Shown: positions 1 through 35,813 of the stretch, one piece after another
Layout: each line of letters begins with the position of its first letter
Position numbering within the stretch: position 1 is the first letter of the stretch
DNA from: Lachnospiraceae bacterium
Lineage (GTDB): Bacteria; Bacillota; Clostridia; Lachnospirales; Lachnospiraceae
Assembly (NCBI GenBank): GCA_016291405.1
Contig: JAEEXG010000024.1
Span: 1 to 35,813 of the forward strand
Direction: 5' to 3'
Length of the DNA: 35,813 bases
Translations under genes and position numbers: made by a program
Notes under the pieces: model-generated
Told to the model about the DNA's origin: nothing
The model's input: the letters and a program-made list of their open reading frames with translations, nothing else
Databases searched by the model: none

Positions 1-22
1 TATTTTTACTATGGTAATATCA

Positions 23-48
23 TTTTCGTGCCTGAGATGGCACGAAAA
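23..48. other. 10-bp perfect hairpin upstream of tRNA-Arg
   Basis: Arms TTTTCGTGCC (23-32) and GGCACGAAAA (39-48) pair perfectly around a 6-nt loop, six bases before the tRNA. No T-tract follows on either strand, so it is not a classical terminator. It may be a processing signal or the end of an upstream gene lying outside the window. Confidence 0.4.
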
Positions 49-53
49 TAGAT

Positions 54-127
54 GTACGTGTAGCTCAGCTGGATAGAGCGTCTGGCTACGGACCAGAAGG
101 TCGAGGGTTCGAATCCTTTCACGTACG
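54..127 (+). tRNA. tRNA-Arg, anticodon ACG
   Basis: A full cloverleaf can be drawn. The acceptor stem pairs GTACGTG (54-60) with CACGTAC (120-126), with discriminator G127. The D stem is GCTC/GAGC. The anticodon stem TCTGG/CCAGA encloses the loop CTACGGA, giving anticodon ACG (read as ICG after deamination). The T arm contains GGTTCGAAT. The 3' CCA is not encoded, so it must be added by CCA-adding enzyme. A strong terminator follows directly, so the gene appears to be transcribed alone or as the last gene of an upstream unit. Confidence 0.95.
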
Positions 128-131
128 TGTT

Positions 132-174
132 CAAAACAAAAAGACTCAGATTCATCTGAGTCTTTTTTGTTTTG
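132..174. terminator. Rho-independent terminator after tRNA-Arg
   Basis: The core AAGACTCAGA (141-150) pairs with TCTGAGTCTT (155-164) around TTCA. An A-rich left flank and a T-rich right flank extend the pairing almost perfectly to 132-174. Because both flanks are homopolymer-rich it could work in both directions. Confidence 0.85.
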
Positions 175-177
175 AAA

Positions 178-330
178 GCGGACCGCAACTCCGAACCCTC
201 AGGGTTCGAAGTCTCGCCTTCGGCTCGGTCCGCGCTAAACGCGTGCCACCGGCACGCAGCGGTCTCGCCTTCGGCTCGGTCGGCTCAAAGCAAAGGTCCA
301 CCGGACCTTTTGAGCCCTTTCACGTACGGG
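178..330. repeat. GC-rich hairpin array with split duplicate of the tRNA 3' end
   Basis: A 20-bp word, GTCTCGCCTTCGGCTCGGTC, occurs twice, at 211-230 and 262-281. Several hairpins are packed here: GCGGACC (178-184) with GGTCCGC (227-233), GAACCCT/AGGGTTC (193-207), GCGTGCC-ACC-GGCACGC (241-257) and AAAGGTCC-ACC-GGACCTTT (292-310), the last inside GGCTCA/TGAGCC (282-316). AGGGTTCGAA (201-210) and CCTTTCACGTACG (316-328) match tRNA positions 104-113 and 115-127, so a second copy of the tRNA 3' end is split by about 105 bp. No ORF of note is present. It is probably a structured repeat family associated with tRNA genes. Confidence 0.6.
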
Positions 331-376
331 CTGTGAAAGGGGCATAATTTACCCACAAATCCATCGCTGATAATGA

Positions 377-382
377 TATAAT
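377..382 (+). promoter_or_regulatory. Candidate extended -10 box for the permease gene
   Basis: TATAAT preceded by TGA forms an extended -10 element 38 bp before the ATG. No convincing -35 is seen. A second TATAAT at 397-402 is an alternative but lies very close to the ribosome binding site. Confidence 0.4.
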
Positions 383-419
383 GTTTCTATATTCTATATA
401 ATGAAAAATGGGGTGAATT

Positions 420-1577
420 ATGAAGGAAATTAAGGGTGAAGCGAAGTTTACGTTCTTAGAGGCTACGAGTATTATCGTGGGTCATGGAGTGGGCTCAGGG
501 ATACTGGCGGTGCCTTTCTTGGCAAGCAGAAATTCATGGAGAGACATAATAATAGTGCTTGCCGTTTGTTATGCGATTAATTTACTGATGCACTTAATGA
601 TTGCGGAGCTAAGCTACAATAACAACGGGCTTCAATTTATAAAGTGTATTGAAGCGGAACTTTTTAAAGGAACCGTAAAGAAAGTAATTACTTGGATTGC
701 TTTTGGATTCCTTGGTTTATCGGTTATATCGAATGTAGTCGGATTCATAACAGGTGGAGGAGCGGTTCTTACAACATGGCTTAACATTCCTCCCATTGTA
801 GCAATGCTTATATATTATGTTGTGACGGCTTTTGTGGTGCTTTTTGGCATGAAATTGGTTGGAGTATGCGAAAAGATTTCCGTATTTGCCATGGGTGCCG
901 TTATGGCAATATTACTTGTAGCTACTTTAATTAATGAACATACAGGATTTGCCAATACCTTTGTGGCATCCTCGAATATTGTTGCTCTTTACAGTACCGT
1001 GGCATTTTCTTTGTCCGCTGTAATGAGCGTTCCCCAGGTTGTAAAAGGCTTGGAGGGAGATGTAAAAAAGATAAAGGCTTCAATTGTGTGCGGGACAGGC
1101 TTTAACTTATGCCTCATTCTTTTAATTACATTCATGACCTTGTTTGCCTGCGGAAGCAATGTAACGGGTAACGGAGCCTTAGTTGATTTATCAGCTAAAC
1201 TTGGCGGTTGGGTGGCTATTGTAGGTTACATCTTTTCACTTCTTGCACTATCCACTTCATTTTGGGCAAACACTCTTAATTTAAGAGATATAATAAATGA
1301 GCAGACGGGCTTTGGCACAAAGAAGAGCTACTTGGTTTCTTCCTTACCTTGCCTTATAATTGCACTGTTTGGCTTAGCCGATTTTGTTGGCTTTACAAGA
1401 ATTGCGGGAGTCATCCAGGTGCTTACGGGAATCGGAATAATCTGTGCTTACCACAATTCAAGAAAGAGAAGCGGGGAGGCCGTTATCTGCGGTAAGTTTG
1501 GTAGCTTACCCTTCCAGATACTGGTGTGTGTAAGCTCGGTTCTTGCAACGCTTGGAGCACTTGCAAAAGTAATGTAG
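420..1577 (+). CDS. Amino acid permease, HAAAP/AAAP-like (aromatic amino acid type)
   Basis: This 385-residue integral membrane protein has about ten to eleven hydrophobic segments and a short charged cytoplasmic N terminus. The first membrane helix carries the GSGILAVPFLASRNSW stretch (about residues 26-41), which resembles the conserved GxGIxxLP region of tryptophan/tyrosine-type amino acid permeases. Family knowledge suggests ion-coupled uptake of an amino acid at the cytoplasmic membrane; the substrate is not determined by the sequence. The ATG at 420 follows GGGGTG at 410-415. The gene stands alone, bounded by its own promoter-like DNA and a strong terminator, and no biosynthetic gene adjoins it to hint at the substrate. 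It could equally be annotated as a general APC-superfamily transporter. Confidence 0.75.
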   Translation: MKEIKGEAKFTFLEATSIIVGHGVGSGILAVPFLASRNSWRDIIIVLAVCYAINLLMHLMIAELSYNNNGLQFIKCIEAELFKGTVKKVITWIAFGFLGLSVISNVVGFITGGGAVLTTWLNIPPIVAMLIYYVVTAFVVLFGMKLVGVCEKISVFAMGAVMAILLVATLINEHTGFANTFVASSNIVALYSTVAFSLSAVMSVPQVVKGLEGDVKKIKASIVCGTGFNLCLILLITFMTLFACGSNVTGNGALVDLSAKLGGWVAIVGYIFSLLALSTSFWANTLNLRDIINEQTGFGTKKSYLVSSLPCLIIALFGLADFVGFTRIAGVIQVLTGIGIICAYHNSRKRSGEAVICGKFGSLPFQILVCVSSVLATLGALAKVM

Positions 1578-1611
1578 GAAGCCTAAGAAAAATAAGAAAA
1601 TATTTGAAAAG

Positions 1612-1641
1612 AGCCGTGAGAGTAACTCACGGCTTATTTTT
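1612..1641 (+). terminator. Terminator of the permease gene
   Basis: AGCCGTGAG (1612-1620) pairs with CTCACGGCT (1626-1634) around AGTAA, followed by TATTTTT. Confidence 0.9.
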
Positions 1642-1664
1642 GTGCAAAAAAAGTTTCCAATAAT

Positions 1665-1680
1665 TTGGCAAATAAGCCAA
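1665..1680. promoter_or_regulatory. Inverted repeat TTGGC-N6-GCCAA, possible operator
   Basis: A perfect 5-6-5 palindrome lies 80 to 110 bp before the -10-like repeats of the hypB cassette and after the permease terminator. A second partial copy, GCCAAACAACTGG, follows near 1695-1707. It may be a transcription factor site; no specific regulator can be named. Confidence 0.3.
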
Positions 1681-1754
1681 GAAAAACGATTACCGCCAAA
1701 CAACTGGTTTTTAGAAAACTGAAAATAAAAAAGTAGTTTCCTTTTTTATTATTT

Positions 1755-1776
1755 GTTTATATAATGTTTATATAAT
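1755..1776 (+). promoter_or_regulatory. Tandem 11-bp repeat containing two -10 boxes, upstream of hypB
   Basis: GTTTATATAAT occurs twice in perfect tandem (1755-1765, 1766-1776). Each copy contains TATAAT (1760-1765 and 1771-1776), one helical turn apart. This is the best promoter candidate for the hypB cassette, though no good -35 is visible. The first possible transcript start would be near 1783, giving a short leader before the ribosome binding site. Confidence 0.5.
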
Positions 1777-1823
1777 TATTATTAGGCGCGTGTGCGCAAG
1801 AGAAGTTAGATTAGGAGGACACA

Positions 1824-2492
1824 GTGGATAAAGTTAAAGTTATCGAGATAAAAAGAAGTGTCTATGAAAGTAACGACAGAGAAGCCGATAAGCTTAGGTC
1901 GGAGCTTAAAGAAAAAGGCATCTTTCTTTTAAACTTGATGTCTTCACCCGGAAGCGGAAAGACAACCACACTTAAGCAGACTATCAACAAAATGAAGGAT
2001 GAATTTACAATCGGTGTAATGGAGGCGGACATCGACTCGGATGTAGATGCCATTACCATTGCCAAAGAAACCGGAGTTAAATCCATTCAGCTTCACACTG
2101 GCGGTATGTGCCACCTTGATGCAGGCATGACAAGACAGGGACTTGATGAGCTTATCGATTCAAAAATCGATTTTGCAATCTTAGAAAATGTCGGAAACCT
2201 TGTTTGCCCCGCAGAGTTTGATACGGGTGCCACAAAGAACGCAATGATTTTATCGGTTCCCGAAGGACACGATAAACCGCTTAAGTATCCTCTCATGTTT
2301 TCTATTTGTGATGTGGTGCTTATTAATAAGATTGATGTAATGCCTTATTTTGATTTTGATATGGATGAATGTATAAAGAACATTAAGTATCGAAATCCCA
2401 AGGCAGAAGTAATTCCTATCTGTGCAAAGACCGGCGAAGGAATCGATAAATTCGCCGCATGGCTTAAAGAACAGATTAAGGCAAATATTTAG
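1824..2492 (+). CDS. hypB: HypB, nickel-inserting GTPase (metallochaperone)
   Basis: HypB is a SIMIBI-class GTPase that supplies nickel during maturation of nickel enzymes, classically [NiFe] hydrogenase. The 222-residue protein shows the P-loop SPGSGKTT (residues 41-48), the metal-site motif GMCHLDAGM with Cys96-His97, the ENVGNLVCPAEFD segment (121-133) and the NKID guanine-specificity motif (168-171). The N terminus lacks the His-rich nickel-storage stretch and the extra CxxCxC motif found in some HypB proteins, so this is the short form. The GTG start is fixed by AGGAGG at 1813-1818. The TAG stop overlaps the ribosome binding site of the next gene, which implies translational coupling. 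No HypC, D, E or F gene and no hydrogenase gene is in view. Assignment to HypB is firm; its client enzyme is unknown. Confidence 0.93.
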   Translation: MDKVKVIEIKRSVYESNDREADKLRSELKEKGIFLLNLMSSPGSGKTTTLKQTINKMKDEFTIGVMEADIDSDVDAITIAKETGVKSIQLHTGGMCHLDAGMTRQGLDELIDSKIDFAILENVGNLVCPAEFDTGATKNAMILSVPEGHDKPLKYPLMFSICDVVLINKIDVMPYFDFDMDECIKNIKYRNPKAEVIPICAKTGEGIDKFAAWLKEQIKANI

Positions 2493-2500
2493 GAGGTATT

Positions 2501-5299
2501 ATGGCAGGAACAAATCCCAATTATCCTTTAAGACCGGATTATGTAGATGTAAGCGAACCCATAAAGGAAAACATTGCGAAGCTTGGCGCACTTATTACAG
2601 ACAGAATTCCCATTAAGTTAAAACTTGCCAAGGTTACAAAAGACGACCCCGAATACTGGGCAGTCAGAGTCCTTTGTTACGATGACGATGAGCTGGCAAA
2701 ATTTGTTATCGATAACTTTAAGGCAATAAGAAAACCCAAGACCTTTGAAGATTTAAAGAAATCATCAGGCCTTCCCGACGATGAATTAAACAAAATCCTT
2801 GATAAGATTTCTTATTCCGGACTTGTTGAATACAACTGGGAAAACGAAAAGCACGAAAAGCAGTGGGTGCTTCCCATGTTCGTGCCCGGTTCAGGTGAGT
2901 TTTCAAACATGAACTTAAAGCTCATTGACGAGCATCCCGAACTTGGTATGTTCTTTGAACATATGACACGTCTCCCCCTTGAAAAGGTTACCCCTATGGT
3001 GCCCCCCGGAGGCGCAGGAATCGGTATGCACGTTATCCCCGTTCAAAAAGAAGTGGATATGTGCAATGAGTCTATTTCAATAGAAAAGATTTCTTACTGG
3101 CTTGATAAATATGAAGGAAAGTACGCAGCATCTCCCTGCTCATGCAGAAGATCTCGTATGACCTATGATGAAGGCTGTGCCGATGATTTCCACGATTGGT
3201 GTATCGCTGTTGGCGATATGGCAGATTACGTTGTGGAGACACAAAAGGGCGGCCACTATATCACCAAAGAAGAAGCTCTTGAAATATTTAAAAAGGGTGA
3301 AGAAAACGGCTTTGTTCACCAGATTACAAACATAGACGGAGAAGATAAGATTTTCGCTATCTGTAACTGTAACGTTAACGTGTGCTACGCCCTTAGAACT
3401 TCACAGCTCTTTAACACTCCCAACATGTCTGCATCCGCATACAGAGCACACGTTGAAAAAGAAAAATGTGTGGCCTGCGGAAGATGCGTTGAAGTATGTC
3501 CCGCAGGAGCACTTTCTTTGGGACAGAAGTTATGTAAGAAAGACGGCACACAGGTTAAATATCCTAAGCACCTTCTTCCTTCAGACAAGCCTTGGAGCGA
3601 AAAGGACTGGGACTGGGATTACAGAGACAATAACCGTAAAGAAACCCATGAATCGGGAACCGCTCCCTGTAAGACAGCTTGCCCTGCCCACATTGCGGTT
3701 CAGGGTTACTTAAAGCTTGCTTCTCAGGGTAAGTACACAGAAGCCCTTGCTTTAATTAAAAAGAACAATCCTTTACCCGCAGTTTGCGGTCATATTTGTA
3801 ACCGTCGTTGTGAAAATGCCTGCACAAGAGGCACCATCGATGAAGCGGTTGCAATCGATGAAGTAAAGAAATTCATCGCCATGAAGGATATGGACGAAAG
3901 CACAAGATACATCCCTAAGAAGGTTATTCCCAAAGTACAGGGTGAATTTGAAGAAAAGATTGCCATTATTGGTGCGGGCCCCGCAGGTCTTTCCTGTGCT
4001 TACTATTTGGCAGAGAGAGGATACAGACCCACAATCTTTGAAAAGAACGCCCGTCCCGGCGGAATGCTTACTTACGGTATTCCTTCATATAAGCTTGAAA
4101 AAGACGTTATTGATGCTGAAATTGAAATCATGCGCATTATGGGCGTTGAAATTAAGTGTAATGTTGAAGTCGGTAAAGACGTAACAATCGAAGAATTAAG
4201 AAAGCAGGGATACAAGGCTTTCTACATCGCTATCGGATGTCAGGGCGGACGTAAAGTCGGCGTTCCCGGAGAAGATGCTAAGGGCGTTGTGACTGCAGTT
4301 GATTTCTTAAGAGAAATAAACGGAACCGAAAAGTACGACATTAAGGGTGACGTAGTGGTTATCGGCGGCGGTAACGTTGCTATCGACTGCTCACGTGACG
4401 CTGTAAGAGTGGGCGCTCCCGTTGTCACTCAGGTTTCTTTGGAAACAAGAGACATTATGCCTGCAGCGGTAGAAGAAATAGAAGAAGCCGAAGAAGACGG
4501 TGTTGTATTTAAAGGCGGCTGGGGACCTAAGGAAATCCACGTTGATGAAGCCGGAAACGTTTGCGGCATCACATTTAAGAAGTGCACAAGCGTAAAGGAT
4601 GCAGACGGAAGATTTAACCCTCAGTACGATGAAGCAGACACCATGACCATCGATTGTAAGCACGTTGTACTTGCGGTTGGTCAGTCAATCGTTTGGGGCG
4701 ACTTACTTAAGGGCACAAAGGTTGAACTTGGAAGAGGAAACGGCGCTGTAGCAGATCCTAAGACCTATCAGACAGGTGAACCCGATATCTTTGCGGGCGG
4801 TGACGTTTACACCGGTCCTAAGTTTGTTATTGATGCAATTGCCGCAGGTAAAGAAGCCGCAACATCAATTCACAGATTTGTTCAGCCTCACGCTTCACTT
4901 ACAATCGGAAGAAACCAAAACTACTATGTTGAGCTTAACAAAGACGATATCAGTGTTGAATCTTACGATAACTCAAAGAGACAGATTCCCGGACATAAAG
5001 AGGGCGCTGATAAGAAGTCATTTAGAGACAATAAGCTTGTGTTTACAGAAGAACAGGTTAAGAAAGAAACCGCTCGTTGCTTAGGATGCGGTGCTACGGT
5101 TGTGGACCAAAACCAGTGCGTAGGATGCGGACTTTGCACCACACGATGTGAATTTGATGCAATTCATTTGCTTCGTGACGTTCCTGAAGCTTCAACCATG
5201 CGTAAGAGCGAAGACAAGCTTAAATACATTCTTCCCAACGGATTAAAGCAGGCAATCAAAGTGCGCATTAATCCTAAAAAGGAAGAGGATTGGGAATAA
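2501..5299 (+). CDS. Multi-[4Fe-4S] FAD/NAD(P)-dependent oxidoreductase (GltD-like core, novel N-terminal Fe-S region)
   Basis: This 932-residue cytoplasmic protein has several parts. Residues 75-125 look like a small winged helix. Residues 213-295 hold an unusual cysteine set (C213, C215, C226, C234, C288, C290, C295). Residues 323-333 are a ferredoxin motif CxxCxxCxxxC. Residues 390-441 hold the Fe-S cysteines (C390, C394, C429, C433, C437, C441) typical of glutamate synthase small subunit and dihydropyrimidine dehydrogenase N domains. GAGPAGL (491-497) binds FAD and GGGNVA (622-627) binds NAD(P)H. The C terminus adds CLGC (860-863) and CVGCGLCTTRC (873-883). The design suggests electron transfer between NAD(P)H and a low-potential partner over several clusters. 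No glutamate synthase large subunit is adjacent. Placement between hypB and hypA suggests a role with a nickel-dependent or membrane partner. AGGAGG (2491-2496) sets the start. Electron acceptor and substrate are unknown. Confidence 0.8.
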   Translation: MAGTNPNYPLRPDYVDVSEPIKENIAKLGALITDRIPIKLKLAKVTKDDPEYWAVRVLCYDDDELAKFVIDNFKAIRKPKTFEDLKKSSGLPDDELNKILDKISYSGLVEYNWENEKHEKQWVLPMFVPGSGEFSNMNLKLIDEHPELGMFFEHMTRLPLEKVTPMVPPGGAGIGMHVIPVQKEVDMCNESISIEKISYWLDKYEGKYAASPCSCRRSRMTYDEGCADDFHDWCIAVGDMADYVVETQKGGHYITKEEALEIFKKGEENGFVHQITNIDGEDKIFAICNCNVNVCYALRTSQLFNTPNMSASAYRAHVEKEKCVACGRCVEVCPAGALSLGQKLCKKDGTQVKYPKHLLPSDKPWSEKDWDWDYRDNNRKETHESGTAPCKTACPAHIAVQGYLKLASQGKYTEALALIKKNNPLPAVCGHICNRRCENACTRGTIDEAVAIDEVKKFIAMKDMDESTRYIPKKVIPKVQGEFEEKIAIIGAGPAGLSCAYYLAERGYRPTIFEKNARPGGMLTYGIPSYKLEKDVIDAEIEIMRIMGVEIKCNVEVGKDVTIEELRKQGYKAFYIAIGCQGGRKVGVPGEDAKGVVTAVDFLREINGTEKYDIKGDVVVIGGGNVAIDCSRDAVRVGAPVVTQVSLETRDIMPAAVEEIEEAEEDGVVFKGGWGPKEIHVDEAGNVCGITFKKCTSVKDADGRFNPQYDEADTMTIDCKHVVLAVGQSIVWGDLLKGTKVELGRGNGAVADPKTYQTGEPDIFAGGDVYTGPKFVIDAIAAGKEAATSIHRFVQPHASLTIGRNQNYYVELNKDDISVESYDNSKRQIPGHKEGADKKSFRDNKLVFTEEQVKKETARCLGCGATVVDQNQCVGCGLCTTRCEFDAIHLLRDVPEASTMRKSEDKLKYILPNGLKQAIKVRINPKKEEDWE

Positions 5300-5302
5300 T
5301 CG

Positions 5303-5647
5303 ATGCATGAACTTGGCGTAGTTTTCCACATAATCGATGATGTAACCGATGTGGGAAAAGAAAACAACCTTTCAAATATTGAGTCAGTGACGCTTCAACT
5401 TGGCACGGTTTCAACCGTAATCCCCGAATATCTTACGGATTGTTGGAAGTGGGCCGTGAAGCGGACTGAACTTTTAAAAGAGGCAAAGCTCATAATTGAG
5501 CCTATTGAAGCAATTTCTCATTGTGAAGACTGCTTGACGGATTTTGACACCATTAAATACGGCAAAACCTGCCCCAATTGCGGAAGTGAGCATACTTATC
5601 TTTTGCAGGGAAACGAATTCATGATTAAAGAAATTGCGGGAAGTTAG
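5303..5647 (+). CDS. hypA: HypA, nickel metallochaperone
   Basis: HypA binds nickel through its N-terminal MHE and partners with HypB in nickel delivery. The 114-residue protein starts MHEL, so the nickel-binding His2 is in place; this fixes the ATG at 5303. The C-terminal zinc site has two CxxC pairs, C74/C77 and C90/C93 (the second as CPNC). The length is normal for the family. The middle (LGTVSTVIPEYL) is recognisable as HypA but divergent from hydrogenase-linked forms. It starts 3 bp after the oxidoreductase stop codon and uses a purine-rich site (GGAAGAGGA) inside the end of that gene, so the two are probably coupled. HypA homologues also serve urease, so hydrogenase is not the only possible client. 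Confidence 0.88.
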   Translation: MHELGVVFHIIDDVTDVGKENNLSNIESVTLQLGTVSTVIPEYLTDCWKWAVKRTELLKEAKLIIEPIEAISHCEDCLTDFDTIKYGKTCPNCGSEHTYLLQGNEFMIKEIAGS

Positions 5648-5650
5648 ATT

Positions 5651-5694
5651 AAAAGCCGTAAGGCTTTAAAAAATAATTTTATCCCTTAAGGGAA
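5651..5694. other. Small hairpins between hypA and the membrane protein gene
   Basis: AAAGCC-GTAA-GGCTTT (5652-5667) is followed by an A/T run and then the palindrome TCCCTTAAGGGA (5683-5694), just before the ribosome binding site. It resembles a weak intra-operon attenuator or RNA processing site; the stem is only 6 bp. Confidence 0.35.
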
Positions 5695-5710
5695 AAGAGG
5701 AGGAAAGATT

Positions 5711-6787
5711 ATGTTATTCCAACTTTACGGGGATCAGGCAATGATGCAGATCCTTGGATGGGTTTTGGTTTTTGCGGGATTAATCGTTATGAACGAAATC
5801 GGCCGTAGGACCAAAGTCGGCGGTGTATGCGTATTTATCGTAGTTCCGCTTATTCTTACAGTTTATTTTATCGTTGAAACCCTTGGCGCTAAAAGCGGTG
5901 CCGCATGGGCAGTTAACAACCAGACGGTTCTTTACATGAACGGATGGTTCCATTACGCAAAGCTCTATGCAGCAGACATAGGATGCGTAGGTTTCATGAT
6001 GATTAAGTACGGATGGGGAATCGGTAAGAAAGAATGGTTTAAACCCTGGCCTTTCGTTATCGTAGCCATCAACATTTTAATTGCGGTAGGTTCAGATATC
6101 GAATCTGCCATTAACGGATTTAATGCAGGCGGCATGGCAGGTGGCTGGTGGTTCTCATCAGAAAACGTATGGCTTTACGGCGGCTGGTGGAACATCTTAA
6201 ATGCTTTGGCCGGTGTACTAAACATCCTTTGTATGACAGGCTGGTGGGGAATCTACTCTTCAAAGAAGAAAGACGACATGCTTTGGCCCGATATGACATT
6301 CTGGTTTATCATCGCTTACGATGTATGGAACTTTGAATACACATATTGTAACCTTCCCACCCATACATGGTATTGCGGTGTGGCTTTGCTTTTGGCTCCC
6401 ACATTTGCAAACGCTTTCTGGAACAAGGGCGGTTGGATTCAAAACCGTGCAAACACACTTGCAATCTGGTGTATGTTTGCCCAGGTTTTCCCGCTTTTCC
6501 AGATTACAACACCTTTTTCAACACTCCCTTCACTTTACAAAGGAGCAGTGGAAAATGGAATTACAGCTTTAGATATGACAAAGATTACTTCAGCTTCAGA
6601 GCTTGCTTCTAGGGGAATCACAGCAGATCCCACAGCTCAGGGCGTCGTTGCAATACTTGCAGTGGCAGTTAACGTTATCTGCCTTGGCGTAATCTTTAAG
6701 CGTGCAAAAGCTCTTCACAAAAATCCTTATAAGAATGAAATCTTTGTAGGAACAAAAGACTTCGAAGAAGCAATGGCACGTAGATAA
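5711..6787 (+). CDS. Trp-rich polytopic membrane protein of unknown function (DUF5692-like)
   Basis: I do not recognise a known function; from memory it resembles the DUF5692 family. The 358-residue protein has about eight to nine hydrophobic segments and roughly 20 tryptophans, many in GGWW or GWW clusters (for example residues 145-160 and 177-180). A polar patch within the membrane region, residues 204-222, holds D204, E209, C213, H218 and C222, which could form a metal or redox site; H81, C92, C174 and C254 are other possible ligands. The start follows AGAGGAGG (5696-5703). It lies 63 bp after hypA and ends in a strong terminator, so it is the last gene of the hyp cassette. I infer that it is the membrane partner, or possibly the nickel client, of the preceding proteins; this is unproven. 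Confidence 0.6.
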   Translation: MLFQLYGDQAMMQILGWVLVFAGLIVMNEIGRRTKVGGVCVFIVVPLILTVYFIVETLGAKSGAAWAVNNQTVLYMNGWFHYAKLYAADIGCVGFMMIKYGWGIGKKEWFKPWPFVIVAINILIAVGSDIESAINGFNAGGMAGGWWFSSENVWLYGGWWNILNALAGVLNILCMTGWWGIYSSKKKDDMLWPDMTFWFIIAYDVWNFEYTYCNLPTHTWYCGVALLLAPTFANAFWNKGGWIQNRANTLAIWCMFAQVFPLFQITTPFSTLPSLYKGAVENGITALDMTKITSASELASRGITADPTAQGVVAILAVAVNVICLGVIFKRAKALHKNPYKNEIFVGTKDFEEAMARR

Positions 6788-6796
6788 TATGTACTT

Positions 6797-6830
6797 AAGA
6801 GGGTCGAAAAATCGGCCCTCTTTTTTCTTT
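6797..6830 (+). terminator. Terminator of the hyp cassette
   Basis: AAGAGGGTCG (6797-6806) pairs with CGGCCCTCTT (6813-6822, one T-G pair) around AAAAAT and runs into TTTTCTTTTTTC. Confidence 0.92.
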
Positions 6831-6919
6831 TTTCAGTTAATTCTATGTAATTTCCCATGTGTTAATATCGTTTGTATAAGTAACCTAGTGTTTATTATTT
6901 AAGCAGGAGGCCCGTACGT

Positions 6920-7666
6920 ATGAAAAAGCGTAGCACCCCTTTATCCAGAACATTTATAAGCGCAAGCTTAGTGTTTGCACTTATTCTTAGCTTAGCTTCG
7001 GTATTGATTTTCCATTTTCTCGGACAGGAATCATTACAGGATTTAGGAAGCTTAATAGCTAAGTACACCATTATTCAAATTATTGCAACAATTGCCCTTA
7101 GCGTATGTTTTATATGTTTCTTTACAGGATGCATAAAGAAACAGGAAGGCGCAGGAAATGCATCTGAAGCAGGAGCTTCAAACATAAGAGATGAGCTTAC
7201 CGGCATTAGAAACAAGATGGGCTTTGCCGAAGAAATTAAGAGAATAGAAGAAAGAATAAAAGAGGGGGACACTCAGGTGGGCCTTGCTCTTTGCGACCTT
7301 AATTTCTTAGATACCATAAACGAAAAATACGGTAAAGACAAAGGCGATATTGCAATTAAAGATTTGAGTCGTTTAATCTGTGTCACATTCGAACATTCTC
7401 CGGTATTTAGAATCATAGGCGGAGAGTTTGCCATTGTATTAAAAGGTCAGGATTTTCACAACTATGACGTACTTGCAGATACCTTAATCGATGAAATGCA
7501 GGATGCTTTCTTTGACGACAGATTGGAGCCTTGGGAGAGAATCTCCGCAGCAATAGCGGCGGTAGCATACGATCCAAACAAGCATCACGACTTTGATTTA
7601 GTCTTTAAAGAAGCCGAAGAAAAGATGTTTGAAAAGAAAAGATCAATGAAGGGGATTGAAGAATAA
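6920..7666 (+). CDS. Membrane protein with degenerate GGDEF domain
   Basis: GGDEF domains make cyclic di-GMP when their active-site motif is intact. This 248-residue protein has two membrane helices (about residues 12-34 and 50-70) followed by a GGDEF-type domain beginning DELTGIRNKMGF (91-102), with a good CDLNFLDTINEKYGKDKGD metal/substrate region (125-143). The signature itself aligns as R164-I-I-G-G-E-F170, so the RxGGDEF positions read IGGEF and the catalytic Asp is Gly. Cyclase activity is therefore doubtful; it may bind nucleotide or have a structural role. There is no sensor domain beyond the short inter-helix loop. The ATG follows AGGAGG (6905-6910). TATAAG at 6875-6880 is a possible -10. 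The gene appears monocistronic. Confidence 0.82.
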   Translation: MKKRSTPLSRTFISASLVFALILSLASVLIFHFLGQESLQDLGSLIAKYTIIQIIATIALSVCFICFFTGCIKKQEGAGNASEAGASNIRDELTGIRNKMGFAEEIKRIEERIKEGDTQVGLALCDLNFLDTINEKYGKDKGDIAIKDLSRLICVTFEHSPVFRIIGGEFAIVLKGQDFHNYDVLADTLIDEMQDAFFDDRLEPWERISAAIAAVAYDPNKHHDFDLVFKEAEEKMFEKKRSMKGIEE

Positions 7667-7671
7667 ATTAC

Positions 7672-7711
7672 CGGGGAGATTGTCTCCCCGGATTTATTAT
7701 GTTTTCTTTTC
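7672..7711 (+). terminator. Probable terminator after the GGDEF gene
   Basis: CCGGGGAGA (7672-7680) and TCTCCCCGG (7684-7692) form a very stable 9-bp stem with a TTG loop. The following T-run is interrupted (ATTTATTATGTTTTCTTTT). Confidence 0.75.
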
Positions 7712-7713
7712 GT

Positions 7714-7722
7714 GATATACTT
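7714..7722 (+). promoter_or_regulatory. Extended -10 promoter candidate for the C39-like peptidase gene
   Basis: TGATATACT forms an extended -10 element (TATACT 7717-7722) 35 bp before the ATG. No clear -35 is seen. Confidence 0.4.
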
Positions 7723-7757
7723 TTAGTAAATATACGTGTAATAAAAGTTGGGGATAT

Positions 7758-9005
7758 ATGGAAAAGCATGGGAAAGCAAAGCTACTGATATTTTCTGTAT
7801 CGGTGCTGATTCTTTTAATAATTATATATTCCGGTTTTAGTGGTAAAAAATCTGAATCCGAAGGGCCCACAGCCGCAAGCATAGTTAGAGAATGCGCGGA
7901 GAAGATAGGGACTTTTACTGAGGATGTCTATAAAACTTTAAAATCCAAAATTGAAATTAAAATCGAAGAAAGAAGACTAAAGAAAGAGCAGGAAAGGCTT
8001 GAAAAACTTAAGGCTGAAGAAGAAACTCTTTCTGAAAACGAAATAAAAGAAGCGGAAGAAATCATTTTAGAAGAACCTCTGCAAAAAGAAGACTTTATTG
8101 TTGAAAATTCTTACCCTTCTCCCTTTGAATTAAACCTTCCAAACGGCATGGATGTGCCCACAAAGATAGGTAAAAGTGAGTTCAGACGTACAAAGGAATT
8201 TGTTTATGCCGCAAACGAGGCAGGGCTTTATGAGTCCCCTTCCTTTGAAGGAGGGCCTGTAAGAAAGGCCATGCTTTGGGAGGCATTTTTAAGAATAGGA
8301 ATTTCAAACGATTGCTGCTATCAGCTTGTAAGCGAAGACGGCACTCTTCTTTATGCGGACGGAAAAAACTTTAAGCGATTCAGAGAAGATATGGAACTTA
8401 CGGAAGAAATTACCTTGGAAAAAGAAAGGGTAGTTTTGGACGTATCGTATATTAGTCAGTATCCAAGCCTTCCAAACGGCTGTGAAATCACGTCCTTGGC
8501 TACAGTCTTAAATTACCTTGGCTTTGATGTTACAAAGGAAGTTTTATCAGACAGGTTTCTTCCTAAGGCGCCTGTAGGTGAAGCAAACTTCTACGAAGAA
8601 TTTGTGGGAGATCCAAAGGAAAAAGATGCATACGGTTGCTACGCTCAGGCCATAGTTTTGGCGGCAAATTCCTATTTTAAAACCATGGGAAGCGACCTAA
8701 GAGCCTTTAACTACACGGGAAGCGCCTTTCAGGACATGCTTTTAAAGGTAAAAGAAGGTAAGCCCGTTATCGTGTGGGCCACATCCAACATGAATCAAGA
8801 CCCCGGATACACCACAGAATGGATTGTAAACGGCGAATACATCATATGGAAAGCCAATATGCATTGTATGGTGCTTATCGGGTATGATACGGAAAAAGAA
8901 ACCGTTATCGTCTCGGATCCTATGGTTGGAATAAAAGAATACGAGATGGAAACTTTTATAAAAAGATATAAGCAGTTTTATTCCCAGGCGGTGGTTTTGG
9001 AGTAA
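7758..9005 (+). CDS. Membrane-anchored C39-like cysteine peptidase family protein
   Basis: The 415-residue protein has an N-terminal membrane anchor (residues 8-27), a Lys/Glu-rich coiled coil (about 60-105), an SH3-like stretch (about 146-210) and a C-terminal peptidase_C39_2-type domain (about 225-415). The papain-like catalytic residues can be placed: Cys242 in PNGCEITSLA, His369 in NMHCMVLIGYD and Asp387 in VSDPM. No lipobox is seen, so the anchor should be a transmembrane helix with the domain outside the cell. Family members may process peptides or cell-wall proteins; no ABC exporter or bacteriocin precursor is adjacent, so a bacteriocin-leader role is unlikely. The gene is probably transcribed alone, since a TATAAT-type promoter precedes the next gene. 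Confidence 0.75.
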   Translation: MEKHGKAKLLIFSVSVLILLIIIYSGFSGKKSESEGPTAASIVRECAEKIGTFTEDVYKTLKSKIEIKIEERRLKKEQERLEKLKAEEETLSENEIKEAEEIILEEPLQKEDFIVENSYPSPFELNLPNGMDVPTKIGKSEFRRTKEFVYAANEAGLYESPSFEGGPVRKAMLWEAFLRIGISNDCCYQLVSEDGTLLYADGKNFKRFREDMELTEEITLEKERVVLDVSYISQYPSLPNGCEITSLATVLNYLGFDVTKEVLSDRFLPKAPVGEANFYEEFVGDPKEKDAYGCYAQAIVLAANSYFKTMGSDLRAFNYTGSAFQDMLLKVKEGKPVIVWATSNMNQDPGYTTEWIVNGEYIIWKANMHCMVLIGYDTEKETVIVSDPMVGIKEYEMETFIKRYKQFYSQAVVLE

Positions 9006-9059
9006 TGGGGGCTTGTGACGGGATTAGGGCCTTAATTACTCGCTTTATGGGGGCTTTTA

Positions 9060-9068
9060 TGGTATAAT
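9060..9068 (+). promoter_or_regulatory. Extended -10 promoter for the EAL operon
   Basis: TGGTATAAT (TATAAT at 9063-9068) lies 31 bp before the chosen ATG, giving a short leader. The -35 region is weak. Confidence 0.55.
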
Positions 9069-9098
9069 CATTAATAACGTGTGTATTTGGAGGGAATA

Positions 9099-10994
9099 AT
9101 GGTCTGGAATATTCAATTTCAGTTTGCGGGATTAATAATGGCACTTGTTGTGCTTGCAATGACGCTAAGCCAGAAACGCCTTAATTTTGCGGCGGAAAAA
9201 GCTTTTACCAAACTGTTGATAGGCGTAATAATGTGCGTCATATTTGATATTTCTTCTGTCTTTGCCATCAACTACAGAGGCTACATCGGAGATACCGCCT
9301 GCTTTATAGTCTGCAAGGTTTATCTTTGCTCGATAGTTGCAGTGGCATTTCTTTCCGCGCGTTTTGCTGTTGCAGAGATTCGCCACGTCTTTAAAAAGTT
9401 CTGGGTGGATGTCACGATTGTTCCCTTAGTGATAGAAGGCATCATTTTATGCATTTTCCCTGTTAAAATCCACCTTGAAGAAAACGAACTTTATACTTAC
9501 GGAGTTCCCGTATATTTCACATACTTTTTCTGCGCTCTCTATATTGCGGCAACCTTTATCATGGTGCTTATTTTAAGAGAGAGAATCAATATTAAAAGAA
9601 GATTTGCCATCTATTTTTGGATGGTTTCATGGACTGTGGTTGCCACAATTCAGTTTTTAAACAACCAGATTCTTTTGGTAGGCTACGCTATGTGCTTAGC
9701 CTGCATGTACATGTATTGTAAGCTTGAAAATCCCGAATATCACATAGACTTTGCCACCAACGTCTTTAACCGCAAAGGTTTCAGAATGATAATGAGTGAA
9801 AACATAAAGAAACACGAAGATAAAGCAGTGGTTTCTTTTGCAATCGGAGACATAAACATGGTTAACGAAATCTTCGGAAGCCATGCGGTGGAAAGCATAA
9901 TTTGTGCGATTTCTGAATTTGCAGACGGAATTCCCGATTCCACACTTTTTAGAATCGAAGACAATCTGTTTTGTATATCAATTGATAATCCAAGCGAAAC
10001 GGAGAAGGCCTTAGAGCAGATTATTAAGCGCTTTGAGCTTCCCTGGACCGTAGGAGGCGCATCAATTGAAATTCCTGTATATTTATCCTATGCAGAAAGC
10101 ATTCTTTCTTTTAAGGATGTGGACGAACTTGAAGAAGTTATCCATTTCTTTGCGCAGGAGAGTAAAAAGCTTTCTCCCGGAGATGTGCTTTGCGTAGATG
10201 AAGATGAGCTTAAAGCTCGTCAAAAGAACCTTGAAATGCAGCACGCACTTGAGTGGGCTTTTCATAACGATTCCGTGGAAGTTTTCTATCAGCCGATTTA
10301 TAATATTGCGGAAGGTCGTTTTTCTGCAATTGAGGCACTGGCCAGAATCAGAGATGAGAACGGAAATGTTATTTTGCCAAATGACTTTATCGGATTTTCC
10401 GAAAAGAACGGCATGATTTTAAAGCTTGGCGAAGTAATGTTTAGAAAGGTCTGCGAGTTTATTCAAAGAAACCGCATCGAAGAATACGGAATAGACTACG
10501 TGGAAGTTAACCTTTCCGTTGTTCAGTGTATGCAGGAAGACATTGCAAGAACCCTTAAAAACATTATGGGAGAGTATCAGATACCTCCTCACAAGATTAA
10601 TTTTGAAATCACCGAAACTGCGGCGGTTAACTCAAGAAGATTAATGGAAAGAGCCATGAATGAGCTTATTACTTACGGAAGTTCGTTCTCTTTGGACGAT
10701 TACGGCTCAGGCTATTCAAATCTTGCCTACGTTGTTAAATTACCGCTTAAGATGATTAAAATCGACAAAGTTTTAACCGACACCTACTTTACATCCGACA
10801 AGGTTAAAACGGCGACGGAATATACTATTGAGATGATCCACAAACTCGGTATGAAAGTAGTTGTGGAAGGGGTGGAGACCGAAGAAGAATACTTGGCTTT
10901 TAAGAAGCTTGGTGTTGAATTCATTCAGGGTTATTACTTCTCTAAACCATTACCTAAGGACCGAGTACTAAACTATATTCAGGAGTGGTTATAA
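9099..10994 (+). CDS. Membrane c-di-GMP phosphodiesterase (7TM-like sensor, degenerate GGDEF, EAL)
   Basis: EAL domains hydrolyse cyclic di-GMP to pGpG. I chose the ATG at 9099 because GGAGGG (9089-9094) sits 4 bp before it; an in-frame GTG at 9081 has no such site. In the resulting 631-residue protein, residues 5-205 form about six to seven membrane helices. A GGDEF remnant follows, with its signature degraded to RIEDNLF (285-291), so no cyclase activity is expected. The EAL domain (about 380-631) keeps E412-A-L, N471 in VNLS, E503 in FEITE, D533-D534 in LDDYGSGYS, K554, E590 in EGVE and Q610 in QGYYFSKPL. It should be an active phosphodiesterase, perhaps tuned by the GGDEF remnant and the membrane sensor. 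It leads an operon with the zinc-ribbon and TPM genes. Confidence 0.9.
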   Translation: MVWNIQFQFAGLIMALVVLAMTLSQKRLNFAAEKAFTKLLIGVIMCVIFDISSVFAINYRGYIGDTACFIVCKVYLCSIVAVAFLSARFAVAEIRHVFKKFWVDVTIVPLVIEGIILCIFPVKIHLEENELYTYGVPVYFTYFFCALYIAATFIMVLILRERINIKRRFAIYFWMVSWTVVATIQFLNNQILLVGYAMCLACMYMYCKLENPEYHIDFATNVFNRKGFRMIMSENIKKHEDKAVVSFAIGDINMVNEIFGSHAVESIICAISEFADGIPDSTLFRIEDNLFCISIDNPSETEKALEQIIKRFELPWTVGGASIEIPVYLSYAESILSFKDVDELEEVIHFFAQESKKLSPGDVLCVDEDELKARQKNLEMQHALEWAFHNDSVEVFYQPIYNIAEGRFSAIEALARIRDENGNVILPNDFIGFSEKNGMILKLGEVMFRKVCEFIQRNRIEEYGIDYVEVNLSVVQCMQEDIARTLKNIMGEYQIPPHKINFEITETAAVNSRRLMERAMNELITYGSSFSLDDYGSGYSNLAYVVKLPLKMIKIDKVLTDTYFTSDKVKTATEYTIEMIHKLGMKVVVEGVETEEEYLAFKKLGVEFIQGYYFSKPLPKDRVLNYIQEWL

Positions 10995-10998
10995 AGAT

Positions 10999-11988
10999 AT
11001 GAATTTTCAATGTAAAAACTGCGGGGGTAATATGGTTTTCTCACCTAAGATGCAGAAAATGTATTGCCCCTACTGCGATGGTACAGACTGTGAAGAAAAG
11101 CGTGGCGACGCTTCCGTTACAGTCTGTTATTCATGTGGCGGAGAAATAAACGCAGATGAAGTAACAAGCGCCACAAAGTGCCCTTATTGTGGCAATTACC
11201 TTATTTTGGACCCAAGAGTTGAAGGCGAATACGAGCCAAAGGAAATTCTTCCCTTTAAGCTTTCAAAAGAAGAAGCCGTTACGGCAATGGAAAATGAGTT
11301 TAAGAAAAGAATCTTTACTCCAAATTCCTTCCTTAGCGAAAAGACTTTGGAAAACCTTGAGGGTATGTATGTCCCCTTCTTTTTGTATGACTTTAAATCG
11401 GATGCTGACTACACTGCGGAAGGCACAAAGACAAGACATTGGAGAAGCGGAAATTACAGATATACAGAGACTTCTTACTATGAAATTATAAGAAAACTGG
11501 ATGTAGACTTTAAAAAGATTCCTGCCGATGCTTCAGTAAAAGCTCCCGACTCCGTAATGGACTTAATGGAGCCTTATGATTACAACGCAAATGTTTCTTT
11601 TGACCCTAAATACATGTCAGGGTTTAACGGAGAAGTATACAATGCTCCCGCGGGAGAGTTTATAGAAAGAGCAAAGCAAAAGGCAATTAAGAGCGTTAAT
11701 ACACTGATTAACGACTCTGTTTCGGGATACAACACCGTTACAAAGGTAAGCAGTAACGTTTCTTTAGACAATGATAATACTGAGTATGCTCTGTTTCCTG
11801 TGTGGGTGTATAAGTACTCCTGGGCAGGAAAAGAGTATGTTTTCCATGTAAACGGACAAACGGGAAAAGTGGTAGGCACCACACCGGTTTCTTTACTTAA
11901 AGTAATTATATACGGCATCACAAAAGCAGGCCTCACCTGGGCTTTGGTTGAAATGATTTCCAGATTATTCGGAGGGCTTGTATCGTGA
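10999..11988 (+). CDS. Double zinc-ribbon protein with C-terminal membrane helix
   Basis: The function is not known. The 329-residue protein begins with two rubredoxin/TFIIB-like zinc ribbons: C5-C8 with C23-C26, and C43-C46 with C61-C64. A beta-rich middle region follows (about 80-290), including aromatic-rich segments around YTAEGTKTRHWRSGNYRYTE. A hydrophobic helix near the C terminus (about 300-325) probably anchors it. Such proteins are sometimes mislabelled as replication-restart PriA because of the zinc ribbons; no helicase motif is present. It starts 4 bp after the EAL gene stop and its TGA overlaps the GTG of the TPM gene, so the three are co-transcribed. A role in membrane or envelope protein quality control is possible but is inference only. 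Confidence 0.7.
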   Translation: MNFQCKNCGGNMVFSPKMQKMYCPYCDGTDCEEKRGDASVTVCYSCGGEINADEVTSATKCPYCGNYLILDPRVEGEYEPKEILPFKLSKEEAVTAMENEFKKRIFTPNSFLSEKTLENLEGMYVPFFLYDFKSDADYTAEGTKTRHWRSGNYRYTETSYYEIIRKLDVDFKKIPADASVKAPDSVMDLMEPYDYNANVSFDPKYMSGFNGEVYNAPAGEFIERAKQKAIKSVNTLINDSVSGYNTVTKVSSNVSLDNDNTEYALFPVWVYKYSWAGKEYVFHVNGQTGKVVGTTPVSLLKVIIYGITKAGLTWALVEMISRLFGGLVS

Positions 11989-12923
11989 ACAAAAGAGTAA
12001 TAACACAGTTTATTAAAAGTAATATTGTACTTGCCGTTATAGTGCTTATAGTATTTGGCTATTATATGTATAAAAAGCCAAGCATTCCGAGAAAGACCGA
12101 TGAAGTTTTGTCCTATGTAAGCGGAAATACCGAGAGAGTTTACGGCGATAAAAGAGTCTTTGACTACGCAGATGAATTAACCGATAAGGAAGAAGCGGAC
12201 TTAGAGTCATACATCCATGAAGTTGAACAGGAAATCGGAAATGATATTGTCATTGTTACTTTGAATGAATCCTTAAAAGAGTACGCTGAGGATTATTGTA
12301 AAAGATATAACATGGAAATGGTTTCTCCCGATAAATACGTAATGCTTTATGCGGATGAATTCTGGGAAGTAAACAAATTTGGATTTGATCAGCCTCAGAT
12401 TTTGGATGGCACTCAAGAAACAGGCGATGGCGTAATTTTGGTAGATAACTTATTCAGAGAGCCTGAAACCGGAAGAATCTATACCTGGATGGGCACAACG
12501 GGAGAGGCGGAAAAAAGATATTCAAGCGATGAAATAGACCATGCTTTGGACGTTTTTTATGATAACCTTGATGAAGACTACAAGCATGGACTTATGACCT
12601 TTGTAACTCAGGTAAGATTCGATCTTGATACAGAAATAGTGGATTTGGCCTTTAAGCCCTTTGCAATTATAGTGGCAGGCTTTGTGCTTTTAATATTTGT
12701 CCTTACCCACTTAAAGTCAAAGAGCGGAAAAGTTACCACAAATGCAAACACCTATGTTTCTCCCGGTGGCGCAAACTTTGTGGTGCACGAAGACAGGTTC
12801 TTACGTAAATCCGTAAGTAAGGTTTACGATCCACCTTCATCAAGTTCATCCTCCGGCGGTGGCGGAGGACACCATACATCAGGCGGTGGCGGAAGCCACG
12901 GCGGCGGTGGTCACTCAAGATAA
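11985..12923 (+). CDS. TPM-domain membrane protein with Gly/Ser/His-rich tail
   Basis: The 312-residue protein has a signal-anchor helix (residues 13-28), a TPM domain on the outer face (about 50-210, with GNDIVIVTLNES at 85-96 and GDGVILVDN at 147-155), a second membrane helix (223-241) and a cytoplasmic tail ending in a serine run and glycine/histidine clusters (285-312). TPM domains occur in photosystem II repair factors and in many bacterial membrane proteins of unclear, possibly phosphatase, function. The Gly-rich tail with histidines is typical of bacterial TPM proteins and could bind metal. Its GTG start overlaps the TGA stop of the zinc-ribbon gene (GTGA), showing tight coupling. It is the last gene of the EAL operon. 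Confidence 0.8.
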   Translation: MNKRVITQFIKSNIVLAVIVLIVFGYYMYKKPSIPRKTDEVLSYVSGNTERVYGDKRVFDYADELTDKEEADLESYIHEVEQEIGNDIVIVTLNESLKEYAEDYCKRYNMEMVSPDKYVMLYADEFWEVNKFGFDQPQILDGTQETGDGVILVDNLFREPETGRIYTWMGTTGEAEKRYSSDEIDHALDVFYDNLDEDYKHGLMTFVTQVRFDLDTEIVDLAFKPFAIIVAGFVLLIFVLTHLKSKSGKVTTNANTYVSPGGANFVVHEDRFLRKSVSKVYDPPSSSSSSGGGGGHHTSGGGGSHGGGGHSR

Positions 12924-12930
12924 ATAATAA

Positions 12931-12964
12931 AAATCTCTCCTTGAAAGACAGGAGAGATTTTTTT
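12931..12964 (+). terminator. Terminator of the EAL/TPM operon
   Basis: AAATCTCTCC (12931-12940) pairs with GGAGAGATTT (12951-12960), followed by more T. Confidence 0.9.
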
Positions 12965-12968
12965 GCAC

Positions 12969-13043
12969 AAATCCTCGGATAAATCCGAGGATTTTCCCGC
13001 AGTCGCCAAGGTCAAAATTGTGCAAGCACATTTTGACTTTGGC
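12969..13043. repeat. Two strong hairpins in the convergent intergenic region
   Basis: AAATCCTCGG/CCGAGGATTT (12969-12994) is a 10-bp stem. A longer imperfect stem runs from GCCAAGGTCAAAATTGTGC (13005-13023) to GCACATTTTGACTTTGGC (13026-13043). They lie between the two operon terminators and belong to no gene. The flanking words CGCC and GGCTCG are shared with the repeat array next to tRNA-Arg. Confidence 0.5.
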
Positions 13044-13059
13044 TCGTTGCGCACAAAAA

Positions 13060-13091
13060 AACTCATTTCGCATGACGGTACGAAATGAGTT
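13060..13091 (-). terminator. Terminator of rpsT
   Basis: Read on the minus strand, AACTCATTTCG pairs with CGAAATGAGTT around a 10-nt loop and runs straight into a T-tract. The plus-strand side also has CCTTTTT, so it may be bidirectional. Confidence 0.9.
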
Positions 13092-13121
13092 CCTTTTTAT
13101 AATCATCTATTAGCGATAAGT

Positions 13122-13385
13122 TTATGCCATCTTGTTTACAGCAACGTTCATACGGGATACTTTTCTGCTAACGGTGTTCTTGTGATATACACCCTTAGAG
13201 CAAGCCTTATCCATAAGAGAAGTAGCGTTAACTAAGCTTTCCTTAGCGGCTGCCTGATCCTTAGCGTCGATAGCTGCATAAACCTTTTTGATCGCTGTCT
13301 TAACCTCAGACTTGATGGCCTTGTTTCTGTCAGCCTTTGTCTGGTTTACTAAGATACGCTTCTTTGCAGATTTGATGTTAGCCAA
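13122..13385 (-). CDS. rpsT: 30S ribosomal protein S20
   Basis: S20 is a primary 16S rRNA-binding protein of the small subunit. The 87-residue, Lys/Ala-rich helical protein begins MANIKSAKKR, the usual S20 start, and has the expected length. The start codon is TTG (13385-13383 on the minus strand), 9 bp after GGAGG. UUG initiation is also known for E. coli rpsT, where S20 regulates its own translation, so weak initiation may be part of the control here; that extension is inference. The gene is monocistronic, divergent from lepA, with a near-consensus promoter and a strong terminator. Confidence 0.97.
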   Translation of the reverse strand: MANIKSAKKRILVNQTKADRNKAIKSEVKTAIKKVYAAIDAKDQAAAKESLVNATSLMDKACSKGVYHKNTVSRKVSRMNVAVNKMA

Positions 13386-13474
13386 GACTATACACCTCCA
13401 TTTTTTATCATCTAAGTTAATAAACTAAGCAACATCAATCCGGACACGGACGATTCAATGTCGCACACTAAAAT

Positions 13475-13503
13475 ATAATAGTAGAAAGAATTCTTTGTGT
13501 CAA
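13475..13503 (-). promoter_or_regulatory. rpsT promoter (sigma-A)
   Basis: On the minus strand TTGACA (13503-13498), a 17-bp spacer and TATTAT (13480-13475) match the housekeeping consensus very closely, as expected for a ribosomal protein gene. Confidence 0.85.
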
Positions 13504-13565
13504 TACAAAATTTAAAATATATTGAAAATATGTGGCCTTTCAGCCTTTCGAAGGCAATGTTTTTA

Positions 13566-13574
13566 TGTTATACT
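13566..13574 (+). promoter_or_regulatory. lepA promoter candidate (extended -10)
   Basis: TGTTATACT gives an extended -10 (TATACT 13569-13574) 32 bp before the lepA start; the -35 is weak. A small GCCTT-TCG-AAGGC hairpin at 13543-13555 lies just upstream. Confidence 0.55.
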
Positions 13575-13606
13575 AAATCGAAATTCATTTTTGTGAGGAA
13601 ATAAAT

Positions 13607-15412
13607 TTGGATCAGAAACACATTAGAAACTTTTGTATTATAGCACATATCGATCACGGTAAGTCAACTCTTGCCGATCGTATAATAGAGATGACGGGTC
13701 TTCTTACAAGCCGTGAAATGCAGGAACAGGTTCTTGATAACATGGACCTTGAAAGAGAACGCGGAATCACCATTAAGGCTCAGACCGTACGTACCGTTTA
13801 TAAAGCAAAGAACGGAGAAGAGTACATTTTTAACCTTATAGATACTCCCGGTCACGTCGACTTTAACTATGAAGTATCAAGAGCACTTGCTGCCTGTGAC
13901 GGAGCTATTTTGGTGGTAGATGCGGCTCAGGGTATTGAAGCTCAGACCTTGGCAAATGTTTATCTTGCCTTAGATCATGACTTGGATGTATTTCCTGTTA
14001 TTAATAAAATCGACCTTCCAAGCGCAGATCCCGAAAAGGTTATTAATGAAATAGAAGATGTAATCGGAATCGAAGCTCAGGATGCTCCTTTAATTTCTGC
14101 AAAGAACGGAATCAACATAGACCAGGTTTTGGAAGCTATCGTTGAAAAGGTTCCCGCTCCTGAAGGAGATGCAAATGCACCGCTTCAGGCTTTGATTTTT
14201 GACTCTCTTTATGATTCCTACAAAGGTGTAATTGCCTTTGTTCGTATAAAGAACGGTACTGTTAAAAAAGGCGTTCCCATTAAGATGATGGCAACGGGCG
14301 CAACCGCTGAAGTAGTGGAAGTAGGCTACTTTGGAGCAGGCCAGTTTATTCCCTGCGAAGAGTTAAGCGCAGGTATGGTTGGATACATTACAGCTTCCAT
14401 TAAAAACGTTCGTGATACGGCAGTGGGTGACACTATTACAGAGCTTAACAATCCTTGCACCGAGCCTCTTCCCGGATATAAGAAGGTTCAGTCAATGGTA
14501 TACTGTGGCGTATATCCCGCAGACGGAGCTAAGTATCCCGATTTAAAAGATGCCCTTGAAAAGCTTCAATTAAATGATGCGTCTCTTTTCTATGAACCAG
14601 AAACCTCCATTGCTTTGGGCTTTGGCTTTAGATGCGGTTTCTTAGGCCTCCTTCATTTAGAGATTATTCAGGAAAGACTTGAGCGAGAATATAACTTAGA
14701 CTTAGTTACCACCGCTCCAAGCGTTATTTATAAAGTTCATAAAACAAACGGCGAAGTGATAGAGCTTACCAATCCTTCGAATTTACCGGATCCTTCCGAA
14801 ATTGACTATATGGAAGAGCCCATCGTAAATGCCGAAATAATGGTTTCAAAAGATTACGTAGGTTCCATTATGGAGCTTTGCCAGCAGCGTAGAGGCCGCT
14901 ACGTAAGCATGGAATACATGGAAGCCACCCGTGCTCTTATTAAGTACGAGCTTCCCTTAAATGAAATCATTTACGATTTCTTTGACGCCTTAAAATCCCG
15001 CTCAAGAGGATATGCTTCTTTTGACTATGAATTAAAGGGATATGAGCAGTCTCAGATGGTTAAGCTTGATATTTTGATTAACCGAGAAGAAGTGGATGCC
15101 CTTTCATTCATCGTTCACAAAGATTCCGCATATGAGCGCGGACGTAGAATGTGTGAAAAGTTAAAGGATGAAATCCCGAGACACTTATTCGAAATTCCCA
15201 TTCAGGCAGCCGTAGGCGGAAAAGTTATTGCAAGAGAAACCGTAAAGGCAATGCGTAAAGACGTGCTTGCAAAGTGTTACGGCGGTGATATTTCACGTAA
15301 AAAGAAACTGCTTGAAAAGCAAAAAGAAGGAAAGAAGAGAATGCGCCAGGTAGGTAATGTTGAAATACCTCAAAGCGCCTTCATGAGTGTGCTTAAGCTT
15401 GATGAAGAGTAA
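13607..15412 (+). CDS. lepA: Elongation factor 4 (LepA), ribosome-associated GTPase
   Basis: LepA binds ribosomes and uses GTP; it is linked to back-translocation and to 30S biogenesis. The 601-residue protein shows the full set of G motifs: AHIDHGKS (13-20), DTPGHVDF (G3), NKID (G4) and SAKNG (G5). EF-G-like domains follow, then the LepA-specific C-terminal domain with the [21 protein letters not shown] signature region. The length is normal. The start is TTG at 13607, 8 bp after GAGG. The next gene, hemW, begins inside its 3' end. The neighbourhood rpsT/lepA/hemW matches that of Bacillus, where gpr and spoIIP separate rpsT and lepA; here those genes are missing and rpsT is inverted. Confidence 0.97.
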
Positions 15413-16526
15413 AGATTACACAGAAATTTATGTACATATTCCTTTTTGCGCAAGAAAGTGCGATTATTGTGACTTTGTGTCTTTCGCAGGATGCAAAGAT
15501 AAATTTGATGCGTATTTTGCTGCGCTTAAAGACCAGATTGGAAAAACTTATGAGACTGTGGGTAAACTTCCCATAGTCTCTTGCTTTTTCGGAGGAGGCA
15601 CTCCAAGTGTCCCTGATGCTTCATACATAACGGATATACTTGCCCTTTTAAAGAGTAAGTTTGAGTTTTTACCGGGTGCCGAAATAAGTATTGAAGTAAA
15701 TCCAAACTCCGCAAATCTTTCTAAGCTAAGTGAATATAAAAAGGCAGGCTTTAACAGATTAAGCATCGGCCTTCAATCCGCAAACAACAATGAATTAAAG
15801 GCTTTATCAAGGCTTCATACCTTTGAAGAGTTTCTTTTAACCTTTAATAATGCAAAAAAGGCGGGCTTTGAAAACATAAACATAGATTTAATGAGTGCAA
15901 TTCCGTTGCAGACCATTGATTCATACAAAGAAACCCTTAATAAGGTTTTGCTGCTTAAGCCCACCCATATAAGCTCCTACAGCCTCATCTTGGAGGAAGG
16001 AACGCCCTTTTATGAAAGGTATAAAGATGCCCCTCCCGTAGGCGAAGATGAAGACAGAGAAATGTATTATCTTACAAAGGAAATGCTTAAAAATGCGGGC
16101 TACAACCGATACGAAATATCTAACTATGCAAAAGAAGGATATGAGTGTAAGCATAACCTAGGATATTGGCGAAGAATTCCCTATTTGGGCTTTGGAATAG
16201 CTGCCGCATCTTTATATAAAAATACCCGTTTTCAGATGCATTCGGATTTAGATAGGTTTATAAATAAAGACTATTCAAGCGATACCATAATCTTAACTAA
16301 AAAAGACTCAATGGAAGAGTTTATGTTTTTAGGCTTAAGATGCACAGACGGTGTATCTAAAAAAGAATTCTTTCAAGAGTTTAACGAAGACTTAAATGAA
16401 TACTATAAAGATGAAATAAGTAAGCTTAAAAAGCAGGAACTTTTAAAAGAAGAGGGTGACAGATTTTTCTTAACGGATAAAGGTTTGGACGTTGCAAATT
16501 ATTGCATGAGCGAGTTTATAAAGTGA
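15402..16526 (+). CDS. hemW: HemW-like radical SAM protein (heme chaperone family)
   Basis: The 374-residue protein carries the radical SAM cluster motif CxxxCxxC at C16, C20 and C23 within [16 protein letters not shown], followed by GGGTPS and a C-terminal HemN/HemW domain. Its position after lepA and its length point to HemW, which inserts heme, rather than coproporphyrinogen III dehydrogenase HemN; it was formerly annotated as oxygen-independent coproporphyrinogen oxidase. I prefer the ATG at 15402, which overlaps lepA by 11 bp, over an in-frame GTG at 15387 that would overlap more; neither has a good Shine-Dalgarno site, so translation probably relies on coupling to lepA. Confidence 0.88.
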
Positions 16527-16529
16527 TTA

Positions 16530-16558
16530 TTGCTAAATAAACGAGTCACGATTATACT
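16530..16558 (+). promoter_or_regulatory. Promoter of the HD-GYP-like gene
   Basis: TTGCTA (16530-16535), a 17-bp spacer and TATACT (16553-16558) fit sigma-A well. The gene can therefore be expressed apart from lepA-hemW. Confidence 0.65.
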
Positions 16559-16588
16559 TAAATTAGATTGATTCATTGGGGGTATTCA

Positions 16589-17662
16589 ATGCATTTCGTG
16601 AAGTCCGGAAATCTTAAAAACGGAATGAGACTTGCCAAGTGTTTGTTTGATAAAAAGGGCGCGATTGTTTTTGACAGAGACTATAAGTTAGACGATCGCT
16701 TAATGGAGTTTATCAACACAAACGGAATACTTGGTATATTTGTGTTGGATCCCACAGAACCCCTTCCCCCTCAAAGCGAAGACGACGTTGAATTTGAACG
16801 TACAAAGTATTTAAAAGCAAGAGATTTAGGGGAAGAAATCAAAGAAATAGTTGCTACCCATCGTTTGCACAAGCTTGATAAAATTGCAGACGATATTATC
16901 GAGCGATTCGGCACCAATCCGCGCATGCGAATCGACTTTTCTCCCGACGCCAGAAGTAAAGACAATTTTGTATATAAGCATTTGTTCAGTGTAGGCATTT
17001 TGGCAGCCTTAATGTGCACCAAAATGGGCATTTCCTATGAAGAGAAAAAAGAAACCGTTATGGCTTGCCTTTTACACGACATAGGAAAGGCAAACGTTCC
17101 GGATTTCCTTTTGGAAGGTGAAACACCCGAAGAACAAATAAGAATTCTGGATAACTCTCAGGATATGGGATTTGAGCTTCTTGATACCCTGTTTCCCGAT
17201 AATCCCTCCATTAGAAAAATATGTGCTCAGTCTTATAGAGTCCTTACCAATCATAAATTTAAGCGTGAACAGGACAAAGAAAAAGTAAGGCTTGGAGCAA
17301 GGGTTCTTTCTGTAGCTGATACTTTTGAAACAATGACAGCCATGAGTATCACAGGAGAGATGGAGCCTAACTCTCAGATTTATACAATCAATCACATGTT
17401 AAGTTATCCCGATGTATTTAACAAAAAAGCGGTGGAAGTGCTTATTGATTCTGTAACGGTTTTAAAGCCCGGAATGAGCGTTTTGTTAAACAACGGATTT
17501 AAAGCTTTTGTAACAAGCATTAATCCTGCCACACCTTTATATCCCGTGGTAGTTGAGTATTCCACCAATCAGATGCTTGATTTGGGAAATCGTTCGTTAT
17601 ATTATAATTTGGAAATCGTTGATACCATCAAAAAGCTTGATAACAGGTATTCGATGAGATAA
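16589..17662 (+). CDS. HD-domain protein, degenerate HD-GYP family
   Basis: HD-GYP proteins hydrolyse cyclic di-GMP. The 357-residue protein has an N-terminal DUF3391-like region (about 1-100) and an HD domain with His131, HDIGK (163-167) and VADTFETM (from 243). The C-terminal segment (LKPGMSVLLNNGFKAFV) resembles the tail of HD-GYP proteins. The diagnostic HHExxDGxGYP motif is absent; the matching region reads YRVLTNHKFKREQ, and the HPxxG histidine is also replaced. Canonical phosphodiesterase activity is therefore doubtful, though the HD pair remains. The ATG at 16589 follows GGGGG at 16578-16582; an upstream TTG in frame at 16568 is less likely. It may sense cyclic di-GMP or act on another nucleotide. 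Confidence 0.8.
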   Translation: MHFVKSGNLKNGMRLAKCLFDKKGAIVFDRDYKLDDRLMEFINTNGILGIFVLDPTEPLPPQSEDDVEFERTKYLKARDLGEEIKEIVATHRLHKLDKIADDIIERFGTNPRMRIDFSPDARSKDNFVYKHLFSVGILAALMCTKMGISYEEKKETVMACLLHDIGKANVPDFLLEGETPEEQIRILDNSQDMGFELLDTLFPDNPSIRKICAQSYRVLTNHKFKREQDKEKVRLGARVLSVADTFETMTAMSITGEMEPNSQIYTINHMLSYPDVFNKKAVEVLIDSVTVLKPGMSVLLNNGFKAFVTSINPATPLYPVVVEYSTNQMLDLGNRSLYYNLEIVDTIKKLDNRYSMR

Positions 17663-17675
17663 GTTGCTTTGAGCG

Positions 17676-17730
17676 GGCTTTTCGTTCAAACGGAAAGCCC
17701 GTATCAATATATTTTACGCCGACTGGCGTA
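17676..17730 (+). terminator. Double hairpin between the HD gene and comM
   Basis: A 12-bp stem (17676-17687 with 17692-17703, one T-G pair) is followed by TACGCC-GACT-GGCGTA (17715-17730). The T-runs are modest (TATATTTT, TCCTTTT). Together they probably terminate or attenuate transcription before comM. Confidence 0.6.
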
Positions 17731-17761
17731 TCCTTTTGTACCGAGAGAGAAAAAATTAAAT

Positions 17762-19327
17762 ATGGTTTATAAAGTATACTCCGGCAGAGTCGGAGGCGTT
17801 TTTGGCGACCTTATAACGGTTGAAGTGGATGCTTCTTCAGGGTTACCCGGCTTTGAAATAATAGGCCTTCCCGGAAGTGAAGTAAAAGAATCAAAAGACC
17901 GAGTTAAAGTAGCCTTAAAAAACGCAGGCATCAATCTTCCCGCCATGAGGATTGTGGTTAATCTAAGCCCAGCAGATGAGCATAAATGCGGTTCGGGCTT
18001 CGACCTTCCAATGGCAATATCCCTTCTTGGAGTTTTTGGGCACTTAGAGCACTTTGAAAGCAGCGAAACCTTGTGTCTTGGAGAACTTTCGTTAGACGGA
18101 AAAGTAACAAGCGTTAGGGGAGTTTTGGCCATTGTAAAAATGGCAAAAGACAAAGGCTTTAAAAGGGTCATTATTCCAAAAGAAAACGAAAAGGAAGCAG
18201 GGATGATAAAGGGCATAGAAATAGTGCCCGTTGAAAACTTAGAAAGCCTTATAGCATACTTTCAAATGCCAAAGGAAGAGGCTGACAGGTTTATGCCTCC
18301 ATACGTTTATTCAAACGAAGGAAGAAGCCTTGAAGATGAGCTTAAATTCTATGAAGAAAATTCCGATGAGCCTGATTTTAAAGACGTTTATGGTCAGGAA
18401 AACGTAAAGCGTGCGGCGGCCCTTGCGGCAGCAGGGTTTCACCATCTTTTAATGAGCGGGCCTCCGGGAGCCGGCAAGTCTTTGATTGCAAAGTGTATTC
18501 CAGGCATCATGCCAAAGTTATCTTATGATGAAAGCCTTGAAGTAACCACCATATACTCCGTTGCGGGGAAGCTTAGCGAAGAAATGCCCTTTGTCATAAG
18601 GCGTCCTTTTTGGAGCCCTCATCATTCTTCGAGTGCTCAGGCTATTTGCGGAGGAGGATCAATGGCTCGGCCTGGGCTATGTTCTTTAAGTCACAGAGGC
18701 ATTTTGTTTCTTGATGAAATGACTGAATTTAAGAGAGAAACCATCGATATGTTAAGGCAGCCCTTGGAAGATGGAAAAATCACTATTTCAAGAGCTAAGC
18801 AAACCTTTACTTATCCCGCAAAATTTATGCTGGTTGGCGCCTTAAATCCATGCCCCTGCGGTTTTTACCCCGACAGAAACAAGTGCAGGTGTTCTCAAAA
18901 TGCAATCGAACGTTATTTATCAAGGCTATCGGGCCCTATTTTAGACAGAATCGACATATGCGTTGAAGTAAATCGTTTAGAACCTAAACTTCTTAACGGT
19001 GTAAGACAGCAAGGGCTTTCAAGCAAAGAAATTCAGGAAAGAGTGGAAGCGTGCGTAAACATTCAAAAGAAGCGATATGAAAAAGAATCTTTTAAATTCA
19101 ATTCTCAAATACCCGCAGCAAAGATAAACACATACATCCCTCTTGGAAAAGAAGAAACTGAATTTGTTTACGAAGCTTATGAGCAAATGAATTTATCCAT
19201 GAGAAGTTTTTATAAGATTTTACGTGTGGCAAGAACAATTGCCGATTACGAAGGGGAAGAAAATGTATCAATAGCCCATTTGGCCGAGGCTTCCTGCTAC
19301 AGATTCCCCGAATATATGGGAGGTTAA
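17762..19327 (+). CDS. comM: ComM/YifB family Mg-chelatase-like AAA+ ATPase
   Basis: ComM is a hexameric helicase that promotes branch migration during natural transformation. The 521-residue protein starts MVYKVYSGRVGGVFGDLI, matching the family N terminus; an upstream in-frame TTG at 17669 would add 31 residues but would run through two hairpins, so I rejected it. It has the N-terminal Lon-like fold with GLPGFEIIGLPGSEVKESKDR, the Walker A GPPGAGKS (about 233-240), a Walker B FLDEM, and the CPCGFYPD...CRCS cysteine motif with the Mg-chelatase C domain. dprA follows 1 bp after its stop, so the pair is a transformation/recombination operon. Whether this organism is competent cannot be told here. 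Confidence 0.93.
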   Translation: MVYKVYSGRVGGVFGDLITVEVDASSGLPGFEIIGLPGSEVKESKDRVKVALKNAGINLPAMRIVVNLSPADEHKCGSGFDLPMAISLLGVFGHLEHFESSETLCLGELSLDGKVTSVRGVLAIVKMAKDKGFKRVIIPKENEKEAGMIKGIEIVPVENLESLIAYFQMPKEEADRFMPPYVYSNEGRSLEDELKFYEENSDEPDFKDVYGQENVKRAAALAAAGFHHLLMSGPPGAGKSLIAKCIPGIMPKLSYDESLEVTTIYSVAGKLSEEMPFVIRRPFWSPHHSSSAQAICGGGSMARPGLCSLSHRGILFLDEMTEFKRETIDMLRQPLEDGKITISRAKQTFTYPAKFMLVGALNPCPCGFYPDRNKCRCSQNAIERYLSRLSGPILDRIDICVEVNRLEPKLLNGVRQQGLSSKEIQERVEACVNIQKKRYEKESFKFNSQIPAAKINTYIPLGKEETEFVYEAYEQMNLSMRSFYKILRVARTIADYEGEENVSIAHLAEASCYRFPEYMGG

Positions 19328-19328
19328 A

Positions 19329-20522
19329 ATGGACAATTTTAAAAATGCACTTACTTACGATTTTGACAGGGAAATCCCCTATCTTATGCATATGGCCACA
19401 ACCGGGGCTATCGGCATTAAAACCTATGAAAAGATTAAAGATAAGTTTCTTTCTCCAAAGGAGTTTTATGAAGCAAATGAAAAGACCCTTGAAAGCCTGA
19501 AGCTCTTTCCTGCAGGAAGGCTTTCACAAGTGATTAAGTCTCGAAAAGACTATGATCCAAAGAGAGAGTATGAGAGGCTTTTAAAAGAGAATATTCATTT
19601 TTTATCAATTGAGTCTTCAGACTATCCAAAGAGACTAAGAACCTTAAAGGATGCTCCTCCTTTTATTTTTTTCAAAGGAAAGCTTCCGAAAGAGCAGGAC
19701 GCCACCATTTCCGTTGTTGGGGCAAGAGAGTGCTCGGTATACGGAATGAACGTGGCAACAAGGTTAGGAGAATTGATTGCTTCCTACAAGGTTTCTTTAA
19801 TCAGTGGAATGGCTCGTGGCATAGATTCAATATCTCAGCTTTCGGCGGTGAATGCAGGAGGGTATTCCCTGGCAATTCTTGGAGGAGGCGTTGAGCACAT
19901 TTATCCTAAGGAATCAAGAATCCTTTATGAAAGACTGTGCGAAGACGGAGGGGTAATGTCTGAAATATATCCGTCAGTCCAGCCCATGAAAGCTTTCTTT
20001 GCCCAAAGAAACCGTTTGATTTCGGGAATGTCCGATTGTGTGTGCGTGGTTGAAGCTAAAGAAAAAAGCGGGACTTTAATTACCGTTGATTGTGCACTTG
20101 AGCAAGGAAGAGAAGTCTTTGCAGTACCCGGGCGCATAAGCGACATCACAAGCTTTGGCACCAATGAATTAATTAATCAGGGAGCGGGAATGATAACGGA
20201 TATAGACGGCTTTATGGAAGACTTTACAAACCGCTACTGTGTGCCTAATGTTCAAACTCCTATTAATAAAGAAGAAACAGAATCAAAGCTATGCAAAAAT
20301 TTAAATAAAAACGAGATAAGAGTCATAAAAGCAATCGATGAAAATTCCTTTACTCCCGATCAATTATCGGAGGTACTTTTGCTCCCTGCCTATGAAGTGT
20401 TGTCCCTTTGCATTTCTTTAACGGGAAAAGCCTTTTTAAAAAATGTGGGTGCCGGAAGATTTATGCCCATGCAAAAAGCCGTAGATATAAAAAATTATCT
20501 TACTGCAAATTCTCCTTGTTAA
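19329..20522 (+). CDS. dprA: DNA-processing protein DprA (Smf)
   Basis: DprA binds incoming single-stranded DNA and loads RecA. The 397-residue protein has a helical N-terminal domain, a Rossmann-like DprA domain with ISVVGARECSVYG (127-139) and the signature SGMARGIDS (159-167), then GGGVEHIYPKES, and a C-terminal winged helix (about 320-390). In the signature the usual Ala-His after GIDxx is Ser-Gln (SISQLSAV), a small deviation of unknown effect. GGGAGG at the end of comM sets the ATG. Gene order dprA-topA matches Bacillus (smf-topA). Confidence 0.95.
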   Translation: MDNFKNALTYDFDREIPYLMHMATTGAIGIKTYEKIKDKFLSPKEFYEANEKTLESLKLFPAGRLSQVIKSRKDYDPKREYERLLKENIHFLSIESSDYPKRLRTLKDAPPFIFFKGKLPKEQDATISVVGARECSVYGMNVATRLGELIASYKVSLISGMARGIDSISQLSAVNAGGYSLAILGGGVEHIYPKESRILYERLCEDGGVMSEIYPSVQPMKAFFAQRNRLISGMSDCVCVVEAKEKSGTLITVDCALEQGREVFAVPGRISDITSFGTNELINQGAGMITDIDGFMEDFTNRYCVPNVQTPINKEETESKLCKNLNKNEIRVIKAIDENSFTPDQLSEVLLLPAYEVLSLCISLTGKAFLKNVGAGRFMPMQKAVDIKNYLTANSPC

Positions 20523-20597
20523 TTTTTTTTAAATACCCAAAATGCATTATTAACAGGCGTGTGTCGCGACTAAGAAAAAATTCTCAACAAAAATTGC

Positions 20598-20626
20598 TTG
20601 CTAAATTGAAATTTTTAGTGTATATT
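20598..20626 (+). promoter_or_regulatory. topA promoter
   Basis: TTGCTA (20598-20603), a 17-bp spacer and TATATT (20621-20626) suit sigma-A, with a leader of about 60 bases. The -35 hexamer is identical to that of the HD-GYP-like gene. Confidence 0.6.
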
Positions 20627-20690
20627 TACAACCGTTAGTCCACACTCGCAAGTATTTGAGAAAAAATATGTGTAGGCAAGGGGAGAACAA

Positions 20691-22745
20691 ATGGCTAAAT
20701 ATCTGGTAATCGTGGAATCACCCGCGAAGGTAAATACCATAAAGAAGTTCCTTGGTCCCAACTACGAGGTAGTTGCAAGTTACGGTCACGTAAGAGACCT
20801 TCCAAAGAGCCAGCTTGGTATCGATGTCGATAACGACTTCGAACCTAAATACATCACCATAAGAGGTAAAGGTGATGTGTTGTCCACACTTCGTAAAGAA
20901 GTAAAGAAGGCTGAAAAAATCTATCTCGCAACCGACCCGGACCGCGAAGGAGAAGCAATTTCATGGCACTTATATGAGGCTTTGAAGTTGTCTGATAAAA
21001 AAGTATACAGAATCACTTTCAACGAAATCACCAAGAATGCAGTCAAGGAATCTTTAAAGAATCCAAGGGAGATTGACATGAATCTTGTTGATTCCCAGCA
21101 GACCCGTCGTATGCTTGACAGAATGGTGGGATATAAGATTTCCCCCATACTTTGGGCAAAGGTTAAAAGAGGTCTTAGCGCGGGAAGAGTGCAAAGTGTA
21201 GCGCTTCGCATAATCTGTGACAGAGAAAAAGAAATCGATGCTTTTATTCCTAAGGAATATTGGACGGTGGACGCTTCTTTGAAGGCAGAAGGCGAAAGCA
21301 AGGCTTTAAAAGCAAAATATACAGGTCAGATCGACAGTAAAGAACAGGCTGATAAAATCCTTAAGGACTTAGACAAAAAAGACCTTAAGATAGATGAAAT
21401 CAAGACAGGAGAGAAAGTAAGAAAGGCACCTTTACCTTTCACTACATCCACTCTTCAGCAGGAAGCAAGTAAGGCTTTAAACTTTTCTACACAAAAGACG
21501 ATGCGTATCGCTCAGCAGCTTTACGAAGGTGTTGAAATCGGTAATGCCACACAGGGTATCATTACCTACCTTCGTACAGACTCCACAAGAATCGCTGATG
21601 AAGCTTTGGAAGCTGCAAACGATTACATTTCAAAAGAGTACGGTGAAGAGTTTGTAAGACAGGATGAGGCTTTAAAGAAAAACAAAGCTAAGATCCAGGA
21701 TGCTCACGAAGCAATCCGTCCCACAATGATTAACCGCACTCCCGATGATGTTAAAGAATATCTTTCAAGAGAACAGTTAAGGCTTTATACCCTTATCTGG
21801 AAAAGATTTGTTGCCTGCCGTATGGCTGACGCAGTTTATGAAACCACAAACGTTAAGTTATCAAGCGGTGAGCATCATTTTTCAATGAGTGCCGCTAAGC
21901 TTAAATTCGACGGATTCATGAGCGTATACAAGGAAGCTACAGAAGGCGAAGAAAACAACGAATTTGCGGAAAACGCATTTGGCATAAACATTACCAAAGA
22001 CACAAAGCTTAAACTTGTAGATATCGAAGGAAAGCAGCACTTTACACAGCCTCCGGCTCACTATACCGAAGCTTCTTTGGTAAAGGCTTTGGAAGAACTT
22101 GGAATAGGACGTCCCAGTACCTATTCACCCACCATTTCAACAATCCTTGCCCGTCACTATGTGGTAAAGGAAGGAAAGAACATCTTTGTTACTGAACTTG
22201 GTGAAGTGGTAAACAAGATGATGGAAGAAGCCTTTGCTTCAATTGTTGATGTAAACTTTACAGCCAACATGGAAACACTTTTGGACGGTATTGAAGAAGG
22301 CACGATTAAGTGGAAGACAGTTGTTAAAAACTTCTATCCAGACCTTTCATCCGCCGTTGATGCTGCTGAAAAAGAACTTTCGGAAGTTAAGGTAGCAGAC
22401 GAAGTATCAGACGAAGTATGTTCCGTTTGCGGAAGAAACATGGTTATAAAGTACGGCCCTCACGGTAAGTTTTTGGCTTGTCCCGGATTTCCGGAATGCA
22501 GAAACACCATGCCTTACTTTGAAAAGATCGGTGTTCCTTGTCCTAAATGCGGAAAAGATATCGTCATCAGAAAGACAAAGAAGGGAAGACGCTACTACGG
22601 ATGTATTGCAATTCCCGATTGTGACTTTATGGTATGGCAAAAGCCCGTTGACAAGAAGTGTGAAAAGTGCGGAAGTATCTACACACAAAGAGGAAACAAG
22701 CTTGTTTGTTCAAATCCCGAATGCGGAAATACCATAGATAAATAA
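20691..22745 (+). CDS. topA: DNA topoisomerase I
   Basis: TopA relaxes negative supercoils by a type IA strand-passage reaction. The 684-residue protein starts MAKYLVIVESPAKVNTIKKFLG (Toprim domain with DPDREGE). The catalytic tyrosine is Tyr293 in YLRTDSTR. The C-terminal part has three tetracysteine zinc-ribbon modules, starting CSVCG, CPKCG and CEKCG. Length and order are normal for Firmicutes TopA. A GGGGAG site precedes the ATG. It is a single-gene unit with its own promoter and terminator, although the dprA-topA-codY-flg order is syntenic with Bacillus. Confidence 0.98.
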   Translation: MAKYLVIVESPAKVNTIKKFLGPNYEVVASYGHVRDLPKSQLGIDVDNDFEPKYITIRGKGDVLSTLRKEVKKAEKIYLATDPDREGEAISWHLYEALKLSDKKVYRITFNEITKNAVKESLKNPREIDMNLVDSQQTRRMLDRMVGYKISPILWAKVKRGLSAGRVQSVALRIICDREKEIDAFIPKEYWTVDASLKAEGESKALKAKYTGQIDSKEQADKILKDLDKKDLKIDEIKTGEKVRKAPLPFTTSTLQQEASKALNFSTQKTMRIAQQLYEGVEIGNATQGIITYLRTDSTRIADEALEAANDYISKEYGEEFVRQDEALKKNKAKIQDAHEAIRPTMINRTPDDVKEYLSREQLRLYTLIWKRFVACRMADAVYETTNVKLSSGEHHFSMSAAKLKFDGFMSVYKEATEGEENNEFAENAFGINITKDTKLKLVDIEGKQHFTQPPAHYTEASLVKALEELGIGRPSTYSPTISTILARHYVVKEGKNIFVTELGEVVNKMMEEAFASIVDVNFTANMETLLDGIEEGTIKWKTVVKNFYPDLSSAVDAAEKELSEVKVADEVSDEVCSVCGRNMVIKYGPHGKFLACPGFPECRNTMPYFEKIGVPCPKCGKDIVIRKTKKGRRYYGCIAIPDCDFMVWQKPVDKKCEKCGSIYTQRGNKLVCSNPECGNTIDK

Positions 22746-22757
22746 AGGCTTAAAGTC

Positions 22758-22794
22758 AGAGCAAAGGTTTTTGGGACCTTTGCTCTATTTTTTT
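22758..22794 (+). terminator. Terminator of topA
   Basis: AGAGCAAAGGT (22758-22768) pairs perfectly with ACCTTTGCTCT (22776-22786), followed by ATTTTTTT. Confidence 0.95.
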
Positions 22795-22966
22795 GCTTGT
22801 GTATAAAAAACATAAAAAAATAATCAAATTTTGCAATTTTTACCCCCTAAGTGCTTAAATTGTGTCAAAATGATTGATTATTTAATATCCTCATGATAAA
22901 ATAACAATGTATTTTACGCTATGTAGAGGTATTTTGTGCGCCCTTTTGCGCGGAAACGGAGTAAAA

Positions 22967-23752
22967 ATGAGCAGTGTACAATTACTTGATAAGACAAGAA
23001 AAATCGGAAAATTATTGCATAACAATAATTCAAGTAAGGTAGTTTTTAACGATATTTGTAAGGTTATGAGGGAAATCCTTAATTCAAATATTTTAGTTAT
23101 CAGTAAGAAAGGTAAAGTTCTTGGCGTAGGCAACAGCCAGGGAATTGAGCCAATTGAAGAACTAATTCAGAATAATGTGGGCGGCTTTATCGATCCCATG
23201 CTTAACGAGCGTCTTTTGGCTGTTCTTTCAACAAAAGAAAACGTTAATCTTGCGACACTTGGTTTTGAACACACAGATATTCACAAGTTCCAGGCTGTTA
23301 TTTCTCCCATTGAAATAGCAGGAGAGAGACTTGGTACTTTGTTTGTTTATAAGTGTAACGTGCAGTACGATCTTGATGACATTATTCTTTGTGAGTACGG
23401 TACCACCGTTGTGGGCCTTGAAATGCTTAGAGCCGTAAACGAAGAAAATGCTGAAGAGTCAAGAAAGCTTGCGGTTGTGCATTCGGCAATCAGCACTCTT
23501 TCATTCTCCGAAATGGAAGCCATCACCCATATCTTTGATGAGTTAAACGGTATGGAAGGCATTTTGGTGGCATCTAAAATAGCAGACAGAGTGGGCATCA
23601 CCCGTTCCGTTATCGTCAATGCTTTAAGAAAGTTTGAAAGTGCCGGTGTTATCGAATCAAGATCTTCGGGAATGAAGGGTACTTACATTAAAGTTTTAAA
23701 CGATGCCGTATTTGATGAAATTGAGAAACTTAAAAAAGATAAATCTATATAA
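22967..23752 (+). CDS. codY: CodY, GTP/branched-chain amino acid-responsive global repressor
   Basis: CodY represses stationary-phase, amino acid and, in Bacillus, motility genes when GTP and branched-chain amino acids are plentiful. The 261-residue protein has the N-terminal GAF effector domain and a C-terminal winged helix whose recognition region, ASKIADRVGITRSVIVNALR (about 202-221), is essentially the Bacillus sequence. I start it at ATG 22967 because CGGAG precedes it by 5 bp and the N terminus (SSVQLLDKTRKIGKLL) fits the family; an upstream in-frame start at 22907 lacks a ribosome site. It sits just before flgB, as in Bacillus. The 220-bp upstream region is very AT-rich and shows no sure CodY box. 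Confidence 0.97.
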   Translation: MSSVQLLDKTRKIGKLLHNNNSSKVVFNDICKVMREILNSNILVISKKGKVLGVGNSQGIEPIEELIQNNVGGFIDPMLNERLLAVLSTKENVNLATLGFEHTDIHKFQAVISPIEIAGERLGTLFVYKCNVQYDLDDIILCEYGTTVVGLEMLRAVNEENAEESRKLAVVHSAISTLSFSEMEAITHIFDELNGMEGILVASKIADRVGITRSVIVNALRKFESAGVIESRSSGMKGTYIKVLNDAVFDEIEKLKKDKSI

Positions 23753-23805
23753 TTTTTAATTTGATTCCGATATAATATTTACTAAGTAATGGATTACAAC
23801 AGACG

Positions 23806-23833
23806 AAAAGGACTTCTTTTGAAGTCCTTTTTT
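23806..23833 (+). terminator. Terminator of codY
   Basis: AAAAGGACTTC (23806-23816) pairs with GAAGTCCTTTT (23821-23831) around TTTT, with more T after. A TATAAT at 23771-23776 lies between the codY stop and this hairpin. Confidence 0.93.
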
Positions 23834-23965
23834 GTTTCTTATGGCACATGAAAGACATATGAAAATTGGCGTATTTTAAGCAAAAATCGGTGGTTGCATA
23901 AATATTATGTAAACCCACATCTTGTATGACTCTTTTAGTCAAAACACAAGATTATGTGGTTTTTT
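23834..23965 (+). ncRNA. Structured leader with terminator and possible antiterminator, upstream of flgB
   Basis: A long imperfect hairpin (23912-23961: AACCCACAT and CTTGT on the left, ACAAG and ATGTGGTT on the right, with an inner GACT/AGTC stem) ends in a T-tract at 23960-23965. An overlapping alternative pairs GTGGTTGCATAA (23890-23901) with TTATGTAAACCCAC (23905-23918, two bulges) and uses the same AACCCAC bases. The two folds exclude each other, as in attenuators or riboswitches. No known aptamer class was recognised and no promoter for such a leader is certain. Confidence 0.4.
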
Positions 23966-23977
23966 GCCAAAATAGCC

Positions 23978-24005
23978 TTGTGTTTTTCAAAAAACAATTT
24001 ATAAT
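23978..24005 (+). promoter_or_regulatory. Candidate promoter of the fla operon
   Basis: TTGTGT (23978-23983), a 16-bp spacer and TATAAT (24000-24005) suggest a sigma-A promoter 60 bp before flgB. The leader contains the palindrome AAGTATATACTT (24021-24032) and AAGGTG (24011-24016), which can pair with CACCTT (24044-24049) next to the ribosome site. Confidence 0.5.
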
Positions 24006-24064
24006 AAAATAAGGTGGGATAAGTATATACTTTTTTACTTTGACACCTTCCAAAGGAGGATAAC

Positions 24065-24454
24065 ATGATCAAATCAAATGCATTTGATTACATCAACGTT
24101 TTGGATAAAGCGGCAGATGCTTCATGGCTTAGAAACCAGGCCATCGCCAATAACATTGCTAACGTTGATACGCCCGGTTACAAAAGAGAAGATATCACTT
24201 TTGAAAAAGAGTTAACCAAAGCTTTGAAGCATTCTCACTTTGACACAATGGATGCTAAAGTCAAAAATCTTCGCACAGACCAGTTGCAGGCTCGTACGTA
24301 TAAAGACTACAGAAGCTTATCTTACAGATTAGACAAAAACAATGTTGATATAGATACAGAAAATGAGATTTTGGCAAAGAACCAGCTCGTTTATGAAGGC
24401 TTAATGAACAGCATTCAAAGCGAATTCGGCAATCTTAGAAATGCCATGAAGTAA
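24065..24454 (+). CDS. flgB: Flagellar proximal rod protein FlgB
   Basis: FlgB is a rod subunit of the basal body. The 129-residue protein has the N-terminal rod motif RNQAIANNIANVDTPGYKRED (about residues 23-43), which forms the helical core of axial proteins, and a typical C-terminal segment (LVYEGLMNSIQSEFGNLRNAMK). The strong AAAGGAGG site (24052-24059) precedes the ATG, in contrast to weaker sites of upstream genes. It is the first gene of the fla operon and is followed by flgC at 11 bp. Confidence 0.96.
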   Translation: MIKSNAFDYINVLDKAADASWLRNQAIANNIANVDTPGYKREDITFEKELTKALKHSHFDTMDAKVKNLRTDQLQARTYKDYRSLSYRLDKNNVDIDTENEILAKNQLVYEGLMNSIQSEFGNLRNAMK

Positions 24455-24465
24455 GGAGGTAGCCC

Positions 24466-24909
24466 ATGGGAATGTTTACTTCGTTTGATATCAATGCATC
24501 CGGTCTTACGGCGCAAAGATATCGTATGGATATTATTTCTGAAAACGTTGCAAATGCCAACACCACCCGCACCAAGGACGGTACTCCTTATGTTCGTAAG
24601 GTGGTTACATTTGCTGAAAAAGACAAGCAGACAGCTTTTTCAAGAGTGTTAAATAAAAAGATGGATAATTACTCGGGAACGGGCGTAAAGGTTTCGGGTG
24701 TTTACAAAGACACCGATACCCCCATGAACATGGTTTACGATCCTTCACATCCCGATGCCGATGAAAACGGATATGTTCATTATCCCAATGTAAATATCAT
24801 CACAGAAATGACAAACCTCATTGATGCATCCCGCTCCTATGAAGCAAATGCCACAGCCTTTACGGCCAGCAAGCAGATTGCTTTAAAGGGCCTGGATCTT
24901 GGTAAGTAA
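24466..24909 (+). CDS. flgC: Flagellar rod protein FlgC
   Basis: FlgC is the second proximal rod subunit. The 147-residue protein shows the axial N-terminal motif ASGLTAQRYRMDIISENVANANT (about 11-33) and the C-terminal NLIDASRSYEANATAFTASK region that forms the coiled core with FlgB and FlgG. Size is normal. The start follows GGAGG (24454-24458), which overlaps the end of flgB. It is secreted through the flagellar type III system without a cleaved signal. Confidence 0.96.
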   Translation: MGMFTSFDINASGLTAQRYRMDIISENVANANTTRTKDGTPYVRKVVTFAEKDKQTAFSRVLNKKMDNYSGTGVKVSGVYKDTDTPMNMVYDPSHPDADENGYVHYPNVNIITEMTNLIDASRSYEANATAFTASKQIALKGLDLGK

Positions 24910-24923
24910 TAAGGAGATAATCA

Positions 24924-25238
24924 ATGGACGTTAAATCACTTCTTGGCACTTCGTCGATAGTAACTGCCGACAGAACAGGCCTTAAAACTCAGGCCCCCAC
25001 AAAGTCAAATTCGATGTTTGACAAAATCTTAAACAGTGCCATCGACAACATAAACAATACAAACAACCTTTTGTCCGATGCGGAAAATGCTGAAATCAGC
25101 TTCGCTATGGGCGAAACGGAAAGCACTCACGATTTAATGATTGCGCTTCAGAAAGCCTCCACCGCACTTCAATACACAGTAGCGGTAAGAGATAAATTCA
25201 TGGAAGCGTATAAAGAGATAATGAATATGCAAATCTAG
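24924..25238 (+). CDS. fliE: Flagellar hook-basal body complex protein FliE
   Basis: FliE joins the MS ring to the rod and is the first export substrate. The 104-residue protein has a flexible N terminus and the conserved C-terminal helix HDLMIALQKASTALQYTVAVRDKFMEAYKEIMNMQI, diagnostic for the family (the ALQKAs...vrdK...AYqeimrM pattern). AAGGAG (24910-24915) precedes the ATG. It lies in its standard place between flgC and fliF, 14 bp after flgC. Confidence 0.95.
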   Translation: MDVKSLLGTSSIVTADRTGLKTQAPTKSNSMFDKILNSAIDNINNTNNLLSDAENAEISFAMGETESTHDLMIALQKASTALQYTVAVRDKFMEAYKEIMNMQI

Positions 25239-25280
25239 CGATTTGCACGTTCATAGGAGTAACAACGGGGAGAAAGATAT

Positions 25281-26891
25281 ATGGCAGAGAAACTTCTTGC
25301 TAAGTTAAAAGAAATTTGGGAAAAGATAGTCGCCAAATGGAACGAATTTACGGCGAAACAAAAGACCGCGATTATAGCTATAGCCGCGGCTGTTGTCGTT
25401 GCATTCGTTGTCTTATACGCAATCATTTCTTCCCCCAATTACACACTCTTGGAACAATGTAAATCCACAAAGGAAGCTTCCGAAATCACAAATGTTTTAA
25501 AAGAATCAAACATTACCTTCAAAGTTTCCGACGACGGATTACAGGTAAAGGTTCCTCAAAAAGATTTATCAAATGCCCGCCTTACCTTAGCGGGAAGCGG
25601 CATCACCACCACCACATACACAATCGACCAGGCTTTGTCGGGAAGTTTTACAGTAACTGAAGCCGACAAGCAAAAGAAATATAAATTATATCTTGAAAGC
25701 ACCTTTGAAGAAGACTTTGTAAGTGTCTTCCCTGCAATTAAAGCAGCAACGGTGCGTCTTGACTTGCCTGAAAACGACGGCACCCTTCTTTCAAAGAACG
25801 AAGAGCCCGGAGCTACGATTTATTTAAATATCGAAGGAGACTTTACTCCTGACAATGCAGCCTTTTTGGCACAGGGCGTTGCCAATGCTTTGGGATGCTC
25901 AAATACAGACCACATCGTTATTTTGGACAGTGATGCAAACCTTTTGTTTTCCGGTGAAAACTCAGCAAGTGCCGCAGGAAGTGCAAGCACTCAGTTAGGC
26001 GTTAAAAACGCAGCTGAAGATGTTTTAAATAACGGTATTAAAAGAGTACTCGGAGGTGTGGGAAGATTTGGCGATATAAAGGTTACTTCAAACCTTGTTA
26101 TCGATTTTTCAACCACCGAAGAAACAACTCATGATTACACACCCGCAGAAGGACAGTCACAGGGTCTTTTATCAGAAAGATCTTTGTATACCGAAGACTC
26201 CGAAGGCGGTGTGGGCGGTGTGCCCGGAACCGATTCAAACTCTGAAACCGGATACCAGTATCTTGATAACAACTATTCCACATCTTCAATTCAGGAATTG
26301 TACGAAAAGTACCTTCCCAACGAAAAGATTGTTAACACAAACATTCCTGCCGGCAGAGTGGTATACACCCAGTCATCCATGGGTATTTCATCCACAAACT
26401 ACATAATCGTAAAAGAAGACGATGTTAAAAAGCAGGGCTTACTTGCAGGTATTACATGGGAAGAATATAAGGCAGCAAATTCAGAAAGAACACCTATCGA
26501 AATTACCGATGATATGTTAAAGCTTGCTAGCGATGCATCAGGCATCCCCGCAGGCAATATCTCTATTGTTGCATACGATGAAAACTTCTTCGTGGATTCT
26601 GAAGGCCTTGGCATAAAGGCTACCGACATTATCCAGATTGCTTTGATAGTTATCATCTTAGGCTTACTTGCCTTTGTGGTATTAAAGAGCATGGTGGGTC
26701 AGAAAGCCCAGGAAGAGCCCGAAGAGCTTTCTGTTGAGACACTTTTACAGTCCACACCCGAACCTACAATTGACGATATTGAGGTTGAGACTGTATCAGA
26801 AACCAGAAGAATGGTTGAAAAATTCGTTGACGAAAATCCCGAAGCGGTTGCAAATCTGCTTCGTAACTGGCTAAACGAGGGCTGGGAATAA
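25281..26891 (+). CDS. fliF: Flagellar MS-ring protein FliF
   Basis: FliF builds the MS ring in the cytoplasmic membrane and holds the C ring through FliG. The 536-residue protein has a first membrane helix at about 29-49, a periplasmic-side ring region with the YscJ/FliF domains (from about 50; GSGITTTTYTIDQALSGSF and PAIKAATVRLDLPENDG are recognisable), a low-complexity middle rich in Gly/Ser/Thr around 300-330, a second helix at about 449-471 and a cytoplasmic tail ending DENPEAVANLLRNWLNEGWE, the FliG-binding motif. GGGGAG precedes the ATG. It is normal in length and order. Confidence 0.96.
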   Translation: MAEKLLAKLKEIWEKIVAKWNEFTAKQKTAIIAIAAAVVVAFVVLYAIISSPNYTLLEQCKSTKEASEITNVLKESNITFKVSDDGLQVKVPQKDLSNARLTLAGSGITTTTYTIDQALSGSFTVTEADKQKKYKLYLESTFEEDFVSVFPAIKAATVRLDLPENDGTLLSKNEEPGATIYLNIEGDFTPDNAAFLAQGVANALGCSNTDHIVILDSDANLLFSGENSASAAGSASTQLGVKNAAEDVLNNGIKRVLGGVGRFGDIKVTSNLVIDFSTTEETTHDYTPAEGQSQGLLSERSLYTEDSEGGVGGVPGTDSNSETGYQYLDNNYSTSSIQELYEKYLPNEKIVNTNIPAGRVVYTQSSMGISSTNYIIVKEDDVKKQGLLAGITWEEYKAANSERTPIEITDDMLKLASDASGIPAGNISIVAYDENFFVDSEGLGIKATDIIQIALIVIILGLLAFVVLKSMVGQKAQEEPEELSVETLLQSTPEPTIDDIEVETVSETRRMVEKFVDENPEAVANLLRNWLNEGWE

Positions 26892-26933
26892 AGATAAAAT
26901 TATCTATGCAGTAATTGCTGGGAAGGAACCACA

Positions 26934-27950
26934 ATGGCAAAAAACAGTGAAGACAAATTAACAGGCCTTCAAAAAGCCGCTATTCTTTTAATAGTGCTTG
27001 GTCCTGAGCGTTCTTCCAACATCTTCAAACACTTAAAGGAAGAAGAGATTGAAGAGCTTACCTTGGAAATTGCAAACACAAGGAGCATCACCCCTCAGTT
27101 AAAAGAAAGCGTTATAGATGAATTCTACGAAATCTGTCTTGCACAGCAGTACATTGCGGAAGGCGGTATCGGCTACGCAAGAGAATTGCTTGAAAAGGCA
27201 TTGGGATCTGATAAAGCCCTTGACGTTATCGGAAAACTTACCGCATCCTTGCAGGTTAAGCCTTTCGAATTTGTCAGAAAGACAGATGCGGCACAGCTTC
27301 TTAACTTTATTCAGGACGAACATCCTCAGACTATCGCCTTGATTTTGTCTTACCTTTCCGCATCTCAGGCAGCCCTTATTATATCGGCACTTCCTCCGGA
27401 CAGACAGTCAGACGTTGCAAAGCGTATCGCTGTAATGGACCGTACAAGTCCCGATGTTATCAAAGAAGTGGAGAAAGTATTGGAATCAAAACTTGCATCC
27501 CTTATCAACCAGGACTACACCATTATCGGTGGCGTAGACGCGGTTGTAGACATTTTGAATACAGTAGACCGTGGTACAGAAAAACACATCATGGAAACTT
27601 TGGAAATCGAAGAGCCCGAACTTGCCGACGAAATCAGAAAGAAGATGTTCGTATTCGAAGATATCTTGTTGCTTGAAGACAGAGCTATTCAGAGAGTGCT
27701 TCGTGAAGTTGATAACAACGACCTTGCTGTTGCACTTAAGTCTGCAAACGAACAGGTTCAGACGGCAATTTTCAACAACCTTTCAAAGCGTCTTGCCGTA
27801 ATGATCAAAGAAGATATGGAATTCATGGGCCCTGTACGTATGAAGGACGTAGAAGAAGCTCAGCAAAAGATTGTAAACATTATAAGAAAACTGGAAGATT
27901 CTGCAGAAATTGTAATTTCACGTGGCGGAGGAGACGAGATCGTTGTCTAA
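26934..27950 (+). CDS. fliG: Flagellar motor switch protein FliG
   Basis: FliG is the torque-generating rotor protein of the C ring. The 338-residue protein contains the N-terminal FliF-binding domain (LTGLQKAAILLIVLGPE), the middle domain with the EHPQ motif in DEHPQTIALILSYL (about 128-141) and the C-terminal domain with the charged torque helix VFEDILLLEDRAIQRVLREVD (about 240-260). The end ([14 protein letters not shown]) is standard. GGAAGG (26921-26926) precedes the ATG. The next gene begins 8 bp before its stop, so fliG and fliH are coupled. Confidence 0.97.
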   Translation: MAKNSEDKLTGLQKAAILLIVLGPERSSNIFKHLKEEEIEELTLEIANTRSITPQLKESVIDEFYEICLAQQYIAEGGIGYARELLEKALGSDKALDVIGKLTASLQVKPFEFVRKTDAAQLLNFIQDEHPQTIALILSYLSASQAALIISALPPDRQSDVAKRIAVMDRTSPDVIKEVEKVLESKLASLINQDYTIIGGVDAVVDILNTVDRGTEKHIMETLEIEEPELADEIRKKMFVFEDILLLEDRAIQRVLREVDNNDLAVALKSANEQVQTAIFNNLSKRLAVMIKEDMEFMGPVRMKDVEEAQQKIVNIIRKLEDSAEIVISRGGGDEIVV

Positions 27951-28785
27951 TATCTTAAAGTCAAATTTCATACAATTCTCCACCGAGAATACCCGAGTTA
28001 TCGACTCAAACGCTGTTGCCGCAAAGCACCTTGAGGGAGCAAGCGGAGTTCTTAGGGAAAAGACAGAGGAAGAATTTGAACAGCAATTTGACGAAGAAGG
28101 TAATCCTGTGCCCTCAGACCCCCTTTCAGAGCTTACGGACGATTATCAAAATCCCGGAGAAACAGAGGAACAGCTTCAGGATAAGCTTGAGTCTTTAAAA
28201 GATGAATGCGACGCAATGCTTGATGAAGCAAACGAAGAAGTTGCAAGAAGAATCGAAGAAGCAAAAAGCGAGTGCGATGCCATAAGGGAAGCTGCCAGAA
28301 AAGAAGGCTATGAGGCAGGGCAACTAGAGGCAAGCAAAGAGCTTGAATCGGAAAGAGAACGCTTGGCTGAGTATCAGGCAAATCTTCAAAAAGAATATGA
28401 AGAAATGGTTCGCTCCATAGAACCTGAAATGGTGGAAGTAATTACAAATGTATATGAGCACGTATTCGGTGATAATTTCTTTTCAAGAAGAGACGTGCTT
28501 GTTTGCCTTATAAACAAAGCTTTAATGCATGTTGATTCAAGCGACAGAGTCACAATATGTGTTAGCCAATATGACTATGACATGCTGGTTGGCATGAAAG
28601 CCGCACTTTTAGATAAGGTTCCCTACAGAGAGGAGCCTGAAATCATGCAAAGAGACGACCTTGCAAAGGGACAGGCTAAAATTGAGACTCCCTTTGGAAT
28701 TATCGATTGCAGTATAGATACAGAGTTAAAAGAATTGGCACGAACCTTAACGGTTCTCTCCTATGAAGGCAGGAAAGAAGTATGA
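27943..28785 (+). CDS. fliH: Flagellar assembly protein FliH
   Basis: FliH regulates the export ATPase FliI and links it to the C ring. I place the start at TTG 27943, 9 bp after GGAGGAG (27927-27933), giving a 280-residue protein beginning [13 protein letters not shown]; an in-frame GTG at 27922 would overlap fliG further and has no clear site. The protein has an acidic N-terminal part, a long coiled coil rich in Glu/Ala/Arg (about 75-165) and a C-terminal FliH/V-ATPase-E-like domain with the [16 protein letters not shown] and [12 protein letters not shown] segments. Its TGA overlaps the fliI ATG (ATGA). Confidence 0.92.
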
Positions 28786-30092
28786 TATGCGATATTTCTT
28801 TTGATAAATATAAGGCTTTGGAAAACAAGGCTTTCTATAAGTCTCAGGGAAAGATTGCAAACGCTGTAGGTTTGACCCTTGAAAGCTATGGCCCCGATTC
28901 AAAGCTTGGGGATATATGCACCATCTATTCAAAGGATGGGGAGACTGCGCTTGCCATGGCAGAGGTTGTAGGCTTTAGAAGCGGAAAGACCCTTCTTATG
29001 CCCTATGAACATGTAGAGGGCGTAAGCATAGGATGCATAGTTGAAAACGACAATCACCCGCTTGACGTAGTGGTGGGAAGCGACCTTTTGGGATATACAC
29101 TTGACGGTCTTGGAAGGCCTCCTGAAGGCGTAAAAATAAAGGGCGTCACATATCCCGTTGAGGCAGCCCCTCCCGATCCTATGTCACGTAAAATCATAGA
29201 TGAAGTGTTGCCCCTGGGAGTTAGAGCCGTTGATGGGCTTTTAACCATAGGTAAGGGGCAGCGTATCGGTATTTTTGCAGGCTCAGGTGTAGGTAAATCC
29301 ACACTCCTTGGTATGTTTGCAAGAAACACTTTAGCTGATATAAACGTAATCGCTCTTATCGGAGAACGTGGCCGTGAAGTAAGAGAATTCGTAGAACGAG
29401 ACCTTGGAGAAGAAGGTATGAAGCGAAGCGTGCTTGTTATTGCTACAAGCGATAAGCCTGCATTGGAGCGTACAAAGGCCGCAAAAACAGCCACGGCAAT
29501 TGCCGAGTATTTCAGAGACCAGGGTAAAGACGTTTTGCTTATGATGGACTCTTTAACCCGTTTTTCCATGGCTCAAAGAGAAATAGGCTTAGCAAGCGGA
29601 GAGCCTCCCGTATCAAGAGGATATCCGCCAAGCGTTTACGCTGAAATGCCTAAGCTTTTGGAAAGAGCCGGAAGAAGCGACAAAGGTTCCATTACAGGCC
29701 TTTATACAGTCCTTGTAGACGGTGATGATTTTAACGAGCCTATAACCGATACCGCAAGAAGTATTTTGGATGGTCATATAGTTTTAAATCGTAAGATTGC
29801 TCAAAGAAACCATTATCCTGCAATAGACGTACTGGCAAGCATCTCAAGATGTATGTCCCAGATTACGGACAAGGCTCACAAAAGCGATGCGGGAAAATTT
29901 AAAAACTTAATGGCTACATACGCAGATGCGGAAGATCTTATAAACATCGGTGCTTACAAAAGCGGCAGCAATCCTGAAATTGATGAAGCCATTGAAAAGC
30001 ACAAAGCAATAAATGAATTCTTGCAACAGCAAACCGACGAAAAGACCACTTTTGAAGAAGCGGTTTCCAAGATTCATGAGATAGTCGGTTAG
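28782..30092 (+). CDS. fliI: Flagellum-specific export ATPase FliI
   Basis: FliI powers and directs substrate entry into the flagellar type III export gate. The 436-residue protein resembles F1-ATPase beta subunits: Walker A GSGVGKST (167-174), Walker B around residue 250 (VLLMMDS) and the following [28 protein letters not shown] region, which is typical of type III ATPases. The start overlaps the fliH stop. The length is normal for the family. FliJ follows in the same operon, completing the FliH-FliI-FliJ complex. Confidence 0.97.
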
Positions 30093-30104
30093 TAAGGAGA
30101 AGTT

Positions 30105-30551
30105 TTGGCCAGATTTTCCTTCAGACTTCAGAATATTCTTAATCTAAAGGCAAGACTTGAAGAGCAGCAAAAAAACGTATTTGCCGCAGCAAGAAAGCGC
30201 CTTGATGATGAAGAAGAAAAATTAAATATTTTATATAAGCGACTTGAAGGCTACGAAGAAGAGGGAAGAGATTTAAGAAAAGAAGCTCTTCCGGTATTTG
30301 AAATAATTGAGAATGAATCCGCCATTTCCAGGATGAAAGACTTTATAGAGGATCAAAAGCTTGAAGTAAAAAAAGCGGAGGATGCTCTTGAAGAAGAAAG
30401 ACTTAAGCTTGTGGAAATGATGCAGGAGAGAAAAATGTACGAAAAGTTAAGAGAGCGTGCATTTGAAAGATATTTGGAAGAAGAAAAGCACGAAGAGAGC
30501 GTGCAAAACGATGAGCGTAACAGTTATGTCTATGGCACATCGGGATCATAA
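30105..30551 (+). CDS. fliJ: Flagellar export chaperone/stalk FliJ
   Basis: FliJ forms the coiled-coil stalk of the export ATPase. The 148-residue protein is almost entirely helical coiled coil rich in Glu, Lys and Arg, beginning MARFSFRLQNILNLKARLEEQQKN, the usual FliJ N terminus (F-x-LqxiLdlk). The start is TTG at 30105, 5 bp after AAGGAG (30094-30099). Size, order and composition support the assignment; sequence conservation is low in this family, so context weighs heavily. Confidence 0.92.
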   Translation: MARFSFRLQNILNLKARLEEQQKNVFAAARKRLDDEEEKLNILYKRLEGYEEEGRDLRKEALPVFEIIENESAISRMKDFIEDQKLEVKKAEDALEEERLKLVEMMQERKMYEKLRERAFERYLEEEKHEESVQNDERNSYVYGTSGS

Positions 30552-30564
30552 AGGTGGTTTTTAG

Positions 30565-31425
30565 ATGGCAGAAGAATCAAGTTCAAAAGCTGACAAAAAA
30601 CAAATAAAAGAAGAAAGAAACCGCTTAAAGCAGGAAGAAAAGAAGCAAAAGCAGGAGATTAAGAAAAGAGCAAAAGAAATCTCCAAAAGAGAAGCGGAGA
30701 TAGAAGCCGAAGAAGAAGCGGGAAACGGCGTTTCCAGTTTCTTGATAACGACTGTTATTGTGCTTGTTTGGATTGCTATCTTAGGCTTTGCAATTAAGCT
30801 TGACTTTGGTGGATTTGCGTCGGAATTCTTAACTCCGGTGCTTAAAAATGTGCCTGTAATAAACAAGATTCTTCCCGGTGACCCTCAGGTTACGGAGACT
30901 ACCGAAGAAGGCGCTTACGGCGGATATACGTCTTTAAAAGAAGCCGTAGATTACATTCACGAACTTGAAGTACAGCTTGAGCATGCTCAGACCGTAAACA
31001 ACACAAATGCAGAAGAACTTACCGCTTTAAAGGCAGAAGTTGAAAGACTTCAGTCCTTTGAGCAGATGCAGGTAGAGTTTCAAAGAATAAAAGAACAGTT
31101 CTATAACGAAATGATCTATTCCGATAAAGGCCCCGGGCCCGAAGGCTTCCAGAAATATTACGAAGCATTGGACCCCACAACAGCCGAGGCTTTATATAAG
31201 CAGGTTGTTAAGGAAATTGAGGAAGACAAGCAATACGAAGAATACGTTAATGCTTTTGCCAATATGAAAGCAAAGCAGGCGGCAGGTATTCTTGAAAAGG
31301 AAGATGAAAACTTAGCTGCAAGAATCTTAAAAGCCATTGATGTAAAGACCAGAGGAGAAATCCTTGGAGCCATGAATGCAGAGAAGGCAGCCAAGCTTGT
31401 AAAAATCATGGAACCTCAGGGTTAA
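30565..31425 (+). CDS. MotE/YlxF-like flagellar protein (single TM, coiled coil, MgtE-N-like domain)
   Basis: The 286-residue protein has a strongly charged cytoplasmic N terminus (Lys/Glu repeats, residues 8-52), one membrane helix (56-79), a coiled coil (about 124-185) and a C-terminal helical domain (about 195-286) with the AFANMKAKQAAGILEKEDENLAARIL pattern related to MgtE N domains. Proteins of this type lie between fliJ and fliK in Firmicutes (YlxF in Bacillus) and are related to MotE, a chaperone for motor proteins in other phyla. A role in stator or export assembly is inferred. The N-terminal charged extension of about 50 residues appears long for the family. Confidence 0.82.
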   Translation: MAEESSSKADKKQIKEERNRLKQEEKKQKQEIKKRAKEISKREAEIEAEEEAGNGVSSFLITTVIVLVWIAILGFAIKLDFGGFASEFLTPVLKNVPVINKILPGDPQVTETTEEGAYGGYTSLKEAVDYIHELEVQLEHAQTVNNTNAEELTALKAEVERLQSFEQMQVEFQRIKEQFYNEMIYSDKGPGPEGFQKYYEALDPTTAEALYKQVVKEIEEDKQYEEYVNAFANMKAKQAAGILEKEDENLAARILKAIDVKTRGEILGAMNAEKAAKLVKIMEPQG

Positions 31426-31540
31426 GTTTTTTAAATATTGACCGATATAGTTATTGTGGGGACAAGGGTAATAGTGATATTGCGCTTGTCTTTGGCGATA
31501 AAAAATTTGCACATTGACAACTGAAGAGAGGAGGAACGAA
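31426..31540 (+). other. Intergenic leader of fliK with small hairpin
   Basis: This 115-bp gap is the longest inside the flagellar operon. It holds GACAAG (31461-31466) able to pair with CTTGTC (31485-31490) around an inner AATA/TATT stem, and TTGACA at 31514-31519, but no matching -10. Internal control of fliK is possible; the evidence is weak. Confidence 0.3.
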
Positions 31541-32929
31541 ATGACCAGTACACCTGTGAATGGTTTACTTAATCAGGCAAAACTTGATTTCTTAAGCCAA
31601 ACACCAAACGGCGGCAAGGTTCAGGGTTCCGATTTTAAGGACTACCTTAACTTTCAAAAAGGTCAGCAGCAAGCAGGCAATAAACCAATTGCTAAGAAGC
31701 CTGACAACGATTTGAAAGTAAGCGAAAAGCCTGAAATCAAAGAGAACTTTAACGACAAACCGACCGTTATGAGGACAGAAAACGTTAATACGGAAAATCC
31801 TCAAAAAGATGTTTCTGATGAAGATGTTAAGGTTGTAAGCGATGCAATCGACGACGTTAAGGCTTACTTAGAGGAAGAACTTAATGTTACCGAAGAAGAC
31901 ATCGTAAACGCACTTGAAGCTTTACAGCTTACAATGGCGGCGCTTCTTAATCCTGAGAAGCTACCTGAAATTGTTGCAAAGCTTACCGACTGCGAAGATA
32001 CCTTAACCCTTGCGACAGACGAAAATCTCTACGAAACTCTTACAGATTTAACCGGTGAGGTTGAAAACATTCTTGAAGAAATTTCACAAGATTTGGGAAT
32101 CGACAAGGAAGAGTTAAAAGAAAACATCAAGGAATTTTCAAGCGTTCTTAATACCAAGGAGGTAGAAGAACCCGTAAGCAACGAAGAAGAGGCTCCGATT
32201 ACAAATGTAGTCGCAAAGACCTTTGAAGAAAAAATAACTGTCCGAAACCTTAAACAAAACGAAGGACTTTTAAGAGACCTTGAAGCAGTGAGCAAAGAGG
32301 AATCAAGTATCGATCCTTCAAGGATTTCTTTAGACAGAAGAGAAACCGAGGGCTTTCACAAAAACTCTCACGAAGAAACAAATCATCAGGCATTTAACTT
32401 CACACAAAACCTTATAAGCAAGGCGGTTGAAGCATTAAACGAACAAGCACCCGTTGCATCGTTTACAACAGTGTCTGCAGAAAACGTTCTTAATCAGATT
32501 ACGGAAGCAATCAAAGTTGATATAACTGCAGATGCAAGTGAAATCAGCTTACAGCTTACCCCTGAAAACTTAGGAACAGTAAAAGTTAAGGTTTCTTCAA
32601 ACAACGAAGGCGTGTTGACAGCACAGTTTACAGCTCAGAACGAAAGCGTTAAGGCAGTAATCGAAAGTCAGGCCATCGTATTAAAGGAGACATTGGAAAG
32701 CAAAGGCGTTACGGTTGAAGCAATCGAAGTAACTGTTCAAAGCCATGAGTTTGAAAGAAACTTAAGCGACCAGAACAGAGGAAACGCTTCGGAAAACAAT
32801 CAGCCTAAAAAGAGAGGCATAAGAAGAATTAATCTTTCAGCTCCCGAAGAAGAAATAGCCACCACGGAAGATGCTTTACTAAAAGAAATCATGACTCAAA
32901 ACGGAAACACCGTAGACTATAGCGCATAA
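31541..32929 (+). CDS. fliK: Flagellar hook-length control protein FliK
   Basis: FliK is a secreted ruler that sets hook length and switches export specificity at FlhB. I start it at ATG 31541, preceded by GAGAGGAGG; an in-frame TTG at 31514 would add nine residues but overlaps that ribosome site. The 462-residue protein has a long, acidic, poorly conserved N-terminal part (ruler-like) and the conserved C-terminal domain (about 320-412) with ISLQLTPENLGTVKVKV (335-351) and the VKAVIESQAIVLKETLESKGV helix, both family hallmarks. A basic tail (KKRGIRRIN) follows. Confidence 0.92.
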   Translation: MTSTPVNGLLNQAKLDFLSQTPNGGKVQGSDFKDYLNFQKGQQQAGNKPIAKKPDNDLKVSEKPEIKENFNDKPTVMRTENVNTENPQKDVSDEDVKVVSDAIDDVKAYLEEELNVTEEDIVNALEALQLTMAALLNPEKLPEIVAKLTDCEDTLTLATDENLYETLTDLTGEVENILEEISQDLGIDKEELKENIKEFSSVLNTKEVEEPVSNEEEAPITNVVAKTFEEKITVRNLKQNEGLLRDLEAVSKEESSIDPSRISLDRRETEGFHKNSHEETNHQAFNFTQNLISKAVEALNEQAPVASFTTVSAENVLNQITEAIKVDITADASEISLQLTPENLGTVKVKVSSNNEGVLTAQFTAQNESVKAVIESQAIVLKETLESKGVTVEAIEVTVQSHEFERNLSDQNRGNASENNQPKKRGIRRINLSAPEEEIATTEDALLKEIMTQNGNTVDYSA

Positions 32930-32952
32930 GCTTAGTCAAGAAAGGAAAAAAG

Positions 32953-33627
32953 ATGGCAGAAAACAATCTTTCAGCGATTGTCAAAAACGGTGAGATTCAA
33001 CCCTCAACAGCATCTCAGCTTTCTTTATCCAAAAAAGAAACAGAAAGAGCAGGCGGTTCAACACTTGGTAAGGATGCATTCCTTCAATTGCTTGTAGCAC
33101 AGATGAAATATCAGGATCCCTTGGAACCTACGGAAAACACCGAATATATTTCACAGCTTGCAACATTCTCACAATTGGAAGAAATGCAGAACATGACAGC
33201 AGGAATGTCCTTACAAAGAGCCAGCGGACTTGTTGGAAAAGAAGTTGTCTGCAGAGTGACAAACGCATCTACAGGAGCAATGGAATACGCTCAGGGTATT
33301 GTGGATTACGTTGTATACGAAAACAACAAAGCATTCATATCAATCGATGAATCCTTATATTCCGTAGACGATGTATACCAGATCATGGACGAACAGTATT
33401 CAGAAGCATATGCCCTTGCAAGAAAGTTCGTTTCAGCGCTTGGTTCACTTCCTTCAACAAAAGAGTTAACTCTTGAGTATGAAGATGCAATCAAGACCTT
33501 AAGCGAAACATTTAACAGCATGAATGCATACCAGAAATCATTCATCGGTAAGGAAGCACAGGAACTTTTACAGCAGTACGTAGGCAGAATCAAGGAGCTT
33601 AGAGAAACAGCAAACAACCAAGCTTAG
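32953..33627 (+). CDS. flgD: Hook-cap protein FlgD with unusual helical C-terminal extension
   Basis: FlgD caps the growing hook and directs FlgE assembly. The 224-residue protein has the classic N-terminal region FLQLLVAQMKYQDPLEPTEN (43-62) and the TEYISQLATFSQLEEMQNM segment (63-81), then a small beta domain (about 92-146) with GLVGKEVVCRV. The expected Ig-like insertion is missing. Instead residues 150-220 are helical and resemble the xxLPxxxxLTLExxxAIxxLxxxFNxMxxxQKxxI pattern of helical repeats in Gram-positive surface proteins. AAGGAAA precedes the ATG. Neighbours fliK and flgE support the assignment. Confidence 0.9.
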   Translation: MAENNLSAIVKNGEIQPSTASQLSLSKKETERAGGSTLGKDAFLQLLVAQMKYQDPLEPTENTEYISQLATFSQLEEMQNMTAGMSLQRASGLVGKEVVCRVTNASTGAMEYAQGIVDYVVYENNKAFISIDESLYSVDDVYQIMDEQYSEAYALARKFVSALGSLPSTKELTLEYEDAIKTLSETFNSMNAYQKSFIGKEAQELLQQYVGRIKELRETANNQA

Positions 33628-33639
33628 AAAGGTGGAAAA

Positions 33640-34038
33640 ATGGACGTTAACAAAAATAATTTCCTTTCCATCGAGCAGGTTCAGGCACAGTTTTTAAACA
33701 AGCCTGTAAACAAACCTACACCTGTAAGTGATATTTCTTTCAGCGACATATTAAAGGCAAAGAGCGAAGCTGCAATAGCGCCAAGAGAACTTAAATTTTC
33801 AAAGCATGCGGCAGGAAGATTAACAGACAGAAACATTTCTCTTTCCACAGAACAGCTTGAAAGACTTAACACTGCAACAAAAAAGGCCAATGAGAAAGGA
33901 ATCAAAGATTCATTGGTATTAATGGATTCATTGGCATTCGTGGTCAATATTCCAAACAATACCGTAGTAACAGCTTTAGATAAGTCGGAGACTGATCTAA
34001 ACATATTCACCAATATAGACGGTGCAGTAATAATATAA
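33640..34038 (+). CDS. Flagellar operon protein, TIGR02530-like
   Basis: The 132-residue soluble protein contains FSKHAAGRLTDRNISLSTEQLERL (about 48-71) and SLVLMDSLAFVVNIPNNTVVTAL (about 87-109), which match my memory of the TIGR02530 flagellar family found between flgD and flgE in Firmicutes. Its function is undefined; a role in hook assembly or export control is inferred from position alone. It starts 12 bp after flgD with a GAAAGGTGG site. Confidence 0.8.
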   Translation: MDVNKNNFLSIEQVQAQFLNKPVNKPTPVSDISFSDILKAKSEAAIAPRELKFSKHAAGRLTDRNISLSTEQLERLNTATKKANEKGIKDSLVLMDSLAFVVNIPNNTVVTALDKSETDLNIFTNIDGAVII

Positions 34039-34114
34039 GCCGGACCTTTTGGAGGCTTAGACTTCTGACTGACAGAGGAAGTCAAAACTGCATTATATCA
34101 GGAGGTCAATCACT
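34039..34114 (+). other. Leader of flgE with short hairpin
   Basis: GACTTC (34060-34065) can pair with GAAGTC (34078-34083) around a 12-nt loop, ahead of a strong AGGAGG (34100-34105). No T-tract follows, so it is not a terminator; it may stabilise the highly expressed flgE message. Confidence 0.3.
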
Positions 34115-35806
34115 ATGATGAGATCAATGTATTCTGGTGTATCAGGACTTAAAACACACCAGATTAAGATGGACGTTATCGGTAACAACATCGCTAACGT
34201 TAACACTGTAGCTTACAAGAACAGTTCAATCACTTTCAGTGAATTAATGTATCAGACAACACAGAAGGCATCAGGCCCCAACGCATTAACAGGTACAGGT
34301 GGTACCAATGCCCGCCAGATCGGTCTTGGTGTTCAGTCTGCAGCAATAAACACAGCAATTACCAGCCAGGGTGCTACACAGACAACCGGTAACCCCTTCG
34401 ACCTTTGTATTACAGGTCAGTCGTTCTTCATCGTTTCAGACGGCAATTCAAATTTCTTTACAAGAGCAGGCGCTTTCAGCGTTGACGCAATCGGTAACTT
34501 GGTTATGTCCAGCAACGGTTACAACGTTATGGGATGGCAGGTAGACCCCGATAACGTTTCAAACATTAAAAAGGACACAGTATCAGCATTAAGAATCATG
34601 AGCCCCGAAGTTATGACTTATGAACCTGAATCCACCACACTCGGCGTTATTTCAGGTATTCTTGATAAAAACGATACAGACCTTGCAGCTGAATCGGGTA
34701 AGGTAGTTAACTTTAGCTTCTACGATCAGGCAGGTTATCCTTACACAGCAAGATTCTCTATTCACAACACAACCGATGCAGGTCAGTTTTATATGCAGAT
34801 TGATGATATTCTCGATCAGAACGGAGAATCTATCACAAAGGGAATTAAGGGAAGCAAGATTTCTGATTTTGTAAGCTTAAATGCCGAAGCTACCGCAAAT
34901 CCTAACGTAAGTAAGGCTGTACAGTTAAACGACGGAGTTACATTCGCATCCGGCACTTATACATACAAAGATGAAACCAATACCAATAAGACTTTAGCTT
35001 TGACAGCTTTCACACAGACAGAAACATCAGGCACACCTGCTGTAACAGTAACAAAGGTTAATTTGCCTACAGACGAAACACAGAAAGCCGATATGATAAA
35101 GCAGTTGGAAGCAGTATTTGGCGGTAACATTGACTGGACAACTGTTGAAAAAATCACAGTAGACGACACAACAGGTGTTATAACCGTTAACTCCTTAAAC
35201 GTAGCAGGCGTTGGTCTTCAGTACGATACGGATAACGGTGACTTTATAAAGGTTGGCGGCGGAGATACATTCACTCTCGACTTTAAACCTACAGTTGAAG
35301 ACGCTGACAAAATAGTTCACTCAATCGCAAACTTTACAGACATCGTTTTAGACATGAAGTCAACAAACATGTACAACAACTCCGGCACATCCACAATCGC
35401 TGCTAAATCAGGCAATAAGGATGGTATCGGTGCAGGACGTAAGATGGGTGAAATGACAGGCATCACCATTCAGACAAACGGTAAGATTTATGCTTCTTAC
35501 GACAATGGTATGACCCGTCTTATGGGACAGATCGCAGTTGCTGAATTTGCAAATGCGGCAGGTCTTGAAAAAGAAGGAGAAAACCTTTACTCAGCAAGCC
35601 TTAACTCAGGAGAATTCGACGGTATGGGCGTTGATATCACAGCATCCGGCGGATACATGAGAACCGGCGTTCTTGAAATGAGTAATGTAGACCTTTCCAC
35701 AGAATTTACGGAAATGATCACCACTCAGAGAGGATTCCAGGCTAACTCACGTATCATTACAGTTTCGGACACAATGCTTGAAGAATTGGTTAATCTTAAG
35801 AGATAA
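34115..35806 (+). CDS. flgE: Flagellar hook protein FlgE
   Basis: FlgE polymerises into the hook. The 563-residue protein begins MMRSMYSGVSGLKTHQIKMD and has the axial motif VIGNNIANVNTVAYK (21-35), and ends with the conserved coil NVDLSTEFTEMITTQRGFQANSRII. The middle is larger than in enteric FlgE: residues about 260-385 are Thr/Asp-rich and probably form an extra surface domain exposed on the hook, similar in idea to long Firmicutes hook proteins. ATG 34115 is 9 bp from AGGAGG; ATG 34118 is an alternative. The C terminus is complete and the stop lies 7 bp before the window end, so the operon presumably continues beyond it. Confidence 0.97.
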   Translation: MMRSMYSGVSGLKTHQIKMDVIGNNIANVNTVAYKNSSITFSELMYQTTQKASGPNALTGTGGTNARQIGLGVQSAAINTAITSQGATQTTGNPFDLCITGQSFFIVSDGNSNFFTRAGAFSVDAIGNLVMSSNGYNVMGWQVDPDNVSNIKKDTVSALRIMSPEVMTYEPESTTLGVISGILDKNDTDLAAESGKVVNFSFYDQAGYPYTARFSIHNTTDAGQFYMQIDDILDQNGESITKGIKGSKISDFVSLNAEATANPNVSKAVQLNDGVTFASGTYTYKDETNTNKTLALTAFTQTETSGTPAVTVTKVNLPTDETQKADMIKQLEAVFGGNIDWTTVEKITVDDTTGVITVNSLNVAGVGLQYDTDNGDFIKVGGGDTFTLDFKPTVEDADKIVHSIANFTDIVLDMKSTNMYNNSGTSTIAAKSGNKDGIGAGRKMGEMTGITIQTNGKIYASYDNGMTRLMGQIAVAEFANAAGLEKEGENLYSASLNSGEFDGMGVDITASGGYMRTGVLEMSNVDLSTEFTEMITTQRGFQANSRIITVSDTMLEELVNLKR

Positions 35807-35813
35807 TTAAATA

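Follow-up and report, generated by a model that had tools for sequence, protein, structure and literature searches.

A gene unit of hypB, an IsrA-type flavoprotein, hypA and DUF5692 in a Lachnospiraceae genome, and its possible role in the reduction of conjugated fatty acids

Organization of the four-gene unit

The window, by which we mean the whole stretch of 35,813 nt analysed here, comes from a rumen bacterium and contains four genes in the order hypB–flavoprotein–hypA–DUF5692, all on the plus strand and at the positions given in the preliminary description (Table 1). The gaps between them are 8, 3 and 63 nt in that order, and with flanking hairpins of 10 and 11 pairs they form, as had been proposed, one tightly spaced unit with a terminator on either side. 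These hairpins are the first two of 12 listed, and shuffled sequences yield 5.3 ± 2.3. The membrane protein had been described as Trp-rich and indeed has 20 Trp in 358 residues.

Table 1. Features of the hypB–flavoprotein–hypA–DUF5692 unit and its flanks
Feature	Coordinates	Strand	Evidence
Terminator-like hairpin 5' of the unit	1611-1635	+	10 pairs, 6 G-C
hypB	1824-2492	+	GTG start; TIGR00073 236.6 bits, PF02492
IsrA-type (clade 9) Fe-S/FAD/NAD(P)H oxidoreductase, 932 aa, proposed catalyst	2501-5299	+	Pfam/NCBIfam domains, alignment
N-terminal domain, aa 1-310, proposed six-cysteine 'cluster V' site	2501-3430	+	C213-x-C215, C288-x-C290, C234, C295
Ferredoxin-type 4Fe-4S stretch, aa 316-346	3446-3538	+	PF00037; C323, C326, C329, C333 invariant 95/95
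Dihydropyrimidine-dehydrogenase domain II, two 4Fe-4S clusters, aa 387-465	3659-3895	+	PF14691
FAD/NAD(P) binding domain, GltD/NfnB type, aa 486-783	3956-4849	+	PF07992; PDB relatives NfnA, NfnI alpha subunit
C-terminal cysteine cluster, second ferredoxin-type site, aa 860-886	5078-5158	+	second PF00037 stretch
hypA, divergent nickel metallochaperone	5303-5647	+	PF01155 102.6 bits; TIGR00100 62.0 bits
DUF5692 polytopic membrane protein, 358 aa, proposed lipid-facing membrane partner	5711-6787	+	PF18948 451.4 bits
Terminator hairpin 3' of the unit	6797-6822	+	11 pairs, then T-rich tail

The IsrA-type flavoprotein

Pfam assigns to the flavoprotein a Pyr_redox_2 domain, a dihydropyrimidine dehydrogenase (DPD) domain II and two Fer4 stretches. 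It has the features of the 'clade 9' oxidoreductases, i.e. a length of ~900 aa, a DPD domain II and FAD/NAD(P) domain flanked on both sides by ferredoxin-type clusters, and two CxC motifs and six cysteines in the N-terminal domain sequence. IsrA, a putative isoprene reductase of Acetobacterium, is described in the same terms, including the ~900-aa length, the extra ferredoxin-type clusters, the pair of CxC motifs within a six-cysteine site, and adjoining hypA and hypB genes (PMC10134865). The preliminary description had not recognized this family. The two CxC motifs are spaced by 75 residues here and by 74 in IsrA, where they are published as Cys180-182 and Cys254-256 (PMC10134865).

Residues 367-867 align with NfnB, GltD and dihydropyrimidine dehydrogenase (12 PDB sequences, E 5e-131 to 2e-65), whereas a cysteine-rich N-terminal domain of ~310 aa is uncovered by those alignments, and a profile search of the PDB with this domain gave no convincing solved relative (best match E 0.094). 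The predicted model of the whole flavoprotein is weak (pLDDT 69.5, with residues 292-393 below 50), and we therefore draw no inference on cluster geometry from it. Six cysteines of the N-terminal domain (C213, C215, C234, C288, C290 and C295) are invariant in all 95 distinct IsrA-type sequences, as are C860, C863, C873, C876, C879 and C883 of the C-terminal cluster (95/95), and C226 is present in 85 of the 95. Because the six N-terminal cysteines are invariant, the flavoprotein is the likely catalyst of the module as judged from sequence, which favours the oxidoreductase among the candidates for the catalytic part named previously.

HypA, HypB and DUF5692 have already been given as neighbours of IsrA homologues, with a co-occurrence of 0.40 for DUF5692 (PMC10134865), and the module is therefore of a known kind, with a variable gene order. 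The isr operon is found in Acetobacterium wieringae ISORED-2 and strain Y (PMC10134865, PMC9765523), and a strain that carries IsrA is active on isoprene and butadiene and leaves ethene, propene and fumarate unreduced (PMC9765523). The isr host genome is like the window's genome in lacking a [NiFe]-hydrogenase; the window's unit differs from the isr operon in having DUF5692, and in having neither the extra 4Fe-4S ferredoxin nor a second HypA gene beside it. New here are the tracking of DUF5692 with IsrA, the six invariant cysteines, and an isomerase-like neighbour in a sister clade.

HypA and HypB in a host without hydrogenase

HypB scores above the TIGR00073 cut-off of 121.2 bits and has the CHxnC nickel motif, with no N-terminal metal-binding extension; a C-H-(30 to 38)-C motif is found in all 41 distinct HypB proteins of such modules. 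HypA exceeds the Pfam cut-off of 28.9 bits and has an N-terminal MHE and two CxxC zinc motifs, but it falls below the cut-off of the hydrogenase equivalog TIGR00100 (88.1 bits), and is thus called divergent. Among 52 distinct module HypAs, MHE is present in 48 and the two CxxC motifs in all. Full-length HypA is found in 9/9 genomes of the window's genus with an IsrA-type gene versus 1/9 without, and in the lone exception (G016) hypA lies at a contig edge adjoining DUF5692. Around IsrA-type genes sited away from DUF5692, 29 of 40 loci have hypA-like genes, although one of the 40 (L212) does carry a DUF5692 gene and no hypA.

A whole-genome family search, which covered the window's genome alone (99% complete), found no [NiFe]-hydrogenase large subunit, and searches of this genome for HypD, urease and CO dehydrogenase found none, so that neither HypD nor a hydrogenase large subunit, the marks of a [NiFe]-hydrogenase maturation system, was found in it. 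Explanations by hydrogenase, urease or CO dehydrogenase are rejected for this genome on these searches. More widely, 42 genomes with DUF5692 or IsrA-type genes were tested, not all of them complete. HypD is missing in 29 of these, and in 8/8 tested genomes of the window's own genus; it is present in the other 13 of the 42, including all seven named Butyrivibrio genomes tested. These results bear out the earlier view of a defined redox module with HypA/HypB and without a hydrogenase. CO dehydrogenase scores above cut-off in 4/22 module genomes and a short urease-like stretch does so in 1/22.

The DUF5692 membrane protein

The score of the membrane protein against PF18948 compares with a cut-off of 27 bits, and 41 positions are at least 98% conserved among 101 DUF5692 sequences. 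No His or Cys is invariant across the 101, although 93 of them retain H81 and H218 and 87-92 retain C92, C174, C222 and C254, and the earlier suggestion that the membrane protein could be the metal site is thus not favoured. An AlphaFold2 model is helical (pTM 0.79) and finds no fold match in the PDB better than E 0.27; sequence searches gave no relatives up to E 1. In the open, peer-reviewed literature (5.39 million papers) we found DUF5692 named only in the IsrA paper (PMC10134865).

Co-occurrence and gene order

DUF5692 is present in 12 and full-length IsrA-type genes in nine of 398 genomes, and the two coincide in eight (Fisher 3e-13, relatedness not corrected). Four of the 12 (G059, G188, G257 and G240) lack a full-length IsrA-type gene, G240 holding only a DUF5692 fragment. 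In a second set, composed of the window's relatives and named genomes, IsrA-type genes are found in 39/40 genomes with DUF5692 versus 4/18 without; the 39 include all 30 (30/30) of the genomes whose DUF5692 gene, as located by the named scan, stands without an adjoining IsrA-type gene. A Latilactobacillus plasmid has DUF5692 with no IsrA-type, hyp or isomerase-like gene in 18.9 kb.

All four genes are present in 37 of 100 distinct DUF5692 loci, in seven arrangements of which the window's is the commonest (21 loci), and the 'fixed interleaving' of chaperones and redox protein previously taken as the strongest clue does not stand. Mapped onto the tree of IsrA proteins, adjacency to DUF5692 switches at least 13 times, with one row mislabelled (L212, entered as IsrA without DUF5692, yet with an adjoining DUF5692 gene); the DUF5692–IsrA linkage thus often re-forms or dissolves. 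On the chromosome, DUF5692 and IsrA-type genes frequently lie at a distance from each other.

A fatty-acid isomerase-like neighbour in a sister clade

In nine loci (L035, L036, L042-L048) a flavoprotein gene of ~420 aa lies beside DUF5692, and eight of these have an IsrA-type gene; in the ninth, L036 of genome G059, DUF5692 and the isomerase-like gene stand together with no IsrA-type gene. The profile of this protein matches PDB 2b9w over its full length (6.1e-86), the next match being 1e-13 and to the N-terminal part only. We take 2b9w to be the polyunsaturated fatty acid isomerase of Propionibacterium acnes (its PDB title is putative aminooxidase), in which Arg88 and Phe193 presumably hold the substrate carboxylate, and the residues aligned with these two are invariant in all nine proteins. 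Full-length copies occur in 6/398 genomes, all six of which also have DUF5692. The isomerase-linked IsrA proteins form a distant clade (8 rows, SH-aLRT 93), and the seven that were aligned with the window's flavoprotein share 43-46% identity with it. Relatives of 2b9w thus adjoin DUF5692 in nine loci, but no such gene lies beside the window's unit, and a search of the window's genome gave no full-length copy, with 1.8e-8 as the best match.

Acetobacterium neighbourhoods suggest a link between IsrA and oleate hydratase (PMC10134865). This link was not borne out here, with full-length oleate hydratase matches in 0/9 genomes with IsrA-type genes versus 19/389 others; for DUF5692 the corresponding counts are 2/12 and 17/386 (p 0.11).

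Hosts and rumen biohydrogenation

It is biohydrogenation in the rumen that determines which trans- and conjugated fatty acids are present in milk and meat. The best 80 named loci, i.e. those most like the window's, come largely from bacteria of the gut and rumen, among them Butyrivibrio and Roseburia inulinivorans, a host list that is biased because it is taken from the most similar loci in MAG-rich gut collections. R. inulinivorans has DUF5692 at locus L095, with an IsrA-type gene scored as present in the genome, and Butyrivibrio proteoclasticus has all four genes at L101. Vaccenic acid is listed as a product of R. inulinivorans and B. fibrisolvens (PMC11723137), B. proteoclasticus is listed as hydrogenating to stearate, and most butyrivibrios are said to biohydrogenate (PMC4478896). 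Among other Roseburia species, R. hominis is associated with vaccenic acid, and R. intestinalis and R. faecis are listed for hydroxy acids rather than CLA. The genus of genome G170 is probably Butyrivibrio; of its 47 good genomes, 13 lack any IsrA-type gene and 23 have both IsrA-type paralogues.

The biohydrogenation reductase has been under study since the 1960s-80s (PMC4478896). A conjugated linoleic acid reductase of B. fibrisolvens was described by Hughes 1982 and Fukuda 2007, the latter reporting its sequence (both cited in PMC4478896, PMC2654759), and a 2015 genome survey was unable to search for the reductase because KEGG, COG and Pfam lack it, although a sequence had been reported (PMC4478896). 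By the description in these citing papers, the enzyme is membrane-associated, saturates a single double bond in a conjugated fatty acid, and comes from the same host group as the module. A search of the open, peer-reviewed literature for a fatty-acid role of the module found none, the IsrA paper being the only relevant one.

Discussion

The reading that we put forward, with about an even chance of being correct, is that the unit encodes a reductase which is matured by HypA and HypB, acts on the conjugated double bonds of unsaturated fatty acids and has DUF5692 as a lipid-facing partner. Its basis is the family, domains and cysteine conservation of the flavoprotein, the co-occurrence and linkage of the genes, the lack of hydrogenase assembly genes, and the sister-clade isomerase-like gene. 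The predicted parts are the metal, the substrate, the electron donor and the role of DUF5692. The flavoprotein would be an anaerobic IsrA-type reductase of carbon-carbon double bonds in which, to go by its family, electrons from NAD(P)H would enter at the FAD domain and then travel through four [4Fe-4S] clusters to the N-terminal six-cysteine metal site. HypB and HypA, free of hydrogenase assembly, would load nickel or another metal at this site, and nickel loading by HypA/HypB has been proposed for IsrA by its authors (PMC10134865). The substrate would most likely be a conjugated unsaturated fatty acid, e.g. the conjugated linoleic acids of rumen biohydrogenation, and DUF5692, with its conserved Arg/Lys/Asp/Tyr/Trp core, may bring the lipid to the soluble reductase or hold that enzyme at the membrane. 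Against this reading, the isomerase-like link belongs to a distant clade, some DUF5692 genomes have no full-length IsrA-type gene, and 13/47 genomes of the probable Butyrivibrio genus have no IsrA-type gene.

A bolder form, which we hold only tentatively and think unlikely to be right in full, is that this module is the membrane-associated hydrogenase of fatty acids long sought in rumen and gut bacteria, a nickel-iron-sulfur flavoenzyme saturating unactivated conjugated double bonds with DUF5692 as its lipid-binding subunit, and that the two butyrivibrio IsrA-type paralogues divide the steps from diene to monoene and from monoene to stearate.

There is perhaps one chance in a few that the IsrA-type reductase instead acts on isoprene, terpenes, plant dienes or aromatic acids with conjugated side chains, with DUF5692 serving in uptake of hydrophobic compounds. 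The sole member found with physiological data is isoprene-induced and tied to isoprene and butadiene reduction, its authors have proposed terpenes, and paralogues are numerous in some genomes (10 IsrA-type matches in G479); the isomerase-like gene beside DUF5692, mostly with IsrA, speaks for fatty acids instead, as do rumen and gut hosts known as fatty-acid hydrogenators, and DUF5692 is not reported for the isoprene operon in the accessible accounts. An improbable alternative is a membrane electron-transfer complex, in which the flavoprotein would pass electrons through DUF5692 to a quinone-like carrier or to ion transport, the final acceptor being encoded elsewhere. The repeated linkage of a soluble Fe-S flavoprotein to an integral membrane protein is consistent with it, but with no invariant His or Cys DUF5692 offers no fully conserved ligands for a haem or cluster, the two genes frequently lie far from each other, and HypA and HypB would be left without a target. 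It is very improbable that DUF5692 is itself a nickel enzyme supplied with electrons by the flavoprotein. The linkage of the four genes speaks for this, as do genomes that have DUF5692 but no IsrA and the wide retention of six of its His and Cys residues, but none of the six is invariant and hypA-like genes accompany most IsrA-type genes away from DUF5692 (L212 excepted). That HypA and HypB are ordinary accessory proteins of a hydrogenase or urease, encoded next to the flavoprotein by chance, as HypD in 13 of the 42 hosts might suggest, is largely refuted by the counts, since most module genomes tested lack HypD, searches of the window's genome gave neither a [NiFe]-hydrogenase nor urease nor CO dehydrogenase, and HypA tracks IsrA in its genus.

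If the fatty-acid reading is correct, the unit would provide a candidate gene set for the old question of rumen fat chemistry, and since this set is tied to an isomerase-like gene in a sister clade and present in a vaccenic-acid producer, the question becomes directly testable. It would also give the nickel chaperones a target in hosts without hydrogenase, and DUF5692 a first role. We know of no other nickel enzyme acting on lipids, and a fatty-acid hydrogenase with nickel would be the first known to us.

Gene organization and genomic context

The four genes of the unit are tightly spaced and have terminator hairpins on either flank, as the preliminary description proposed. The window is a 35,813-nt contig of genome G000, which comprises 2.81 Mb in 121 contigs and is 99.45% complete, and among the matches listed the nearest relatives of the flavoprotein and the DUF5692 membrane protein are in same-genus genomes and Lachnospiraceae MAGs, mostly from the rumen. 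Further along, the window encodes a C39-like peptidase, a TPM-domain protein, LepA, a HemN-like protein, a ComM-like Mg-chelatase and topoisomerase I, as well as a flagellar cluster (FliF, FliI-type ATPase, FlgE-type); ten proteins scanned there include no lipid or nickel gene.

Coordinates of the four-gene unit and other features discussed
Feature	Sequence	Coordinates	Strand	Remarks
hypB / 932-aa flavoprotein / hypA / DUF5692 membrane protein	Window	1824-6787	+	Gaps of 8, 3 and 63 nt
Other scanned genes and flagellar cluster	Window	7758-35806
DUF5692-like membrane protein	L037	7674-8546	+	Scores 23 bits, under the 27-bit cut-off
Double-cubane proteins beside an IsrA-type gene	L229	1352-9920

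HypA and HypB accompany an IsrA-type flavoprotein

Searches of G000 found no [NiFe]-hydrogenase, HypD, urease or CO dehydrogenase, and the description of a cassette without a hydrogenase is thus upheld in this genome. The expectation that the module occurs in genomes without hydrogenase maturation holds in part: HypD is missing from 29 of 42 genomes with DUF5692 or IsrA-type genes and present in 13, which include all seven named Butyrivibrio tested. A whole Ech hydrogenase has been reported in 47 of 62 genomes of the Butyrivibrio group (PMC4478896). Within the window's genus (18 genomes) full-length HypA is found in all nine genomes with an IsrA-type gene and in one of nine without, the exception (G016) having hypA at a contig start beside DUF5692; among 40 relatives more widely, full-length HypA is found in three (G020, G021, G024) in which no IsrA-type gene was detected. 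This tracking, with the absences of HypD, ties the chaperones to the flavoprotein and not to hydrogenase, with nickel as its putative metal.

The ordinary-looking hyp pair is thereby placed in an IsrA-type module, a family assignment made by architecture, cysteine pattern and neighbours and not by direct match. A CHxnC motif is found in all 41 distinct module HypBs, two CxxC motifs in all 52 distinct HypAs and an MHE start in 48 of these. Flavoprotein residues 367–867 align with structures including NfnA, the NfnI alpha subunit, GltD and dihydropyrimidine dehydrogenase, and the first 310 residues have no convincing match to solved structures. The window flavoprotein shares its architecture with the published one of IsrA, a putative isoprene reductase of Acetobacterium for which a Cys6 site has been proposed (PMC10134865). 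In agreement with that site, six N-domain cysteines (213, 215, 234, 288, 290 and 295) never vary among the 95 distinct IsrA-type proteins encoded at the fetched loci. Those ordinary-cluster cysteines that were counted are invariant in the same 95, whose C226 is retained by 85 and C345 by 91. The HypA/HypB/DUF5692 neighbourhood is already in print, because the same paper gives co-occurrences across 988 IsrA homologues of 0.73 for HypA, 0.56 for HypB and 0.40 for DUF5692, the last named once in its main text (PMC10134865).

Weaker matches to the IsrA-type N-domain profile are present in 75 of 398 phylum-sample genomes, besides nine full-length cases, mostly in frames of ~300–440 aa, and are probably ferredoxin-like proteins with an IsrA N-domain, like the isr-operon ferredoxin. 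Genome G479 has ten IsrA-type matches in 2.1 Mb, a lineage expansion perhaps serving many substrates. At L229, and likewise L228, L233 and L223, an IsrA-type gene is adjoined by genes for a ~245-aa protein and two double-cubane proteins of the HgdB/C type; among the scanned L229 proteins the ~245-aa protein weakly matches the CdhC/acetyl-CoA-synthase beta domain. A BadF-type activator gene is common to L229 and L233, and a gene for a MinD-type ATPase to these two and L228. The arrangement is a hint of a second reductase and of a theme of nickel clusters.

Linkage of IsrA-type and DUF5692 genes

A scan for DUF5692 found at least 572 encoding stretches, the best 80 of which were kept and combined with 23 further genome regions; removal of two duplicates and one DUF5692 fragment from these 103 left 100 loci. 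An IsrA-type gene is present at 54, hypA at 54, hypB at 39 and all three at 37, with DUF5692 alone at 43, many loci being cut by contig ends; where at least 5.5 kb is available on both sides of DUF5692, IsrA is present in 36 of 61. The 37 complete loci have seven gene orders, and the interleaving of chaperones and redox protein is not fixed as first supposed. Of the 80 loci kept from the scan, 38 lack IsrA beside DUF5692, and whole-genome searches for 30 of these found an IsrA-type gene elsewhere in all 30, the match in G475 being partial and the gene in G447 being adjoined by a second DUF5692. By the same search an IsrA-type gene is found in 39 of 40 genomes with DUF5692 versus 4 of 18 without, many being incomplete MAGs. 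In an even sample of 398 genomes across the phylum (up to five candidates scored per genome; full-length IsrA-type above 400 bits, remaining hits at most 162), DUF5692 is present in 12, a full-length IsrA-type gene in nine and both in eight; Fisher p values for co-occurrence take no account of kinship. On a quick tree of the 95 IsrA-type proteins the label 'beside DUF5692' changes at least 13 times, with some labels unsure (contig ends, L212), which suggests that linkage was probably lost and regained and not inherited once.

Six MAG loci of other phyla, from Treponema (L058, L076, L084) and Bacteroidales and relatives (L073, L075, L103), encode DUF5692 proteins 66–73% identical to the window's, five adjoined by an IsrA-type gene, reflecting either horizontal transfer or binning error. 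The whole unit, in window order, is also present in Subdoligranulum variabile (L196) on a 267 kb record typed as a mobilizable plasmid (OY725877.1).

Hosts of the best 80 of the at least 572 stretches include Butyrivibrio (B. proteoclasticus P18 among them), Pseudobutyrivibrio, Roseburia inulinivorans, Lachnospira multipara and Treponema. R. inulinivorans, R. hominis and B. fibrisolvens are given as vaccenic-acid producers, and R. faecis and R. intestinalis are listed there for hydroxy acids, not CLA (PMC11723137). The protein of genome G170 groups with that of B. proteoclasticus on the tree, and IsrA-type genes are found in 54 of 79 genomes of its genus, in two paralogue classes (about 540–573 and about 403–419 bits). 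A hand tally of 47 good genomes of this genus gives 23 with both, five with the high-scoring paralogue alone, five with the ~405-bit one alone, one with another type and 13 with none, which argues against every biohydrogenating Butyrivibrio having the gene.

The DUF5692 membrane protein

AlphaFold2 predicts a helical protein (pTM 0.79), and a PDB search with the model gave no match. Conservation reaches 98% or more at 41 positions of an alignment of 101 sequences, including R32, K84, D189, D194, Y203, W206, N207, Q244 and R246. None of the 41 is a His or Cys; 93 sequences retain H81 and H218, and 87–92 retain each of four cysteines. This pattern speaks weakly against a metal centre, so that the membrane protein, one of the candidates first named for the catalytic part, is not favoured as the metal site; it is compatible with the binding of an anionic lipid. 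Four sampled genomes have DUF5692 without a full-length IsrA-type gene, and in Latilactobacillus curvatus, a lactic acid bacterium, it lies on a 592-kb record classed as a plasmid (L195, CP117684.1), where the surrounding 18.9 kb hold neither an IsrA-type gene nor a hyp or isomerase-like one; DUF5692 therefore has some role without the reductase. L037 encodes a second, distant DUF5692-like protein in tandem with DUF5692, with a TetR regulator nearby.

A putative fatty-acid isomerase beside the module

In nine loci (L035, L036, L042–L048; DUF5692 alone in L036) the module is adjoined by a gene for a ~420-aa flavoprotein, the profile of which matches PDB 2b9w over its whole length (6.1e-86; next hit 1e-13, to the FAD-binding part). 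Annotated as 'putative aminooxidase' in the PDB, 2b9w is taken to be the polyunsaturated fatty acid isomerase of P. acnes; its Arg88 and Phe193, presumably carboxylate-holding, align with residues invariant in all nine. Full-length copies occur in six of the 398 sampled genomes, each of which also has DUF5692. As the profile was built from the same loci, presence there is by construction; absence from the 386 genomes without DUF5692, where up to four top candidates per genome were scored and the next hit reached 53 bits, is not. A ~340-aa HTH/IS481-transposase-like protein is encoded next to the 2b9w-like gene at all nine loci (the one that was scanned scores 93 bits, the cut-off being 224) and is either a domesticated regulator or part of a mobile cassette. 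A link between oleate hydratase and IsrA was also searched for and not found.

The characterised relative of the reductase takes conjugated dienes, not ethene or propene (PMC9765523). The isomerase would make conjugated dienes and the adjoining IsrA-type reductase would take them, together a coherent candidate pathway. A profile search of G000 found no full-length isomerase-like gene, and the isomerase linkage belongs to a sister clade 43–46% identical to the window flavoprotein, from which we infer the fatty-acid link for the window. Of the substrate classes considered, fatty-acid biohydrogenation has the best support, with the chances for this putative substrate about evenly balanced, and the unit may encode a HypA/HypB-matured reductase of conjugated double bonds in unsaturated fatty acids.
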